Source: Bifidobacterium sp. ESL0728
GTDB lineage: Bacteria; Actinomycetota; Actinomycetes; Actinomycetales; Bifidobacteriaceae
DNA: 64,000 nt
Direction of reading: 5' to 3'
Assembly: GCF_029392015.1 (NCBI RefSeq)
Contig: NZ_CP113925.1
Span: 1,302,001 to 1,366,000, forward strand
Part shown: positions 1 to 64,000 of the stretch, piece by piece
How positions within the stretch are numbered: the first letter of the stretch is position 1
Layout of the letters: each line of letters starts with the position of its first letter
The notes under the pieces: model-generated
Told to the model about the DNA's origin: nothing
The model's input: only the letters and a program-made list of their open reading frames with translations
Database searches by the model: none
Position numbers and translations under genes: made by a program

Positions 1-1472
1 GGCGTGTCAAAACACTTGATCCACACATTCATGCGGGCATTCTGGCCGATATGACCAATCTCAAACAGGCTGAAGAGCTCAAATCGCTTGGTATCAAGCC
101 CTTTGATATGGTCATCGTCAACCTCTATCCTTTCGCCGATACGGTACGGTCGGGAGCTAACGTTGCTGACATCATCGAAAAGATTGATATCGGCGGACCG
201 TCTATGATTCGTGGAGCGGCGAAGAACAGCTCCAGCGTGGCCGTCATCACCGACCCGGCCGATTATGCCCTCGCGGCACAGCATGTGGCTGATGGCAGCG
301 GATTCTCAGCGGAAGAGCGTCGTTGGCTTGCTGCCAAGGCGTTTGCGACCACAGCGGCCTATGACGCAACCATTGCCGAGTGGACTGGCAGCCATTGGGC
401 AAAACCTGCAAGTATTGATGAGGCTGTCGTTTCCGATCCACAGGACGAAGCCAAAGTACAGGAAAAGGTCAAGGAAACTCAAGAAAGTGATGGAACCGGG
501 CTGTTCCCAGCTCATATGACTCGCACTTGGGATTATGCGCACACCCTTCGTTACGGTGAAAACCCGCACCAGCAGTCCAGTCTTTACGTCGACGCACTCG
601 ACCAGACCGGTTTCGCCCACGCCGAGCAGCTGGGTGGCAAGCCGATGAGCTACAACAACTACGTCGACGCTGATGCCGCATGGCGAGCTGTTTGGGATTT
701 CGCACCCCAGATTGCAGTTGCCGTCTGCAAGCACAACAATCCTTGTGGGCTTGCCATCGGCAAGACGGTTGCTGAAGCCCATCTTAAAGCTCATGCCTGT
801 GATCCTATGAGTGCTTATGGCGGAGTCATTGCGGCTAATTCAACCGTCACTCTTGAGATGGCGCAGAACGTCCGCCCGATTTTCACCGAGGTTATCGTTG
901 CTCCTGATTATGAGCCGGAAGCGCTGGAACTGCTCAAAGCTCACAAGAAGAACCTGCGCATCTTGAAGGTGGCGCAACGGCCGCACACGGATATGCAGTT
1001 CCGTCAGATCGACGGCGGAATTCTGGTGCAGTCCATCGACAGGATCGATGCTCCCGGAGACAATCCCGATCAGTGGAAACTTGTTTCAGGTGAAGCCGCC
1101 GATGAGAATACGCTCAAGGATCTGGAATTTGCGTGGCGTGCGATTCGCTGTGTGAAGTCCAACGCCGTCCTTCTGGCGCATGACCAAGCGACGGTAGGTA
1201 TCGGTATGGGACAGGTTAACCGTGTGGATTCCTGTCATTTGGCCGTCGAACGCGCAAACACGCTTGCCGATGGCGCGAACCGCGCGCAAGGCTCGGTGGC
1301 CGCTTCTGACGCGTTCTTCCCCTTCGCCGACGGTGCCGAGACTTTGATCGATGCCGGAATAAAAGCTATTGTGCAACCTGGCGGGTCGATCCGCGATAAG
1401 GAAGTCATCGAGGCGGCGCAAAAGCGCGGCATTACGATGTATCTGACTGAAACGCGCCACTTCTTCCACTGA
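1..1472 (+). CDS. purH: Bifunctional AICAR formyltransferase/IMP cyclohydrolase PurH, 5' end outside the window
   Basis: Catalyses the last two steps of IMP synthesis: formylation of AICAR using 10-formyl-tetrahydrofolate, then ring closure. The reading frame is already open at base 3, where it reads [17 protein letters not shown], the PurH stretch around the nucleotide site of the cyclohydrolase domain. The first internal ATG at 51 is therefore not the start. The transformylase domain follows, with RYGENPHQ near 550 and the catalytic KHNNPCG motif near 730. The protein ends in the family-typical ETRHFFH. It is intact to its stop; only the N-terminus is missing. A terminator-like hairpin follows before the next gene. 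Confidence 0.97.
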
Positions 1473-1517
1473 GTTGAAAAGCGGTTGTGTATAGGGTTTA
1501 CGACAACTCGATAAACT

Positions 1518-1565
1518 AAAATACCGATACGAAGCTAAACTAGCTCAAGTACCGGTATTTTTTTA
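1518..1565 (+). terminator. Rho-independent terminator after purH
   Basis: AAAATACCG (1518-1526) pairs with CGGTATTTT (1553-1561), with a small inner hairpin AGCTA-AAC-TAGCT, followed by a T run. It lies between purH and the DUF3017 gene. Confidence 0.7.
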
Positions 1566-1582
1566 TTGCAAAAGGAATGGCC

Positions 1583-1870
1583 ATGTCCCACAAGCATCCA
1601 TATGTCTCCGAGAAAAACGAAGGCAAACCTATTTTCGAATGGGGAGTGCTTGTTCTGGTCATCGTTTCGGTCGTCTTGGCGGGCATCGGATATACGATGG
1701 CCGCCACAGCAATATTCGCTGCGACGGCCATCATTACGGGACTTATCAGATTGATCTTGAAAGACCGGAGCCCTTGGAAAATCCGTTCAGTCGGTTTTGA
1801 TGCCTTTATCGGTATCGCCTTGGGAATCGGATTGCTGGTCGTTTACTTCAGCATTCAACTGCTGATGTAA
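1583..1870 (+). CDS. DUF3017 small membrane protein
   Basis: Protein of about 95 residues with a short polar N-terminus and three hydrophobic stretches (roughly residues 20-35, 38-55 and 75-95). It resembles the actinobacterial DUF3017 family, which commonly sits near purine or folate genes; its molecular role is not known. An ATG at 1577 touches the AAAGGA ribosome site at 1571-1576, so the ATG at 1583, six bases beyond it, is the better start. It converges on the aquaporin gene with only 15 bases between the stops. Confidence 0.75.
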   Translation: MSHKHPYVSEKNEGKPIFEWGVLVLVIVSVVLAGIGYTMAATAIFAATAIITGLIRLILKDRSPWKIRSVGFDAFIGIALGIGLLVVYFSIQLLM

Positions 1871-1885
1871 ACGACGCCAGCCCAA

Positions 1886-2902
1886 TCAATCCTTATCGGT
1901 CTTGGTTTCGGTTTCCTCGATATCTGAACTTTCAACGATTTCATCATTGTTGCCTTCGTCCGCATCCGCGGAATCGGAGGTTTGGTCTGAATCGCTGAGA
2001 GATGGCATCTGAAAATCATCGGACTTCTCGGAAGAATCGTCTTCGTCCTCATCCTTGGATTCAGCGTCTTCCTTTTCCCAATCGGCGGTGACGTCAAGTG
2101 CTTCAACGTTTTCCGCGTTCTTGCTGGAAAGCATCTGCGCGATGATTACGACAATAGCCACGACGGCTGCAGCGAGAATCGGGCAGATCAGGAACACCAA
2201 ATACTGTTTCAGCGGACTTGCGGTAAGGCCGACGTTGTTAGCAAAGATGGCGATACCAAGGGAACGTGCAGGGTTCAGTGAAGCACCGGTGATGGGATAA
2301 GTGAAAGTGACGCCGAGCGCATAGGCGATGCCCATGATAGCCGGCGCGTTCTTGGTAGGCTTGCCATCCTCGTCGCTAGCCTGCAGCGAAGCCGCTACAA
2401 CGATGATTGTGGCGACGACTTCAACGATGACTGCGAAAAGAATACCGAAACTCACGCCGGCCTGCTGCAGCTGGGCGGAGGAAATGGATCCCTGGTCATA
2501 ACCATTGACGGCATTGGCAAACCACATCTTGGCCGGAGCGGCCTTTGATGTCGGCAATACAAGCTTGACCACGCCGCCGGCTGCGATGCCGCCGACGAAC
2601 TGGGCGATGATATAGCAGATACCGTTTAAGATACCGGTCTTGCTCACCAGCATTGACGCCAACGTCACTGCCGGGTTGAACTGGCCGCCCGAAAACCTGC
2701 CGAAGATGTAGGTCATGGCCGCGTATGCGAGGCCTGTGGCTGCAGCGATCAGAATCGCGCTTGGGCCATACAGTGATGGACTCAGTGCAGAAACGAGATA
2801 GATAGCCACGAAAATCAGGAAGCTGCCGACGAGCTCGCCGCAAATTCCTGAAATCGAAATAGCTTTTGCGCTCTTCGTATGTTGTGTTTTTTGTTCCGTC
2901 AT
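1886..2902 (-). CDS. Aquaporin (MIP family), probably a water channel, with a long acidic tail
   Basis: Integral membrane channel with six predicted transmembrane helices. The two half-helix motifs are clear: FNPAVT (NPA at residues 76-78) and LNPARS (NPA at 210-212). The residue after the second NPAR is Ser; glycerol facilitators usually carry Asp there, so water is the likelier substrate. That is inferred from family knowledge. After the last helix (about residue 260) comes some 75 residues very rich in Asp, Glu and Ser, absent from typical AqpZ proteins and probably cytoplasmic. The start is supported by AAAGGA just upstream. It stands alone on this strand, divergent from rluB. Confidence 0.9.
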   Translation of the reverse strand: MTEQKTQHTKSAKAISISGICGELVGSFLIFVAIYLVSALSPSLYGPSAILIAAATGLAYAAMTYIFGRFSGGQFNPAVTLASMLVSKTGILNGICYIIAQFVGGIAAGGVVKLVLPTSKAAPAKMWFANAVNGYDQGSISSAQLQQAGVSFGILFAVIVEVVATIIVVAASLQASDEDGKPTKNAPAIMGIAYALGVTFTYPITGASLNPARSLGIAIFANNVGLTASPLKQYLVFLICPILAAAVVAIVVIIAQMLSSKNAENVEALDVTADWEKEDAESKDEDEDDSSEKSDDFQMPSLSDSDQTSDSADADEGNNDEIVESSDIEETETKTDKD

Positions 2903-3082
2903 CTATTATCCTTTTTTATTTATGAACTGACGCATACCACGTAATATAATAGCAAGAGGGTGGTAAGTACTGTTATAATTGGTTGGGTTGCGTTCTTGCA
3001 GTATTGTATCACGCGGGATGCAACTGATAAAGTACGCGACGAATCGGCTTAAACCGCTTCGCAAGGCCACGTTGGGAGAACG

Positions 3083-3859
3083 ATGCCACACGCATATTCA
3101 CATGCCGAAAAGGCACATCAGGAAAATTACGATGAAGGAATTCGCCTTCAAAAACTGTTGGCGCAGGCCGGTTTCGGCTCGAGGCGCAAGTGTGAGGAAA
3201 TCATTACGGAAGGCCGGGTTGAGGTCGACGGGGAGCTGGTGACCGAACTCGGCACCCGAGTCGATCCCTCCAGCCAGCAGATTCGGGTTGACGGGTCGAG
3301 GATTCGGCTCAACAACAAGCACATTACATTGGCGCTCAACAAACCCAAGAAGGTGCTTTCGACGATGGATGACCCGAAAGGGCGCTATACGCTTCGCGAC
3401 ATCGTGGGCGACAAATACGAGCGCATTTTCCACATGGGACGTCTCGATTACGAAACCGAAGGTCTCATTTTGATGACCAATGACGGCGAGCTCAGCCAGC
3501 ACGTCATGCACCCGCGGTACGAGGTCAAGAAGACTTACGTCGCCACGCTCGATGGACGCATCAGCGGCAACATCTGCCGTCGCCTGGTCACTCAGGGTGT
3601 CAATCTCGATGACGGGCTTATCCGTCTCGATCATTGTGCCATCATCGATTCCTCACGCGACCAGACCATCGTCAAGGTCGTGCTGCATTCGGGCAAGAAC
3701 CGCATCGTCCGCCGCATCTTCGGCGCTGTCGGTTTCCCGGTGCGCAGACTTGTGCGTACCCAGATCGGTCCTATCAAACTAGGTGATTTGAAGCCGGGTT
3801 CGTACCGCGTGCTTTCGCAGACGGAAGTCCGTTCGCTTGCCAAGGAGGTGGGTCTGTGA
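3083..3859 (+). CDS. rluB: 23S rRNA pseudouridine synthase, RluB/RsuA type
   Basis: Isomerises a uridine of 23S rRNA to pseudouridine. An S4 RNA-binding domain (about residues 19-65, [19 protein letters not shown]) is followed by the catalytic domain. The signature [17 protein letters not shown] places the catalytic Asp at 122. RNA-contact segments KKTYVA and KNRIVRR come later. A GGGAG site precedes the ATG. The stop overlaps the GTG start of the cmk-der gene by four bases (GTGA), so the two are translationally coupled. In other actinobacteria this pair often follows scpA and scpB; here an aquaporin lies upstream instead. Confidence 0.93.
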
Positions 3860-5991
3860 TCCGAGTAGCCATTGACGGGCCCGCAGGAGTCGGCAAATCC
3901 TCGACTTCCAAGGCGTTGGCCAAGTATTTCGGTTACGCCTACCTTGACACTGGTGCCATGTACCGTGCCGCCGCCTGGTGGTGCCTCAAGCAGGGTGCCG
4001 ATCTGGATGCGGACGTTGTTGACGAGCAGAACGTCACCGAAATGGTGGGGGACTTGTTCACCGGTGATCATTTCGATATCGGCGTTGACCCGGACGATCC
4101 CAAAGTTCTGGTCGACGGCGAGGACATCAGTGAAGCGATTCGTGATTCGCGTGTCTCGTCTCACGTCTCGAAGGTCTCGAATATCGTGCCTGTGCGGCAT
4201 CTGCTGATTGCCGCACAAAGGGCGTATATCAATCGTGAGGCGTCTGTTGATTCCTTCTCGAAAGGCGCCGGAATCGTTGCCGAAGGGCGTGACATCACTA
4301 CTGTTGTCGCCCCTAACGCGGAAGTGCGTGTACTTCTGACCGCACGTCCAGAAGTGCGTCAAGCCCGGCGTACCGGACAGTCCGCTGCCGGAGCCGGTGT
4401 AGGCGCCGATAACGTCATCGCCCGCGACAAGGCCGATTCCAAGGCCACCAGCTTCCTGAAGGCTGCCGATGGCGTGACGACCGTCGACAATTCCGACCTC
4501 ACGTTTGAAGAGACGCTGGACAAGCTCATTGAACTGGTGGATAACGCCATCGAGGAGCAGTCATACAAGCAATATGCCGCGAATCTCGAAGGCTACGACC
4601 TTGACGAGGAAGACGAAGCACTGCTTGCCGGTGAAACAGTTGATAACGACACTGCTGCAAAGCAGAAGGCCGTGGGTGTGCTCGCCGTGGTCGGGCGGCC
4701 GAACGTCGGCAAATCGACGTTGGTCAATCGTATTCTCGGACGCCGCGCAGCCGTTGTCGAGGACACTCCCGGTGTGACGCGTGACCGCGTGAGCTATGAC
4801 GCGGAATGGGCCGGAACCGACTTCAAACTGGTCGACACCGGTGGTTGGGAAACCGACGTCGAAGGCATCGAATCCGCTATCGCCTCGCAGGCTCAGGTGG
4901 CCGTAGGGCTTTCCGACGCAGTGCTTCTGGTGGTTGACGGACAAGTAGGTATTACGTCTACTGATGAACGCATCGTCAAGATGCTCCGTGAAAGTGGCAA
5001 ACCGGTCGTGCTGGCTGTCAACAAAATTGACGACGGTTCCAACGAATATCTCACCGCCGATTTCTGGAAGCTTGGTCTTGGTGAGCCTTATGGCATTTCC
5101 GCGATGCACGGCAGGGGAGTGGGAGATTTGCTCGACGTGGCCGTGGATACGCTGAAAAAGGCCAAGAAGACCTCCGGTTTCCTCACACCGACCAATCTGC
5201 GTCGTGTCGCTTTGATTGGCAAACCGAATGTAGGTAAGTCCTCGCTGCTCAACGAGCTTGCACACGAGGAACGCAGCGTGGTCAATGATTTGGCGGGAAC
5301 CACGAGGGACCCAGTCGACGAAATCATTCGTATCGGAGACGAGGATTGGCTATTCATCGACACTGCTGGTATCAAGCGTCGTCTGCACAAGCTTTCCGGT
5401 GCGGAATACTATTCGTCGTTGCGTACGCAGGCGGCCATCGAACGTTCCGAGCTTGCGTTGGTCCTGTTCGACGCCGCGCAGCCGATTTCCGACCAGGACC
5501 TCAAGGTGATGAGCCAGGCCGTGGACGCCGGACGAGCCATTGTGCTGGTGTTCAACAAATGGGATCTGATGAACGACTTCGACCGTCAGCGCCTCGAACG
5601 TTTGTGGCAGACCGAATTCGACCAGGTCACATGGGCTCAGCGTGTCAACCTTTCCGCCAAGACCGGCTGGCACACCAACCGTCTGCTCGCGGCGATGAAC
5701 ACAGCGCTGGAATCGTGGGACAAGCGCATACCGACAGGCAAGCTCAACTCGTTCCTTGGCCGCATCCAGTCCGCCCATCCGCACCCGCTGCGTGGCGGCA
5801 AACAGCCCAGGATTTTGTTCGCGACCCAGGCTTCAACGCGTCCTCCGCGCTTTGTCATCTTCGCCACCGGCTTCCTCGAGCACGGCTATCGCCGTTACAT
5901 CGAGCGTCAGCTGCGTGAGGAATTCGGTTTCGAGGGTACCCCGATTCAGATCTCGGTGCACATCCGCGAGCGCAGGTCGAAGAAGAAGTAA
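3856..5991 (+). CDS. cmk-der: Fused cytidylate kinase and ribosome-assembly GTPase Der
   Basis: One 711-residue polypeptide with two functions. Residues 1 to about 235 are cytidylate kinase (CMP/dCMP phosphorylation): P-loop [10 protein letters not shown] at 7-16, DTGAMYR at 31-37 and GRD at 144-146. An acidic linker (about 236-270) leads into Der, the double GTPase needed for 50S subunit assembly. Its first G domain has GRPNVGKST near 280, DTPG and NKID. The second has GKPNVGKSS near 456, DTAG and NKWD. A KH-like domain closes the protein, ending in basic residues. The start is GTG at 3856, seven bases after the strong AAGGAGG at 3842-3848. The fusion is known in bifidobacteria; most bacteria keep two genes. 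Confidence 0.96.
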
Positions 5992-6010
5992 GGATTACTC
6001 AGGTTAGGAG

Positions 6011-6058
6011 ATGTGGGTCGTGAGTTCATTTTGAACTTGCGGCCCGCATTCTTATTTT
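6011..6058 (+). terminator. Terminator of the rluB-cmk-der operon
   Basis: Arms 6011-6028 and 6032-6049 can pair over 18 positions if G-U pairs are allowed, with a three-base loop, followed by a T-rich run. Confidence 0.85.
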
Positions 6059-6131
6059 TTAAAAAAGACTTGATCGAACCTACTCATGGAATTTATGAAC
6101 ATGCTGGCTGATCATATTGCAAAATAACAAT

Positions 6132-6178
6132 GCTCGGAATTCTTAGTATTATTTAAATCTTAGAATTCCGAGCTTTTC
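6132..6178. terminator. Second strong hairpin, possibly bidirectional terminator
   Basis: GCTCGGAATTCT (6132-6143) is the perfect complement of AGAATTCCGAGC (6162-6173). T-rich sequence follows on the plus strand and A-rich sequence precedes it. It lies between cmk-der and the oppositely oriented tRNA-Pro, so it could stop transcription from both sides. Confidence 0.75.
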
Positions 6179-6181
6179 TCG

Positions 6182-6255
<74 letters not shown>

Positions 6256-6640
6256 AACAGTGCAAAGCACCGAAAAAGAAGTTTAGCACAAAAAGCGCAT
6301 GCGCACTATTATCGGCGTGGCGTAGAAGAATGTAAGTAGCGGCTATTCCGACTATTGCGGGTGCTGGAATAATCATGAATGGTATCCGTCGCATGTTTCG
6401 CTATTCGAGGTTGAGAGTGTATATGGGATGAGGTTGAAGACTCCAGTAGCGGACTACAGGGTCTTGGCGGCGGGTATGCTTGGGAAGAGAATCCGTATCC
6501 CGTCAACGAGGCCGCTGACAGTGGCAGTCACCGAAAGAAGAAGGAATTAAGAGCATTAAATCATGACGATCAAAACTCAGAATACATTGAATTGATTCTT
6601 TAAAGAAATTGCTTGAAATAATATTTTCTAAGGACATGGC
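6256..6640. other. Gene-free stretch
   Basis: I see no gene, RNA or clear repeat here. Short open frames lack ribosome sites and protein-like composition. The last 60 bases are AT-rich and probably hold the promoter of the following membrane protein gene. Confidence 0.5.
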
Positions 6641-7003
6641 ATGGAATATGTTGGCATTGTTATATTGATGGCGGTTGCTATCTATTTTGTGATTTTATAT
6701 TACAAAGCTAAACAAGGAAGACTGCCGAGGAACGGTCAGGTTGGTATCAGAACCAAGGCGATAATGGCTTCAGACAAGATTTGGCAGCTGATACACAAGA
6801 AATATGCATGGCTGTTCCTCGTTGACGCCTTTCTGTTTGTAATCGTCGGTATCGCCTTGTTTTTAATTGGTAGTGCATTTGTGACGAGCCAACAAGTCAA
6901 ATCTCTTTCTATTATTATCGAAATAATCGCAATCGTTGCAATAATACTATTGACCGTTATAGTGGCCATTTGCGCCGATAAAGATGCTCGAAATTTGAAA
7001 TAG
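6641..7003 (+). CDS. SdpI-like small membrane protein
   Basis: Protein of 120 residues with three membrane segments (about 4-21, 55-80 and 88-110). Between the first and second it carries VGIRTKAIMASDKIWQLIHK, which matches the GIRT...W..H pattern of the SdpI/YhfL family. Bacillus SdpI protects against the SdpC toxin, but most relatives have no assigned role, so immunity is only a possibility. TAAGGA lies before the ATG. The gene is AT-richer than its neighbours and stands next to the effector-like locus, which fits an accessory gene. Confidence 0.65.
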   Translation: MEYVGIVILMAVAIYFVILYYKAKQGRLPRNGQVGIRTKAIMASDKIWQLIHKKYAWLFLVDAFLFVIVGIALFLIGSAFVTSQQVKSLSIIIEIIAIVAIILLTVIVAICADKDARNLK

Positions 7004-7337
7004 GATCATTTATAGCCTATTTGCTGTTTGTGGTTGATTGTCCAGATTCCGAAATCGGACTCGACCAGCCAGGATGACCGCAGGCTTCCCATCGTCTTTG
7101 ACGCCTAAAACGGTAACCTTCCGATCAATGAGATATGTGTTTCGTGATGCCAGTGTTGCTTCCGAGTTTTCTTATATTGGCCTTATTGCGCCAATCTCGA
7201 TTGGAGCATGGATTTCGCGCCCCAGGAAATCCATAATGATGCCTTCGCCCTTCATACAAGAATCGCAATAACGATTTGAATTGGTGGGGTAGAGAAAAAT
7301 ACTGCCTACGTCGAACCTGAAGACAAGAGGCAATATA
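7004..7337. other. Gene-free stretch
   Basis: Nothing I can support. A 77-codon open frame on the plus strand (7038-7271) has no ribosome site and no recognisable protein character. Confidence 0.5.
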
Positions 7338-7885
7338 TCACCAGTTGTCTGACACTGTATCGATTACATCCCAAACGACCCGGATGGCAAAGTCTTCCAA
7401 CTGATGTTGGTTCATATGTAGTGTGTGCTGCACTGTTTCAGCGTCAGTGGGATCAAGTATCGCCGATTTATTGCTGATATCCACTGAGGTGTCGGCCGCT
7501 GTTGGATCTTGAAATGGTTTTCTGCTAATCAAGACGGATGTGCAGGTACCACGTACACCAGAGGAGTATCCTTCACAATTTGTAGGCTCGTTGAATTCAG
7601 CTAAAAAGCCGTGTGCTTTGACGGTAATCTTGAATATTCGATGGTTTCCAGGATCATCAAATGAGCTAAGTTTGATGTTGGTATTTCCGCTACGTGTGAT
7701 GGCCTGTTGGACATGGTCGGGGTCACTATTGAAAAGGGCTTGCGTTTGGGTAATGATGTCGGCGTGCGCTCGGTGTTTGATGGGCAGGGAGCAAAGAATT
7801 GCCACCAGGCAGATAGCATAAACAAGATAATTATCAGAATGGTCGAAATGATTCCGATGATTTTAGACTGGTGTTGTCCGTTCAT
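7338..7885 (-). pseudogene. Frameshifted copy of the membrane-anchored partner protein (third copy)
   Basis: The N-terminal part (ATG at 7885, MNGQHQSKII then a membrane helix ending SAWWQFFAP) and the rest (from LPIKHRAHADIITQ, ending DTVSDNW) are in different frames. Aligned with the intact copy at 9088-9648, one G is missing: GCTCCGCTGCCC there, GCTCCCTGCCC here (plus-strand positions about 7786-7792). Restoring it would give one continuous protein closely similar to the intact copy, including HMNQHQLEDFA and VWDVIDTV near the C-terminus. A farther ATG at 7900 is closed by TGA after two codons. Either a real pseudogene or, less likely, a sequencing error. Confidence 0.7.
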
Positions 7886-7896
7886 TCTTTGTCAGC

Positions 7897-7980
7897 TCAT
7901 TTGATGTCCTTTGGGAATATGAGGATGAAGTCGTCGAACGTTTTCTGTTGCTAGCTCTCACTGGCGTCGTGGTCGAGTGT
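7897..7980 (-). pseudogene. Relic of the C-terminal end of an LXG-like protein
   Basis: Directly before the third partner copy the minus strand reads QQKTFDDFILIFPKDIK then stop. This corresponds to QQNKAREDFLSTLRQEIK at the end of the LXG-like gene at 9645-10196. The same ATGA overlap with the following gene is kept. An in-frame TAG precedes QQ, so only a fragment survives. The bases between here and 8176 show no further clear coding. Confidence 0.4.
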
Positions 7981-8176
7981 ATCTCCTACGAGTGAGGTGG
8001 TGACGATACACGCTGTTGAGCATCTTCCTCCGTTTGTGTGTGGCCTTTACCGAGAATTGGCACTTCGTTGTCAGTTGATGAGTTTTGGGTATAGCAGAGT
8101 TTGGGCTGTATGTTCTTTGCCTTGGGAGTTAGGTGGCGGCTGTCGCAAGCTTCAAGACTGGTCAATGATCGAGAGA

Positions 8177-8767
8177 TTATTGGGGCCAATTTGCGGCGGC
8201 GGTGTCCAGCACCAGATGGATCATCTGTGTGGCCATATCCTCGGCCTGCTGATCGGTCAGGCCGAGTCTCCCCTCAACGTCGGACTTCTCGTTGATGTCA
8301 ACGGCGGCGCCATGCGCGGAAACACTGATATGTACCGACATGTTGGATGCAGTTTCGGCGTTCCTGCTCATGCTGACTCTGATGTTGTGTTGCCCGTCTG
8401 GATAGCTGATCGGTCTCGCGAATGAAATCTTATAGCCGTTGGCTTTGGCAGTGATGATGCCGGTCGTGTTGCTCATCTGTCCGGCGACGGTGTCGGCTTT
8501 GATGTCGTGTCCGTGGCCTTGCAGGGCCTTCTGCACGTCCCACCTATGGTCGAGGAACAGGCTGTCGGTCTGGGTGACGATGTCGGCATGCCGCCGGTAG
8601 GTGGAGATGAAGGACTCATGCTCGGGAGGTTCCATGCCCTTTTCGAAGTCGTGCGACACCCATGTCATGAGCCCGACGAACAGGAGCGCCAGTGCGGCGA
8701 TGACGGCCACGGTGGTGATGAAGGCGCGCTGCCAGAACGGTATGCGCCTGGTCTCGGTGTCGTTCAT
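8177..8767 (-). CDS. Membrane-anchored protein of unknown function, second copy of the partner family
   Basis: Protein of 196 residues: short basic N-terminus, one membrane helix (about 14-35), then an external domain. It is a diverged relative of the gene at 9088-9648. Both have HADI(I/V)TQ..(A/S)LF soon after the membrane helix and end in a region ED.AT....(I/L)DT.A.NW. AAGGAAG lies nine bases before the ATG. No known family is recognised. Its position behind an effector-like relic suggests an immunity protein, but this is inference. It is intact, unlike the third copy. Confidence 0.65.
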   Translation of the reverse strand: MNDTETRRIPFWQRAFITTVAVIAALALLFVGLMTWVSHDFEKGMEPPEHESFISTYRRHADIVTQTDSLFLDHRWDVQKALQGHGHDIKADTVAGQMSNTTGIITAKANGYKISFARPISYPDGQHNIRVSMSRNAETASNMSVHISVSAHGAAVDINEKSDVEGRLGLTDQQAEDMATQMIHLVLDTAAANWPQ

Positions 8768-8769
8768 GG

Positions 8770-9045
8770 GCGTTCACTTCCTTTGTTTTTTGAGGGGCGC
8801 GGTTGCGGCAGAACTGGCGTATGCGGTTGCGTTCCAAATCGCCTTTGGAGAGCTCCTTATAGTAGTTTCTAACGGCTTCCTGACGGTCATCTCTGGGATG
8901 GGTCTGGATGTGGCGGTTCAGGTTGATGGCGTTCATGTCGGCGTCCCAGGCCGCCGGCCCAAGCGGCTATCTCGTCGGAACGGTCGTCGGTCTCGCTGTT
9001 CAGCCATGGGAACCAGTCGAATATGGGCCAGAACCCTGAACCTCG
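8770..9045 (-). pseudogene. Decayed second copy of the LXG-like gene
   Basis: Two reading frames carry protein-like sequence. Upstream is FWPIFDWFPWLNS followed by ETDDRSDEIAAWAGGLG. After a frame change comes AAWDADMNAINLNRHIQ leading to YYKELSKGDLERNRIRQFC. The second part matches NADMDAVNIHRAMK and YYTFIGKGDTERNRARRFC of the gene at 9645-10196. A TAG at 8967-8969 closes the matching frame upstream. The copy therefore cannot make a full protein, although an ATG at 8936 opens a short frame. Confidence 0.55.
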
Positions 9046-9087
9046 GCTGCCCCTCCGCACCCGCCCCGGTGGGTACGCATACGTCCA

Positions 9088-9648
9088 TCACCAGTTGTCG
9101 GCGACGGTGTCGATGGTCTCCCACACGGCTTGTGTGGCGAGATCCTCCAGCCGATGCCTGCTCATATGCAGTTTGTCGGTTGATTCGGGGTAGCTTTTGA
9201 TGTCAAGTGTGGATGTCTTGCGGCTAACCGTAACCACTGAGTCGGGGTTGAAGGGGTCGGATATCGGTTTTTCCCCGATCCATACCAAGATGGTTTTACC
9301 GTGGGGGTCGAGTGATGCATCGTTGTCGTCGGGCTTTTCGAAGTTGAAATAGAGTCCTTGTTTTTTTACGGTAGTGTCAAAGCCGGGACCGGATAGGTCA
9401 CGATCGATGTCGAGGGTGATGTTGGTCTTGCCGCTGCGTGTGATGGATTGCTGGGCGTGGTCGGGGTCGGTGGCGAAGAGTGCTTGGGCTTGGGTGATGA
9501 TGTCGGCGTGCGCTCGGTGTTTGACGGGCAGCGGAGCGAGATGCCACCAAACGACCAAGGCCAGCAGACAGATGGCGAGCAGGACGGCCGTCACTGTGAT
9601 GGCCCGGTTCCTTAGCGTCTTGCGCTGTAATTGTCCGGTTACCATCAT
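9088..9648 (-). CDS. Membrane-anchored protein of unknown function, intact first copy of the partner family
   Basis: About 186 residues: basic N-terminus (MMVTGQLQRKTLRNR), one membrane helix (about 16-36), then an external domain beginning KHRAHADIITQAQALF. It would sit in the cytoplasmic membrane facing outward; there is no lipobox. The ATG at 9648 overlaps the stop of the LXG-like gene as ATGA and follows AGGAG, so the two are coupled. Tight coupling to a putative effector is how immunity genes are arranged in LXG operons, which is why I suggest that role. No family was recognised, and the long frame upstream of 9648 is only overlap with the previous gene. Confidence 0.65.
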   Translation of the reverse strand: MMVTGQLQRKTLRNRAITVTAVLLAICLLALVVWWHLAPLPVKHRAHADIITQAQALFATDPDHAQQSITRSGKTNITLDIDRDLSGPGFDTTVKKQGLYFNFEKPDDNDASLDPHGKTILVWIGEKPISDPFNPDSVVTVSRKTSTLDIKSYPESTDKLHMSRHRLEDLATQAVWETIDTVADNW

Positions 9649-10196
9649 TTGATCTCCTGACGCAGAGTGGAGAGAAAGTCCTCGCGGGCTTTGTTCTGTT
9701 GGTCTGTGGTGGCTTGGAAACGGTCTTTCAGCAGGTGCGCTCCGGGTGAGGCGGTGGAGAGGTATGCGGCATTGTCCTCGAGCCATTCGAGGCCTTTCCG
9801 CGGGTCGTTCGATTCGGTGGGGTCGTAGCCTGCACAGAATCGTCGTGCCCTGTTGCGTTCGGTGTCGCCCTTGCCGATGAACGTGTAGTAGTCGTCGGCG
9901 GCTTTACGCGGGCTTTCCTTAGGGTTGGCTTTCATGGCGCGGTGGATGTTGACGGCGTCCATGTCGGCGTTGTAGGCCATGACCTGGTCGCCATGTCGGA
10001 CGGCCGCTTCCAGCCGTGGTTTGGACACGTCTGCGGCGTGGCGTTTGGCGGCCTGCCATCCCTGGCCGGTCAGCGACGCGTCGCCGGCCAGGCCGTCGAG
10101 GGCGTTTATGGCGCGTCTCGCCTCCGCCTGTTGGGATCGTATGTCGCGGTCGGATTGGCTTAGAGCGGTCAGCAGTTCGGATTTGTCGACGATCAG
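9645..10196 (-). CDS. LXG-like (type VII effector-like) protein, apparently starting at CTG
   Basis: The frame is open from 10229 to the stop at 9645 and reads as protein from LIVDKSELLTALSQ on. The helical N-terminal half contains SLTGQGWQAAKRHAADVSKP, close to the turn of LXG domains (LTG..W.sAK.....P). The C-terminal half (KGDTERNRARRFC onward) matches no toxin I know. No ATG, GTG or TTG lies in the coding-like start region. CTG at 10196 overlaps the previous stop (CTGA) and follows GGAGGAGGG (10215-10207) by ten bases, so it is the best start. A GTG at 10028 would drop the LXG-like half. Length is 183 residues, short for an LXG effector. Confidence 0.6.
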   Translation of the reverse strand: MIVDKSELLTALSQSDRDIRSQQAEARRAINALDGLAGDASLTGQGWQAAKRHAADVSKPRLEAAVRHGDQVMAYNADMDAVNIHRAMKANPKESPRKAADDYYTFIGKGDTERNRARRFCAGYDPTESNDPRKGLEWLEDNAAYLSTASPGAHLLKDRFQATTDQQNKAREDFLSTLRQEIK

Positions 10197-10612
10197 GCCC
10201 GTGGGGCCCTCCTCCGGTTTTCGTCGTTTTCATATTCGCGCTTCGCGCGCTGCAGGTTCTTCTGTTCCTCGCGGATGTCGAGCGCGTCCTCGTGCTCGCG
10301 CCTGGCCTGGCGAACGAGGTCGTCGTAGGCTTCCAGGCAAGCGTTCCGAGCCTGGGCGCACATGGCCGTCCGTTCCTCGTCATCCTGTTCGAGCCGCCGC
10401 CACTCGGCGTCGCCTTTGACGTGTTGGCGAAGGTCCTGCCAGATGCCTTCGGTCTGCTGGCTACAGCTTGCGAGGATCCCTCCGGCCTCGTCGTAGGCCC
10501 TCGCCTGTTTTTCGGATTCTCGGGCCGACTCCTGCGCCTGGCCGATGCGTCGCTCGCAATCCGCGATTCGACCGTCCAAGCGGTCCATGCGCGTCCGGTA
10601 ATCGTCGTTCAT
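10193..10612 (-). CDS. Helical coiled-coil protein, Lap2-like position in the LXG-type locus
   Basis: Protein of 139 residues, very rich in Arg, Glu, Gln and Ala, with long charged helices likely to form a coiled coil (for example RIADCERRIGQAQESARESE). No signal peptide, membrane helix or enzyme motif. Its ATG overlaps the stop of the gene before it (ATGA), and its own stop overlaps the next start. In LXG operons of Gram-positive bacteria two small helical proteins precede the effector and help its export. The order here fits that plan, but I cannot confirm the family. GC content is clearly higher than in the flanks. Confidence 0.6.
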   Translation of the reverse strand: MNDDYRTRMDRLDGRIADCERRIGQAQESARESEKQARAYDEAGGILASCSQQTEGIWQDLRQHVKGDAEWRRLEQDDEERTAMCAQARNACLEAYDDLVRQARREHEDALDIREEQKNLQRAKREYENDENRRRAPRA

Positions 10613-10875
10613 CGCATTGTCCCCGCGCTCGACCGGTCCGCCTCCGACAGCCGCTCGTGGGCCATCGCGGCCCCGTGGCCGGTATCGCGGGCGGATTCCG
10701 CAGCGGACCGGAACTCGGCCCCGAGCGCCGAGCAGGCGACCCTCGCCGCCCCGGCGGCCGGCAATCTCGACACCGAAAAACCGAACCCCAAGATACCCGT
10801 GACGCCGTCGGCCGCCGCTTCCATATCATGCGCGCGGCCGGCCGCCGCCGCCTCGCCGCTCCTGATCTCATTCAT
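10609..10875 (-). CDS. Small Ala-rich helical protein, first gene of the LXG-type locus
   Basis: About 88 residues from the ATG at 10875 (MNEIRSGEAAAAGRAHDMEA), ending AHERLSEADRSSAGTMR. Ala- and Gly-rich with a predicted helical C-terminal half, similar in size and place to WXG100-like or Lap1 partners, but the WXG motif itself is not seen. Another ATG at 10896 would add seven residues. Neither has a good ribosome site, so the start is uncertain. Coupled to the next gene by an ATGA overlap. AT-rich DNA upstream probably carries the promoter of the four-gene unit. Confidence 0.5.
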   Translation of the reverse strand: MNEIRSGEAAAAGRAHDMEAAADGVTGILGFGFSVSRLPAAGAARVACSALGAEFRSAAESARDTGHGAAMAHERLSEADRSSAGTMR

Positions 10876-10896
10876 AACACAAAACAATAGCATCAA

Positions 10897-11540
10897 TCAC
10901 AATATGTTTATTATGGAGATACGTTATATCGAGACAGACAGTACAGAAGATGAACCTGAAACCTTGTAGGCTGGAATACCTGGTTTTGGGCGTCATTTAC
11001 TTTGTGCATAGTTGAGCAGGAGATTTTGGAAATTGGGCATAAGCTGGTGAATGAGTTTGAGGTTCACGGCGAAGGCCGGGAATGCAACAACTTGTCAGAG
11101 TAGGCAAGTCCGCAGTCCTAACCGATCGTGATGCGCCGATAGGCAAAGATGGGCCAGGCCATGAATGGAGTTTCAATCAATGGAATGTGCCCAGCAGCAG
11201 CCTTGATACCACTCCAGTGGTCAATCCAACACGTTTGGCCGGTACACTCATGTCACAGGTGGCCAAACGCACTGACAAGCTGAGCTAAAATGTCGTTAAC
11301 ATTGATAAATTCGAACTGGATTCTCATAATCTTATCGAAGCAACCAAGTCCTAAAATCCGTTTCAAACCAATTCGCCACTCCTCAAACCGAACATTTTTA
11401 CTGTTCGTTTACGTTTCATCGGTATTGCGTCCAGCAAGCTTTCAGAAAAGCTAGTACAGTTAAAAATTATGTTTATCGGTTGTCGCTTTGGACACGGCCG
11501 ATGAAAACGGAAGAAAACTCGTCTACGAAAGAGGTGCGGC
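10897..11540. other. Intergenic region with possible decayed gene fragments
   Basis: No intact gene. On the plus strand 11012-11101 reads VEQEILEIGHKLVNEFEVHG to a stop. A 68-codon frame at 11082-11288 looks partly protein-like (GPGHEWSFNQWNVPSSSLD) but has no ribosome site or recognised family. These may be relics of one lost gene. The last 100 bases before the next gene are AT-rich and likely contain its promoter. Confidence 0.35.
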
Positions 11541-12971
11541 TTGGAAGACGCCTTCGAGGCTTCGGCGCAAAAGATGCGTGAAGCGCATATGAGCGATGTG
11601 GCCATTGCACAATTCAAACGACTGTACGAGGAGTGGCAGCACAACGATGCCAGCAGCTGGATTCGCGAGGATGCCGTGGAACCTCTGCAGAATGTGCCAA
11701 GTTTCCATGATGTGTACAAGACCATCGACCATGACCAGGCAGTCCACGCTTTCGCCAAGACCGCGTTCCTTAAGCTCAACGGAGGACTCGGCACCTCTAT
11801 GGGGCTTGATATGGCGAAGTCGCTGCTTCCGGTCCGTCGCCACAAGGCGCGTCCGATGCGTTTCATCGACATCATCATGGGCCAGGTGACCACGGCCCGC
11901 GAACGCCTGAACGTCCCGCTGCCGCTGACCATGATGAATTCTTTCCGTACCTCAAAAGACACCATCGCGGCGCTTAACGAGAGCAAGACTTTCCATCAGG
12001 AAGACGTTCCGCTTCAGATTGTGCAGCATCAGGAACCCAAGATCGATTTGGAAACCGGCAAACCTGTCGAGTTTCCGAAAAACCCGGAGTTGGAATGGTG
12101 CCCGCCGGGGCATGGCGACCTGTTCTCGACCATCTGGGAATCAGGACTTTTGGATATTCTCGAGGAAAAGGGCTTCAAGTATCTGTTCATCTCGAATTCC
12201 GACAATCTTGGCGCCCGTCCTTCACGTACGCTTGCCCAATATTTTGAAAACACGGGTGCGCCGTTCATGGTCGAGGTCGCGAACCGCACATATGCGGATC
12301 GCAAGGGCGGCCATTTCGTACGCGACAAGAAGTCCGGTCGTCTCGTGCTGCGTGAAATGACGCAGGTCAATCCCGATGACAAGGCAGCCGCGGAAGATAT
12401 CGGACGTCACCCTTATTTCAACACCAACAGCATCTGGGTGCGTATCGAAGATCTCAAAGCCAAGCTGGAGCAATATGACGGTGTCCTGCCGCTGCCGATC
12501 ATCCGCAATTACAAGACCGTCGATCCCACCGATCCCGATACCACGAAGGTGGTGCAGCTGGAAACTGCCATGGGTGCGGCGATTGGTCTTTTCGATGGCG
12601 CCATCTGCGTGCAAGTCGATCGTATGCGCTTCCTCCCGGTCAAGACCACCGACGACCTCTTCATCATGCGTTCCGACCGATTCCATCTAACGGATTCCTA
12701 TGAAATGGAGGATGGCAATTATCTTTTCCCTGACGTTACACTCGACCCACGTTATTACCGCAATATCGAGGATTTCAACGATCGCTTCCCCTACGCGATC
12801 CCGTCCCTGGCAGCCGCCAACTCGGTGACCATTACCGGCGACTGGACTTTCGGCCACGATGTCGTCTTTTACGGTGATGCTGTCTTGAAAGATCAGGGCA
12901 AGCCAAGCTACGTACCTAACGGCGAATTCGTGGGTCCGCAGGGAATTGAGCCTGACGAATGGCTTTGGTGA
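11541..12971 (+). CDS. UTP-glucose-1-phosphate uridylyltransferase, UDPGP (eukaryotic-like) type
   Basis: Makes UDP-glucose from UTP and glucose 1-phosphate, feeding galactose and exopolysaccharide metabolism in the cytoplasm. The 476 residues match the eukaryotic-style UDPGP family used by bifidobacteria, not bacterial GalU. The nucleotide-binding loop LKLNGGLGTSMG lies near residue 78. SLLPVR, SNSDNLGA and a C-terminal beta-helix (TGDWTFGHDVVFYGDAVLKD) follow. The start is TTG at 11541 after GAGGTG; the next ATG would lose twelve conserved-looking residues. A perfect 18-base inverted repeat ends the unit. Confidence 0.93.
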   Translation: MEDAFEASAQKMREAHMSDVAIAQFKRLYEEWQHNDASSWIREDAVEPLQNVPSFHDVYKTIDHDQAVHAFAKTAFLKLNGGLGTSMGLDMAKSLLPVRRHKARPMRFIDIIMGQVTTARERLNVPLPLTMMNSFRTSKDTIAALNESKTFHQEDVPLQIVQHQEPKIDLETGKPVEFPKNPELEWCPPGHGDLFSTIWESGLLDILEEKGFKYLFISNSDNLGARPSRTLAQYFENTGAPFMVEVANRTYADRKGGHFVRDKKSGRLVLREMTQVNPDDKAAAEDIGRHPYFNTNSIWVRIEDLKAKLEQYDGVLPLPIIRNYKTVDPTDPDTTKVVQLETAMGAAIGLFDGAICVQVDRMRFLPVKTTDDLFIMRSDRFHLTDSYEMEDGNYLFPDVTLDPRYYRNIEDFNDRFPYAIPSLAAANSVTITGDWTFGHDVVFYGDAVLKDQGKPSYVPNGEFVGPQGIEPDEWLW

Positions 12972-12980
12972 TTGGCCGAG

Positions 12981-13030
12981 CGAATTGAAAATCACAACAA
13001 AAGACGCAAGGCGTTGTGATTTTCAATTCG
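12981..13030 (+). terminator. Terminator after the UDP-glucose pyrophosphorylase gene
   Basis: Arms 12981-12998 and 13013-13030 are perfect complements over 18 bases. The T run normally following a terminator is weak because the A/T bases sit inside the stem. Confidence 0.8.
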
Positions 13031-13249
13031 ATGACATAAAAATTTCATGAATACAGCAAAAATCGAAATACATTATGTCCAGTAACCAATTAAGCGGCCC
13101 TAAAAACGTTTATAACACGCCGAAAACGTGAGAAAAAGAATTAAATTTGCGAAATTCCGGAATTTACCGGAAAAAGCATCTAATATAGATAAAGATGCGT
13201 GTCACAAGGCACGCACTAGTACTTGAACATTAACGATACGTGAGGACTA

Positions 13250-15172
13250 ATGGCAGAAGGAAGCAACGGAAGGCGACGTTTTTCCGACAAGTGGGGCAAG
13301 CACGAACTGGATGTGCTCGCTGTCCTATCATCTGCGTTCCCACAATGGTTGACTTCTCGGCAGATAGCACAGCGCGTCAAGGCTTATGCAGACTCCTATG
13401 GGGAACTGGCCGACCAGGCCGCCAAAGCGGCATTCGCCAAGCAATTCCAGCGCGATCGCGCCAAGTTGGCGGCGATGGGCATTGCCATCGAATCCCGTCA
13501 GCCTGAATATTCTTCGAAGTCCGAAGGACAGGATTTCGCATCGTACCGTCTGCAGTTGGGCGATGAGCCCAGAGTGCGTCTGCGTTTCAAGCAGGAGGAT
13601 CTTCCTGTGCTCGCCGCCGCGAACTATTTGGCACGTTCGATGTCGATTTCTTCGTCCTCAGCGAAACATGAGGAACAGCACACGTCCCGAACCGCGCCCC
13701 GCGTACCGCAGACCCCGACACCGGGTCTTGGACTTGATTCGATAGCTCCCGGTCTCGGCACTCAGCCGATTCCCGACAACCTGATGAAGGTGGTCGACCA
13801 GCGGCGTTTCGCCGCCACCATTGACGTGGACGGCGGGCACATGAATGTCGCCTACACAGATTCTGACGATCTGGCAATGTTCATGCTCGAGCATCCAGGT
13901 TCTTCGGTGGTCTCGCCTCAGGAAGCCGTGGATGCTTGGAACCGAAGGCTTAATGCCGCCACAAACTTCAAGCTTGCCGATGAGAGCCAGGGCGAGATGA
14001 GGGAGACTATCGTCACTCCTTCGATCAACAAGACCACGGTGAACGGCGAGGTCGAGTCGGAAAACGGCAAGTCGCATTCCAAGCGGAACTCCTCTTTCCA
14101 GACCGGCAGTGAAGTTGACCGCAGACTTCGTCTGATGCTTTTCCTTTCGGCCCACCTCGGTGAGGAATATTCCTTGGAAGAGCTTGCAGAGCGTTTCATC
14201 GGTGAGCCGAAAACCGAGGACGAGAAGAAAAAGGGCGTTGCCGTCATCCGCAAGGACATCAACACCCTGACCACCGTTTCCGACGATGGTGAAATGGCCG
14301 GTAGCCAGTTCTTCGACATCGATTGGTCGCTTCTGGACGCCGATGGCATCGTTTCGGCCACCAATTCGCTGGGCCTTGAACGACTGGCCGGCATCTCGCA
14401 GCAATACCTGAGTATGCTGACCGCCTCCGTGAGCTATCTTGCACATTCTTCACTGCTTCCGATGGAACAACGTGAACAGGCGGAATCGCTATACGTTCGT
14501 CTGCGCCAGCACGTCAAGCCGGGGGAGACCCCATGGCTTTCCTTGACCGGCTACGAGGTTGAACCGCGCAGCTTCAGCGTGGTCAAGCGTGCGATTTCCA
14601 CTGATTCGTTGTTGGACATGGAATACACCGATGGCACAGGCCGTACCCGCCGCAAGCTCGTCGCACCTTCCAAGATCTTTGTGGATGAAGGCGTCTATTA
14701 CGTTGCCGTGTGGACCGACGTCGCCAAGGCCGCTCCGAAGAGCGAGAAGAAATTCGTTTCCAAGGACACGACCATCAACAAAGCGACCGGCCAGCCCCGC
14801 ATTTGGCAGGTGCTGCGCCTTTCCCGCATCGAAAAGGCCGATTTGGTCGAGCCGACAACGCAACTTGATATTCCCGACGTTCCGGTGGCCGAGCTACGCA
14901 AATGGAGCTTCGACAATGGAACCCCGACCGTCTTCATCACCGACAAGCCTGATCTTGCGTTCATCAAGACCCTGCCCGGTGCCACAGTCGAGCGCTGCGG
15001 CGAGGGGGAGAAGGTCCATCTCACGGTTTCCTCGGATTCGTGGTTTGTCGCTTTTGCCATCGCTCATGCCCGTCACATCATCTCTGTCGCCCCTGAACCG
15101 CTGCTGACGATGATTGTAGCCCGTGCGCATCGTGAATTGAGTCTTGAGAACAACAACCAGCAAGACAAGTAG
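13250..15172 (+). CDS. WYL-domain transcriptional regulator, PafB-PafC fusion-like
   Basis: Protein of 640 residues that looks like two regulators joined. The first half starts with a winged helix-turn-helix (about 17-80). The second half has another helix-turn-helix region (about 288-345), a WYL domain (about 440-530, with MEYTDGTGRTRRKLVAPSKI and GVYYVAVW) and a WCX-type C-terminus (about 545-630). A middle stretch (130-180 and 240-285) is low in complexity. PafBC proteins activate DNA-damage genes in actinobacteria when single-stranded DNA binds the WYL domain. That role here is inference. The ATG follows GTGAGGAC. Confidence 0.8.
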   Translation: MAEGSNGRRRFSDKWGKHELDVLAVLSSAFPQWLTSRQIAQRVKAYADSYGELADQAAKAAFAKQFQRDRAKLAAMGIAIESRQPEYSSKSEGQDFASYRLQLGDEPRVRLRFKQEDLPVLAAANYLARSMSISSSSAKHEEQHTSRTAPRVPQTPTPGLGLDSIAPGLGTQPIPDNLMKVVDQRRFAATIDVDGGHMNVAYTDSDDLAMFMLEHPGSSVVSPQEAVDAWNRRLNAATNFKLADESQGEMRETIVTPSINKTTVNGEVESENGKSHSKRNSSFQTGSEVDRRLRLMLFLSAHLGEEYSLEELAERFIGEPKTEDEKKKGVAVIRKDINTLTTVSDDGEMAGSQFFDIDWSLLDADGIVSATNSLGLERLAGISQQYLSMLTASVSYLAHSSLLPMEQREQAESLYVRLRQHVKPGETPWLSLTGYEVEPRSFSVVKRAISTDSLLDMEYTDGTGRTRRKLVAPSKIFVDEGVYYVAVWTDVAKAAPKSEKKFVSKDTTINKATGQPRIWQVLRLSRIEKADLVEPTTQLDIPDVPVAELRKWSFDNGTPTVFITDKPDLAFIKTLPGATVERCGEGEKVHLTVSSDSWFVAFAIAHARHIISVAPEPLLTMIVARAHRELSLENNNQQDK

Positions 15173-15247
15173 GGTGATAGGGGAAACCGCAGATTGCTAT
15201 TTCGATAGAATAAATCATAATTAATTGGAACCGGAAAGGGGAGTCAC

Positions 15248-15712
15248 ATGCCTTGGTGGGGTTGGATCATCGTCACGGTAGTCATGCTTGCGGCTCTTGC
15301 GGTCGGTCTCGTCTATGCCGGTATTCATGGGGTTCGTGCGGCTCATAGCGTAACGGATACTGGCAAGGAGATTCAGAATTATCTTGATGCCATGCAGCAA
15401 TCCGCTCCGGCAAACGGGACGCATGAAAAGCCGCTGTTTACGCAACCTCTTTCCACAGCCGCACACCGTTATAGCCTTGCACAGACCGAAGTGGAGCGCC
15501 GGCGGATCACCCGCCATAACCGTCACGCAGAGCGTTGGATCATCTGGAAACGTAACAGGGTGCCGTTCACTGGGGATACACCCGCCGACGGCAACCAGGC
15601 GATTTCCAAATCTTCGAACCATGCGTTCGATGGAATAGTCCGGGAATCTCGACCTTTGTCGGATGATGAACGTCGCGAAAACGTCAATCAGCATAGCCCG
15701 AAGGCGAATTAA
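15248..15712 (+). CDS. Single-pass membrane protein of unknown function
   Basis: Protein of 154 residues. An N-terminal membrane helix (about 3-30, WWGWIIVTVVMLAALAVGLV) is followed by a polar region rich in Arg and His, presumably cytoplasmic. No domain recognised. The start is well supported by AAAGGGGAG six bases ahead. It lies 75 bases after the WYL regulator and 84 before the helicase gene, in the same direction, so it may share their transcription. Confidence 0.7.
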   Translation: MPWWGWIIVTVVMLAALAVGLVYAGIHGVRAAHSVTDTGKEIQNYLDAMQQSAPANGTHEKPLFTQPLSTAAHRYSLAQTEVERRRITRHNRHAERWIIWKRNRVPFTGDTPADGNQAISKSSNHAFDGIVRESRPLSDDERRENVNQHSPKAN

Positions 15713-15795
15713 ATGATGGTTTTGCTGCCGCTTTCGCTTCTCTTGCCAGAGTCTCACAGCATATCCGTCTTTCACGAATCGACAGTTTCGATCTT

Positions 15796-18534
15796 ATGAG
15801 TCATTCACATCATTATCGTCACAAAAAACATCCTGATTTCAATTCCGAGGATTTCAATCCGTCGACTGACCGGGATTTGGATGAAGAGCAGGCATTGTCG
15901 CCGTCGCAACGTTACGCGGCGTTCAAAAAACACAGCGCTTATGAAAGGTCAGAGGCGGCGCAATTCGCCAGAAACTTGCCCTTCGAGCTTGATTCCTTCC
16001 AGATAGAGGCGGACGAGGCGCTTGAAGCCGGCAAGAACGTTTTGGTCGCCGCCCCTACGGGCGCTGGGAAGACCATCGTGGCTGATTTCGCCATGCATCT
16101 GGCACAGGAGAAGAACGTCAAGGCGTTCTACACCACACCCATCAAAGCTTTGAGCAACCAGAAATACCATGATCTGGTCGAGATTTACGGCAGCGACCAC
16201 GTAGGCCTTCTGACCGGCGACACCTCCATCAATTCCGAAGCCAACATCGTGGTGATGACCACCGAAGTGCTGCGCAACATGCTTTACGAGAACTCGGAAA
16301 CCCTGCGGACGCTGCGTTATGTCATTCTTGACGAGGTGCATTATCTCGCCGACAAATTCCGTGGTCCGGTCTGGGAAGAGGTCATCATCCATCTTCCAGA
16401 ATCCGTCAAAATCGTCGGTCTTTCGGCCACCGTTTCCAACGTTGAGGATTTCTGTGCATGGATCGAATCGGTTCGTGGCGCCACAAAGCTTGTTGTTTCA
16501 GAGAAACGTCCGGTACCGCTTGAACAGCATGTGATGGTGCAATCGGATGACCAGCACGAGCCAGAGCTCATCGACCTGTATAGGCACAACAAAAACGGTG
16601 TGCAGACCGACAAACTCAATGCCAAACTCGTTGACCGCATCGACCAGCTCGACAGAAAAGCCGCCTCCCGGGCCCATGAAGAATGGCGCGGGGGCAAAAA
16701 CCGGCATCGTAGGGGAATGGAGAAGCGCCGTAGGCCTGGACAGGTACGCCGCTATACACCTCGCAGATGGGCGGTGGTCGACGAACTGAACTTCATGGGG
16801 CTTCTGCCGGGCATCTATTTCATTTTCTCTCGTAACGGCTGCGATGAGGCCGTAGAGCAGTGCCTGCGAGCCGGGCTTGAGCTGACCACCAAGGATGAGG
16901 TGATGCGTATCCGCGCCATCGTCGACGAGATGGTCGAAGGCGAACTCGACCATGCCGATCTCAAAGCGCTTGGTTTCGCTCGTTTCCGTTACGCCTTGGA
17001 GGAAGGTTTTGCGCCGCATCACGCCGGCATGGTGGCGCTCTTCCGACAAATTGTCGAACGGCTTTTCGAAGAGGGATTGGTCAAAATGGTCTTCGCCACG
17101 GAGACGTTGGCTCTCGGCATCAATATGCCGGCCCGTTGCGTGGTGATTGAAAAGCTTGAGAAATTCAACGGCGTCGACCATGTGACCTTGACACCTGGCG
17201 AATATACCCAGCTCACCGGTCGTGCTGGCAGACGCGGCATCGATACCATCGGCCACGCAGTCATCGTCGACCATCGGGGCTTTGTACCGGCCACTGCGGC
17301 CTCGCTTTCCAGCAAACGTGTATATCCGCTCCATTCGAGTTTCAAACCCACCTTCAATATGGCTGTGAATCTGCTCAATTCCAGCAGTTATGAAACCTCT
17401 CGCGACACGCTCGACCACTCGTTCGCGCAATGGGAGGCCAACGAGTCCGCCGAAGACCTGGAATCACGGATACAGACCCTTCAAAAGGCCGTAGAAGGCT
17501 ACGAAAAAGCTTTCGCTTGTTCACACGGCGATTTCAAGGAATTCATGACGATTCGTCAGAAACTTTCCTACCTGCAGAAAGACGAACGCAGACATCTCAA
17601 ACGCAGAAGCTTTAACACCGACAAGGCTCGAACCGAAGCGTTCCGCGATCTCGACAAACGTATCGAAACACTCAAAACCGAGGAAAGCGAACACGCTTGC
17701 AAGTCCTGCCCGGACTTCCAGAACCATCTGAAATGGGGACATCGTTGGCTGCGGGAATCCAAGGAGCTGCGACACGCACGAGGACGCTACGAATCACGTA
17801 CCGGATCCGTGGCACGTCAGTTCGACCAGATCTGTGGCGTGCTTTCCTCGCTTGGATATCTCAAGGACACCCGTGAAAATATTGACAAGAATTCTTCATA
17901 TGAAGATAATCGAGATTCATTTGCGATGATGTCTAATAATGAAAACTCAGCTTCAAATCGGAAAACTGATTCTCAGCCGAAGCAGGAAGCCAAGGATTAT
18001 CAACTCACCATGCGCGGGCAGCTGCTTCGCCATTTGTATAGCGAATACGATCTGGTGCTTTCCGAAGCCATCACCGACGGATTCCTCGATGAACTCGAAC
18101 CGGAAGAGCTTGCGGCGACTTTGTCTGCGCTTGTGTATCAGGCACGCAGGGGAGGAGACAACGAGCCTCGGCGTTACCCCGGTGGTCCAGGCGGTCCGGT
18201 GGCTGTGAGTTGCCGAAACCTGCGCGATGTCTTCTCCGATGTCGAGATGATGCGCGAGGACGCCGATCTGGACGAATTGGAGCCTCTTGATTTTGGGCTT
18301 GTCGACGTCATGTATGACTGGGCCAGGGGAGAAAATCTCGCTCAGATCCTACACGGCACAGAGCTGACCGGCGGCGATTTCGTACGCAACGCCAAACGTC
18401 TGTCCGATGTCCTTCAGCAGATTTCGACCGCTGATGCTTACTATAAGAACGACAATCCGCATCTGGCTGAGAACGCTAGGAAAGCCAACAAACTGGTCAA
18501 TCGTGGTATTGTTGCCTATTCAGGGGTTGACTGA
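15796..18534 (+). CDS. Ski2-like DEAD/DEAH-box RNA helicase (HelY type)
   Basis: ATP-dependent RNA helicase of 912 residues, family known for roles in RNA turnover or ribosome biology. Walker A APTGAGKT is at 86-93, motif Ia TTPIKALSNQK near 113, DEVH at 179-182 and SAT soon after. The second RecA domain has ATETLALGINMP and motif VI QLTGRAGRRG. The C-terminal third has a Cys-bearing helical part (SEHACKSCPDF) and a DSHCT-like domain. A poorly conserved Ser/Asn-rich insert lies around 690-735. No strong ribosome site is visible before the ATG. Confidence 0.93.
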   Translation: MSHSHHYRHKKHPDFNSEDFNPSTDRDLDEEQALSPSQRYAAFKKHSAYERSEAAQFARNLPFELDSFQIEADEALEAGKNVLVAAPTGAGKTIVADFAMHLAQEKNVKAFYTTPIKALSNQKYHDLVEIYGSDHVGLLTGDTSINSEANIVVMTTEVLRNMLYENSETLRTLRYVILDEVHYLADKFRGPVWEEVIIHLPESVKIVGLSATVSNVEDFCAWIESVRGATKLVVSEKRPVPLEQHVMVQSDDQHEPELIDLYRHNKNGVQTDKLNAKLVDRIDQLDRKAASRAHEEWRGGKNRHRRGMEKRRRPGQVRRYTPRRWAVVDELNFMGLLPGIYFIFSRNGCDEAVEQCLRAGLELTTKDEVMRIRAIVDEMVEGELDHADLKALGFARFRYALEEGFAPHHAGMVALFRQIVERLFEEGLVKMVFATETLALGINMPARCVVIEKLEKFNGVDHVTLTPGEYTQLTGRAGRRGIDTIGHAVIVDHRGFVPATAASLSSKRVYPLHSSFKPTFNMAVNLLNSSSYETSRDTLDHSFAQWEANESAEDLESRIQTLQKAVEGYEKAFACSHGDFKEFMTIRQKLSYLQKDERRHLKRRSFNTDKARTEAFRDLDKRIETLKTEESEHACKSCPDFQNHLKWGHRWLRESKELRHARGRYESRTGSVARQFDQICGVLSSLGYLKDTRENIDKNSSYEDNRDSFAMMSNNENSASNRKTDSQPKQEAKDYQLTMRGQLLRHLYSEYDLVLSEAITDGFLDELEPEELAATLSALVYQARRGGDNEPRRYPGGPGGPVAVSCRNLRDVFSDVEMMREDADLDELEPLDFGLVDVMYDWARGENLAQILHGTELTGGDFVRNAKRLSDVLQQISTADAYYKNDNPHLAENARKANKLVNRGIVAYSGVD

Positions 18535-18619
18535 GCGATTAAACGGTATAGGTAAGGGAATAATCGACTCGTCCGAACTGTTCTGTACTTTAGAAATAGA
18601 CTATTAACAAGGAGAATGT

Positions 18620-18967
18620 ATGGCGGAACGCAGCCTGCGCGGTATGAGCATCGGAGCCAAGTCACTCGAATCCGATGAAAATGTTGATTTTGCAGCGAGA
18701 ACTGATGTGGCATATGTATGCCCGAAGGGTCACCGTACAATTTTGCCGTTCGCTGAAGGCGCTGAGGTTCCGGATGAATGGGAATGCCGTTGCGGTGAGA
18801 TCGCCAAACGCGAAGACGCCGATCCCGACGAAATCGACGAAATCAAGAAACCAACGCGTACGCATTGGGACATGCTCATGGAGCGTCGTACCGAAGATGA
18901 GCTCAAGGAACTGCTTGACAAGAGGCTCAAGATGCATCGCGAAGGTTGGTTCCCGGATTACGAGTAA
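18620..18967 (+). CDS. rbpA: RNA polymerase-binding protein RbpA
   Basis: Actinobacterial transcription factor that binds the principal sigma factor and RNA polymerase and helps open promoters. The 115 residues have the RbpA pattern: N-terminal tail (MAERSLRGMSIGAKSLESD), the core with YVCPKGH...WECRCG (possible zinc ligands, Cys/His), a basic linker and the sigma-interacting helix THWDMLMERRTEDELKELL near the C-terminus. AAGGAG lies well placed before the ATG. It has its own terminator, so it is probably a single-gene unit. Confidence 0.97.
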   Translation: MAERSLRGMSIGAKSLESDENVDFAARTDVAYVCPKGHRTILPFAEGAEVPDEWECRCGEIAKREDADPDEIDEIKKPTRTHWDMLMERRTEDELKELLDKRLKMHREGWFPDYE

Positions 18968-19004
18968 TTGAATCCGGTTCGGTTCGCCATAACGAGTTAT
19001 ACAA

Positions 19005-19045
19005 AACGGTGGTTGCTCGATTTTCTTCGAGTGGTCACCGTTTTT
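19005..19045 (+). terminator. Terminator of rbpA
   Basis: AACGGTG..CTCGA (19005-19020) pairs with TCGAG..CACCGTT (19027-19042), followed by TTTT. Confidence 0.8.
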
Positions 19046-19287
19046 CGTATGGGAAATTTTTTGGTTGTGTTTCTTAGGATCGTGCTGAGAAAAGTTGGTA
19101 AATACGAAGACTATGAGAAATACTTGACCGGCAATGGATTATTAATGTAGCTGCAATTTTTTAGTTGCGTGATTCTCAACGTTGATCTCTTAGAATCGAT
19201 CTGAGAGAATTTTAGGGAAAATATCACTCTATACCTCATGATTTGCATATGACTGGTAACCAAGAATAAGTGTTTATCCGATAATGT
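19046..19287. other. Gene-free lead-in to the hairpin array
   Basis: AT-rich DNA with no supportable gene; the 60-codon frame ending at 19150 has no ribosome site and crosses the rbpA terminator. Confidence 0.5.
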
Positions 19288-19690
19288 ACGTTATGTCAGA
19301 TTTCTTTGAAATCTGACATAACGTCACCTCGTTATATACCAAGCTGCGCTTGCTTACATAACGAGGTGCCCCACTTACGGCACTAAGAAAAATCTGACAT
19401 AACGTCGCTACGTTATATACCCAAGCTATGCTTGACTTACATAACGTAGCGCCCCCATTACTGCACTAAGAGAATCTTGACATAACGTTTCGTGATTATA
19501 TACTCAAGCTGCGCTTGGCTTACATAATTACTCACGGTCGCCGCCATTACTAGTTTGAGAAAATCCTGACACATATTCTTACTCGTTATATACTCAAAGA
19601 AAGCCTGGCTTAGATAACGCCGCGCTCACGGTTGCCAGACACGTTATCTATAACCAAGCTCTATTGCTTACATAAACTTGGTCTCTCGCA
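19288..19690. repeat. Tandem array of about five hairpin units with compensating base changes
   Basis: It opens with a perfect 17-base inverted repeat (19288-19304 and 19308-19324, loop TTT). Units of roughly 70-90 bases follow, each beginning near CTGACATAACGT (19313, 19394, 19477, 19566, about 19636). Unit A pairs 19325-19335 with 19358-19368. Unit B pairs 19406-19416 with 19441-19451. Unit C pairs 19491-19499 with 19524-19536, with a four-base bulge. Inside each is CAAGC-NNN-GCTTG (19340-19352, 19422-19434, 19505-19517). A and B differ at three stem positions, and all three changes keep pairing. Units D and E are degenerate. Strand and function are unknown. Confidence 0.85.
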
Positions 19691-19776
19691 CAGCTGCACA
19701 AGGAATCTAACACCAAATCCTGCATTATGGCTCGGTTGTCTGCGCAAGATTGTACAAGCCTTGGAATGTTGATTTC

Positions 19777-20157
19777 TTAATTCACTGTTGTGTGATGACG
19801 CTTTGAGAGGACATCGTCGATGATGCTTCTCTGAGCTTGTTTGGCCTGAAGATACATAAGAACTAGTTCAGCCACGAAAAAGGCTCCCAGCACGACGGCA
19901 GATGGGATGCCTAGAATGGCGTAGACATGACGGATTGTACCGTTAATCTGAGCGCGAAGAAGCTTGTAGACGCCGTATGGAGCGCAACACAGGAACATCG
20001 AGACGATCTGCATGATGATGACCGACCACTGAACGGTCTCGACTTTTCGATGGTCGTCTTTTTTGCGCAGAGCTCCGTTGATGACGCAGATCGCGCAGAT
20101 TCCCAATGCCCAGAGCAGGGCGAAAATCCATAGGAATCCTGGAAGTATGGCTGCCAT
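19777..20157 (-). CDS. Small multi-pass membrane protein of unknown function
   Basis: Protein of 126 residues with three membrane segments (about 4-28, 44-66 and 80-106) and a basic cytoplasmic-looking C-terminus (AKQAQRSIIDDVLSKRHH). No family recognised. The second helix carries FLCCAPYGVYK. ACGAGG precedes the ATG at a reasonable distance. It stands alone between the hairpin array and the MerR gene; nothing nearby hints at its job. Confidence 0.65.
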   Translation of the reverse strand: MAAILPGFLWIFALLWALGICAICVINGALRKKDDHRKVETVQWSVIIMQIVSMFLCCAPYGVYKLLRAQINGTIRHVYAILGIPSAVVLGAFFVAELVLMYLQAKQAQRSIIDDVLSKRHHTTVN

Positions 20158-20275
20158 TGTTCGAAACCTCGTGTCGGTGTTTGTCGGTAACCCTAAATTT
20201 TAAAAAGTCGAATAAGTGTAAGCAAATAAATATTTGATATTAATATTTATTCAATCGCATAACCAAAATACCGAA

Positions 20276-20953
20276 TCAGTGCTGTGCGGCCCGCTCCAGA
20301 CGCTGATTCTCGAGCTTTTGACGCATCCGTTCGGCAGCGATGTCGTCGACGGGTGAAATCGGCAAAGCCGATACCGAAGAATCACCAGGCGTAATGTCAA
20401 TGTGCTTCTCCTGCTCAAGCTGCGAGTCCACCTGGTTCCACAACTTCCCCACCGAAACTCCGAAAACAGCTGTGCCTTCGTCAATCAACTTCAGCACTTC
20501 GTCGCCATCCTCGCATTCCTTGACATCCTGACCGTCGCAGATGATGGTCATGTGTTCAAGCTGAGAGGTGTGATGACGAGAAAGAAAACCGATGGCAGCG
20601 GTGACGTTCTGCAGATTGACGCCGATATCCAGCAGCTTCTTGGAGACAGCCAGAATCAGGACATCTTTGAACGAATACAGCCTTCTGGAACCCGAGCCGT
20701 GTGAAGTAGCAATGGAGGGAACCACGATTCGCTTACTGGCCCAGTAATCAAGTTGGCGGTATGTGATGCCGGCAACTTTGGAAGCCACCGTTCCTCTATA
20801 ACCTCGAGTTGCGGCTTCATCCGTGGATTCGGAGAACAACTCCCCCTGCACCAAGTCGGAAGAGCTTCCACCTTTGGCCTTGGAAGTTTTCCTGAGAGAG
20901 GAAGAACGAGACGGAGCCCTGGCTATCGTTGTTACTTTGCTACTGGCACCCAC
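20276..20953 (-). CDS. MerR-family regulator, FtsR-like
   Basis: DNA-binding regulator of about 225 residues. A MerR-type helix-turn-helix (GITYRQLDYWASKRIVVPS, then SGSRRLYSFKDVLILAVSKKL) is preceded by a Ser/Lys-rich tail and followed by a helical C-terminal part without effector-binding Cys. Corynebacterium FtsR, which acts on ftsZ, lies beside the FHA protein gene odhI in the same way, so that identity is likely by context. The start is GTG at 20953, six bases after AAAGGAG. An in-frame TTG at 20977 lies upstream of that ribosome site and is not used in my call. Confidence 0.8.
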   Translation of the reverse strand: MGASSKVTTIARAPSRSSSLRKTSKAKGGSSSDLVQGELFSESTDEAATRGYRGTVASKVAGITYRQLDYWASKRIVVPSIATSHGSGSRRLYSFKDVLILAVSKKLLDIGVNLQNVTAAIGFLSRHHTSQLEHMTIICDGQDVKECEDGDEVLKLIDEGTAVFGVSVGKLWNQVDSQLEQEKHIDITPGDSSVSALPISPVDDIAAERMRQKLENQRLERAAQH

Positions 20954-21000
20954 GGCCTTCTCCTTTCTTCCTTGCAAATTCCGAAATCAGCGGAAAATTC

Positions 21001-21450
21001 TCACTTTGAAACCACAGCCGACGGCGAAAAGAAGACCAGACGGAACTTCCCTATCATGATCTCGTCCCCATTGTGCAATGTCGCACAATCCACGCGCTGG
21101 CGATTGACGTATGTTCCATTGAGGCTTCCTGCGTCCGCGACTTCGAAAGTGTTTCCGACACGGCGAAACACTGCGTGCGCACGTGAAACGGTGGAGTCAT
21201 CCAGAAGGATGTCGGCATGCGGATCGCGGCCGACGCTCACTTCGTCCTCGTCGAGAAGGTAGCGGGAACCGGACACCGCTCCCCTGGTCGAAATCAGCAA
21301 CGCCGAACCCGGCGACAGCTTGGTGATGGTGTCCAGATCGTCTTGGGTCAGTGGACGGTCACCTGCAGAGGTGGCAGGAATATTGACAGCGGGCAGGCCA
21401 ATGATGGTTGTTTCGCCCGCGCTTGGAATCGGATTAGTCATATCACTCAT
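21001..21450 (-). CDS. FHA-domain protein of the GarA/OdhI family
   Basis: Phosphothreonine-binding switch protein of 149 residues. The FHA domain covers about 60-140, with the conserved VGRDPHADI, SRAHAVF and SLNGTYVN blocks. The N-terminal tail contains ETTIIGLP; in GarA and OdhI an ETT-type motif is phosphorylated by Ser/Thr kinases and then folds back on the FHA domain. Those relatives control 2-oxoglutarate metabolism. The ATG overlaps the stop of the DUF881 gene (ATGA), so translation is coupled. The MerR gene follows, as in other actinobacteria. Confidence 0.9.
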   Translation of the reverse strand: MSDMTNPIPSAGETTIIGLPAVNIPATSAGDRPLTQDDLDTITKLSPGSALLISTRGAVSGSRYLLDEDEVSVGRDPHADILLDDSTVSRAHAVFRRVGNTFEVADAGSLNGTYVNRQRVDCATLHNGDEIMIGKFRLVFFSPSAVVSK

Positions 21451-22256
21451 TCTACTGTTTTCGCGTACTGATATTGCCCGACGTCGCGTGTCTCGCTGAT
21501 ATCTACACTTTCGCTCTGCGTCACCGTCACATCGGCACCGAATTTGACCTTGAAGCGAGAACCAACGCCACCGGCGATATTGACGGCGTTCGCCAGATTC
21601 TGCGGGTCACCGATGGCCTTGACCTTGTATGGGGTCTTCAGTGCCTGTCCATCACATTCCAAGCCTTTTTTGGTGTCCGAAACATAGGTTGAAGTCACCA
21701 CACGAACGTTGTCCAAGGCCATGACCTCAACGCCGGCGTTGCGCAGCTCCTCAAGAAGCTGGAACATGGTGGCGGCATCGATGCGTTCCTTGCTTCCCTG
21801 CGAGATCGTGATGATGACGCCTTTGCCCTCGGCCGGCAGACGGCCGGAAAGGATACCGCTGGTGTCCTCGTTCTCTTTGGCGATGCGCTGCGCCTCCTGC
21901 TGCTTGTTCGCCGCGGCTTTCAGCGAGTTGAGCTGGCCGGTCAATTCGGTTTTGCGCTGCTGCAGGTTCTGCACCTGCGTACTGGTCTCGCTGATGAGCC
22001 TAGTGAGCTCTTCCTCGCTCATGGTTTCGTAGCTTGAAGTCTTGTTATTGAGCTGGATGGCATAGCCGAAGCCAAGCAGAGCGCACAGAAGAACGATCAA
22101 GAGGCTGGTCATCAGTCTGGTGACGAGCCCACCGCCCATTTTTCTTGGTTTTTTGCGCACCAAAGGGAAGGAACCGGTATCGGTACGATCGTTTTCCCGG
22201 TCCTGGGCATGCTGGATGTGCATGCTGTTGAGAATGTTATGCTTTCTGACTGCCAT
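21447..22256 (-). CDS. DUF881 membrane-anchored protein (second of two)
   Basis: Protein of 269 residues: cytoplasmic N-terminus, one membrane helix (about 44-66), a coiled coil (about 70-120, LISETSTQVQNLQQRKTELT) and an external DUF881 domain with GKGVIITISQGS and NAGVEVMALDNVRV. The function of DUF881 is unknown; paired copies flanking a small basic protein gene are a conserved actinobacterial arrangement, possibly tied to sporulation or cell-wall processes. Separated by six bases from sbp upstream and overlapping the FHA gene downstream. Confidence 0.88.
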   Translation of the reverse strand: MAVRKHNILNSMHIQHAQDRENDRTDTGSFPLVRKKPRKMGGGLVTRLMTSLLIVLLCALLGFGYAIQLNNKTSSYETMSEEELTRLISETSTQVQNLQQRKTELTGQLNSLKAAANKQQEAQRIAKENEDTSGILSGRLPAEGKGVIITISQGSKERIDAATMFQLLEELRNAGVEVMALDNVRVVTSTYVSDTKKGLECDGQALKTPYKVKAIGDPQNLANAVNIAGGVGSRFKVKFGADVTVTQSESVDISETRDVGQYQYAKTVE

Positions 22257-22262
22257 CGTCGA

Positions 22263-22598
22263 TCAGCCCTTGAAGATGAACCGACGGATGGCGGAGACGT
22301 TGGAGAAGATTCGTATGCCGAGCACGACGATGACGGCGGTCTGCAACTGGGAGCCAACGCCGAGCTGGTTGCCGAGCAGGACGAGCAACGTGGCTGTCAG
22401 AACGTTGGAAATGAAGGATATGACGAACACCTTGTCGGAGAAGGAACGTTCGAAATAGGCCCTTGCCGCACCCAGCAAGGCGTCGAGGGCCGCCACCACC
22501 ATAATCGGCAGATACGGCTGCAGGACTATGGGGATATCCGGCTTCACGAAGATGCCGATGATGACCCCGATGATCAGACCGAGCACTGCTGCCATCAT
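22263..22598 (-). CDS. Small basic protein, DUF1290 (Sbp)
   Basis: Membrane protein of 111 residues matching the Sbp/DUF1290 family: helix 1 at about 3-18, KPDIPIVLQPYLPIMVVAALDA, YFERSFSDKVFVISFISNV and a final helix. Function not known. Its ATG overlaps the stop of the preceding DUF881 gene (ATGA), with AAAAGGAG just before it, so it is translated as part of the same unit. Confidence 0.9.
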   Translation of the reverse strand: MMAAVLGLIIGVIIGIFVKPDIPIVLQPYLPIMVVAALDALLGAARAYFERSFSDKVFVISFISNVLTATLLVLLGNQLGVGSQLQTAVIVVLGIRIFSNVSAIRRFIFKG

Positions 22599-23572
22599 TT
22601 GCTCCTTTTTGCGTAGGTTACATTCGTAGCTTCCGCCGCTGCCAACCTCAATGAGTAGGATCTCGACACCTGCGGATTGATACCCGCGGCGTTAAGCGTC
22701 CGATACAGATCAGGTTGCGCTTTGCTGTTCATTGCTTGCGACAGGTCTTTCGAATTACCTATCGCTTCTATCTTATAAGGACTCGCCACCTGATTCACCC
22801 CTATGAGAATCGTCTGCCCTGCGGTACGTACGGAAGTCGAGACGCCGATACGGTAGCCGTTGATGGCAATCGCCTCGGCTCCGGCCTTCCAAAGCAGGTT
22901 GACAATCCCCTGTAAATCGGAATCGGTGACCACACGGATATGATTCGTGCTGTTTTCCCGCGGGCCGGCTCCGTTGGCAGCGCTGGAGGCCACAGGATCG
23001 GCCAGAGTGAAGACGATGCCGGGCCCTTTGACAGCCAGCGCACCATTGGTCATTTCATCTTGGGTAAGCGTCGAATCGGGTCTGGCGTCAGGCATGGAAT
23101 CTGATTGTTTGACGACTTTGGCGTGCAGGTCGGTGACCTCGGTGGTGATTTTCTTAAGGCTTGTATTTTGCTGTTGCAATTCCGAGATGAGGCTTGCACG
23201 CACCTGTTTGCGAGGATCGGTATTGAGCTGACGGACGAAAACACTGCCGACGAAACCCACAGCGATGCAGATGATGAACACGATGATGCGGGTGAACCAG
23301 ATGGAGAATTTCGAGTGCGGTTTCTGCTGGGTCAGTCTCGCATCGGAGAAAAGAGGGTCAAGCGGACGGTTGGTCAGATCGTCAATCAGTCTAAGGCTGT
23401 CGTCATCGACTTTGCGCCGATGATGGGAGGAGAGAGCCGCTGCATCATCGGCGCTCAAGACATGCCAGGATCCCAGATTTTGAACGTCCTGCGAGAACAC
23501 CGCGCGTCGTTTGCTCGGTTGTTCGTCGATTTCCACAGAAAAGGATGCAGGTGCTCGTTCCGGTTTCGTCAT
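22595..23572 (-). CDS. DUF881 membrane-anchored protein (first of two)
   Basis: Protein of 325 residues. A long cytoplasmic N-terminus (about 90 residues) is followed by a membrane helix (about 90-110, IIVFIICIAVGFVGSVFV), a coiled-coil stretch and the external DUF881 domain (GPGIVFTLADP, NHIRVVTDSDLQ, AINGYRIG). The start abuts the pgsA stop (TAA then ATG). It is a distant paralogue of the gene at 21447-22256, the pair enclosing sbp. Confidence 0.88.
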   Translation of the reverse strand: MTKPERAPASFSVEIDEQPSKRRAVFSQDVQNLGSWHVLSADDAAALSSHHRRKVDDDSLRLIDDLTNRPLDPLFSDARLTQQKPHSKFSIWFTRIIVFIICIAVGFVGSVFVRQLNTDPRKQVRASLISELQQQNTSLKKITTEVTDLHAKVVKQSDSMPDARPDSTLTQDEMTNGALAVKGPGIVFTLADPVASSAANGAGPRENSTNHIRVVTDSDLQGIVNLLWKAGAEAIAINGYRIGVSTSVRTAGQTILIGVNQVASPYKIEAIGNSKDLSQAMNSKAQPDLYRTLNAAGINPQVSRSYSLRLAAAEATNVTYAKRSK

Positions 23573-24181
23573 TTATTCGTCCGAGTCGTGACGGATCAGT
23601 TTGACACCCTGACGGATATAGATATATCCAGCCAACCAATAAAGAATGATGCCCCAAATTCCGGCGGCCAAAGCAGCAAGATGAAGAATCTGGGTAAACG
23701 TATTGCTCCACAAATCCGCGAAAATCAGCGCGGTGATGGATATCATCAATAACGCGGTTCCCGCTTTCCCCACAAAATGGACCGGCAACGGCCCATAGTC
23801 GTGCTGAGCCAGAATAATGATCAACACCAACAATATGAGGTCGCGAAGCCCCACGATGAACAGCATCCACCACGGAATGATGCCTGCCAATCCGAGTGCC
23901 AGAATGCTGCAGAATATCAGGAGCCTGTCTGCCAACGGGTCGAGGATCTGGCCGATCTTGCTGACCTGATTCCATTTCCGGGCAATAATCCCATCCAAAC
24001 CGTCACTTGCTGCCGAAACCGCCAACACGATAAGTGCCACAATCATCTTGTGCTGCGCAATCAGCCACGAAATGAACGGTATCGAGACGATGCGCAGAAT
24101 ACTGATGAGATTCGGCACCGTGAAATAGATATCCCGCGCGTCCGGACTGTAACGGTTGTTGGAATTGATTGGAAGTTTCAT
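23573..24181 (-). CDS. pgsA: CDP-alcohol phosphatidyltransferase, probably phosphatidylglycerophosphate synthase
   Basis: Membrane enzyme joining CDP-diacylglycerol to an alcohol phosphate, a step in phospholipid synthesis. The 202 residues show the family signature at 60-85: DGLDGIIAR, then G eight residues on, then D and D (GQILDPLAD). Four or more further membrane helices follow. PgsA is the best assignment because this locus (pgsA, DUF881, sbp, DUF881, FHA) is conserved; another alcohol acceptor cannot be excluded. It starts eight bases after hisG ends. CdsA, which supplies the substrate, is encoded at 30343-31329. Confidence 0.88.
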   Translation of the reverse strand: MKLPINSNNRYSPDARDIYFTVPNLISILRIVSIPFISWLIAQHKMIVALIVLAVSAASDGLDGIIARKWNQVSKIGQILDPLADRLLIFCSILALGLAGIIPWWMLFIVGLRDLILLVLIIILAQHDYGPLPVHFVGKAGTALLMISITALIFADLWSNTFTQILHLAALAAGIWGIILYWLAGYIYIRQGVKLIRHDSDE

Positions 24182-24189
24182 AAACAGGT

Positions 24190-25041
24190 TCAGATTCTTG
24201 AAGCTTGCAGAGCGGTGACGATGATGGCTCGTGCGCCGACGTCATAAAGTTGGTCCATCGTCTGATTCACCTTCTCGCGTTCCACCATGGCGCGGACAGC
24301 GCACCATTGCTGATCGTGAAGCGGTGAGATGGTCGGGCTTTCCAACCCTGGGGTGAGCGCTACGGCCGCGCCGACCTTGCTGACCGGTACGTCATAGTCC
24401 ATCATGACATACCGTCGGGCGGTGAGCACGCCTTCGAGACGTCGTTTGAAGATCTGAAGCTGTTTATCGCTCTCGGAAAGATGGGGGGAACGAATGAGGA
24501 TGGCTTCGGAATGCAGGATCGGGTCGGCGAATATACGCAATCCGGCGTTGCGCAGCGTGGTGCCGGTGGAGACCACATCGGCGATGAGGTCGGCGACACC
24601 GAGCTGGACGGAGGATTCGACGGCACCGTCAAGATGGGTGATGTCGGCATGCAAGCCATGGGCTGAAAGGTAATCTCGGACCAGCTTATCAAACGAACTT
24701 GCGATGCGTTTGCCGTTGACGTCCTCAAGTTTGTTGATGGGAGAATCCTTTGGAGCCGCAAAACGGAACGTTGACGCGCCGAAGCCAAGCGGAAGATCCT
24801 CGGTGGCCTTGGTATCGGTGTTGAGCAGCATATCACGGCCGGTAATACCGATATCAATGGCGCCCTGACCTACGTAAATGGCGATATCCAGAGGGCGAAG
24901 GTAGAAAAGCTCGACCTGATTGTCGTGGTCCTCGACCACCAATTGACGTGGCTGTGTGCGCAGTTGGTATCCGGCTTCCTGCAACAGACTCCACGCAGGC
25001 TCAGAAAGCATGCCCTTGTTGGGTACGGCAATCCTCAGCAT
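24190..25041 (-). CDS. hisG: ATP phosphoribosyltransferase HisG, long form
   Basis: First step of histidine synthesis: joins ATP and PRPP. The catalytic domain carries [11 protein letters not shown] (about 60-70) and the PRPP-binding signature [14 protein letters not shown] (about 152-165). Residues from about 210 form the C-terminal domain that binds histidine for feedback inhibition, so this is the long, self-sufficient form that needs no HisZ. It follows hisE after a 63-base gap and leads directly into pgsA. Confidence 0.96.
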
Positions 25042-25104
25042 TTTCCTTCCTCCCTTACTTCTCTTCTTTCATTGACCTTGACCGATATGAACCGCCATCG
25101 GTTC

Positions 25105-25368
25105 CTAAAGGTTTTTATACAGGTCGTCGAGACTGATGCCATGCTTGATCATCATGACTTGGATATGGTAGATGAGCTGGCTCATTTCCTCGGCAGTGCG
25201 GTCGGCGCCTTCGTATTCTGCGGCGATCCAGGTCTCCCCCGCCTCTTCATTGATCTTCTTGCCAATGAAATGCGTGCCTTTGTCCAGCTCGTCGACCGTC
25301 TTGGAACCCATAGGTCGGGTTTCGGCTTTTTCACTGAGTTCTTTGAACAATGATTCAAATGTCTTCAT
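25105..25368 (-). CDS. hisE: Phosphoribosyl-ATP pyrophosphatase HisE
   Basis: Second step of histidine synthesis, hydrolysing phosphoribosyl-ATP to phosphoribosyl-AMP. The 87 residues show the MazG-like metal-binding motif [14 protein letters not shown] and a downstream [10 protein letters not shown]. It is a stand-alone HisE; HisI is encoded separately at 27435-27863. It lies between rpe and hisG, the usual actinobacterial order. Confidence 0.95.
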
Positions 25369-25420
25369 CGTTTTGCTCTCCGTTGTTGCTCACACCGCTA
25401 AGCGCGTGTCGTATACGTAT

Positions 25421-26086
25421 TCAGGCTTGATATGCGGCTTCCGCTTTGGCGCGGATATCGTCGATTGCCTTGGCACGGTCCTCGGCCCCGTAGACTGCGG
25501 AACCCGCGACGAGCACATCGGCTCCGGCCTTGGCCACGACGTCCGCCGTTTGGGGGCTCACGCCGCCATCAACCTGAATGTGGGTATTGAGGCCACGTCT
25601 GGTGATTTCGTCACGCAGGCGACGGACCTTGGCCATTTGGTTGTCGAGGAACTTCTGGCCTCCGAAACCGGGTTCGACCGTCATGATCAGAATCATGTCG
25701 AATTCGTCCAGGATATCGAAAATCGGCTCCACTGGTTCCGCGGGGCGCACAGCGAAGCAAGCCTTGCATCCCATCTCGTGCAGCTGACGGGCAAGACGCA
25801 CCGGGGCATGCACCGCACCCATATGGAAACTGACCGAGGCTGCACCGAGCTTGGCGTATTCAGGGGCCCAGCGATCCGGGTCCTCGATCATCAGATGGAC
25901 ATCGACCGGCAGGTCGGTCACCTCGCAGATGCGCTTGACGACGGGTTCGCCAATAGTGAGATTCGGAACGAAATGATGGTCCATCACATCGACGTGAACC
26001 AGATCGGCGTGGTCGATGGCTTTGAGATCTCGTTCAAGATTGCAGAAATCGGCGGAAAGAATGCTTGGTGCGATTTGAATGGTCAT
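25421..26086 (-). CDS. rpe: Ribulose-phosphate 3-epimerase
   Basis: Interconverts ribulose 5-phosphate and xylulose 5-phosphate, feeding the pentose-phosphate and bifid (phosphoketolase) pathways. A TIM barrel of about 221 residues: APSILSADF at the start, the metal-binding HVDVMDHHFVPNLTIG, MTVEPGFGGQKF and VDGGV. The frame is open farther up to 26155, but homologues begin at MTIQIAPS, and the ATG at 26086 has AGGA eight bases ahead, so I use it. Followed by hisE. Confidence 0.95.
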   Translation of the reverse strand: MTIQIAPSILSADFCNLERDLKAIDHADLVHVDVMDHHFVPNLTIGEPVVKRICEVTDLPVDVHLMIEDPDRWAPEYAKLGAASVSFHMGAVHAPVRLARQLHEMGCKACFAVRPAEPVEPIFDILDEFDMILIMTVEPGFGGQKFLDNQMAKVRRLRDEITRRGLNTHIQVDGGVSPQTADVVAKAGADVLVAGSAVYGAEDRAKAIDDIRAKAEAAYQA

Positions 26087-26220
26087 AACTGTATATCCTA
26101 TGCTGTGCGAACGACTTGAAAATGGCTGATAACAAAGCCTCAGGAGAATCTTCACCGCTTTTTTAGATATCGAAACCTTCGATGTCGTATTATTTGTTTT
26201 GCGGCTAAATGGTTTCCCGA

Positions 26221-27219
26221 CTACTTCTTTTCAGCCTTGTCTTTTGCTTTCTGGGCTTCGGCTTCCGTGCGTTCCTCAACTTCCGTCAAAGTGCGCAGGC
26301 GTTCGGACAGACTTATGGTGGAACTTCCAACCTTTTGCACGACGATGAATGCCACCACACCCAGTACGAAAACAACCATGGAAACCCAGACATTGACACG
26401 CACACCCAGAATTTCGTGTGCAAAATCGATGCGTAACGCCTCAATCCAGGTGCGCCCGGCGGTATACCACATCACGTATATGGTGAAGAGGCTTCCGGCT
26501 TTGAGTCTGTGCATCGCTTTATGGCCGATCCAGATGATGAGCGCTGCACCGATGAGGTTCCAGATCATTTCGTAGAGGAATGTGGGCTGGAACAGGGTTC
26601 CGGTCGGGCAGGTCTCACCATCGTAACACTGTTCTCCGTGGCCGATGGCCGAGCCGGCCATGTTGAGTTTCAAGCCCCATGGAAGGGTCGTCGGGGCGCC
26701 GTAAAGCTCTTGATTGAACCAGTTGCCCAATCTTCCGACGGCTTGCGCCACCAAAAGCCCCGGGGCGACTGCGTCCGCAAGTAATGCCATCGGGTAATGC
26801 TTGTGACGGCACCATGCCCAGGCGGCCAGTGCGCCGAACAGGACACCGCCCCAGATACCGAGGCCACCGTTCCAAATGCGCAGTATCTCCATTGGGTCAC
26901 CGTTTGGTCCGAAGAACCGTTCCGGCGTGGTCACGACATGGTAAAGGCGCGCACCGATGATGCCCGCCGGCACCGCGCATAAAGCGATATCGAGAATCTG
27001 GTCGAAGTTGCCGCCGAGTTTCTTCCATCGTTTTTCGCAGATCCATACGGCAAGTACAATCCCGAGAAGAATGCACAGCGCATAAAATCGGATTGGAATC
27101 GGGCCAATCGACCAGTTGCCGATGGAAATCCGGGGAATGACGATTTTCGATATGGTCGGAGATGGAATATAAGCCAGGTTCCGACCTGCAAACAGATTCA
27201 ATGTCAATCCTTGTGTCAT
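26221..27219 (-). CDS. lgt: Prolipoprotein diacylglyceryl transferase Lgt
   Basis: Membrane enzyme that attaches diacylglycerol to the lipobox Cys of prolipoproteins. The 332 residues have seven predicted membrane helices. GARLYHVVT, NGGLGIWGG and the Lgt signature VGRLGNWFNQELYG (about 168-181) are present, along with GRTWIEALR near the C-terminus. A basic, Glu/Lys-rich cytoplasmic tail closes it. Lipoprotein substrates in this window include the products at 41277 and 58466. Downstream of hisI with a 215-base gap. Confidence 0.95.
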   Translation of the reverse strand: MTQGLTLNLFAGRNLAYIPSPTISKIVIPRISIGNWSIGPIPIRFYALCILLGIVLAVWICEKRWKKLGGNFDQILDIALCAVPAGIIGARLYHVVTTPERFFGPNGDPMEILRIWNGGLGIWGGVLFGALAAWAWCRHKHYPMALLADAVAPGLLVAQAVGRLGNWFNQELYGAPTTLPWGLKLNMAGSAIGHGEQCYDGETCPTGTLFQPTFLYEMIWNLIGAALIIWIGHKAMHRLKAGSLFTIYVMWYTAGRTWIEALRIDFAHEILGVRVNVWVSMVVFVLGVVAFIVVQKVGSSTISLSERLRTLTEVEERTEAEAQKAKDKAEKK

Positions 27220-27434
27220 GATCCCTCAAAGCATTGTGCCGATATTGTCTCTGCCGGCCATCATACCCGAGGCCATAACCGCTTCACTCGAGGGACACAG
27301 GAGTAGTGAAACTGCTTGAAATGGAAGCATGACAACGTTTCTGAAAGGAAATCTGGGATATGAAACCGGACTCCTGTCATCTCAATGTCAATGAGAAGTT
27401 CGGCTTTGCAACGCGACGAGAGGATTCAGCTGAC

Positions 27435-27863
27435 TCAACGGCAAATGTCGTTGGCAGCGTCTTCGGGCTTTCGTTCGCCGATTACGACAGGGACATGTCC
27501 GCCTTCGTCGAAGCAGGAACGGGCGCCGGTGTGGCAGGCTGCGCCGACCTGATCGACCTCGACCAGCAGAGCATCGCCGTCGCAGTCGAACGACAGGCTT
27601 TTGACGTATTGCACATGGCCAGAGGTGTCGCCTTTGCGCCAGTATTCCTGACGTGAACGGGACCAGAAAGTGACACGACCGGTGGTCAAGGTGCGACGCA
27701 GAGCCTCGTCGTTCATATAGCCGACCATCAGCACCCGTTTGGAGTCATACTGTTGAATGACCGCAGCCACCAAGCCTTTGTCATCACGTTTCAGGCGCGC
27801 TGCAAGTCGGGGATCCAGAGTTTTGCTGTTGTCATAGATGATTTCGTTCTTTTCCATCTTCAT
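27435..27863 (-). CDS. hisI: Phosphoribosyl-AMP cyclohydrolase HisI
   Basis: Third step of histidine synthesis, opening the adenine ring of phosphoribosyl-AMP. Motifs are [31 protein letters not shown] and [19 protein letters not shown]; the Asp and Cys residues bind magnesium and zinc. No HisE domain is fused. An AAGAGAG site supports the ATG at 27863; the frame runs farther up to 27908 without a better start. It follows hisF by about 100 bases. Confidence 0.95.
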
Positions 27864-27960
27864 TCTCTCTTGTTTTCCTTGATTACAGGTATGTTCCGGC
27901 ATTATCAATCAGCGCATTACGTCTGTTTGCATTCAAAATTTCATTTGAGCGTTGGCTGTG

Positions 27961-28746
27961 CTAGACGTTTGCAGGCTCACGCACCGTGATGCAGTGTTCT
28001 TTCATCGTCTGTTTGACCTGTGCGATGGTCATTTTGCCGTAATGGAACACCGAAGCCGCAAGGACTGCATCGGCACCGGCTTCGACTGCCGGCGGGAAAT
28101 CCTCGAGCTTGCCGGCGCCGCCGCTGGCGATCAGCGGGATATTGACCACCTTGCGCATGGCTCTGAGCATTTCGATGTCGAAACCGTTTTCGGTACCGTC
28201 CGCGTCCATGGAATTGAGCAGAATCTCGCCGACGCCGAGTTCCTGTGCCCGCTGCGCCCACCAGAGGGCATCGATTCCGGTGGAATGTCGGCCACCCATC
28301 GTGGTGACCTCGAAACCGGATTTGGTGTGCTGTTCGCCTTTTTCACGTCGGGCGTCAACGGAAAGTACCAGCACCTGGTTGCCGAAACGCTGGGCGACCT
28401 GGCTGATCAGCTCGGGATTGTTGATGGCGGCCGTGTTGACGCTGACCTTGTCTGCTCCGCTGCGCAGCAGAGCGTCGACATCACCGACTGTGCGTACTCC
28501 CCCGCCGACGGTCAACGGAATGAAAATCTGGCCTGCCGTGCGCGTAACGACGTCCATCATGGTTTGACGATGGTTGCTGGAAGCGGTGACGTCGAGGAAC
28601 GTCAGTTCGTCGGCACCCTCGTCGTAATAGCGGGCAGCGAGTTCGACAGGGTCGCCGGCATCGCGCAGGTTCTCGAAATGGACGCCTTTGACCACACGTC
28701 CGTCGTCCACATCCAAGCATGGAATCACTCGTACCGCCAATGACAT
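27961..28746 (-). CDS. hisF: Imidazole glycerol phosphate synthase, cyclase subunit HisF
   Basis: Works with HisH to form imidazole glycerol phosphate and AICAR. TIM barrel: [17 protein letters not shown] at the N-terminus holds the first catalytic Asp, [11 protein letters not shown] the second, and phosphate loops such as IASGGAGK are present. The start is ATG at 28746, seven bases after AGGAG; six extra upstream residues are open but unsupported. The AICAR it releases is a substrate of PurH, encoded at the window start. HisH is not in the window. Confidence 0.96.
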
Positions 28747-28932
28747 AAGCCAACTCCTACTCAACCGTCAAATACATCATTCAAGACTAATTCATCAACC
28801 GGAATTGAGAACGCAACATCTCAAAACATCGCGAAAATTGGTTCAAACCGATTGAGTGGATCAGCGCAGCCGACGCATTGATATGCATACGCGAACTACG
28901 AAACCTGATCAACAGATAAGTCGGTAAACGGC

Positions 28933-30156
28933 CTATGCCCGGATGTTCTTCGCCGCCAACTGGCCACAGGCACCGTCGATATCGGAGCCACGGGTGTCGC
29001 GCAAAGTCGCCGTTATACCGGCGCTGTGAAGGATATCAAGGAAGCGTTCTTCGTCCTCGGGTTTCGAGGCGGTCCATTTGGAGCCTTCGATTGGGTTCAG
29101 CGGAATCGGGTTGACATGCACCCAGTTGTCACCATAATGGTTGAGGCGATGGGCCAGCTGACGGGCATGTTCGGCCTGGTCGTTGATGCCGCGCATGAGC
29201 GCGTATTCGATGCTGACACGGCGATGGCTGGCCAAATAGTAATCATGGGCTGCATCGAGCACCTGTTCGGAGTTGAAGCGTCGGTTCATTGGCACCAGTT
29301 CGTCGCGAAGCGTGTCGTTCGGGGCGTGCAGGGAGACAGCCAGTCGAACGGGAATGCCTTCTTGCGTAAGTTTCTTGATGCCGGGGACTACACCGACAGT
29401 GGAGACTGTGATGTTTCGGGCGGAAATGCCGAAGCCTTCAGGTGGCATGGCGCTGATCTGGCGCACGGCTGAGAGTACGGACTTGTAGTTGCCCATTGGT
29501 TCGCCTTCGCCCATAAAGACGACGTTGCTGAGCCGTCCTGGTCCGCCGGCGACTTTTCCGTCAGCCATCGCCTTGGCGGCGACGCGAACCTGCTCAAGAA
29601 TTTCCGAGGTGGAAAGGTTGCGGGTCAAGCCGAGCTGGCCGGTGGCACAGAAAGGGCAGCCCATGCCGCAGCCGACTTGGCTGGAAATGCAGAGGGTCGC
29701 CCGGTTGGGATAGCGCATGAGCACCGATTCGATATGGGAGCCGTCGAAAAGCTCCCAGAGCGTCTTGATGGTGGTGCCGTTGTCGGCGACCTGATGCGTC
29801 ACTTCGGTGATCAAGGTCGGGAAGAACGCCTGTTGCGCCTGCTCGCGCTTGGCGGCGGGAAAATCGGTAAAGGTGGAAACGTCGTTATTGAAATGCTCGA
29901 AGTAGTGGTTGCCCAGTTGTTTGACCCTGAATTTCGGCATACCGAGCTGCTTGGCAGTTTCGATACGCTGTTCTTCGGTCATATCGGCAAAGTGCACCGG
30001 AGGCTTTCCGCGACGTGCATGGTTTTTCGCGAGCACATCACGGAATGCGCCCGTCTCCCCTCCTGCGGTCACCCCGGATTCAACTGTGTCACGAGACGAT
30101 TGTGCTGTCATTGCATCCGAGTGGTTCATTGTGCCCTCATTACGATTCAGATTCAT
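28933..30156 (-). CDS. rlmN: Dual-specificity RNA methyltransferase RlmN
   Basis: Radical-SAM enzyme methylating C2 of adenosine in 23S rRNA (A2503) and some tRNAs. Iron-sulfur cluster motif CGMGCPFC, SAM-binding GEGEPMGN, and the C-terminal catalytic Cys in DIDGACGQLAAKN are all present. The protein is 407 residues, with about 45 extra polar residues at the N-terminus. The ATG at 30156 is the first; one at 30129 has AGGG six bases upstream and may be the true start. Last gene of the rpsB-tsf-pyrH-frr-cdsA-rlmN run. Confidence 0.95.
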   Translation of the reverse strand: MNLNRNEGTMNHSDAMTAQSSRDTVESGVTAGGETGAFRDVLAKNHARRGKPPVHFADMTEEQRIETAKQLGMPKFRVKQLGNHYFEHFNNDVSTFTDFPAAKREQAQQAFFPTLITEVTHQVADNGTTIKTLWELFDGSHIESVLMRYPNRATLCISSQVGCGMGCPFCATGQLGLTRNLSTSEILEQVRVAAKAMADGKVAGGPGRLSNVVFMGEGEPMGNYKSVLSAVRQISAMPPEGFGISARNITVSTVGVVPGIKKLTQEGIPVRLAVSLHAPNDTLRDELVPMNRRFNSEQVLDAAHDYYLASHRRVSIEYALMRGINDQAEHARQLAHRLNHYGDNWVHVNPIPLNPIEGSKWTASKPEDEERFLDILHSAGITATLRDTRGSDIDGACGQLAAKNIRA

Positions 30157-30342
30157 TATTACGGTTCTCTATGTTCGACTCATGCGTTGCCACGCAAAAC
30201 CGAAGTCGCTTTTATCCGACTTGGTACAAAGTGATGGATTTTATCACCAATTCAATCCATACAGGCAGGAAACGTTTATTTTGTATTCTTCTCGAATCCG
30301 GCCCAAATGCCACAGGTCAGAAGACGAGTCATGCCAAGACAA

Positions 30343-31329
30343 TCACATGCCGGTCGACCAGAGCAACAAGGTGAAGAACGGCGCACATAGCAGAATCGAA
30401 TCGACGCGGTCGATGACCCCGCCGTGGCCTTTGAGCAGATGCCCCATGTCTTTCAAACCCATGTCACGCTTGAGCATGGAGGCGCACAGATCGCCGAACG
30501 TGCCGACAACGCCGACCATCACACCGGTAAGAATCGGTACCCACCAACGGGTGGCCCACAGGCTCGGATAGGTAATCGCGAAAATAACGAAGGCACCGAC
30601 CATCGCGAACAGAATGGAACCGCAAAGACCTTCGAACGATTTCTTGGGCGATATACGCGGCGAAAGCTTGTGACGCCCAAAGAACGCGCCGAAGAAAAGA
30701 CCGCCCGTATCCGAAAGCGCAGGCAGGAAAATCAACATGATGGCGTGAGCCACCGGATGGCCGTTGAAGGTTTCGGGAAGGATGATGCATGAGGCCAATA
30801 CCAGGATATACAAAACAAGGAACACCGAAACCGCAACATTGTCAATGCTGCTTTCACCGTTTTTGGTATTCGCCGCCGAAGAAGCAGAGGTTTTTCCCAC
30901 ACCTTGCGCGGCAGCAAGCTTGCCTTCGATGGCTCCAGCAAGCCGTTTGCCCACATTATGCCGTACATTGGCCGCGATGGCGACCGCTACCGTCGAGGTG
31001 GCTATGCCCACGCCGGCGGCGAGCACATGATTCGGAGAGTAATAGACGGAAAGCAAAGTCCCTGCGCAACACAGCCAAAGCACCACAAGGGGAATATAAA
31101 GATGGACTGTGGCGAAAGAAACGTGAAGCTCACGCATGGCCAGAACCAGGAAGACGGCTATGAGCAGAATATAGAGATCAATCTTGATAAGCAGGCATGC
31201 CACGATAAGCGCAATGAGGAAGACAGCTGTGGCAACGGCCTGAGGCATATTACGCCCTGTTTTCTTATTGATGTCGTTGAGCGCCGAGTTGACTTCGCCG
31301 CCCGCCTCATGTCGTTGCTTGTTGGTCAT
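30343..31329 (-). CDS. cdsA: Phosphatidate cytidylyltransferase CdsA
   Basis: Converts phosphatidic acid and CTP to CDP-diacylglycerol, the precursor used by PgsA-type enzymes. The 328-residue membrane protein ends with the family signature SMLKRDMGLKDMGHLLKGHG then GVIDRVDS. Eight or so membrane helices are predicted; about 40 polar residues precede the first. It lies about 80 bases after frr, in the standard actinobacterial order. Confidence 0.95.
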   Translation of the reverse strand: MTNKQRHEAGGEVNSALNDINKKTGRNMPQAVATAVFLIALIVACLLIKIDLYILLIAVFLVLAMRELHVSFATVHLYIPLVVLWLCCAGTLLSVYYSPNHVLAAGVGIATSTVAVAIAANVRHNVGKRLAGAIEGKLAAAQGVGKTSASSAANTKNGESSIDNVAVSVFLVLYILVLASCIILPETFNGHPVAHAIMLIFLPALSDTGGLFFGAFFGRHKLSPRISPKKSFEGLCGSILFAMVGAFVIFAITYPSLWATRWWVPILTGVMVGVVGTFGDLCASMLKRDMGLKDMGHLLKGHGGVIDRVDSILLCAPFFTLLLWSTGM

Positions 31330-31409
31330 TGCCCTTTTCTTTCATATCTCCTGATGGATTTTTCACGCGTCTTGCGGAACAGAGGTTTAAAAGACGCGCA
31401 AAAACCAAA

Positions 31410-31964
31410 TCAGACCTCCATGATCTCCTTTTCCTTGGCATCAAGAAGCTGGTCGATGGTCTCACTGGTCTCTTTGGTGGCCTTGTCGAGATCCTTCTGC
31501 ATACGATCGCCCTGATCCTCGCCCATGTCGCCGTCTTTGACGGCCTTGTCGATGGCTTCCTTGGCCTTGCGGCGGATGTTGCGCACCGCGACCTTGCCGT
31601 CTTCGGCCTTGCCTTTGGCAAGTTTGACGTATTCCTTGCGGCGGTCCTCGGTCAGTTCCGGCATGGTCAGGTGGATCACGTTGCCGTCGCGACGGGTGCT
31701 GCCACCGAGATCGGAATCACGGATGGCTTTTTCGACGGCGTTGGCCTGGGAGCCGTCGAACGGAGTGATGGAAAGGGTGCGTGGTTCGGGCACGCCGATG
31801 GAAGCCACGGCCTTGATCGGCGTCGGGGCGCCGTAATAGTCGACGACAAGACCGTTCAGAAGCGCCGGGTTGGCGCGGCCGGTACGGATGCCGGAGAAGT
31901 TCTCCTTGGTGGCCTCCACGGACTTCTTCATCTGTTGCTTGGCTTGTTCTACGGGATTTGCCAT
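31410..31964 (-). CDS. frr: Ribosome recycling factor
   Basis: Splits the post-termination ribosome together with EF-G. The 184 residues have standard length and match throughout: FSGIRTGRANPALL near the N-terminus, YYGAPTPIKAVASI, and VRNIRRKAKE, ending in EIMEV. AAAGGAG stands before the ATG. Preceded by pyrH by about 100 bases. Confidence 0.97.
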   Translation of the reverse strand: MANPVEQAKQQMKKSVEATKENFSGIRTGRANPALLNGLVVDYYGAPTPIKAVASIGVPEPRTLSITPFDGSQANAVEKAIRDSDLGGSTRRDGNVIHLTMPELTEDRRKEYVKLAKGKAEDGKVAVRNIRRKAKEAIDKAVKDGDMGEDQGDRMQKDLDKATKETSETIDQLLDAKEKEIMEV

Positions 31965-32066
31965 TGTTATCTCCTTTTATGACTCGCGATACGAGCCGAT
32001 GTTTTACGTTTCCGGTTGGACTGCTTGCTTACCGATTAATAGCATCGTAAAAATGATGCCGACAAG

Positions 32067-32816
32067 TTATTGAATGATTTCCGATTCAAGGTTCGACACC
32101 AGCGTGCCGATGGGTTCGCCCACCAAGGCTTTGGTGACGTTGCCGGCCTCTTCCAAGCCGAACACGCGAATATGCTGGTCGTTTTCGCGGGCCATGGAAA
32201 GTGCTGCGGCATCCATGACGGCGAGGTTGTCGATCAACGCACGCTGATAGCTCAGGGTCTTAAAACGCTTGGCATTCGAATCTTTACGTGGATCGGCAGT
32301 ATAGATGCCATCGACGCCGTTCTTGCCCATCAGCACGGCATCGCAATGAATCTCCAGGGAACGCTGGATGGAGACGGTATCGGTTGAGAAGTACGGCATG
32401 CCGGCACCCGCACCGAAAATGACCACCCGTCCCTTTTCAAGGTGACGAATGGCCTTCAACGGAATATAGGGTTCGGCGACCTGGCCCATGGTGATGGCGG
32501 TCTGTACACGGGTGGCCTGACCTTCCTGCTCAAGGAAGTCCTGCAACGCGAGGCAGTTCATGACGGTGCCGAGCATGCCCATATAATCACCACGGCTGCG
32601 CTCGATGCCGGCCTGCTGAAGTTCGGCCCCACGGAAGAAGTTACCGCCGCCGACGACGATGGCAACCTCAACGCCCTGTTCAACGGCCTTGTGGATTTCC
32701 TGGGCAATGCGGCGAATCACTTTGGTATCGATACCGATATGACCGCCTCCGAAAGCCTCTCCGGAAAGCTTCAACAATACTCGTCGACCTGTATCGTCCT
32801 TGCCATCTTTAGTCAT
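32067..32816 (-). CDS. pyrH: UMP kinase
   Basis: Phosphorylates UMP to UDP, cytoplasmic, allosterically controlled by GTP and UTP in many bacteria. Amino-acid-kinase fold of 249 residues: [11 protein letters not shown] near the N-terminus, [10 protein letters not shown], and [13 protein letters not shown]. Family-standard length with a short N-terminal extension. Encoded between tsf and frr. Confidence 0.96.
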
Positions 32817-33020
32817 CAGCGGCCTCTCTATCCTTGTCTGGCGGCATATTACTGAGTAATAGATTATCTGTTCACAACGACAGCAACTGTGTGCGTGTAT
32901 CTGGTTATCAGATGCTTCGGATCAGAATTTTTCTTCATTAATATATTTGGTTATATATCGATAAATAATATGAAGAATTTAGAATCCTTGTGAAATCACG
33001 ATAAAGAACCACAAGTAACA

Positions 33021-33065
33021 GAATAAAAAATGTTGGTCGATATCAGAAGATACCGACCAACATTT
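33021..33065 (-). terminator. Terminator of the rpsB-tsf operon
   Basis: AAATGTTGGTCG (33028-33039) pairs with CGACCAACATTT (33054-33065), with TATC/GATA inside. On the minus strand the stem is followed by TTTTTTATTC. Confidence 0.9.
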
Positions 33066-33096
33066 ATATCAAATCAAAAGCTTCGAAAAGCGAAAA

Positions 33097-33948
33097 TCAC
33101 TTCTCTTCGCCCTTGCCTACCTCGATGCGGGCGAAGGCGAGCAGTTCGCCACCGGCCTGCTTGAAGAGGTCGCCGACGGACTTGGAGGTGTCCTTGACGT
33201 ATTCCTGCTCAAGCAGCACGTTCTCCTTGTAGAAGGCGTTCATGCGGCCTTCCACGATCTTGGGGATGATCTTCTCGGGCTTGCCTTCGGCCTGGGACTT
33301 CTCGGTGGCCACGCGGCGCTCGGAGGCAACGACATCAGCCGGAACGTCCTCGCGCTTGAGCCACTTGGCGCCCATGGCGGAAATCTGCAGAGCGGCCTCG
33401 TGAGCAACCGCTGCGCCCTTCTCGTCGGTGGCGACGATGGCGACGATGCTCGGCGGCATCTCGGCGGACTTCTTGTGCGCGTAAATCTCGACCTTCGGGC
33501 CTTCGACCTTGGCCACCTGGCCGACCTTGACGTGCTCGCCGAACAGGGCCGCGGCTTCTTCCACGGTTTCCTTGACGGTGCCATCGGCGGATGGAGCTGC
33601 AAGAACTTCCTCCGCGGTCGAGGCACCTGCCTTGATGGCGTCATCAAGCACGCCGTCAGTGAAGGCGACGAACTTCGGGGTCTTGGCCACGAAATCGGTC
33701 TCGGAATTGAGCTCGACGGCGTAACCGGCCTGGCCATTGGCGGTGTCGACCACACGGGAGGCGATGGTGCCTTCCTGGGCGGTGCGGCCCTCGCGCTTGC
33801 CTGCGGCCTGGATGCCTTTGGCGCGGATGATTTCCTTGGCGCGTGCCACGTCGCCTTCGGCCTCGGTGAGCGCCTTCTTGACGTCCATCATGCCGGCGCC
33901 GGTGTCTTCACGCACCTGCTTGATCAAAGCTGCTGTAATTGCTGCCAT
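33097..33948 (-). CDS. tsf: Translation elongation factor Ts
   Basis: Nucleotide exchange factor for EF-Tu. The 283 residues start with a UBA-like domain containing LIKQVREDTGAGMMDVKKAL, followed by ELNSETDFVAK, the segment that contacts EF-Tu. The rest is the dimer and core domains. AAGGAG lies six bases before the ATG. Co-transcribed with rpsB; the terminator stands right behind it. Confidence 0.97.
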   Translation of the reverse strand: MAAITAALIKQVREDTGAGMMDVKKALTEAEGDVARAKEIIRAKGIQAAGKREGRTAQEGTIASRVVDTANGQAGYAVELNSETDFVAKTPKFVAFTDGVLDDAIKAGASTAEEVLAAPSADGTVKETVEEAAALFGEHVKVGQVAKVEGPKVEIYAHKKSAEMPPSIVAIVATDEKGAAVAHEAALQISAMGAKWLKREDVPADVVASERRVATEKSQAEGKPEKIIPKIVEGRMNAFYKENVLLEQEYVKDTSKSVGDLFKQAGGELLAFARIEVGKGEEK

Positions 33949-34043
33949 GTATATCTCCTTGAAATGTTGTAATTCGTACTCAATGCGTCAAAGGCGGCGC
34001 GGAAGCCAGAAGTTTCCGACACCGCCTTTTGCACGTAATGCTC

Positions 34044-34904
34044 TCAGGCATTGGCCTCTTCGACCTTGGTTTCCTCGACCTTGGCCTCTGCAGGGCTGGT
34101 TTCGGCGGTGGCGGTTGCGTCCTCGGCGGGCTTCTCATCCTTGTCCTTCAACAAGTCCTTCTCCCAAGCGGCCATCGGCTGCTCGGACTTGTCTTCGGTC
34201 TTCTCGGCCTTGCCGCTGCGCTCAAGCAGACCGTCGGCCACGGCGTCGGCCATGAGCGAGGTCAAGAGCTCGATGCCGCGAATGGCGTCATCGTTGGCCG
34301 GAATCGGATAATCCACGAGATCGGGATCGGTGTTGGTGTCGACGATGGCGACGACCGGGATGCTCAGCTTGTGGGCTTCCTCAACGGCCAGCGCTTCCTT
34401 GTTGATATCGACGACGAACATGGCCGAAGGCGTACGGGTCATGTTGCGGATGCCGCCAAGCTGCTTCTCCAGCTTGTTCTTCTCGCGCTGCAGGAGCAGG
34501 AGCTCCTTCTTGGTAAGCCCGGAGCCGTGGACGTCGGTGAAGTCCATCTCTTCCAGTTCCTTCAGGCGCGCGACGCGCTTGGAGACGGTCTGGAAGTTGG
34601 TGAGCATGCCGCCAAGCCAGCGCTCGGAAACATAAGGCATGTTGACGCGGGTGGCCTGTGTGGCGATGGCTTCCTGGGCCTGCTTCTTCGTACCGACGAA
34701 GAGGACGGTGCCATTGTGAGCCACGGTCTGCTTGATGAAATCGTAAGCCTTGTCGATCAGGTCGAGCGACTTGAAGAGATTGATAATGTGGATGCCGTTG
34801 CGCTCCATCAAGATGTACTGCTTCATCTTGGGGTTCCAGCGACGGGTCTGATGGCCGAAGTGCAAACCTGCCTTCAGCATTTCGCTCATAGTGATCTGAG
34901 CCAT
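34044..34904 (-). CDS. rpsB: 30S ribosomal protein S2
   Basis: Small-subunit protein of about 286 residues. [19 protein letters not shown] begins the conserved part, followed by RRWNPKMK and the core; a C-terminal extension (about 235-286) rich in Glu, Ala and Lys is typical of bifidobacterial S2. The frame stays open up to 35108, but homology and the ribosome site GAAAGG identify the ATG at 34904. Followed by tsf after about 95 bases. Confidence 0.97.
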
Positions 34905-35281
34905 GATACTGCTACCTTTCAGTCGGTTATTGCCTGGCCATGCGGGTCTGAGTGCGACGGTTCCGCTTGAAAAGCGAATCCATCGACCGACACAGTCCGT
35001 CACGTGCATAGCGCGAATTCGTGTGTTTGATTGACAATATTCTTTTGCTTCCTCGGCAACGTGACCGCTTTGGAAGCCATTAACACACTGTTCTTTAAAA
35101 TAGCACAAACATGGTATAAAAGACGGCTATTCGGTATGCGCGTAACCATAACTGCCGCTGTTTCAAGAACAGACAGGCTACGTCTTTTTTGCGGTTCACG
35201 TCTGAATAAAAAAATTCGTTCGGATACGGGCTTCATTGTATCCGAACGAGTTATACGTGTTTAAATGCTGCGATAATACGG
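34905..35281. other. rpsB leader region and def terminator
   Basis: No gene. The rpsB promoter must lie here; ribosomal protein S2 genes often have autoregulatory leaders, but I see no structure I can name. At the far end lies the def terminator. Confidence 0.5.
35207..35248 (-). terminator. Terminator of the fadD-def unit
   Basis: CGTTCGGATAC (35217-35227) is the perfect complement of GTATCCGAACG (35238-35248). On the minus strand it is followed by AATTTTTTTATTC. Confidence 0.9.
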
Positions 35282-35764
35282 TCAGCGAGCCTCACGCATG
35301 CGACGCATGGCCTCGCGGCGCTCCTCTTTTTCAAGGCGGTCGAGATAGATATGTCCATCGAGATGGTCGGTCTCATGCTGGAGCATACGGCCCATGATGC
35401 CGGTGCCTTCCACCACGATGGTTTTGCCGTCAAGGTCGATGCCGCGAACGCGCGCATAATCGGCTCGCCTGGTCTTGTACCAAAGCTTTGGAACCGAGAG
35501 GCAGCCTTCGTCGCCGTACTGCTCTCCCCTGGTCTCTTCGATGACAGGGTTCAGGACGTAGCCGAGCTTGCCGTCGATGTTGTAGGAGAAGGCACGCAGG
35601 CTGATGCCGATCTGATTGGCTGAAAGGCCCGCGCGGCCGGGATCGTCGACCGTGTCGAGCAAATCCTGCACCATGTTGCGCACGGCTGGGGTTATTTCCC
35701 GGATCGGTTCACACGGGGTCCTCAGCACCGGATCGGGCACAACCCTTATTTCTCGTATCGCCAA
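35282..35764 (-). CDS. def: Peptide deformylase
   Basis: Removes the formyl group from the N-terminal Met of new proteins. The 160 residues show the three motifs [16 protein letters not shown] and QHETDHLDG (metal ligands Cys, His, His). The long open frame up to 35893 overlaps the acyl-CoA ligase gene and is not used. TTG at 35764 follows GAGGAG by seven bases and gives the expected beginning [15 protein letters not shown]. It is 34 bases after the ligase stop. Confidence 0.93.
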
Positions 35765-35798
35765 TGCACTGCTCCTCTTGATGCTTTCAAATGGCTGC

Positions 35799-37844
35799 TT
35801 ACTTTTCAGCCGGCGAGTCGTTTCCTTGATCGTCAGCCTTGGGAGATTCCTTCCAAGGGTCTTCAACCTCGCGCTCCGCTTCATGCTCGGCAAGACGAAC
35901 CCCTACATTCTGCTTGGCCTGTTCGTAAGCCTCACGAACCTTCGGGGTCATCGCATCCGTGGCCTGCCGCGCCTTCTCAGCGGTCTTGTCGATGAAGCCC
36001 GTGGCAGCCGAGGGTGCCGGCTTGACTCGCGTCTTAGGAGTATAGATCTTCGTATTGATGAGATCGGCATAGTGCTTCAGGACCTCGCCACGCACAACCT
36101 TCATACTCGGGGTCAACATGTCGTTTTCCTGTGTGAACTGGTCTGGAACGATAACGAATTTACGCACTGATTCCGCACGCGAGACCGAGCTGTTGGCCTG
36201 GTCGATATATTGCTGAACGTAGGAACGGACGGCGTCGTTCTTGCAGATTTCGTCCATCGGCATGTTTTCGTCCATGCCATTGTTGGCCAGCCAGGAACGC
36301 ACCATTTCAGGGTCGAGTTCAATCAGGGCGGCGATGAAGGGCCGTCCGTCACCGATGACGACAGCGTGGGAGACGATCGGGCAGGTGCCAATGGTGTCTT
36401 CCATCGGTGCGGGGCTGACGTTCTTGCCGCCGGCGGTGATGATGATGTCTTTCTTGCGGCCGGTGATATAGACGAAGCCGTCATCATCGATCTGCGCGAT
36501 GTCGCCGGAATGCACCCAACCGCCCGGTTCCTTGGCTTCGGCGGTCAATTCGGGCTGCTTGTAATAGCCGAGGAAGACGTCTTCGCCGTTGATCAGCAGC
36601 TCGTCGTCATCGGCCAGCTTCACGGCGATGCCGGTGCCGGGGCGACCGACGGCTCCGACCTTGTTGAAGTCCTGGAAAGCGACGATGCAGGGGGCGGCGG
36701 TTTCGGTCATGCCGTATCCCTGAATGAAGGTGATGCCGTCCATGCCGTTGAAGAAGTGCGCCAGATCGGCATTCATCGGCGCGCCGCCGCAAGCGACATA
36801 CTTCAGGTTCGGGCCCAAGGCGCTGCGCACCGAAGCGCCGACGGTCTTCATATAGAACTTGTGCTTCAGCCGTTCGGCCAAGCTGTGGCCGCGACCTTCC
36901 TGCTGGTCTTTGGACCACTTGACAAAATGATCGAACGCCATGTTGAACACGCGCCCCTGCAATCCGGCTCCGGCCTTCTGCGAGGCAGCATTGTAGACCT
37001 TCTCGAAAACGCGCGGGACGCCGAGCAGATAGGTCGGCTTGAACGTGCGAAGGTCGGTGAGCAAATGCTTGGCGCTTGGCGTATAGCCCACCACGCCCTG
37101 CGCTCCAATGGCCACGTACTGGATGTAACGGGCGAAGCAGTGAGCCAGAGGCAGGAAGAGCAGCAGTCTGCTTGGCTGGTAGAGCATGTCGTCGAGCACG
37201 GCCCAGCCGATGAATGTCGTGGAAACGAAGTTCCTATGGGACAACATGACGCCTTTCGGCTTTCCTGTGGACCCGGAAGTGTAGACAATAGTGAGCATAT
37301 CGTCGGCACGCACACGGGAAATGGCTTCATCAAGCTCTTCGTCGCTCACCGAAGTCCCGAAATCGGAGACGGCTTCGAGGCCATCCTCCTGAAGGTTGAA
37401 CACGTATTTGAGATTGTCACGGTCGCGACGGAATTCCTCGAGTGTCTGGGTATGTTCGGCGTCCCCGCCGAAAGCGACAATCGGATCGACGTCTTCGACG
37501 ATACCCTTGGCCTGCTTGGGCGAGTCCGTTTCGTAAATCGGCACGCTCACGGCTCCGATGGCGGCACAGGCGAAATCGACTACTCCCCATTCGTAACTGG
37601 TCGCGGCATAGATGACGACCATGCTTCCGGCCTTGGCACCCAGTCCGATAAGTCCCTTAGAGACCTTACGCACGCGGTCAAGCATCTGGCCGGCTGTAAC
37701 CGTGTGCCATTGCTGGGTGTCTTCATCGAGCCATTCCGCTATCGGCCCATCAGGGTCCTTCTCGGCTCTTTTGGACAACAGGGAATAAATGGTGTCCTTA
37801 TCGGTGGTTTTGGTGACAGGATCCAAATAGAATTCTCGCAACAT
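35799..37844 (-). CDS. Long-chain fatty acid-CoA ligase (AMP-forming)
   Basis: Activates fatty acids to acyl-CoA. The AMP-binding core carries [16 protein letters not shown] (about 200-216), YGMTE, and [20 protein letters not shown] with the downstream lysine region AGGKNVSP. The protein is about 681 residues, with a C-terminal tail of some 60 residues rich in charged amino acids beyond the ligase fold. I use ATG at 37844 ([12 protein letters not shown]); an ATG at 37874 would add ten unconvincing residues. Neither has a strong ribosome site. Leads into def. Confidence 0.9.
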
Positions 37845-37926
37845 AGGTCTAACTATACGCAACCGTAACCCCAAATGCTACGTTAGCGTAACTTCTATTA
37901 GATTCGAGCAGTGCTTGATATCGTGC

Positions 37927-38430
37927 TTAGCCAAGGTCTGCAGTGGTGCAAATCCAACGTGAACCGCTGCGCCTGAACACCAATGTGACCCAATAAGTGG
38001 ACTTGCCCACGGACAGGCTTACGACGGTCTCCGTTGTGTCGGGGCTGACCAACGTGGTGTATACCAGCATCGGCACTGCGGGGAGATAACACAACTTGGC
38101 CTTGAGCTCCTGATGCGTACGCAAATGGTTTTCCAGCAGATACGACAGCGTTTCAAGACGTTGGATGCAAGGGCCGCTCAGGGCATGTTGAAGGCTCTGC
38201 GGGGGCGTCCGTCCACGAACCACATCCAAACTCATACATGCCAATCTGCAGGAAGACAGGCTGAACCTTCTGCATTCCGCCTCGCTCAACTCGCCCGGAT
38301 AACAACGTGAGATATGGTAGGGAACGGGCCGATTCGACAACTCGATTCGAATCGATCCGTCGTAAGTGGGCAATCCCGAACGCTGCGTAATCGTCATCTG
38401 TTGCGGGTGCGTCTGTGCCTGTACGTTCAT
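37927..38430 (-). CDS. Rv3235/DUF6459-like protein of unknown function
   Basis: Protein of 167 residues. The C-terminal 110 residues look like the actinobacterial Rv3235 family, with a central helix (CIQRLETLSYLLENHLR) and the closing pattern RSGSRWICTTADLG, where relatives have a conserved Trp and a final LG. Function unknown. Relatives often lie near secA; that gene is not seen here. AGAGAGG supports the ATG. It stands between the acyl-CoA ligase and GuaB3 genes. Confidence 0.6.
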   Translation of the reverse strand: MNVQAQTHPQQMTITQRSGLPTYDGSIRIELSNRPVPYHISRCYPGELSEAECRRFSLSSCRLACMSLDVVRGRTPPQSLQHALSGPCIQRLETLSYLLENHLRTHQELKAKLCYLPAVPMLVYTTLVSPDTTETVVSLSVGKSTYWVTLVFRRSGSRWICTTADLG

Positions 38431-38600
38431 TATCGAGCCTCTCTTTCATCGTTCTCGCTTAAATCCAGAGCAACAGATTTGTGCTACAAAGTCAAGGCGA
38501 AAGAGCTTTTTTGGCAAAAATTCAAGATTTTCAGTGATTTTCGCAGAAAACCTTGAATTTTATACGATGACAATGATCATGATCCGATGATTAGCCAATA

Positions 38601-38634
38601 AAAAAATGGGCTGTCTGATTGCTCGAACAGCCCA
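38601..38634 (-). terminator. Terminator of the GuaB3-type gene
   Basis: TGGGCTGT (38607-38614) pairs with ACAGCCCA (38627-38634); the minus strand continues TTTTTT. Confidence 0.85.
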
Positions 38635-38657
38635 CTAACAATAAATGATCGCGTCGA

Positions 38658-39782
38658 TCAACCCAGATGAGAAAGCGTGACCGCGACGTCGCAATGCTGG
38701 AAGTTCTTGAGGTCAACATATCCGGTGGAAGCCATGGCACGGCGCAGGGCACCGATGAAGTTCACCGTTCCATCGGCGTTGTGGCTGGGCCCGAAGAGAA
38801 TCTGCTGCAACGGAGCGACCGTACCGACCTTCGTGCGCTTTCCGCGAGGAAGCGAGGGATGACGAGCTTCAGCGCCCCAATGAGTGCCCTTCCCGGGAGC
38901 CTCTTCGGCGCGTGCCAGAGGCGCTCCGAGCATTACCGCGTCAGCGCCCATCGCCAAAGCCTTTACGAACGAGCCGGAAGTACCCATCCCACCGTCGGCG
39001 ATGATCTGCACATAACGGCCGCCGGATTCATCCATGTAATCGCGGCGGGCCTCGGCCACATCTGCAATCGCGGTCGCGAGCGGTGCATGGACTCCGATGG
39101 TGGCGCGGGTTGCGGAAACCGCTCCGCCGCCGAAACCGACGAGCACACCGGCCGCACCTGTACGCATAAGATGCAGGGCGGCGGTATAGCTGGCTGCTCC
39201 CCCGACAATGACCGGAACGTCAAGGTCGTAGATGAATTTCTTCAAGTTCAATGGTTCGTGGCTTTCCGAGACGTGCTCGGCAGAAACCGCAGTGCCACGG
39301 ATGACGAAAAGATCGACTCCCGCGTCAATCACGGTCGAATAGAATTCCTGGGTACGCTGGGGCGAAAGAGCGCCAGCCACCGTCACACCGGCGTCACGAA
39401 TCTCGTGCAGACGACGTGTGATCAGTTCCGGCTTGATCGGCTCCTCATAGATTTGCTGCAGACGGGCGGTGGCATCGGCTTCATCGAGCTGGCTTATTTC
39501 GTCGAGGAGAGGCTGCGGATCATCGTAACGTGTCCACAATCCTTCAAGATCGAGTACGCCGAGTGCCCCGAGCTTGCCCATGGCAATCGCCGTGGCGGGG
39601 CTAGTCACCGAATCCATCGGAGCGGAAAGCACCGGGACGTCGAACTGATAGGCATCAATCTGCCATGCCGTCGACACGTCCTTCGGGTCGCGGGTCCTGC
39701 GTGAAGGGACGATAGCGATATCATCCAACGAATAGGCCAGACGGCCCTTTTTGCCCAAACCGATTTCAATTTCCTGAGTCAT
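38658..39782 (-). CDS. GuaB3-family IMP dehydrogenase-related protein
   Basis: TIM-barrel protein of about 374 residues related to IMP dehydrogenase and GMP reductase but lacking the CBS pair of true GuaB. It begins [21 protein letters not shown] as actinobacterial GuaB3 proteins do, and has [20 protein letters not shown] and the phosphate site ADGGMGTSG. Its reaction is uncertain; recent work on related GuaB3 proteins points to GMP reductase-like activity in some. ATG at 39782 chosen by family N-terminus; the frame also opens at 39803. Confidence 0.88.
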
Positions 39783-39928
39783 GGCTTCAAGGTTACTTCC
39801 CATACGTGACGAGGACCACCGATTGGAAAATCAGGAAAACAGCGTCTCGTCAGTCAGTCAAAGCAACACCGATGACATATTTTGGAGTGATAATTATTTC
39901 ATATTCCTTATTACAAGAAAGAGCAAGC

Positions 39929-41152
39929 ATGGAAAAAATCAAGGTCAAAGGGACGATAGCCGAACTCGACGGCGACGAAATGACGAGAGTGATATGGAAG
40001 GATATTAAAAACCGCCTTATCCTGCCTTACCTCGACGTCAATCTTGATTACTATGACCTCGGCATCGAAAACCGCGACGCAACAAACGACCAGGTAACCA
40101 TCGACGCGGCCAATGCCATCAAGAAGCACCATGTCGGCGTCAAATGCGCCACCATCACGCCCGACGAAGCGCGTGTCAAGGAATTCAACCTGAAAAAGAT
40201 GTGGAAGTCGCCGAATGGGACGATCCGCAACATTCTCGGCGGCACGATTTTCCGCGAACCCATCGTGATCTCGAATATTCCTCGTTTGGTCCCCGGCTGG
40301 AAGAAGCCGATTGTCGTGGCAAGGCATGCGTTCGGCGACCAGTACAAAGCAACTGATTTCAAAGTGGGCAAGCCTGGACGCCTGACGGTGACGTTCACTC
40401 CGGAAGACGGCAGTGAACCCATCGAACACGTGGTCTATGACTATCCGGGCGCCGGCGTTGCACAGGTGCAATACAACCTTGATGATTCCATCCGTGGATT
40501 CGCGCGAGCCTGCTTCAACTACGGGCTCATGCGGCACTACCCGGTCTACCTTTCCACCAAGAACACGATTCTCAAGGCCTACGACGGTGAGTTCAAGGAC
40601 ATTTTCGCCGAAGTCTACGAAAACGAATACAAGGTTCGCTTTGAGGCGGAAGGGTTGACTTACGAGCACCGGCTTATCGATGACATGGTGGCCAGCACGA
40701 TGAAGTGGCATGGCGGCTATATCTGGGCGTGCAAGAACTACGACGGCGATGTGCAATCCGACTCAGTGGCGCAGGGCTTCGGTTCGCTGGGACTGATGAC
40801 TTCAGTGCTGATGACCCCCGATGGCAAGACGGTAGAAGCCGAGGCGGCGCACGGCACCGTGACGCGTCATTATCGTCGTTGGCTCAAAGGTGAGAAGACC
40901 TCGACCAATCCCATCGCTTCGATTTACGCATGGACCGGCGGGCTCAAGCAGCGCGCCAAGCTTGACGAGACTCCTGAAGTCGGGTATTTCGCCGAAACCC
41001 TGGAACAGGTCATCATCAAGACGGTGGAAAGCGGAAAGATGACCAAGGATCTGGCGATGCTCATCGGCCCGGATCAGCCTTGGCTTGACACAGAGGGCTT
41101 CATGGACGCATTGGATGAGGAGCTGAAAAAGGAACTGAACCAATCGCGTTAG
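39929..41152 (+). CDS. icd: NADP-dependent isocitrate dehydrogenase, homodimeric type
   Basis: Oxidises isocitrate to 2-oxoglutarate with NADP. The 407 residues start [20 protein letters not shown] and carry [24 protein letters not shown] and the family signature [19 protein letters not shown]. It is of the eukaryotic-like dimeric class, not the monomeric actinobacterial one. AAGAAAGAG precedes the ATG at 39929; the open frame upstream to 39806 has no support. The FHA protein at 21001 belongs to a family that controls this branch point in other actinobacteria. Confidence 0.95.
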
Positions 41153-41168
41153 TCCATGGTTTAATTTG

Positions 41169-41216
41169 GCGCCGTCGCATAACATTGCAAGTATTCATAT
41201 GCGGCGGTGCTTTCAT
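41169..41216 (+). terminator. Terminator of icd
   Basis: Arms 41169-41181 and 41198-41210 pair over 13 positions with two G-U pairs, followed by TTTCAT. Confidence 0.7.
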
Positions 41217-41276
41217 ATCGCCCCCAGACTACTATCAATCTTGGTTGATTCGAAGCATATTAAAGAAGGATGACTC

Positions 41277-42914
41277 ATGACGACGCGCGGCAAGCATTCC
41301 TTGGCACGTTTCCTGGCTTTCGCCACGGCTGCAATCCTGACGATGACTTCGGCAGCTTGCGGCAGCGGGCATCAGGATGCGGGAACCACCTCGATCGACA
41401 CCGATAAGGTATCGGTGAGTTCGGCAGCAGCCAAAAGCAATGTCATGATTTTCACCCCATCCGATGGGATTTCCATATCATCGCACACTCCGCTGAGCAA
41501 ATGGGCCAAGTTCGCGCCGGCAGTCACGAAATCGCTTACCGATGCAGGTTTCCAATCCAAGAACATCAAAGTGAAGACTGACGGCAACCTCACCAAGCAG
41601 AGTGATGATGTGCAGGACTATGTGGTCAACCAGCTTTCCGCCGCATCCGATGACATCAACCACCACACGACACTGATCGTCGCACCCGCAATCTCCGAGA
41701 ACAAAGGCAACGAACAATATGGCGACTACGTCACCAATCCGAGTGACGCACCGACGTATGACACAGAAAAACCGATGACCACAGCCAATACAAATGCCAA
41801 CAGCGATACGGATTCCAAAACTTCATCCTCGTCTTCTGACAAATCAGCGCAGACACAAAACGGAAACACAAAAGGCGATACCGAGGAGAACGACGAGGCC
41901 ACAGCAGGCAAGCGGTTGGTAAAAACCTTGAAACTGGCGAAAAAGGCAGGGGCACGCACCGTCATTCTCGCCAATCCCCTGGCCGGCTTTACTCCGGATA
42001 TTTTCGTGAGCATGTCGACCCCGCGTCAGATCGGCGCCTTGCAGGCGGAACAACTCGTATCGAAACTTGCGTTGGAGAAAACGACCAATATGCATCCCAA
42101 ATCCGTTGAGGTCATGATTCCCATCGGTGAAGACGGCGATTCGACCGCCGGCAACACCGACGCATTTGCCGAAGAAGCCTTTGCAGGGATATGGGACGTC
42201 CTCCAGCCTTATTTCAAGGACGGACGAGCCGTAAGCCCGTCAAAGAAGCTCACCGCAACCACGACCGACAAAGATTGGGAATCCGTTTCATTCAAAGCAA
42301 CCAAAACCGCAGAGGTGAAAAACGAGCTGGACACGAGGCTCACCGACTCAACCAAAGACGGCAAGACGCTTCACGTCGACGGCATTCTTGCCATGAACGA
42401 TTTCGTTTCGTCGGCGGTGGTTGATGAGCTGACCAGCCTCAAATATACCGGCACCGCAGCCGACATCAATCCAGAAATCGAAGTATCCGGCATTGTCGGC
42501 ACGCTCACCGGCAAACACAATCTCGATAAGATTGCGCCTCCGAAGCCGAAGGACAGCAAAGAAAGCAACACCAAGGGAGAAGCACAGTCGCAATCCGACA
42601 GTGAAGGCGACATGGCTTGGCCGATCATCACCGGTTACGGTGCGTATGTCGATATGATGCCCGATGTGGTCAATGGAAAGCAATGGATGACAGGAATGGA
42701 AAATATCCAAAAACTGTCACAAGACATCGCCGGAGCGACTGCCATCATCGAAGCCGGGAAAAACGTGACCGAACTTCCCTATGTCAAGACGGCAACGATC
42801 AACGGCGCAAAGATGAACGCCATCCATGAAAAGCCGATGGCCATCAGCGCCGGCAATCTCAAGCATTTGCTTATTGAACCCGGATACATCTCACTGGCGG
42901 ATGCAGGACTATAA
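41277..42914 (+). CDS. Lipoprotein resembling a sugar ABC transporter substrate-binding protein
   Basis: Secreted lipoprotein of 545 residues. The signal peptide ends in the lipobox TSAAC, with the lipid-bearing Cys at 28. The rest resembles type 1 periplasmic-binding proteins of the sugar family (TLIVAPAIS, ARTVILANPLAG, VDGILAMNDFVSSAVVDEL, SGIVGTLTG). Ser/Thr/Asn-rich inserts without obvious structure interrupt it at about 165-205 and 420-445. No permease or ATPase gene lies nearby, so it is either an orphan binding protein or has another envelope role. AGAAGGA precedes the ATG. Confidence 0.7.
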   Translation: MTTRGKHSLARFLAFATAAILTMTSAACGSGHQDAGTTSIDTDKVSVSSAAAKSNVMIFTPSDGISISSHTPLSKWAKFAPAVTKSLTDAGFQSKNIKVKTDGNLTKQSDDVQDYVVNQLSAASDDINHHTTLIVAPAISENKGNEQYGDYVTNPSDAPTYDTEKPMTTANTNANSDTDSKTSSSSSDKSAQTQNGNTKGDTEENDEATAGKRLVKTLKLAKKAGARTVILANPLAGFTPDIFVSMSTPRQIGALQAEQLVSKLALEKTTNMHPKSVEVMIPIGEDGDSTAGNTDAFAEEAFAGIWDVLQPYFKDGRAVSPSKKLTATTTDKDWESVSFKATKTAEVKNELDTRLTDSTKDGKTLHVDGILAMNDFVSSAVVDELTSLKYTGTAADINPEIEVSGIVGTLTGKHNLDKIAPPKPKDSKESNTKGEAQSQSDSEGDMAWPIITGYGAYVDMMPDVVNGKQWMTGMENIQKLSQDIAGATAIIEAGKNVTELPYVKTATINGAKMNAIHEKPMAISAGNLKHLLIEPGYISLADAGL

Positions 42915-43079
42915 AAACAGAATTATTGCCAGACTGCCCTTAACGCCTTGTCCCGTAAGATAGATTGTAAGACATTATCCGTTGAAATGATTGTCTCATC
43001 GCCGTCCCTCACTTAAACAAGGACTTCTGGATTATGGGGAAGCAAGCCTTTGTTCTACCGAACAGGCCGAGTCAACCCA

Positions 43080-43808
43080 TTACTGGGAAACAGGTTTGAG
43101 CACTATCTTTCTCTTCGATGCCAGTTGCTGAGGGTCCCGGTATTCCTTTCTGCTTTTGCGAACTCCCCAATGCACGCAGATTCCGGTGCAATGGTCCGAA
43201 ACGCCTTTGACCACACCAATCGGCATTCCCTTGACCACCGGCGTTCCCATCGGCAGAAGCGTCTGGGCCGGTTCCAGAGTCAAAGTGAGACTTTTATGAC
43301 GGATGCTTACCACCGATTTTCCCGCCACGTTCCCGGCGAAACTGATGAAGCCGCTTGCCGGTGCGAACAATGGAGTGTCCTCTATCGCCGCGATATCGAC
43401 GCCACGATGACCCGGTCCCCAAACCTGTTTGGGAGCCTTGAACCGCCTCGTCACCACATGTGGCAGTACCGGCCATCTCATATTGGCTTTGCACCCTTTT
43501 TCGTTGTGAACCGGAGGATCCACAGATCCGATCGGTTCAATGAATCCCAGCGAACGTTGGGGCAAAGCCGTCGTGGATTCATGGGCCTCACCAATGTCTT
43601 TGGACGAATCCAATGTTTCGTCCAACGTGGTGTCAGTCGCAGCGGAGGCTTCATGCCCACCCGTCGCAAAGCCTATGAACAACACAGCAAATACCGCAAG
43701 AATCGTCACCAGTCCCCAAAGAAAGCCAACGAGCTTCTTCCTGAGTTGTTGCCTTGCGAGTCTCAATCGTTCCCGTTTGAGCTGTTGTTTCTCTCTATCG
43801 TCCATCAT
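43080..43808 (-). CDS. M23-family (LytM-like) peptidase domain protein, membrane-anchored
   Basis: Protein of about 242 residues: basic cytoplasmic start, a membrane helix (about 25-50), a linker, then an M23 domain. The metal-binding motif GHRGVDIAA is present. In place of the usual HxH there is CVHWGVR, so one ligand differs and activity is uncertain; many such proteins are noncatalytic amidase activators. Start: the ATG at 43817 almost touches AAAGGAGG, so 43808, ten bases away, is preferred. The promoter region upstream carries the DnaA-box motif shared with comEA. Confidence 0.8.
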   Translation of the reverse strand: MMDDREKQQLKRERLRLARQQLRKKLVGFLWGLVTILAVFAVLFIGFATGGHEASAATDTTLDETLDSSKDIGEAHESTTALPQRSLGFIEPIGSVDPPVHNEKGCKANMRWPVLPHVVTRRFKAPKQVWGPGHRGVDIAAIEDTPLFAPASGFISFAGNVAGKSVVSIRHKSLTLTLEPAQTLLPMGTPVVKGMPIGVVKGVSDHCTGICVHWGVRKSRKEYRDPQQLASKRKIVLKPVSQ

Positions 43809-43888
43809 CGTTGCCATGCCTCCTTTCATTGCAACATTGGCATTAACCGTCCCGCCCTTCCACTATCCCCCATATCCTCCAAATAGCG

Positions 43889-43949
43889 GAGCAAAAACGA
43901 GTGGTGTGGTCGAATGACCCCGGTTATCCACAACGTCCGGGCGTGTCGC
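43889..43949. promoter_or_regulatory. Three-part motif with a perfect DnaA box, M23/tag intergenic region
   Basis: TGTGGTCGAATGA (43905-43917), six bases, TTATCCACA (43924-43932), eight bases, GCGTGTCGC (43941-43949). The same parts in the same order stand before comEA (54902-54960). TTATCCACA is the consensus DnaA box. Its place between two divergent genes fits an operator. Confidence 0.7.
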
Positions 43950-44033
43950 AAAAGTTATGCACCGGATATGCACAAATGCCGGGGCTCACGAGTATAAAAG
44001 ACATAGCGTTTTAAAGAAAGGAACGCTCGACGT

Positions 44034-44669
44034 ATGAACACGGAAAGAAAACCGACAGAGACGAATCCGAAAAACACGGCCGGCAACCCAACAATTGACG
44101 GCGACGGCCTGCAACGTTGCTGGCCGCAATCGTATCTGGGGTTGAGCCACGACATGCTGGTCTACCACGACACCGAGTGGGGCACGCCCTGCTATGACTC
44201 CCAAGCCCTTTTCGAACGGCTCGCGCTTGAGGCCATGCAGGCTGGGCTTTCGTGGAACACCATCATCAACAAGCGCAAGGCGATCGATGCGGCGTTCCAT
44301 GATTTCGATATCGAACGCGTTGCGCAGATGAGTGACGAAATACCTGAGCTGATGGAAGACAAAGCCATCATCCGCAACAGGCGGAAAATCGAGGCCACTA
44401 TCCATAACGCCCAGGTCGCGCTGGAATTGGGTAGGCCATTCGCCGATTATATTTGGGGCTTCGCACCTGACGGGCCGCGCGTGAACAGGCCGAAAAGCCG
44501 GGAAGAGGTTCCCGCAGTGACCCGGAAATCAATCGAGATGAGCAAGGCCATGAAAAAGGCAGGGTTCAAGTTCGTCGGCCCGACCACCATGTACGCCTAT
44601 ATGCAATCGACAGGCATGGTCAACGACCACTTGCAGGGCTGCTTCAGATGCCCCGAAACGGATAAATGA
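44034..44669 (+). CDS. tag: DNA-3-methyladenine glycosylase I
   Basis: Base-excision repair enzyme removing 3-methyladenine from DNA. Family motifs are clear: RCWPQS, YHDTEWGTPCYD, LALEAMQAGLSWNTI, and NDHLQGCFRC near the C-terminus. The zinc ligands (Cys near the start, His in YHD, His and Cys at the end) are all present. About 20 polar residues precede the conserved part. AAAGGAACG lies before the ATG. Transcribed divergently from the M23 gene. Confidence 0.95.
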   Translation: MNTERKPTETNPKNTAGNPTIDGDGLQRCWPQSYLGLSHDMLVYHDTEWGTPCYDSQALFERLALEAMQAGLSWNTIINKRKAIDAAFHDFDIERVAQMSDEIPELMEDKAIIRNRRKIEATIHNAQVALELGRPFADYIWGFAPDGPRVNRPKSREEVPAVTRKSIEMSKAMKKAGFKFVGPTTMYAYMQSTGMVNDHLQGCFRCPETDK

Positions 44670-44742
44670 TTGAACACGCGCCGCATATATATCAAAGACG
44701 CCACCAAATGTGTCTCTAGCATCCGAAACGGATAAATGATTG
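44653..44742 (+). repeat. 20-base direct repeat covering the end of tag
   Basis: CCGAAACGGATAAATGATTG occurs at 44653-44672, including the tag stop codon, and again at 44723-44742. Bases between and after hold no gene. Confidence 0.8.
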
Positions 44743-44899
44743 TATAGGTGCCCCAATGTCCGGCTTCGCGAACGTTTGTGATATCGACTAATTTCCAGCG
44801 ACTTTTAGAAATACGAGCTGATATGTTTCAAATCGAATAATAACCATCGTTCGCAGGATAGCTATTGATGCCTGTTCAATAAGCCATTGCTGCTATGGA

Positions 44900-46999
44900 T
44901 CATTGCCCGCACAACCCTTGGCGCAGCATGATACCGTAAGCCGCACGTCCGCCGTTCTCGCCGGGAGTCAAATGGGTGCCATCGTCATAGAAATATTCAG
45001 GATGCATGTTGCTGACGGAATACCAATCCAGCAGACCGACATTCTTGTGTTTGGCGACCACCGAACGAAGAATCTGATTGTTCGAATCCTGCCAGGAATC
45101 CGGCGAACGGACCGTGGTGAGATACAACGGCTCATCGCCCACGGCCGCTATCAGATCCTCAACCTGCTGTTCGTCGGCGATGCGGTCATTGGTTCCCAAC
45201 GCCATGACGACAACGCTTCCAGCCTCGCCTTGGGCCTGATGCTGCTGATAGAGGTCAGAGCCCGTTGCAAAATGGCGCCCGACCATATTGTCCTGAACGC
45301 TGGCCGGAATGTGCTGCTGGACGAAATCGTGCGCGCCCATTTCCACTGAATCGCTGATGATCAGAGGATTCGCGCTGCATGAGCCGGTTGCGGCATCATA
45401 CGTCCAACCTTTGGTGTCAAGGTTCTTCGGGACTTTGGCGGCTACCGGCACCAGACGAGGGGGCAGATTAACCGACGGCTTGGGTACCGCCGACCGGCGC
45501 AACGTCAACAGGTCGCGCCTGATCGGAGTGGCTATGCCAAGGCTATGTTCGACCGAAAGGTATTCGCGGCGCAGGGAAGCCGAACGCCGAGCGGCAATCT
45601 GATTGAAATCGACGGGAAGAGCCGTGCACACCAGCACCGCCACCACACCGCAGAAAGCCAGGATTTTGGTGACCAGACGCATTTCCCGGAACGGAGCTTT
45701 CCCTTCAGGAGGCACAACCTTGCGCAACGCCTCGGCCACCTGGTAGAAACCTTCACATACCGCCCAAAGTATGAGGAACTGGACGATCCATTCCCACCAA
45801 CGCAGTGGCTGGGTACGAATCGCCGGGTTCATGAATTCGAGCAACGGGTAATGAACCAGATAAATCGAGAAGGAACGCGACCCGATATAGCGCAATACTC
45901 TTGAGCCCAACACAGAACTACAGAGATTCCCGGGAATCAGAACGATGGCCAAGAGCAGGGCAACGATAATGGCAACAGCTTGCAGGCCACCACGGTAAAG
46001 CATAGTGTCATTGCCGCCGGAAACGCAATACAGAACGATCAGAGCGGCCAAAAGACAAAATCCGGCACCGGCAAACAACAGATTCACCGGACTGGACCAA
46101 CTTCCGGTATTCGCCGTTTTTTCTTTTTCTTCCTTTTCGCCGTGTTTGATTTCCGCCCGTTCGACCATGAACGAGAGCAAAGCGCCGATCATCAGTTCCG
46201 AAAAACGCGTGTCAAGTCCGTAATAGACACGGGACACATCCGCTCCCGGCACGTAAAGAATCACCATTAGAGCGGTGGAAATAGCGGCAAGTAGGAAGGT
46301 GGCAAGGAACCTGGTTCGCAATTTCAGGTTAAGCCGGTGCATCAGCCACAGCACGGAAACCCAGACCAGATAGAACTGCATGGTGACGGCAAGAAACCAC
46401 AAGTGTGTGAGTGGTGACGGGAGCCCGGCCGCGGTGAAATACGAGACCTTACGGAAGATGTAGACCCAGTTGCTGGCGTACAGCGCACTCGGCAGCGCAT
46501 CAAGGTGCAGCTTCGGCAGCATTCCCGGAGACAGCAAATAGGCGGTCGGTACGACCAATGCGATCAGCGAGAGCAACGGGAAAGTCAGACGCTTGATTTT
46601 GCGCCAAAGATAACTTGCGTAATGGAACCCTTGCGGGCTGGCCATCCGTCGTTCCACGCTGCCGGTAATCAGGAAACCGGAGATGACGAAGAAAATGGTG
46701 ACGCCGAGAAACCCGCCGCTGAGCAGCGAGGGGCGGACGTGGTAAGCGACCACCCCGATAATCGCCAAAGCACGCAGACCGTCGATGGCGTCGTTCCGGG
46801 AAAAGACAGAAGGACGGGAAGGATTGGTGGACTGGGAGGATTCCGAAGGACCAGAAAGCTCGGAAGTACCGGAAGAATCAGAGGCATGGGAAGAGATGGA
46901 AGTAAGAGGCGATTGTACACGATGCGAGGATTCAGCAGGATTGGAAGAAGACGCGTTGATTTCAGCGGGTTTTGGGCTATTCCCGGTGCGTCCCAACAT
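44900..46999 (-). CDS. Acyltransferase-3 / SGNH fusion (OafA-OatA like)
   Basis: Large membrane O-acyltransferase of about 699 residues. A Ser-rich N-terminus (about 70) is followed by ten membrane helices (DGLRALAIIGVVAYHVRPSL starts the family signature; SIYLVHYPLLE is typical). The C-terminal extracytoplasmic SGNH hydrolase-like domain (about 555-699) has SDSVEMG, ALGTNDR and DDGTHLTPGEN, supplying Ser, Asn and Asp-His. Such proteins O-acetylate peptidoglycan or surface polysaccharide; the target here is not known. I use ATG at 46999, preceded by AGAGG; the TTG just before is unlikely. Confidence 0.9.
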   Translation of the reverse strand: MLGRTGNSPKPAEINASSSNPAESSHRVQSPLTSISSHASDSSGTSELSGPSESSQSTNPSRPSVFSRNDAIDGLRALAIIGVVAYHVRPSLLSGGFLGVTIFFVISGFLITGSVERRMASPQGFHYASYLWRKIKRLTFPLLSLIALVVPTAYLLSPGMLPKLHLDALPSALYASNWVYIFRKVSYFTAAGLPSPLTHLWFLAVTMQFYLVWVSVLWLMHRLNLKLRTRFLATFLLAAISTALMVILYVPGADVSRVYYGLDTRFSELMIGALLSFMVERAEIKHGEKEEKEKTANTGSWSSPVNLLFAGAGFCLLAALIVLYCVSGGNDTMLYRGGLQAVAIIVALLLAIVLIPGNLCSSVLGSRVLRYIGSRSFSIYLVHYPLLEFMNPAIRTQPLRWWEWIVQFLILWAVCEGFYQVAEALRKVVPPEGKAPFREMRLVTKILAFCGVVAVLVCTALPVDFNQIAARRSASLRREYLSVEHSLGIATPIRRDLLTLRRSAVPKPSVNLPPRLVPVAAKVPKNLDTKGWTYDAATGSCSANPLIISDSVEMGAHDFVQQHIPASVQDNMVGRHFATGSDLYQQHQAQGEAGSVVVMALGTNDRIADEQQVEDLIAAVGDEPLYLTTVRSPDSWQDSNNQILRSVVAKHKNVGLLDWYSVSNMHPEYFYDDGTHLTPGENGGRAAYGIMLRQGLCGQ

Positions 47000-47195
47000 C
47001 AACCTCTTTTTCGTTTCTTATCATTCCGTGGCCAGTCGAGCTACGGTCACAAGGCAGTACATTAACAAAGGGCATAGATGCTTTAATGCGGTTGACACGC
47101 CGCCAAGCGTCTGGGCCTGCCTGAATGTTTTCGGTACAGTTTGGTGCGCACTTGGTGCGCACGCGTAAAGTTGATGGAACGTAATCAAAAACGAA

Positions 47196-47228
47196 AAATT
47201 CCCAGAACCTTTAAGATCCCAGGAATTT
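47196..47228 (-). terminator. Terminator of tRNA-Asn
   Basis: AAATTCC (47196-47202) pairs with GGAATTT (47222-47228); on the minus strand the stem is followed by TTTTCG. Confidence 0.6.
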
Positions 47229-47235
47229 CATTCCG

Positions 47236-47308
47236 CTCCCGCAGCTGGGCTTGAACCAGCGACATTCTGATTAACAGTCAGACGCTCTGCCAACTGAGCT
47301 ATGCGGGA
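47236..47308 (-). tRNA. tRNA-Asn (anticodon GTT)
   Basis: 73-base cloverleaf on the minus strand. Acceptor TCCCGCA/TGCGGGA, D arm GCTCAGTTGGCAGAGC, anticodon stem TCTGA/TCAGA with loop CTGTTAA, T arm CTGGTTCAAGCCCAG, discriminator G. CCA is not encoded. Confidence 0.97.
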
Positions 47309-47429
47309 ATGTCCCGTACGGAACTCGAAGCACCGCACAAGAAATATATTCTATACAAGAATCACCATCACGCAACCCCAATGGCGTGTCGCTTGGATTT
47401 TGCGGGGTGTCACGATTGCGGCAACAAAC

Positions 47430-48473
47430 TCACACGCTGATGACGTTCATGGGCATTGCAGAGTCGATGGGGAAATCAGGTGAGGAAGGCTTGACGCCGG
47501 CCTCGACCAAATTGACGCCGAGCATGGCGACCATCGCGCCGTTGTCGGTGCAGAGCTTGATTTGCGGGATGCGAACCTCGACGCCATGCTCCTTGCCGAC
47601 CTCGAGCAGTTTGGCGCGCAGTTGAGAATTCGCAGAGAAACCGCCGCCGACGATCAACGTCTTGGAATCGTATTCCTCGCAACCGTGCATGGCTTTGTTG
47701 GAAAGTACCGTGGCCACGGAATCCGCCAACGAGGCACAGACATCATCAACCGGAATCTCCTTGCCCGCCGCCTGCTGGGCTTCAACCCAGCGAGCCACGG
47801 CAGTCTTGACACCGGAGAAGCTGAAATCGTAAGGATGATCCTTGCCCGCCTTGCCCCTGGTGAGGCCCTGCGGCACCTTGATGGCGTGCGGATCACCCAG
47901 TTGACCGTGTCTGTCGATATGAGGGCCACCAGGGTAGGGGAACCCTAGCAGACGGGCGACCTTGTCAAAGCACTCCCCTGCGGCGTCATCAAGCGTCGTG
48001 CCGACCACATCGACGTGACGTGCCACGTCCTCGACGTGCAGCAATGACGTGTGACCGCCGGAAACGATCAATGCCAATGTATCTTTCGGGAATGGACCGA
48101 ACTGCAACTGAGTGACGGCGATATGGCCGATGACGTGGTTGATGCCATAAATCGGCTTGTTAGCAGCCCATGCCAGCGCTTTGGCTCCGGAAACGCCGAC
48201 CGCCAAACATCCGGCGAGACCCGGGCCTGCCGAAACCGCGATGGCGTCCACATCGGAGAGTTCCATATTCGCATCCGTCAACGCCTTGCTGACGACGGGC
48301 ACGAAGGCCTCCGCGTGGGCGCGCGAAGCAATCTCCGGAATGACCCCACCGTAACGCGCATGTTCCTCCATCGAGGAAGCCACGACGTTGGAAACCAGCG
48401 TACGTCCACGCACAATGGCCGCCGCGGTCTCATCGCAGGTGGATTCGATGCCAAGTACTGTAAGTTCGCTCAT
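47430..48473 (-). CDS. tsaD: tRNA t6A synthesis transferase TsaD (Gcp/Kae1)
   Basis: Transfers threonylcarbamoyl to A37 of ANN-reading tRNAs, using the TsaB/TsaE complex. The 347 residues show VLGIESTCDETAAAIV, the iron-binding pair in HAEAF and INHVIGHI, VSGGHTSLL, and DDAAGECFDK. ATG overlaps the rimI stop (ATGA), so the two are coupled. TsaB and TsaE are encoded just upstream in the same direction. Confidence 0.97.
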   Translation of the reverse strand: MSELTVLGIESTCDETAAAIVRGRTLVSNVVASSMEEHARYGGVIPEIASRAHAEAFVPVVSKALTDANMELSDVDAIAVSAGPGLAGCLAVGVSGAKALAWAANKPIYGINHVIGHIAVTQLQFGPFPKDTLALIVSGGHTSLLHVEDVARHVDVVGTTLDDAAGECFDKVARLLGFPYPGGPHIDRHGQLGDPHAIKVPQGLTRGKAGKDHPYDFSFSGVKTAVARWVEAQQAAGKEIPVDDVCASLADSVATVLSNKAMHGCEEYDSKTLIVGGGFSANSQLRAKLLEVGKEHGVEVRIPQIKLCTDNGAMVAMLGVNLVEAGVKPSSPDFPIDSAMPMNVISV

Positions 48474-49099
48474 TGATTGTGCTCCATGTTCTGTTTCTCG
48501 CTGCCAAATCCCATGATATGCGTTTCAAGGTCCAACACCATTTGCGTGGCGTCAACGCCTCCGGGCTGATAGTAATGTCGTAAGAGACCGATATCCGTGA
48601 ATCCACGGCTTCGATAGAGACGTTTTGCCGGCTCATTGTCGACGCGGACTTCCAGCTTGATACGACGGACATCGTAAAGACGTGCGTATTGAATCAGCCT
48701 GTCGAGAAGGTTCTTGGCAATGCCTTTTCTCTGGAAGCGTTTGGCGACACCGATGGTGAGGATTTCGGCTTCACCATCAGCATGCCACATGCCCACGTAT
48801 CCGCGCATAATTTCATCGTCCATAACCGGTTGAGTCGGTTTTATTGACTTTTGGACAAGCCGCACATTACCTTCAGTAGCATCGGCTGAATCTGTAGTAT
48901 CGATGACATCACTGCTCTCAGCATCGTCGCCGACATCATTAACATCGACAACATCCGCCAGATAGATTCTGGAAGTGTCGGCCGCCTCGTGACGCAGTGT
49001 CTGCAAATCCCAAGCCTGCGCACCGAAAAGCTCTGTCTCAAGCTTGCAAGCAGCCTCCAATGCCCACTGCTGGTCAAGCTCACCGAATTCTACGATCAT
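48470..49099 (-). CDS. rimI: Ribosomal protein S18-alanine N-acetyltransferase RimI-like, with acidic insert
   Basis: GNAT acetyltransferase of about 209 residues. The acetyl-CoA loop RFQRKGIAKNLLDRL and the later LEVRVDNEPAKRLYRSRGF are typical of RimI. Between the first helices and the core lies an Asp/Val/Ser-rich insert of about 45 residues (about 55-100), making it longer than ordinary RimI (150-165). ATG at 49099 is used since the frame above it overlaps tsaB. Sits between tsaB and tsaD, the usual place. Confidence 0.88.
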   Translation of the reverse strand: MIVEFGELDQQWALEAACKLETELFGAQAWDLQTLRHEAADTSRIYLADVVDVNDVGDDAESSDVIDTTDSADATEGNVRLVQKSIKPTQPVMDDEIMRGYVGMWHADGEAEILTIGVAKRFQRKGIAKNLLDRLIQYARLYDVRRIKLEVRVDNEPAKRLYRSRGFTDIGLLRHYYQPGGVDATQMVLDLETHIMGFGSEKQNMEHNQ

Positions 49100-49106
49100 C
49101 GGGTAC

Positions 49107-50039
49107 TCAGGCCTTCGTGGCCCCGGCATGATTCAAAACATGCTTTAGCGGGTTGGGTACGGAAACGTCGGGACGGCGCAGATATAACGGTTCGACCGGC
49201 TTTACCGCGCCTTCGCTGTCGTTGCCAAGCTCGTTGCCGCTATCACTTGGATTACTAAGATCGATACCGTTACTGGCCTTGGCGCAGTCCGCAAAAATCT
49301 GCAGACCTGTTGCCCCGGTGTCCAATACAGAATTGTCGATAACGCAACCCAGCATATCGCCGAAATTCTGCCAAACTTCGGAATATTTCGAAACGCCGTG
49401 ACCGACGATATCGATACGGTATTGACCCTGAGAAGCGGCTGTTTTAGCAAGTTCCTGAACAGCCTGGTTGATTCGTTCGACGATATGCTGAGGATAATCG
49501 ATATCCATGTTGACTAACGTGGAAACGAAAGACTGAGGTTTTGCGGTCGCAGATCCTTGATTTCCAGCGTATTCTCCCGTGCAGGTATTTTCATCGCAGT
49601 AAAGCGCGAAATAAAGCTGGCGTCGACGGGCGTCATTGACGGCCAAGGTGAGGTGACGGGTGTTTTGTTCGTCTGAAGCTTTTTCTATCGCATTAAGAAA
49701 ATTACAAGCTTCAGGTCGCGAATCACCTTGACGATTCAGCTTCATCATCCATGCCTGCGGCTCAAGGATGTCCTGACCGAGCAGCTGTGCGCCGGTTGCG
49801 TAGGCGATGGCTTTGGCTGCCACGACGCCGGCACGAAGGCCCGTAAACGGCGCTGGACCAACACCGACAACGATGCGATCGAGATCCTGCGGAGTAAGCC
49901 CGGCCTGACCTACAGCCTTGCCGATATTGACCTGCAGCTTTTCGACGTGGGTACGTGAATCGGTCTCCACGATGGGCTCATGGCCCAAGACACCGACCGT
50001 CGAACCGAATGAGGTATCGATGACCAACGTGTTCGTCAT
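49107..50039 (-). CDS. tsaB: tRNA t6A synthesis protein TsaB
   Basis: Inactive ASKHA paralogue of TsaD that scaffolds the t6A complex. The start LVIDTSFGSTVGVLG, the GPAPFTGLRAGVVAAKAIAY segment and ARRRQLYFALY are family markers. It is 310 residues, longer than the usual 220-230, owing to extra sequence after residue 150. Follows tsaE after 185 bases and leads into rimI. Confidence 0.93.
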   Translation of the reverse strand: MTNTLVIDTSFGSTVGVLGHEPIVETDSRTHVEKLQVNIGKAVGQAGLTPQDLDRIVVGVGPAPFTGLRAGVVAAKAIAYATGAQLLGQDILEPQAWMMKLNRQGDSRPEACNFLNAIEKASDEQNTRHLTLAVNDARRRQLYFALYCDENTCTGEYAGNQGSATAKPQSFVSTLVNMDIDYPQHIVERINQAVQELAKTAASQGQYRIDIVGHGVSKYSEVWQNFGDMLGCVIDNSVLDTGATGLQIFADCAKASNGIDLSNPSDSGNELGNDSEGAVKPVEPLYLRRPDVSVPNPLKHVLNHAGATKA

Positions 50040-50224
50040 TTTTGTTTTTCTCCTACTATTCCACGCTACCCAGTCGGCAATGTTCCAATCGCCAGACCAA
50101 GATTCATGCCGTTGTTACTGTACATCGCCGACATAACCGACAAAACTCAGCACGTTTCATTGGCAATTTGCAGAACATCGATATTTACTCGACCAAATCC
50201 GCCGGACGAATCTGCCGGTTTGGT

Positions 50225-50821
50225 TTATCTTCCAGAGTCCAACCGCCGGCCAAAATCCTTCCAACGCTCGCCAACGGGGACGAACGTTACCGTACGCATG
50301 CCGTCACCCGTCAGTTCGGCATCGGGGTTGTTGATTTCTGCGGAAATCGTGGCCTCGTCGATCGGGCGGTCAATGTGCACCTCAAGACGAACCGGTGCGA
50401 ACGCGGAGGCCATCTGCTCGCCCCATTCCATCAGAATCACGGTGTGCTCGCCGGGATCTTCAAGTTCCTCATCAAGTCCCAGCGATTCCAGCTCGTCAAG
50501 GAGCCTGTCGACCGTGTCCTGACCGGGAGCGAAATCGTTGCCGCCAAGCCGGTATGCATCGACATGCACCAGATGCGCCGGGGTGCCGTCGGAGAATCTG
50601 CCGTCAAGTTCGCGGGCGATGGTGAATGTTGGGGAAACAATAGGTTCGGTTATATGAAGCCCGGCTCCAAAACCCTGCGCGAACGTGGTCTTACCCGCTC
50701 CCAACGGCCCGGAGAGCAACAACACATCACCGCCATGTACGCGAACGGCCACTTTCCTGCCGAGGTTTTGCATATCCTCACCAGTTGGCACATTAACCGA
50801 ATATGATGATTCATCTTTCAT
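50225..50821 (-). CDS. tsaE: tRNA t6A synthesis ATPase TsaE
   Basis: ATPase that resets the TsaB-TsaD complex. P-loop GPLGAGKTTFAQGFGAG at about 38-54, then SPTFTIARE and HVDAYRL. At 198 residues it is longer than the typical 150-160, with a C-terminal extension. The ATG overlaps the holA stop (ATGA), so the two are coupled. Confidence 0.94.
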   Translation of the reverse strand: MKDESSYSVNVPTGEDMQNLGRKVAVRVHGGDVLLLSGPLGAGKTTFAQGFGAGLHITEPIVSPTFTIARELDGRFSDGTPAHLVHVDAYRLGGNDFAPGQDTVDRLLDELESLGLDEELEDPGEHTVILMEWGEQMASAFAPVRLEVHIDRPIDEATISAEINNPDAELTGDGMRTVTFVPVGERWKDFGRRLDSGR

Positions 50822-51807
50822 ACTGACATTCGTCCTTTACGACTGATCAATTCGATGGAGCGTTCCAGCGCATACATCGGGTCTCCCCCATTGGTCTTGT
50901 TCTGCTCGTCGGCCCAGGCCAGCATCTGGATACATCTGGAAAGACCGTCGGATGTCCATCCGCTCAGTTGTCTTGTGGCGTTTCGCAGCACCCAAGGATT
51001 GGTCTTCGCCTCGGCCTGGGAAATACTGCCGGAGCGCACTGCTGAAGCTTTGGCCAGTGTTCGAAGTTTCATAGCGAGTGCGCCTACCAGTGCTATTGGA
51101 TCTGTGCCCTGGGCAACGGCGGCTCGCATATCGATGATGGCTTTCGCGTCGTTTCCTGCGAGCGCCGCATCGGCCACCGCAAATCCGGTGACCTCGGCGT
51201 TGCCTGTCAGGTATTGGTTGACGAGATCGAGGCCGATTGGATCGTCGTCGAAATCGAAGCAGAGCTGCTCGCACATGGCTGCGAGTTCCCCGGTCTTCTC
51301 CCCCAAGACAGCCACCAACTGCTGCGCGGCAGCAGGGTCGACCCGCCGGTTGCGTCGTTCGAAGCACTGGATGACGAAGTTCAGCTTGGCATCGGCACGC
51401 TTGAGATCGGGAATGGCCTTTTTCTCGGCTCCCGCTTTGACAAGCCGGTCGATGATCCTCTTGCCTTTCTGACCGCCATCGTGCTGGGCGATGACCGTTG
51501 CGGACGCGTCGGGAGAGTTCTTTGCTGTCAAAGCGCAGTAACTGACCATGGTATCGACCAGTGCGTCGTCGGCGTTCTGGATATGCCGAATGATGACAAT
51601 TGAGCTGGGGCTCAGCAGGGACGGGCTCACGGCTTCATCGAAGTCGTATTGGCTTGTTTCACTCGCATCGAGTTCGATGATCTCCGCTTCCGGATCGTTC
51701 CTCGCAGCTTCATCCCGGCAATCGCGGACCTGTTGCTCGTTGAGGAATTCGTCGCCGCCGATGACCAGCACGAATCGGGTCTGCGGTTTGCTTCGTTTTC
51801 CAGCCAT
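50818..51807 (-). CDS. holA: DNA polymerase III subunit delta
   Basis: Clamp-loader subunit. About 329 residues: FVLVIGGDEFLNEQQVRD at the N-terminus, the HolA/DUF1 fold, and the helical C-terminal collar (ELISRKGRMSV at the end). The start is ATG at 51807 with GAGGA just ahead; a GTG one codon earlier is also possible. It lies 115 bases after comEC and is coupled to tsaE, linking competence-type genes to replication and tRNA genes as in many Gram-positive genomes. Confidence 0.92.
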   Translation of the reverse strand: MAGKRSKPQTRFVLVIGGDEFLNEQQVRDCRDEAARNDPEAEIIELDASETSQYDFDEAVSPSLLSPSSIVIIRHIQNADDALVDTMVSYCALTAKNSPDASATVIAQHDGGQKGKRIIDRLVKAGAEKKAIPDLKRADAKLNFVIQCFERRNRRVDPAAAQQLVAVLGEKTGELAAMCEQLCFDFDDDPIGLDLVNQYLTGNAEVTGFAVADAALAGNDAKAIIDMRAAVAQGTDPIALVGALAMKLRTLAKASAVRSGSISQAEAKTNPWVLRNATRQLSGWTSDGLSRCIQMLAWADEQNKTNGGDPMYALERSIELISRKGRMSV

Positions 51808-51925
51808 CACATTCCTCGATTCGCGGTTTCGCCGACAATATCCATAACGTGTGCAGATCCCCTGCCACCTGTATCCATGATATTCAATGTGCTCTCAGAA
51901 GTGGACATACGCCGTGTCACCTGCG

Positions 51926-53986
51926 TTAGCCGGCCTTCCAAAGACGTTCGAACATTTGTTCGGTTTCCTTGAGCCATATCGTTCCTTTGCTTCTTAGATC
52001 CATAAGGCCGCTATCGCTGCCCATCAAAGAGCCTTCGGTATCACGCCTTTTCAGTATTCCGGACAACGCTTTGAAAAGCATTGCTATACCGACTTCGCAA
52101 ACCACTACCGTCAAGGCCCCAACCATGCCGCCGGCCCATGGGATCGTAGCGGTTTGCGAGCCGCCGATGGTATCCGCACACCACTGCATCACCGACGTTC
52201 CACAACTTGACAGCCACACAAAGGCAAAGGCGAGATGCGGCGCTGATGGCGAGAGTATCAGACCCGCCAAGCCGGTGAGCGTCGAGAAATCGACAAACGG
52301 CGCCACCACCAGATTTGCCGGGACCGAAAGCAACGGCAATGTCGGGGTCATCAGCACCTGTATCGGCAAGGTGAACAGCTGAGCCGCAATCGTCACAGAC
52401 ATGCCCTCGGCAAGAAATTTCGGGATTATTGCCGAAAGCCGTTGTGCTATGGGCTTTGCACACAGCACAATGCCCAGCACCGAAGCGCAGGAGAGCGCGA
52501 ATCCATAACTTCTCGACATCGCTGGGTTGATTAGCAGCACGAGAATCGTCGTCCAGCTCAACGCACTGATCGCCTGCGGCCTGCGGCCAGCAAACATGGC
52601 CGAAGCGGCGAAGACGCCCATAATCAATGCCCGCATCACCGAGTCCGAGGGGTACATGGCGCTCGCGAGCGCTGCGTAAGCCATCACCGTCAGTATCGCT
52701 ACAACCTGGCGAGGCAACAGGAAACGGGCGCACCCGGATCGAATCAGACTGCCGATAAGCGCGAAATGCCCGCCGGAGACCGCCATCAGATGCATGATGC
52801 CGGAATCCTTGAAATGCATTTCAAGCAGCATGGCGAACGTCGCATTGACAGGCTCACGCCTGCTTGTGCTCGCACCCATGAAATCCTGCCCCAAAAGCCC
52901 TATAGTCAGCCCCGGAACCAGCACCCGTCCTTGGTCGGAAAGCCCTTCGGTCACCGAGAAAAATGAACGTTGCATGGAATCCACCAGCCGTTTTGCGGGC
53001 GGCGCTCGTTCGACCACACGGGTTTCTGTGTTGTCGTCAATCGTCAGCCAAATCGGCCGCATGCCATAGCGGGCGACCTGCAAAGTGCCAGCTGCTGCTA
53101 TGGTCTGCCCATCCGAAAGTCGTACGCAAATCGGCTTGTTGGCATATAGGATGATATGCGATCTGCTGGCCTGCGATATACCGTCGTGAACGATGCCGAC
53201 CAGGTGCGCATTAGCCTGGCAATCGGCCTGCCATGAACTCGCGGCGGTTACCGGCGAGTCAAGACGCACCGTCGCCTCAACCGTGCTTTCACCGTCTCGC
53301 GCAAGCGCCATGGCCGGGTCACGATACGCCATGGCATCAGCACCCATCGAAGCGATGAACGCGGCCAGGGCCGAACACACGAGAACAACCACCCATATCG
53401 TTCTGTTTCCACGTGATTGACACAGAATCATTGAGATTCCGTTTCTACGTGAATGTGTTTCGTCTTCGGTGTTTCTCCCGCACGCTACAGAGTGCCAAGC
53501 CGCTGCCGATACCTTCGGAACCTCGACCGCAATTCCATTGACGGATTTGCGACGGCTGTTGTTTTTCGTGGATTCACAAGGCTCGGACTTGATCGCAGGA
53601 TATCGAGGCGCCGAATCCCCCGAAAGCGCCTCACTGCGATCGAACCATCGACGAGATAGGACCAGCAGGACGACCATACCGGCCAACAGTAAAAGTAATA
53701 CGATTATCGAAAAGATGCCCTCATCATTCAACGAACCTCGCAATCGGCCCATAACCCCGCCCAACAAAGCAATCGGTGAAGAAGCGCTGTAGGATCCAAC
53801 TGCATCATGACCACCTGCGGATGCGCTGCCCTGCTGCCCGGTAAACAGCGCAAACACGGTGTGCGAACCAAGGGCGGCAGCCCACACGCACAGCGCCACC
53901 GGCAGCATCCGCCAGTCGTGGCTGCCTTGCTCGTCGCCTTGCTTGCCACAAGAGTCTCCGTCTTGATAGATATCAGCACTTTCCAT
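51926..53986 (-). CDS. ComEC/Rec2-type DNA uptake channel without a metallo-beta-lactamase domain
   Basis: Membrane protein of 686 residues. An N-terminal pair of membrane helices and a DUF4131-like part (to about 330) are followed by the Competence domain (about 370-620) with PGLTIGLLGQDFMG, HLMAVSGGHFALIGSL and GRRPQAISALSW. In naturally transformable bacteria ComEC moves single-stranded DNA into the cell. The usual C-terminal metallo-beta-lactamase domain is missing; the chain ends about 50 residues after the last helices. Its ATG overlaps the comEA stop by one base (TGATG). Confidence 0.9.
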   Translation of the reverse strand: MESADIYQDGDSCGKQGDEQGSHDWRMLPVALCVWAAALGSHTVFALFTGQQGSASAGGHDAVGSYSASSPIALLGGVMGRLRGSLNDEGIFSIIVLLLLLAGMVVLLVLSRRWFDRSEALSGDSAPRYPAIKSEPCESTKNNSRRKSVNGIAVEVPKVSAAAWHSVACGRNTEDETHSRRNGISMILCQSRGNRTIWVVVLVCSALAAFIASMGADAMAYRDPAMALARDGESTVEATVRLDSPVTAASSWQADCQANAHLVGIVHDGISQASRSHIILYANKPICVRLSDGQTIAAAGTLQVARYGMRPIWLTIDDNTETRVVERAPPAKRLVDSMQRSFFSVTEGLSDQGRVLVPGLTIGLLGQDFMGASTSRREPVNATFAMLLEMHFKDSGIMHLMAVSGGHFALIGSLIRSGCARFLLPRQVVAILTVMAYAALASAMYPSDSVMRALIMGVFAASAMFAGRRPQAISALSWTTILVLLINPAMSRSYGFALSCASVLGIVLCAKPIAQRLSAIIPKFLAEGMSVTIAAQLFTLPIQVLMTPTLPLLSVPANLVVAPFVDFSTLTGLAGLILSPSAPHLAFAFVWLSSCGTSVMQWCADTIGGSQTATIPWAGGMVGALTVVVCEVGIAMLFKALSGILKRRDTEGSLMGSDSGLMDLRSKGTIWLKETEQMFERLWKAG

Positions 53987-54894
53987 CAGACCGTCACCTG
54001 CCCGCGTATCTTCTCCAGCGTCTTCTGCCCGATTCCCGAAACATTGAGCAGCTGGTCGACGCTGGTAAAACGACCGATTGACGCGCGATATTCGATGATT
54101 TTCTGTGCCATCACCGGCCCGACACCCTTGATTTGCTGAAGCTGCGTGCTGTCGGCGTTATTGAGGTTGATGAGATTGCTGTTACTGCCTGAAACACCTG
54201 TTGACGCCCCGGTAACTCCGGATTGTGCAGAGGGGTTTGCCGATGTCAATGCACCACTCGTATCGCTATTTTGCCCTGCACCTGAAGCAGATGCCGAAGC
54301 GGAAGCGTCAGCACCGCCTTTTTTCGAAGGATTTCCTTGCGCCTTTCCGAAACCTTTCACTTTCGAACCACCCACCACCTCCGAACTGAGCGATGAGGCT
54401 TCGGCTTGCTGCTTGTTGTAATTGATCGCCTGCGTCACCAGCATCGTCAGACTCGCGCACAACGCCACCGCCAGCAACAGAATCACCACAACCGCTTGTG
54501 CGGGTTTGAACACCAATCTCGGGATGGTTCGTTGTCTGGAAGCCGGTTTGGCACCCGAATCTTCTTTGGAATCCTCTTCTGAAGTGCTTTCTATGACAGA
54601 ATCGAAATCGTCGATTTGCAAAGTGTGGCCGACGTTTTCAGAGGGTTTTTGGAGCGTATTTTCCAATTTATCTTCTGGCTCGACCAGCCAACGTTCGATG
54701 GGCGGCAACGGCGGGAGGCCGACACGCAGGAGGTCTTCGTCAAGACTTTCGCCGTTCCCACGCAATTTAATTTCAGGCGATTCAGTCTGTGGCACGGCTG
54801 AGGAATATAGCCTGGTCGTCAAAGCCTGGCTCTCGTCGTGTGTTCCGTGATCAAAATGAATGCGCATACCTTCAAGCATGACTGAACCGAGCAC
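53986..54894 (-). CDS. ComEA-like DNA-binding protein
   Basis: Competence DNA receptor of about 302 residues. A long cytoplasmic N-terminus (about 120) is followed by a membrane helix (about 130-155, VVVILLLAVALCASLTMLV), a Ser/Gly/Ala-rich linker and two helix-hairpin-helix motifs at the C-terminus (INLNNADSTQLQQIKGVGPV and VDQLLNVSGIGQKTLEKIRG). ATGs at 54894, 54879 and 54867 are all possible starts; none has a good ribosome site. Upstream DNA holds three DnaA boxes. Coupled to comEC. Confidence 0.9.
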   Translation of the reverse strand: MLGSVMLEGMRIHFDHGTHDESQALTTRLYSSAVPQTESPEIKLRGNGESLDEDLLRVGLPPLPPIERWLVEPEDKLENTLQKPSENVGHTLQIDDFDSVIESTSEEDSKEDSGAKPASRQRTIPRLVFKPAQAVVVILLLAVALCASLTMLVTQAINYNKQQAEASSLSSEVVGGSKVKGFGKAQGNPSKKGGADASASASASGAGQNSDTSGALTSANPSAQSGVTGASTGVSGSNSNLINLNNADSTQLQQIKGVGPVMAQKIIEYRASIGRFTSVDQLLNVSGIGQKTLEKIRGQVTV

Positions 54895-54901
54895 AAAAGT
54901 C

Positions 54902-54995
54902 GAGCCAAAACGACTACTGTGGTCGAATGATAGGGGTTATCCACATTTGAGGCGTGTCGCGCCCTCAAGCGCCGAATCGTCCACATTCATCCACA
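54902..54995. promoter_or_regulatory. comEA upstream region with three DnaA-type boxes
   Basis: TGTGGTCGAATGA (54918-54930), six bases, TTATCCACA (54937-54945), six bases, GCGTGTCGC (54952-54960): the same three-part motif as at 43889-43949. Two further boxes with one mismatch each follow, TCGTCCACA (54977-54985) and TCATCCACA (54987-54995). Confidence 0.7.
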
Positions 54996-55148
54996 GCGCT
55001 CGGTTGAGGGCTGGGACATACAAGGGCTAAATTCCGCTGCAGCTGAGCGCATAAGCCATCCAAAGCCTTTTCATGTTCCGATTCCTATACTTCGACGTCT
55101 CTATATATCGGTAAAGGTTATCTATTCAGAAATGTATCAAATAAGCAA

Positions 55149-55178
55149 AAGGACACCGGAATATAATCCGATGCCCTT
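55149..55178 (-). terminator. Terminator of leuS
   Basis: AAGGACACCGGA (55149-55160) pairs with TCCGATGCCCTT (55167-55178) with two G-U pairs; on the minus strand TTTTGCTTATTTG follows. Confidence 0.85.
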
Positions 55179-55248
55179 TATTCGTTCACACCGTCAAACG
55201 GCCATTCGATTTCAACTCAAATCGCCTATGACGGATATTTGGCTATTT

Positions 55249-58227
55249 TCACTCCGCCGGAACGATGGAGACGATCTTCGGGGCCTTGACGATGACCTTG
55301 CGAGGCTCCTTGCCGCCCAAGCGGTCGGCGACGGACTTCAACGCCATGTCTTTGAGCTCGTCGGGGTCAATCGAAGGGCTGACCTCGAGCTTGGCGCGAA
55401 CCTTGCCCTTGATCTGCACGACGGCGGTGACGGTGTCCTCGCCAACGTAACGTTCGTCGGCCTTCGGCCACGGCTCATGAGCCAGAGAATCGGCATGACC
55501 GAGCTTGCACCAGAGTTCCTCACAGATATGCGGAGCAATCGGCGAAAGCATGAGGATCAGCGGTTCGACGGCTGCGCGCGGCACGGCCTTGAGACCGGTA
55601 AGGTGGTTGTTCAGCACGATGAGCTTGGCGATGGAGGTGTTGGGGCGCATATGCTCCATTTCCTCGGTGACCGCTGCGATGGTGTTGTTCAGAAGCTTCA
55701 GCGTCTTGGCGTCGGGCTCGGCGTCGGAAACGGTGACCTCGCCGGTATTCTCGTCGACGACGTTGCGCCAGAGGCGCTGCAGGAAGCGCATGCCGCCCAC
55801 GACGTTGCGGTCGTTCCACGGGCGGGACTCGTCGAGCGGGCCCATGCTCATCTCATAAAGACGGAACGTGTCGGCGCCGTAGCGCGCGTACATGTCGTCG
55901 GGGGTGATGATGTTCTTGAGGCTCTTGCCCATCTTGCCGAACTCGCGGTTGGCGTGCTGGCCATGCCACGTGAAGGTCGGTTCGCCGGACTTGTCTGCCG
56001 GACCCTCCTCAACTTCGGCGGCAGGCACGTACTGGCCGCGGTCATCGGTGTAGGCATAGGCTTGGATCATGCCCTGGTTAAAGAGCTTGTAGAACGGTTC
56101 CGGAGTATCGACGTAGCCCAAGTCGAAGAGGATCTTGTGCCAGAAACGCGAGTAGAGCAGGTGCAGCACCGCGTGTTCGACACCACCGACGTAGAGGTCG
56201 ACGCCGCCGGTCTTGCCCGATTCCTTGTTGTGGTTCGGGCCCATCCAGTATTCGTATTCCTCCGGATCGACCATGTGCTTGGTGTCGCTCGGATCGATAT
56301 AACGCATGTAATACCAGCAGGAACCGGCCCAGTTGGGCATGGTGTTGGTGTCGCGGTAATAGGTCTTGGGGCCGTCGCCCAAATCGAGCGTGACCTTCAC
56401 CCAGTCGGGATTACGGCTCAGCGGCGCCTCGGGGTTGCTTTCGGCGTCCTCTGGGTCGAAGGTCTTCGGGCTGTAGTCCGGCACGTCGGGCAGGTTGATC
56501 GGCAGCATGGAGTCCGGCAGCAGGTGCGGCACGCCGTCCTCGCCGTAGACGATCGGGAAGGGTTCGCCCCAGTAGCGCTGGCGGGAGAAGAGCCAGTCGC
56601 GTAGACGGTAGCTGACGGTGCCCTCGCCCGCACCAGCGGATTCGAGCCACTTGGTGACCTTTTCGATGGCGTCGTTGACGCGCAGGCCGTTCAGATCCAG
56701 CGCGTCGCTCTTGGCTTGCGTATGTTCGGTCGAAGAGTTGATGACAATACCATCGTGCGAGACGAATGGTGCCTTGCCTTCGTAGTCACTCAAATCCTCG
56801 CCTGACTTGGGCAAAGGCTTGACGGTGTAGATGACGGGCAGACCGAACTTCATGGCGAAGTCGTAATCGCGCTGATCACCGCCAGGCACGGCCATGATGG
56901 CGCCGGTACCGTAGTCCATCAACACATAGTCTGCGGTGAAGAGCGGTAGCTTGTCGCCGGTGATGGGGTTGGTGGCATAGAGGCCGGTGAAGAGGCCCGT
57001 TTTCTCGCCGCCCTCATCGACGCGGTCCTGCGCGGTCTTGGATTCGGCCGCGAGCCGATAGGCCTTGATACCCTCGGCAGGCGTGGCATAGCCACCCTTC
57101 CAGCTTTCGGGCGTATTCTCCGGCCAAGCGGCGGGAGCATCGGCCAGCAGATCGTGCTCGGGCGAGACCACGGCGAACGTGGTGCCGAACAGTGTATCGG
57201 GACGGGTCGTGTAGACTTCCATATCCCGCTCGCCGTTAGGGGTTTCGACCTTGAAGTGCACGGAAGCGCCGTGGGATTCGCCGATCCAGTTGCGCTGCAT
57301 CAGCTTGACCTTCTGCGGCCAATCGATGATGTCGAGGTCTTCGATCAGGCGGTGGCCATAGGCGGTGATGCGCATGGACCACTGGCGCAGCTCACGCTGG
57401 AAGACCGGGAAGTTGCCGCGCTCGGACTTGCCTTCGGCGGTGACCTCCTCGTTGGCGAGCACCGTGCCGAGGCCCGGGCACCAGTTGACCGGGGACTTGG
57501 AGATATAGGCGAGACGGAAGTCGTTGAGTACGTCGGCCTGTTCAGCTTCAGTGAGTTGATCCCACGATTTGCCTGTATCTTCAAAGCCGGGAATCGCGCG
57601 TTTGCCGCTCTTGAACTGGTCGATAAGCGTATTGATATGACGTGCGGAGCCTTTGCCGCCGTCGGGACGTACGAAATCGGGGTCGTACCAGGCGTCGTAA
57701 ATACGCGAGAAGATCCATTGCGTCCAACGCATGTAGCCGGGGTCGATGGTGGCGAAGGTACGGCGGTTGTCGAAGCTCAGGCCCATGCGGTGCAGCTGAC
57801 GGCGCATGTTGGCGATGTTGGCTTCGGTCGTGACGCGCGGGTGCTGGCCGGTCTGCACGGCGTACTGCTCGGCGGGAAGACCGAAGGCGTCATAGCCCAT
57901 GGCATGCAGCACGTTCTCACCCTTCATACGGTGGTAACGGCTCACAACGTCAGTGGCCAGATAACCCAGCGGATGGCCGACATGCAGCCCCTTGCCGGAA
58001 GGGTACGGGAACATGTCCATTGCGAAGTACGGGGTGCGGCCGTCGGCGTGCTTGCCCTTGCCGTCGGTCAGGTCGCCCTTGACGTTCGCGGCCCAGAAAG
58101 TACCCTTCTCATCCCAGGTTTTCTGCCATTTTTCCTCGATACCCTGCGCCATCTTGGCGTTGTAACGGTATGCCGGAACACTAGTAATATTGGCGCTCGA
58201 ATCCGCGCCTTGATCATTGTCGCTCAT
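55249..58227 (-). CDS. leuS: Leucine-tRNA ligase
   Basis: Charges tRNA-Leu in the cytoplasm. The 992-residue protein has the HIGH-equivalent HVGH (82-85) and KMGKS near 764 in the KMSKS position, an editing domain in the first half, and a C-terminal anticodon-binding domain with VVQIKGKVRAKLEV. Somewhat longer than E. coli LeuS (860), as in other actinobacteria. No strong ribosome site before the ATG. The gene is read from its own upstream region (58228-58465) and ends at a clear terminator. Confidence 0.97.
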   Translation of the reverse strand: MSDNDQGADSSANITSVPAYRYNAKMAQGIEEKWQKTWDEKGTFWAANVKGDLTDGKGKHADGRTPYFAMDMFPYPSGKGLHVGHPLGYLATDVVSRYHRMKGENVLHAMGYDAFGLPAEQYAVQTGQHPRVTTEANIANMRRQLHRMGLSFDNRRTFATIDPGYMRWTQWIFSRIYDAWYDPDFVRPDGGKGSARHINTLIDQFKSGKRAIPGFEDTGKSWDQLTEAEQADVLNDFRLAYISKSPVNWCPGLGTVLANEEVTAEGKSERGNFPVFQRELRQWSMRITAYGHRLIEDLDIIDWPQKVKLMQRNWIGESHGASVHFKVETPNGERDMEVYTTRPDTLFGTTFAVVSPEHDLLADAPAAWPENTPESWKGGYATPAEGIKAYRLAAESKTAQDRVDEGGEKTGLFTGLYATNPITGDKLPLFTADYVLMDYGTGAIMAVPGGDQRDYDFAMKFGLPVIYTVKPLPKSGEDLSDYEGKAPFVSHDGIVINSSTEHTQAKSDALDLNGLRVNDAIEKVTKWLESAGAGEGTVSYRLRDWLFSRQRYWGEPFPIVYGEDGVPHLLPDSMLPINLPDVPDYSPKTFDPEDAESNPEAPLSRNPDWVKVTLDLGDGPKTYYRDTNTMPNWAGSCWYYMRYIDPSDTKHMVDPEEYEYWMGPNHNKESGKTGGVDLYVGGVEHAVLHLLYSRFWHKILFDLGYVDTPEPFYKLFNQGMIQAYAYTDDRGQYVPAAEVEEGPADKSGEPTFTWHGQHANREFGKMGKSLKNIITPDDMYARYGADTFRLYEMSMGPLDESRPWNDRNVVGGMRFLQRLWRNVVDENTGEVTVSDAEPDAKTLKLLNNTIAAVTEEMEHMRPNTSIAKLIVLNNHLTGLKAVPRAAVEPLILMLSPIAPHICEELWCKLGHADSLAHEPWPKADERYVGEDTVTAVVQIKGKVRAKLEVSPSIDPDELKDMALKSVADRLGGKEPRKVIVKAPKIVSIVPAE

Positions 58228-58465
58228 AATAAGGAATTATCGTGGCTCAACTGGACACGGGCAAGTCGCTTTCCGCAAGTTGGTCATATCGTCATCAAAA
58301 TAGTGCTTTTCACCTTAGTAAAAGACCAAACCAGTAAAAAAGCATGAAAGCATGCCCGAAAAGGTGCTTTTCACCTCATTTAAAAGCCGAACCAGTGAGA
58401 AAAGCATGAAAACCGTTCCGAAAAAACGCTTTTCTCACTGATTGAAGCAAACGTAACACACGTCG
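58228..58465 (-). repeat. leuS upstream region with a 61-base imperfect repeat and hairpins
   Basis: G/AGTGCTTTTCACCT begins at 58302 and again at 58363, with further matches (CCAGT.A.AAAAGCATGAAA) at 58331-58349 and 58392-58410. CAGTGAGAAAAGC (58393-58405) pairs perfectly with GCTTTTCTCACTG (58428-58440). That hairpin follows the stop of the binding-protein gene at 58466 and may be its terminator. Confidence 0.65.
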
Positions 58466-59380
58466 CTATTCGACTTGATGGTTCAACGACGAATCGGGAG
58501 TATAGCCGATGTCCTTGTGCATGGCTTTTGCGGCCTTCTGCCACGTGCCGTCCTTGACCATATCAGCGAGGATGGTGTTGATCTTGTTGGTGAGCTCGCC
58601 GTTGGACGGACGAATCATCACAGCATGACGAACCGGGGAAATCTTCGCAATTGCATTGCTCAGCTTTGAAGCCGAAGCCGAAGCAGAATCCTTATCCCCC
58701 AAAACGGTGACATCGTGTTCGACAACGCTGGAAGCAAGCCCGTGCAGAATGGCCGTATCGGCCGCGACGGCGTTCGCTTCACCTACAAGCAACGCGGTGA
58801 GGCACTGCGGATAGGTGTCGCGTTCCTGGATTTTCACGGCCGGAATCGCGGCGGCAAGCTCACCACCGTCGGCCGTTCCTTTCACAGTACAGACGTTCCG
58901 ATCCTTCAATGACGACGTATCGGTGAAATCATGCTGCAACCGTGTCGGCACCATCAGTCCCAACGGATTGGTGAGATACGGCTTGGACGTTCCGAATCGC
59001 CGACCGGTGTTGGACGCTGTGACGGCAGGCAACGCCGAAACGACCATATCGGCTTTGGATTCTTCCAACATGTTCACAGCGGAGGAAACGTTCACCGGTT
59101 TGAAAACGATCTGCTTGTGCGCGTATCCGAGTTTCTGGGCCACGTAATGGGCCACCTCGATATCGAAACCGGAGTATTTTCCTTCGTGATCGAGGCTGAG
59201 ACCGGGTTCGTCGTTCGCCACGGCAATCGCGATGGTCGGGCCTTCGGGAACGTTGGCGGAAGGCGGGGTCTGGGTAGGCCCGCACGCCGCAGCCGAGAAC
59301 AGCAGCCCGGTGCCGCAGACCAGCGCAAGCGCCGATTTGAGGTATCTGCGAACGTTTCCTTTACCTGACGATAGATTCAT
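58466..59380 (-). CDS. Amino-acid ABC transporter substrate-binding lipoprotein
   Basis: Solute-binding lipoprotein of about 304 residues. A signal peptide with lipobox SAAAC (Cys 33 from the ATG at 59380) is followed by a bilobed type 2 binding domain: IAIAVANDEPGLSL, GKYSGFDIEVAHYVAQKLGY and TVKGTADGG. The family binds polar amino acids. No permease or ATPase gene is nearby. The frame opens at 59410, but the basic start of a signal peptide fits 59380 better (AAGACGAAAAAG before it). Confidence 0.88.
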   Translation of the reverse strand: MNLSSGKGNVRRYLKSALALVCGTGLLFSAAACGPTQTPPSANVPEGPTIAIAVANDEPGLSLDHEGKYSGFDIEVAHYVAQKLGYAHKQIVFKPVNVSSAVNMLEESKADMVVSALPAVTASNTGRRFGTSKPYLTNPLGLMVPTRLQHDFTDTSSLKDRNVCTVKGTADGGELAAAIPAVKIQERDTYPQCLTALLVGEANAVAADTAILHGLASSVVEHDVTVLGDKDSASASASKLSNAIAKISPVRHAVMIRPSNGELTNKINTILADMVKDGTWQKAAKAMHKDIGYTPDSSLNHQVE

Positions 59381-59427
59381 CTTTTTCGTCTTCAGCCTGG
59401 TCAACCGCATTCAAAACCTACTTAAAC

Positions 59428-60396
59428 CTACTTGAAGAGCTTGGAACGGGTCAGCCACCAGGCCACGAGCGCAGTGAGGACAATGGAGATGCCCACAACG
59501 ATGAAGAAGCCCCAGTGCGAGTTGGTGAACGGCATGCCGAACATGCCGTCCTGGAAGTTCATGCCATACATCGAGAAAATCAGGGTCGGGATCGAGATGA
59601 TGATGGAGATGATGGTGAAGATCCTCATCACGTTGTTGAGGTTGTTGGAAACAATCGAGGCGGAGGCGTCGGTCATGTTCGCAAGAACGCCGCTGTAGAT
59701 GTTCGCCATCTCGATTGCCTGTTTGTTTTCGGTGATGACGTCGTCGAGCAGGTCCTCGTCCTCAGGGTACTGCTTGATGTGGGTCAACGAGTTGAGTTTC
59801 TCTGTTACGCGCAGTTTCTCCATCACGATTTCGTTGGATTTGAGGCTGGTGGTGAAATAGACCAAGGTTTTGGAAAGTTCCAGCAATTGCAGGATTTCGC
59901 GGTTCTGCATCGAGTGCTGAAGTTTGAGCTCCAAATTATCGGAACTGCGGTCGATGATGCGCAGGTAACGCAGGTACATGGTGGCGTTGCGATAAAGAAT
60001 CTGCAATACAAAACGCGTCTTCATATACGTGTTGAACCCGCGGATGGTGCCTTCCATGAAAGGATGCAACACCGGCGTGTCCTGCATGCAGACGGTGATG
60101 ATCGTGTGCGCCGCGACGATAATCGCCAGAGGAATGGTCTCGTAGTGGTCGCGCCCGTCTCGCTGCTCGACGGTGGGAATGTCGACGATGATCATGGTGT
60201 AATCATCTTCGGAGTCGACGCGCGAACGTTCCTCGTCATCCAACGGGGCACGCAGATCGGCCAGATCCACACCTGTCTGTGAGGAAACGGTGGCAAGCTC
60301 GACGTCGGTGGGGTTCGACAAACAGATCCAGGAGCCGTTTTCCAGCTTGTTTATCTGTTCGACCTGTCCGTTGATCGTATTGAACATTCTCAACAT
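59428..60396 (-). CDS. corA: Magnesium/cobalt transporter CorA
   Basis: Pentameric divalent-cation channel. The 322-residue chain has a large cytoplasmic domain, a long stalk helix and two C-terminal membrane helices. The selectivity motif is YGMNF at the end of the first (FSMYGMNFQDG), and a basic tail follows the second helix. ATG at 60396 is used, about ten bases after AAAGGCGGG; GTG at 60405 is too close to it. Confidence 0.93.
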   Translation of the reverse strand: MLRMFNTINGQVEQINKLENGSWICLSNPTDVELATVSSQTGVDLADLRAPLDDEERSRVDSEDDYTMIIVDIPTVEQRDGRDHYETIPLAIIVAAHTIITVCMQDTPVLHPFMEGTIRGFNTYMKTRFVLQILYRNATMYLRYLRIIDRSSDNLELKLQHSMQNREILQLLELSKTLVYFTTSLKSNEIVMEKLRVTEKLNSLTHIKQYPEDEDLLDDVITENKQAIEMANIYSGVLANMTDASASIVSNNLNNVMRIFTIISIIISIPTLIFSMYGMNFQDGMFGMPFTNSHWGFFIVVGISIVLTALVAWWLTRSKLFK

Positions 60397-60633
60397 GTCT
60401 GCCACCCGCCTTTCGCGCCATCCGCTGTACGGTCTTCGCAGGAGACGCCGGCTTGCGCGCCGCGCGTCCTGGCCACCGGAACGTTTGCCTTTACAAGAAA
60501 AAGCACAAACGAAAATACCGGATTCCTGCTGTTAACCCAAAATTCAACAATAACCCTTGAGGTGGAACTTTTCGCCGTACTACGCGCATAGCGTTGCACA
60601 ACGCGTAAAACGGCGTCTGCCGGCTTTTCGCTT

Positions 60634-61473
60634 TCAGACCGTATCGGTGACGGGCAGCGGTTCCATCAATTTCATTCCCGGGTAGCGCAGCTCCGCCGGC
60701 CCGTTGGACCAATCGGCTATCGTCGATATCGCCGGACCGCAGTTGAACTCGGCAAGTGTCCAGTTATAGTTTCCGTCGCCCCGGGCCTGAGGATTGAGCG
60801 TCGACCAATAGGCGTTGGGAATGTTGCCAAGTTCGTCGATCTCAGGGTCCATACCCAGCAGGGTCTCGACGGTCGCGGCGATGAACGAGCCATGACTGAC
60901 CAGCATCAGCGTGGTCGGCGTATCGTCCTGCGCATTCTCATTGAGCAGTTCCAGCACGGCCTCGGCTCCCCTGGCACCGACTTGGGTACGGGATTCGACG
61001 CCGTACTTGGCCTCGCCTCCCTGATGCGCACGCCAGGAACGGTAGGCTTCGGCGTCCATCGCCTTGATTTCCGGGCGTGTCTTACCCTCCCATTGTCCGA
61101 AACTGCGCTCTCGCAGACGCTTGTCGAGCGTGACCGGAAGACCGAGCATATCAGCAAAAGCGTGGGCCGTCTGAGCGGCACGGAAGAGATCGCTGGAAAC
61201 CACTTTCATCTTGCGTCTGGCTGCGGGAACCTTCTGATATTCGCTGGTATCGCTTTGTTTCGCCGCCTGCGGGCCGGGCTGTGGCAGAATGTCGGGATTG
61301 CCGGCAATGTTGTTGACTTTGGCCCAGTAGTAGCGCTTGGCCAGCTCCAAGCCGGTCTGGTCCACCTGCCACTGGCCAATGATGTCAAGCGGAACATCAA
61401 CCTGCCCCTGCAAACGATGAACGACGTTGTAGGACGTCCTTCCGTGACGCAACAAAATGACTTCGTCAATCAT
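60634..61473 (-). CDS. Histidine phosphatase (phosphoglycerate mutase-like) family protein
   Basis: About 279 residues. LLRHGRTSYNVVHRLQG at the N-terminus holds the phospho-accepting His, ERSFGQWEGKTRPE the Glu region, and LMLVSHGSFIAA the second His. Cytoplasmic phosphatase; the substrate cannot be told. The start is ATG at 61473 right after AAAGGAGAGG; eight residues upstream are open but lie ahead of that site. Direct repeats with GTTTGAACGTG lie in its upstream DNA. Confidence 0.9.
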   Translation of the reverse strand: MIDEVILLRHGRTSYNVVHRLQGQVDVPLDIIGQWQVDQTGLELAKRYYWAKVNNIAGNPDILPQPGPQAAKQSDTSEYQKVPAARRKMKVVSSDLFRAAQTAHAFADMLGLPVTLDKRLRERSFGQWEGKTRPEIKAMDAEAYRSWRAHQGGEAKYGVESRTQVGARGAEAVLELLNENAQDDTPTTLMLVSHGSFIAATVETLLGMDPEIDELGNIPNAYWSTLNPQARGDGNYNWTLAEFNCGPAISTIADWSNGPAELRYPGMKLMEPLPVTDTV

Positions 61474-61681
61474 GCCCTCTCCTTTATCGTTATCCATATC
61501 TATCGTCTCGTCACCATTAAGTGCGATGTCTCATTGGTTTTCATTGTGCCGCACCCTGCCGATGAAAGAAACTCCGGCGAATGGTTCCGGTGACGGTCCA
61601 TCAGTACGTTTGAACGTGTCTGAACGCGTTTGAACGTGCAAACGTAAGGACCTCCAAGACACATTGTGTTCGCAATACATT

Positions 61682-62827
61682 TTAGCGTACAAAGACCATT
61701 CCCGTCACCCACAACACGGCGATGACCGCATACGGCCAGAAATGGGCCTTGCTGATGGCGATGAATTCGCGGATGAAGGCTGTCGGCCAGTAGTAGCTTT
61801 TGGTATGGCTTCCGACGCCGTCGGATTTGAGCCCCATCTTGCGGGCATATTCGCTGGCGCGGAACACGTGGTAATCGCTGGTGACCACAGCGACACGATA
61901 GGGGCAGGCCATACGGTTTTTCATCCGTTTGACACGCCCGGGCTTGGCCTGCGGAGATGAAGAAGAAACTGATATACCTCGATTATTTTCATCATTGTCG
62001 GAAGCTGCAGAATTGTCGACTGAAGCTTGGTTCTGCAGCATAACCGGATCGTTCAAACCGCAACGCCTATCCATAATCACTTTGGAATTGCGCAGGTTCT
62101 CCAAGGTTGTAGTGGACCGGTCTTCTTTAATAATCTTGTCGGCCGGCACGCCCCGTTCCTCGATAAGGTAGCGTTTCATCGCCTCGGCTTCGCTGATTTC
62201 CTCGTCGGCTCCCTGCCCGCCTGAAACGATGAACAGGCCGTGACTGTGCTGCCGATTCCACAAATCAACGGCTTTGTCGATGCGCCCACGCAGCAACGGG
62301 GTAGGCTTCGTTCCCTGCAGGCCGGCACCCAAAATAATGATGTAATCGTATTTGCGGCGTCTCGGCAGTATTCGGTAAATGGTGAAATAGAGCAGCAATG
62401 CCGCGAACGTGAAGAAGAACCAGAGACCTTCCAAGGCGATCAGCAAGCCAATGCCCTTGCCCCATCGCGCCGCGTTGAAATAAAAGGTCAGCGGATAAAC
62501 GGCCACGCACACCATCATGACAAGCGCAAACAGGGCGGGCAGAATGGTGGAAAGCGAAAACCCCTCATGACGCACGACGATCACGGTATTAATCAACAAA
62601 AACCCGACGACGACGATTGGCGTGAATACGGCCACCAGCACAATCGGGATGAACGCCCAATCCCGCCAGAAATCAAGCATCAGCGCACTCGAAAGGCACA
62701 GCACAAACAGGGCGAGCCACACGGCGTTGCGGAAGCGCCGCGGTTCCTGGACTACAGAGAAAACGAGCAGAAGGCCGAAGAATACGGCAGGCCCATACAA
62801 CAACGCCAGCTGCCACCAATCAGTCAT
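61682..62827 (-). CDS. YdcF/SanA-like (DUF218) membrane protein
   Basis: Protein of 381 residues with about five N-terminal membrane helices (to about 165), a DUF218 domain, and one final helix (AVIAVLWVTGMVFV). The domain has YIIILGAGLQGTKPTP, LLRGRIDKAVDLW, VSGGQGADE, EAEAMKRYLIEERGVPADKI and DRSTTTLENL, and later VAVVTSDYHVFRA. A Ser/Asn-rich insert lies around 290-315. Related proteins act in envelope integrity; the reaction is unknown. Confidence 0.88.
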   Translation of the reverse strand: MTDWWQLALLYGPAVFFGLLLVFSVVQEPRRFRNAVWLALFVLCLSSALMLDFWRDWAFIPIVLVAVFTPIVVVGFLLINTVIVVRHEGFSLSTILPALFALVMMVCVAVYPLTFYFNAARWGKGIGLLIALEGLWFFFTFAALLLYFTIYRILPRRRKYDYIIILGAGLQGTKPTPLLRGRIDKAVDLWNRQHSHGLFIVSGGQGADEEISEAEAMKRYLIEERGVPADKIIKEDRSTTTLENLRNSKVIMDRRCGLNDPVMLQNQASVDNSAASDNDENNRGISVSSSSPQAKPGRVKRMKNRMACPYRVAVVTSDYHVFRASEYARKMGLKSDGVGSHTKSYYWPTAFIREFIAISKAHFWPYAVIAVLWVTGMVFVR

Positions 62828-62971
62828 TGGTCCCCTTCCTTACGTTTATGCGTTTCCTGTGTTTCTGCGTTTTCCGTCCACTGCGTTTCCGGCTTATTCA
62901 GACTTCAACCTGGCCGCGCTTACCCTGCTTTTCAGACAACGCAAGCACGGGCGGGATCCGGTTTGGCGCTT

Positions 62972-64000
62972 TCATGCCTTGCGCTCGTTGATGTCGGCAA
63001 GTCCCGCGACATCGCTCGCGTAGAAGCGCGAAAGGTCGCCGGAGAATTTCCTGATGCTTTCCGGTGCAGTGTAAAGCATGTGACCGGCAGGATAGTAGGT
63101 GAACGCCACGTTGCCACGCAACGGCTTGGGCAGCGCCATGTGGTCGATGTCGTATTCGGTCTGGTTGAACGGCGTGCACAGGTCGTAGATGCCGTTGCCG
63201 ATCATAACCTTCAGCGTCGGTTCGTGTGCGATCGCGGCAGCGAGGTCGGGCGTGACCGTCGGGAACGGGATGTGTGCGCCCCATGAGGTCTTGGCGCCTT
63301 CAGGCAGCGAGTGCCACCAAGTCCAGCCTTTGCCCGGTTCTGTCGACTCCCAATCGAAATCGGCGAAACCGCGTCGTTCCTCGGTGCCGTCCCAGCCGAG
63401 TTCGTCGCGCAAATAGGCGTTGGCGACGCTGGAATAGGCTGGGTCGAGGAAGCTGTCGTCAACGACGAACGTCTCTTCCTGGGCGGTGCGGTCAAGGTCG
63501 TAGCCTTTGCTGCGTCCGTCGTAGCGTCCGACGATCATGCCAGTGTCCTCGCCGCCGTTGTGGCGCAGCAGTTCCTTGCGGAATCGCATGTCGAGCACAC
63601 GCAGGTCGGAATCGTAAACGTATTGTTCACTCAATCCGGTCAGCTCGGCGTAGCGCTTGGCGACGCTGCGTTTGGTGGTCTCGTCGATGGCATCGCCCTG
63701 CGCCAAGGCGGTACGAAGCGGGCCGTTGGCGAATTCGCGGGCCGCGTTCAAATGCGTTTCGATATCTACATCCTGGCCGGCCTTGCCGTGGTAGTGCGCA
63801 ACGGTGGCGTATGTCGGGAAATAACCGACATAGAACTGGTCGGAAGTGTCGAAGGTAAACGCATAATCAAGGATATTGGAAATCAGGACCAAGCCGTTAA
63901 GCGCCACGCCGTCCTGCTGAAGTCGATACGACAGCGCCGCCCCGCGCGTGGTGCCGTAGGATTCGCCCAGCACGTATTTCGGCGAGTTCCAGCGGTGGAA
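62972..64000 (-). CDS. Serine carboxypeptidase-like (S10) alpha/beta hydrolase, N-terminus outside the window
   Basis: The frame is open to the window edge and reads WNSPKYVLGESYGTTRGAAL. GESYGTTRG is the nucleophile elbow of S10 peptidases. The other triad members are in GNGIYDLCTPF (Asp) and YPAGHMLYT (His). No signal peptide can be judged because the start is missing. The C-terminal part is complete. Substrate unknown; bifidobacterial relatives are annotated as peptidases or carboxypeptidases. Confidence 0.88.
   Translation of the reverse strand, partial: FHRWNSPKYVLGESYGTTRGAALSYRLQQDGVALNGLVLISNILDYAFTFDTSDQFYVGYFPTYATVAHYHGKAGQDVDIETHLNAAREFANGPLRTALAQGDAIDETTKRSVAKRYAELTGLSEQYVYDSDLRVLDMRFRKELLRHNGGEDTGMIVGRYDGRSKGYDLDRTAQEETFVVDDSFLDPAYSSVANAYLRDELGWDGTEERRGFADFDWESTEPGKGWTWWHSLPEGAKTSWGAHIPFPTVTPDLAAAIAHEPTLKVMIGNGIYDLCTPFNQTEYDIDHMALPKPLRGNVAFTYYPAGHMLYTAPESIRKFSGDLSRFYASDVAGLADINERKA

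Follow-up and report, generated by a model that had tools for sequence, protein, structure and literature searches.

dif and the hairpins downstream of rbpA

The region described here lies in a 64,000-nt stretch of the Bifidobacterium sp. ESL0728 chromosome (NZ_CP113925.1, 1,302,001-1,366,000), referred to below as the window, whose positions are used throughout. The hairpin region is intergenic and lies 3' of rbpA, and an earlier note on this DNA was correct in describing a gene-free setting after that gene. A separate inverted repeat also follows rbpA, at 19003-19044, outside the array. The features are:

18620-18967, + strand: rbpA, the context gene upstream (Pfam PF13397, E 7e-40)
19274-19301, + strand: chromosomal dif, with XerC arm 19274-19284 (TTATCCGATAA), central region 19285-19290 (TGTACG) and XerD arm 19291-19301 (TTATGTCAGAT)
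19288-19324, no strand: hairpin H1, formed by 19288-19304 (the XerD arm of dif with half of the central region) and its inverted copy D' (19308-19324); a 17-bp perfect inverted repeat with a loop of 3
19325-19368, no strand: unit A with hairpin H2; the outer stem is CACCTCG/CGAGGTG, the arms are D'' (TTATATA) and D''' (TACATAA), and CAAGC-TGC-GCTTG forms the inner hairpin
19390-19451, no strand: unit B, D' at 19390-19405 and H2 at 19406-19451 (covariance model 44 bits)
19473-19535, no strand: unit C, D' at 19473-19488 and a bulged H2 at 19489-19535 (covariance model 30.4 bits)
19566-19625, no strand: unit D, decayed, core arms at 19584-19619 (covariance model 14.7 bits)
19640-19684, no strand: unit E, strongly decayed, 2 of 7 outer pairs remaining

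Few bacterial sites are as conserved as dif, which is usually viewed as 28 bp standing alone. The sequence at 19274-19301 (TTATCCGATAATGTACGTTATGTCAGAT) is the chromosomal dif of ESL0728. It is a single match within the window (0 in 100 shuffles), has the 28-bp layout of XerC arm, 6-bp centre and XerD arm, and lies near the terminus, at 1.321 of 2.591 Mb (51 per cent of the chromosome). The site is conserved in 108 of 112 genomes of the genus (query positions 24-53), and the proposed dif of Frankia, CACGCCGATAATGCACATTATGTCAAGT (PMC3025954), closely resembles it. The genome encodes XerD (a TIGR02225 match above cut-off) and a XerC-like protein scoring just under the XerC cut-off. Five tyrosine recombinases were located in total, two of which were classified, both as Xer.

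The hairpin array begins inside dif, with the XerD arm of dif forming one side of H1. The earlier note had started the feature at 19288 and had not recognised the first hairpin (19288-19324) as one half of dif joined to an inverted copy of that half; the true start of the feature is 19274, and dif is the key to its identity. The tandem units with nested hairpins that it described are present at 19288-19684, where folding goes far beyond that of shuffles. Units A-E are 80-90 bases each, hold no genes and have none between them, and their decay grows with distance from dif. The unit plan consists of D' (an inverted XerD arm together with 3 bp from the centre of dif), a spacer of 10 bp, D'', and then D''' across a hairpin. 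The pairing partner of D' in the first unit is dif's own XerD arm. D'' begins exactly 10 bp after D' and pairs with D''' across the inner hairpin, forming H2.

The outer stems of unit A (CACCTCGTTATATA/TACATAACGAGGTG, 19325-19368) and unit B (CGCTACGTTATATA/TACATAACGTAGCG, 19406-19451) are both perfect over 11 bp. They differ at three pairs, each of them compensated, just as the earlier note had reported, and inspection of the stems agreed with its account of unit C as bulged with the stem kept and of D and E as decayed. The covariance model (R1, see below) matches the unit A region at 19288-19372 with 95.3 bits. The ten-base arm TTATGTCAGA has four copies in the ESL0728 genome, three of these in dif, unit A and unit B.

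Near-consensus promoter hexamers occur at 19477-19504 (unit C, TTGACA-16-TATACT) and 19566-19594 (unit D, CTGACA-17-TATACT); they probably arise incidentally from the sequences of the arms. A promoter array was rejected: two promoter-like sites were found, with 2.5 expected from shuffles, and the TTGA part of the unit C hexamers is not kept in relatives. An rbpA terminator was also ruled out, with no terminator-like site in the array, as was a known structured RNA, with no match in Rfam.

XerD-like arms, spacing and covariation

The XerC arm is present solely in dif itself, and the array arms are XerD-like. At 21 of 26 sites, the 3 bp of the central region adjoining the arm are copied exactly in D'; the copying holds at three loci with those bases changed to ATA or ATG, and the five exceptions are single transitions. 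In most species the sequences of D'' and D''' are not identical to that of the dif arm. In a genome from another genus (G560), the XerD arm of dif is TTATGACAAAA; its array, which has 80-bp units, carries arms that are TTATGACAAAA or close to it. By their sequence, the array arms are half-sites for the XerD recombinase, and they are tied to dif. Between D' and D'' the spacer measures 10 bp at 24/26 sites (8 and 12 at the other two), whereas the gap between dif and D' ranges from 7 to 35 across the same 26. Because the spacing is fixed while the loops vary, the pattern suggests that two recombinase protomers may sit on D' and D''.

The arrays are always downstream of dif, on the XerD side. Half-sites per 450 bp average 5.2 on this side and 0.7 upstream, for an array class that was chosen by a count threshold and also took in a few array-less AT-rich loci. 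This concentration, on the XerD side only and following the host's own XerD arm, is what would be expected of the main rival to a folded-DNA Xer site: that the array serves the host in double-stranded form, its extra half-sites holding XerD at the terminus for control of dimer resolution or for SMC unloading. The constant 10-bp spacing also fits a protein pair. Moreover, there is a precedent in B. subtilis, where, according to papers citing the work (PMC10945525, PMC12322038), XerD unloads SMC at terminus sites. Those too are extra XerD sites near the terminus, though as far as the citing papers describe them they differ from the compact hairpin array abutting dif seen here. A palindromic, variable outer stem is not required for double-stranded binding, however, and most genomes of the family, plus one from the bee clade (G025), lack the array. 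We regard a host XerD-binding array as a serious explanation but, on balance, an unlikely one.

Folded as DNA, a 191-base stretch of the array has z = -10.9, and none of 200 shuffles was as stable. Among 20 dif-proximal (first) units, eight pairs have changed on both sides, with a covariation score above all 500 shuffles; slid controls fail. H1 pairing is preserved in relatives as well. For the five variable outer-stem pairs of 22 first units, 100/110 combinations are Watson-Crick (permutation mean 42.6, maximum 69), and the variable positions hold no G.T pairs and two A.C pairs. A selected RNA stem would be expected to show wobble, so the near lack of wobble pairs at variable positions points to DNA rather than RNA.

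The earlier note had left open whether selection acts on the structure as RNA or as extruded DNA. Maintained pairing, in DNA, stands, and the RNA half of that claim does not. A structured non-coding RNA or transcript-level element (a terminator or riboregulator) would account for the stable stem-loops and for the promoter-like hexamers of units C and D. Nevertheless, those hexamers are not above shuffles, the array is without a terminator, no Rfam family matched, the variable positions are nearly free of G.U-type pairs and the arms, as XerD half-sites, follow dif, all of which makes an RNA scarcely credible here. The array is a clear case of strong covariation as a sign of DNA structure.

The two strands are not equivalent. 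A top-strand A.C mismatch is conserved at the same position in 14/20 first units, where the bottom strand has a G.T pair, and the bottom strand folds better than the top in 18/20. Outer pairs are retained at 91 per cent in first units versus 63 per cent in later ones, a difference that speaks for selection, and not template switching alone, as what maintains the dif-proximal unit. A neutral by-product would instead combine inverted duplication of the dif arm, tandem amplification and palindromes kept by template switching in replication, with no selection. Template switching is able to create and maintain perfect stems (PMC8794818), and two-sided simultaneous changes without G.T intermediates are compatible with it. 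Yet later units decay with distance from dif although they share genome and setting with an intact first unit, switching should erase the A.C mismatch that persists in 14/20, and the 10-bp spacing is conserved across genera. A neutral origin of the pattern is in our judgement improbable.

Distribution among relatives and origin of the array

When 85,000 species were scanned for exact matches to dif with an inverted arm after it, only Bifidobacterium gave any; the positives include isolates ESL0682, ESL0763, ESL0784, B. subtile, B. tibiigranuli, B. amazonense and B. simiiventris. The closest array-bearing relatives of ESL0728 are ESL-type Bifidobacterium, strains that we take to be bee-gut isolates. 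A covariance model was built from 20 first units and matched 26 of the 189 Bifidobacteriaceae genomes searched. One match (G062) proved a false positive on inspection, leaving 25 genomes from three genera with the same plan at dif, or about one in eight; the family is thus mostly without the array. The earlier note had proposed such a search of bifidobacterial genomes, and the related arrays that the search found have stem changes that keep pairing, so neither of the two results that the note had named as refuting it was obtained. A pattern search of 396 genomes of the phylum gave no case of the array plan at dif, and the model gave none outside the genus in 396 genomes of the order under strict filters, which lost some known family members too.

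On a XerD tree, which is a gene tree and not a species tree, the array trait requires about nine changes, at least six of them forced by well-supported branches. One genome inside the bee clade, G025, is without the array. For sister species without the array, the flanks are too diverged from array-bearing genomes for informative comparison. Two closely related array-bearing species (G019 and G020; L116, L118) have near-identical DNA, including the hairpins, downstream of dif and unrelated DNA just upstream, and differ in the loop of H1.

B. tibiigranuli (G102 contig 11, L059:9413) carries a second, ectopic dif-like site, TAGCCGATAA-CCAATA-TTATGTCAGAT. A D' matching this site and a decayed H2 accompany it, and it lies between RelB-like and YefM/YoeB-like toxin-antitoxin genes. 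The patchy distribution on the XerD tree, together with this ectopic copy, suggests gain and loss of the array. Two Bifidobacterium genomes each contain two dif-like sites with altered central regions (G016, L047:5064 and L048:5404; G048, L049:5096 and L050:5062), and these pairs are possibly Xer-integrated elements.

No phage, plasmid or viral contig with the unit was found. Phage and plasmid BLAST returned short trivial matches only, and exact-pattern scans of IMG/VR returned no convincing unit. One viral contig (IMGVR_UViG_3300022698_000104, L202:3900-4060, minus strand) has a cluster of TTGACATAAT repeats in a non-coding stretch, resembling actinobacterial XerD half-sites. In a small hand-made set, unit tails have a similarity of 0.60 within genomes versus 0.42 between them, suggesting that units were duplicated locally and not captured repeatedly.

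The patchy distribution and outward decay could also be read as passive, no longer functional scars of lost Xer-integrated prophages, and the architecture is indeed like the left end of a CTX-type prophage. The first unit, however, remains intact in nearly every one of 22 genomes, and we consider such scars very improbable.

A candidate folded-DNA Xer site

The reading we prefer, though tentatively and with slightly less than even confidence, is that the dif-linked array of XerD half-site hairpins acts as DNA: a folded Xer site, most likely derived from Xer-exploiting elements. From the dif identity, half-site identity, spacing, covariation and distribution, all of which the sequences show, we infer folding in vivo, Xer binding, strand exchange and an origin along the following lines. 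With the region single-stranded or extruded, H1 and H2 would fold side by side, a geometry in which the inverted Xer arms are predicted to be able to form a dif-like stem. The folded D'-10 bp-D'' would then form a duplex that Xer can bind, with two loops as caps, comparable to the folded CTX attP and integron attC, and the bottom strand, folding better, would be the active one. XerD, whose strand exchange requires matching bases beside its arm, could pair this folded site with a dif. Having originated in Xer-exploiting elements, the array would still maintain its dif-proximal unit while older units decay outward.

CTX phage integrates as folded single-stranded DNA with a stem that mimics dif; the centre of its attP1 is 12 bp, and exchange depends on homology beside the arm (PMC4246890, PMC4439123). 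The array is like CTX attP(+) and other IMEX sites of Vibrio in its inverted Xer arms at dif, in a dif-like site predicted to form from one folded strand, in its extended central region and in the homology next to the arm. It differs in that the folded stem has XerD-type arms and not the full XerC/XerD pair of CTX-type IMEX, in its tandem units of ~80 bp, in its Gram-positive host, and in having no phage genes and no phage or plasmid carrier among those searched.

In integrons, the recombining form of attC is a bottom-strand hairpin carrying extrahelical bases (PMC2727003), and the array shares with attC sites a bottom-strand hairpin of recombinase arms, variable self-complementary parts and conserved bulges. 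It probably differs from attC in being without cassettes, as no gene lies between its units, and it is tied to dif, with arms that match XerD/dif and not R and L boxes. Plasmid resolution sites of the cer type likewise place about 180 bp of accessory DNA beside an Xer core (PMC5357621), but the cer flank binds ArgR/PepA whereas the array flank repeats Xer arms. The earlier note knew of no described family with this plan, and we found no description of such an array in the open-access literature searched, which is weak evidence of absence.

A broader claim would be that Bifidobacteriaceae carry a family of dif-coupled folded-DNA Xer sites, a Gram-positive class of XerCD hairpin substrate kept by selection and active at the replication terminus. 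We think this doubtful as a whole. A covarying hairpin array fused to dif, seen in several lineages of this family of beneficial gut and bee symbionts, would represent either an XerD-based terminus-organising function or a route for folded single-stranded DNA into Gram-positive chromosomes. Its occurrence in about one in eight relatives suggests an undescribed add-on to the Xer machinery that separates chromosomes, or else traces left by elements exploiting that machinery.

Follow-up and report, generated by a model that had tools for sequence, protein, structure and literature searches.

The window analysed here, a stretch of 64,000 nucleotides from the genome of Bifidobacterium sp. ESL0728, contains two copies of a three-part motif that includes a DnaA box. 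The first copy lies between a gene for a protein with an M23 peptidase domain and the tag gene, which are divergent across positions 43829-44034, and the second lies upstream of the comEA-comEC operon (Table 1). The comEA product contains an HHH_3 domain (E 7e-23) and matches the ComEA helix-hairpin-helix family TIGR00426 above the cut-off, both scanned on the longer reading frame. The start of comEA is re-called here, and the M23 gene is likely to begin at the ATG at 43817, which follows AAAGGAGG.

Table 1. Features of the two element copies and of the adjoining genes (window coordinates)
Feature	Position	Strand	Basis
Site 1, distal block GACACGCC (GGCGTGTC on the plus strand)	43940..43947	-	sequence; kept across the family
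Site 1, DnaA box TGTGGATAA (TTATCCACA on the plus strand)	43924..43932	-	9-mer identical to boxes near dnaA
Site 1, proximal arm CATTCGACCACA, proposed activator site	43905..43916	-	sequence, arm search, family profile
Site 1, -10-like region (GGATAGTG), about 38 bp past the arm	43861..43868	-	position agrees with the family profile
M23-peptidase-domain protein, promoter side of site 1	43080..43829	-	Pfam PF01551, E 9.1e-10
Site 2, distal block GACACGCC	54951..54958	-	sequence
Site 2, DnaA box TGTGGATAA	54937..54945	-	pattern search
Site 2, additional upstream DnaA-like box TGTGGATGA, oriented as the core box, 50 bp away	54987..54995	-	
Site 2, proximal arm CATTCGACCACA	54918..54929	-	sequence and arm search
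Site 2, -10-like ATGCTT, 6 bp upstream of the ATG	54874..54879	-	family profile
comEA, start re-called at ATG 54867 (+50 from the arm), replacing GTG 54894	53986..54867	-	
comEC, second gene of the operon	51926..53986	-	Pfam PF03772 (Competence), E 2.7e-37

Anatomy of the two window sites

On the plus strand, the first site is composed of TGTGGTCGAATGA (43905-43917), six spacer bases, TTATCCACA (43924-43932), eight spacer bases and GCGTGTCGC (43941-43949); in the second site the same blocks occupy 54918-54930, 54937-54945 and 54952-54960 and are separated by six bases in both places. Exact copies of the motif are thus present at both places named in the original prediction, with identical spacing in the first pair and spacing within two bases in the last, as it had stated. 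The 28-bp two-block pattern TGTGGTCGAATGA-N6-TTATCCACA, with up to three mismatches, occurs twice in the window and not once in 100 shuffles. Single blocks at one to three mismatches showed no enrichment in the window, so the signal resides in the arrangement of the blocks.

Alignment of 13 copies from the whole genome, together with the search for the genes they precede, revealed that the correct reading strand is opposite to that on which the motif was first noticed. The element reads GACACGCC-N5-TGTGGATAA-N7-CNTTCGACCACA, followed after about 50 bp by a start codon, and the whole control element spans about 40 bases. The first spacer is seven bases at the first window site and six at locus L018, instead of five. 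Read in this direction, the element stands before the M23 gene and comEA, as proposed; the part of the proposal that placed it before tag fails, as the element faces minus-strand genes. The candidate target tag was rejected on the same geometry, since the arm faces the minus strand and tag, on the plus strand from 44034, starts on the opposite side. The motif and an M23 gene also occur together in relatives (L037 and L103), and one other species (L103, L143) has a homologue of tag next to the M23 site, so that the pairing is conserved. Given this conserved adjacency, the promoter could conceivably have an effect on tag as well.

Promoter geometry and the genes behind the element

In the single contig of 2,590,841 bases, 13 close copies with up to three mismatches were found, and the reversed control gave none. 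A whole-genome search with the arm only (CRTYCGACCACA) returned 25 places compared with five for the reversed pattern; judged by their downstream reading frames, 21 of these are promoters and four (L230, L235, L239 and L243) are chance matches. The ATG of the downstream frame lies 49-51 bases past the arm in 10 of the 13 strict sites. When the sites of this genome and its relatives are pooled (135 sites from related and therefore not independent species, 121 long-spaced and 14 short-spaced), 87 have an ATG at +49 to +51, while the mean over +0 to +39 is 1.98 ATGs per position. In the profile aligned on that ATG, -12 is T (0.55), -11 is A or T (0.83), -7 is T (0.78) and -1 is a pyrimidine (0.94); this is a -10 element positioned so that transcription begins at the ATG. 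A weak -35-like TTG/TGG is located near +14 to +16. The fixed distance to the ATG suggests that the transcripts are leaderless and that the promoters are driven by an activator. This distance does not apply to hicAB, to flp (+103) or to the M23 gene, whose ATG is at +75 or at +87, the second of these being preceded by a good ribosome site. A PafBC-type promoter was considered and rejected, as the interval from -35 to -10 holds no conserved block.

In the family profile the distal GACACGCC block and the arm are conserved as strongly as the DnaA box; the sequence of the arm varies (CTAGAACCACA). The genes ssb and UNK373 and several of the AbiEi-like genes described below belong to a second spacing class, in which the arm and the distal block are exactly 10 bp closer together; any DnaA box then sits on the far side with its orientation reversed, TTATCCACA-(N0-1)-ACACGCC-N11-CNTTCGACCACA. 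At recA of this genome the distal block is inverted and stands at the 23-bp distance of the short-spaced class.

The genes downstream of the element, identified by Pfam and NCBIfam, comprise comEA-comEC, a comF/phosphoribosyltransferase gene, a DUF4244 pilin gene with TadE, genes for CpaE/TadZ-like, type II secretion ATPase (T2SSE, TadA) and SAF/CpaB-like proteins, and the M23 gene, several of the matches (TadZ, comF and cpaB in NCBIfam) being under the curated cut-off. With the arm search, recA, ssb and yraN-comM joined this list, identified by reading their translated sequences; dprA follows comM. A common promoter element is therefore shared by the genes for DNA uptake (comEA-comEC and comF), for DNA processing (dprA, comM, recA and ssb) and for an uptake-type pilus, and recA, ssb, yraN-comM and the tad genes stand behind it again in relatives. 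Placed under one element, comEA-comEC, comF, comM-dprA, recA, ssb and the Tad pilus have, by their sequences, the look of a competence regulon; nearly all genes of DNA uptake and recombination in this genome are preceded by it. These shared promoters strongly support the proposal of the original prediction that DNA uptake and the M23 peptidase are under common control, and they extend it to the whole competence set; the link to DNA repair that it drew through tag is not supported, recombination being linked instead by recA, ssb and dprA, which lie elsewhere in the genome.

Toxin-antitoxin-like genes are also located under the element, namely hicAB (HicA by Pfam) and, as judged by eye, a RelB-like gene succeeded by one for a toxin-like protein. 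A DUF4160 pair and the genes UNK310 and UNK373 (L237 and L224), the latter encoding a membrane protein, are further members. Three copies of a family of 87 residues (HP87; L016, L017 and L019), each followed by a gene for a small protein, are preceded by the motif. This family has no confident Pfam match, and a Foldseek search of the PDB at E <= 0.001 yielded nothing for it or for the AbiEi-like family. The AlphaFold model of HP87 (pLDDT 94.5) aligns in VIA-align with RelE/BrnT-like toxins at Z 6-7 (7vd7, Z 7.1, rmsd 3.8, 85 aligned; 3u97, Z 6.9, rmsd 2.9, 72 aligned), which is suggestive of a RelE/BrnT-like fold. HP87 and its small partner probably constitute a new family of toxin-antitoxin modules controlled by competence promoters. 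Four paralogues under the motif (L018, L021, L227 and L228) are predicted to combine an N-terminal part like the AbiEi antitoxin with a C-terminal part like Vsr nucleases. VIA-align superposes their AlphaFold model (pLDDT 90.7) on the AbiEi antitoxin 6y8q (Z 11.8; 178 aligned at rmsd 6.6) and on the Vsr-like nucleases 3r3p (Z 8.9; 93 aligned at rmsd 2.5) and 1vsr (Z 6.3; 100 aligned at rmsd 3.2). These structural matches are suggestive, and the paralogues may represent a competence nuclease family.

In other species of Bifidobacterium the motif also precedes pairs of WXG-like and alpha/beta-hydrolase (GHSQGG) genes and genes for FtsK/EssC-like ATPases (L030, L035, L036, L039, L044, L054, L061 and L101), as well as HigBA; the WXG label was assigned by eye. 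The presence of the WXG-like, hydrolase and FtsK/EssC genes behind the motif suggests a link between type VII-like secretion and competence.

Recurrence in the genus and association with DnaA boxes

Strict copies, with up to three mismatches, are present in 40 of 112 Bifidobacterium genomes, while the reversed control gave none in all 112. The strict ungapped pattern undercounts the element, because both the spacers and the arm vary. The short-spaced pattern with up to two mismatches occurs in 60 of the 112 genomes, but scattered matches of the reversed control show that these two-mismatch rows are partly due to chance. The downstream DNA was inspected for a subset of the genus sites chosen for diversity. 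A gapped search of 37 flp promoters (36 from genomes lacking a strict match and one from a genome with it) found the element on the reading strand in 17, on the other strand in none, and in none of 100 shuffles; the flp promoters of low-GC genomes (L177-L180, L194 and L199) yielded no copy in this search. The degenerate exact pattern, run over a collection with one genome per species (84,980 species), matched 55 stretches, all in Bifidobacterium. Among 297 members of the order searched, 14 of which are Bifidobacterium, none of the 283 outside the genus matched, and no copy was identified in the viral contigs searched. Random placement or a lack of conservation, either of which would have spoken against the motif, was checked for and did not refute it: a single functional gene set lies behind these promoter sites, which turn up again across the genus. 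The composite, DnaA-box-bearing promoter element, widespread in Bifidobacterium, defines a probable competence regulon.

The proposal that copies of a dispersed repeat or mobile element landed by chance in intergenic regions could account for the 42 identical bases common to several copies of this genome. It is extremely improbable, since the copies precede genes of one functional set with a constant spacing to the start codon, the spacers diverge across species while the blocks do not, and the viral contigs searched are devoid of copies.

The promoter 9-mer TTATCCACA is identical to exact boxes near dnaA, at positions 397, 545, 567 and 621 of the contig (within 397-629), and to others immediately ahead of the match to the dnaA domain at 2589813. 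Exact DnaA boxes also form two clusters of four, at 2573555-2573732 and 2582122-2582282, which are located from a few to about 17 kb before that domain match, one of them upstream of a ParA-like gene. Exact boxes were found within 100 bp upstream of 16 of the 25 arm-only hits (shuffled mean 0.02), and boxes with one mismatch upstream of 20 (0.60 in shuffles), while at short-spaced sites with up to one mismatch a box with up to one mismatch lies within 38 bp in 26 of 29 cases, compared with 0.13 in shuffles. Only one-mismatch boxes, further upstream, are present at ssb and yraN-comM of this genome. Additional boxes that share the orientation of the core box are spaced from it by 20, 30-31, 40, 50 and 70-73 bp; among the periods tried, 10.25 bp fits the same-strand spacing best (R 0.79, n=78), and 10 boxes are in the opposite orientation. 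In total, 24 of the 54 exact boxes of the genome are within 120 bp of these arms, and the reversed 9-mer occurs seven times genome-wide.

Upstream of a gene recognised by eye as encoding a dnaB-like replicative helicase (L212, approximately 2255393-2255461), the sequence reads GACACGCC-N5-TGTGGATAA-N9-TTATCCACA, i.e. the left half of the competence element with a perfect inverted DnaA box in place of the arm.

The recA promoters differ in their content. Among 30 recA loci, drawn from the top matches in a set of 61 genomes, 28 have the arm with up to two mismatches, weak matches included (shuffled mean 1.85, largest 5); two of these 28 and both failures are LexA-like boxes by eye, and the GACCACA arm itself was recognised by eye in 26 of the 30. 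At the recA promoters L307, L308, L321 and L324 the best match reads as the LexA-like palindrome CGAACA-N-ATGTTCG and not as the competence arm. The shared element is not a LexA-type palindrome: its arm is CNTTCGACCACA, and the palindrome is a different sequence at some recA promoters. A DnaA box accompanies only one of the 26 recA arm sites, so that a box is not found at every member promoter; since recA promoters have the arm but usually no box, DnaA alone cannot define the regulon, which is filed here as DnaA-associated. The role of DnaA as the shared controller, as originally suggested, is thus favoured by boxes like those of dnaA, by an enrichment independent of the search pattern and by helical phasing, but DnaA as the sole determinant is contradicted by the recA arms.

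The presence of the site at recA and ssb, and of the LexA-like palindrome, as read, at some recA promoters, might indicate a DNA-damage regulon in which the genes of DNA uptake are mere passengers. This is quite improbable, as the set consists mostly of uptake, pilus and DNA-processing genes (comEA-comEC, comF, comM-dprA and Tad) and the arm differs from the palindrome. It is more conceivable, yet still doubtful, that one dedicated regulator reads the whole element including TGTGGATAA, with a coincidental or ancestral likeness to DnaA boxes and no part for DnaA. In favour of such a regulator, the arm and GACACGCC match the box in their degree of conservation, TGTGG and CCACA are arranged as an inverted repeat about the centre, and recA has the arm usually without the box. 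However, the additional boxes stand at varied, helically phased distances, as for a separately binding protein, and those of the short-spaced class lie on the other side in the other orientation. The family profile tolerates a G/C exchange at one position of the box, exactly the position at which the DnaA consensus TTATNCACA is free, and the dnaB promoter joins GACACGCC to two perfect opposed DnaA boxes. Alternatively, the boxes could be repressor sites of DnaA, shutting the promoters at high DnaA activity, or a titration sink away from oriC. The large share of the exact genomic boxes held by these promoters (24 of 54) agrees with this, and the location of the boxes upstream of the core promoter permits either sign of regulation; but a sink would need neither a fixed promoter spacing nor a link to one gene set, and the helical phasing points to an ordered complex, which makes this alternative unlikely. 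Binding of DnaA to these promoters is likely from the boxes and their phasing, while the chances that it serves as a functional co-activator appear evenly balanced. DnaA is probably a co-regulator beside a putative arm-binding activator, a separate activator being proposed because the recA promoters mostly lack the box.

A candidate competence regulon and its relation to known systems

The shared promoters, the gene set, the genus-wide recurrence, the fixed start-codon distance and the enrichment and phasing of the boxes can be read from the sequence, and that they reflect a real co-regulated competence set is very probable. We consider it rather likely that the element is the regulatory half of the competence-regulon promoters of Bifidobacterium, bound by an arm activator with DnaA as co-regulator. 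Against this reading stand the near absence of boxes at the recA arms and the 20 of 37 flp promoters, almost all from genomes lacking a strict match, in which the gapped search found no copy. A putative activator, made under conditions that favour competence, would bind the proximal arm CNTTCGACCACA, at about -60 to -51; the distal GACACGCC block is probably bound by it too. It would recruit RNA polymerase to a sigma70-like promoter. The transcript would start at or next to the start codon, yielding leaderless mRNAs. DnaA would occupy the central or flanking TTATCCACA box, often with more boxes on the same helical face, and as a co-regulator it would tie DNA uptake to the state of replication. 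We infer the binding of DnaA, an activator rather than a repressor on the arm, and natural transformation as the outcome; activation is preferred to repression because of the position upstream of a weak -35.

In the search for the regulator, the sole transcription factor gene noticed directly behind a motif operon encodes a LuxR-type response regulator after hicAB. As an autoregulated master it was not accepted, being found in only 17 of the 112 genomes (E <= 1e-15) and not in some motif-rich ones, e.g. G034.

In the Streptococcus SigX (cin-box) and Bacillus ComK (ComK box) regulons, one element precedes comEA-comEC, comF, DNA-processing genes, recA, ssb and the uptake pilus. The layout of a single element over the same gene classes is shared with Bifidobacterium, which, however, has another element, probably another regulator, a Tad instead of a com pilus, and DnaA boxes in most of the promoters.

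According to passages of a report on Micrococcus luteus, transformation requires tad genes, comEA-comEC is present, and the molecular details of competence regulation remain to be unravelled (PMC4322843). The shared Tad and ComEA/EC components support the reading of an uptake machine; those passages describe no shared promoter element. In portions of a second report, competence of M. luteus is regulated by nutrients, and a text search of these found no DnaA (PMC6667448). DnaA is described in parts of a review as a transcription factor with promoter sites, acting as activator or repressor, and a text search of that review for competence gave no matches (PMC8203912); compared with such DnaA-regulated promoters, the boxes of Bifidobacterium are combined with a genus-specific arm and block. 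Replication stress, including oversupply of DnaA, induces competence in the pneumococcus, as stated in an excerpt (PMC8394987). There the signal passes through comCDE, whereas in Bifidobacterium the DnaA boxes are in the promoters of the late genes themselves. Sections of other papers mention a toxin-antitoxin pair linked to competence (PMC12795458) and the co-localisation of Rok and DnaA in B. subtilis (PMC11841835).

For Bifidobacterium, Tad (T4c) loci are described in extracts of one study as present in all described taxa and are read as attachment structures (PMC13091076); for the same tad loci the shared promoter argues for DNA uptake besides attachment. The genus is portrayed in a portion of another text as being without known competence systems (PMC12470161), a competence island in B. 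adolescentis is mentioned in part of a third (PMC13011404), and in PMC5561799 competence appears only in the reference list. Searches of the PMC literature, which covers few subscription-journal papers and preprints, listed no description of a Bifidobacterium competence regulon or of this motif.

Taken as a whole, these observations suggest a programme for DNA uptake tied to chromosome replication and previously unrecognised in bifidobacteria. More tentatively, and with somewhat less than even confidence, the genus may possess an intact natural-transformation programme in which DnaA, the replication initiator, directly co-controls the late competence promoters. This programme would also switch on toxin-antitoxin modules, with the addition of WXG-like/hydrolase and FtsK-type secretion genes in some species, and would join growth arrest, attack on neighbours and DNA uptake in one replication-gated state. 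The conserved promoters of more than 20 operons provide reporters for the inducing condition and DNA bait for the master regulator. If DnaA acts here, the state of replication and horizontal gene transfer would be coupled at the late competence genes, unlike in the pneumococcal route. The regulon would assign the universally conserved Tad pilus of bifidobacteria to DNA uptake besides attachment, and it would bear on the movement of genes in the gut.
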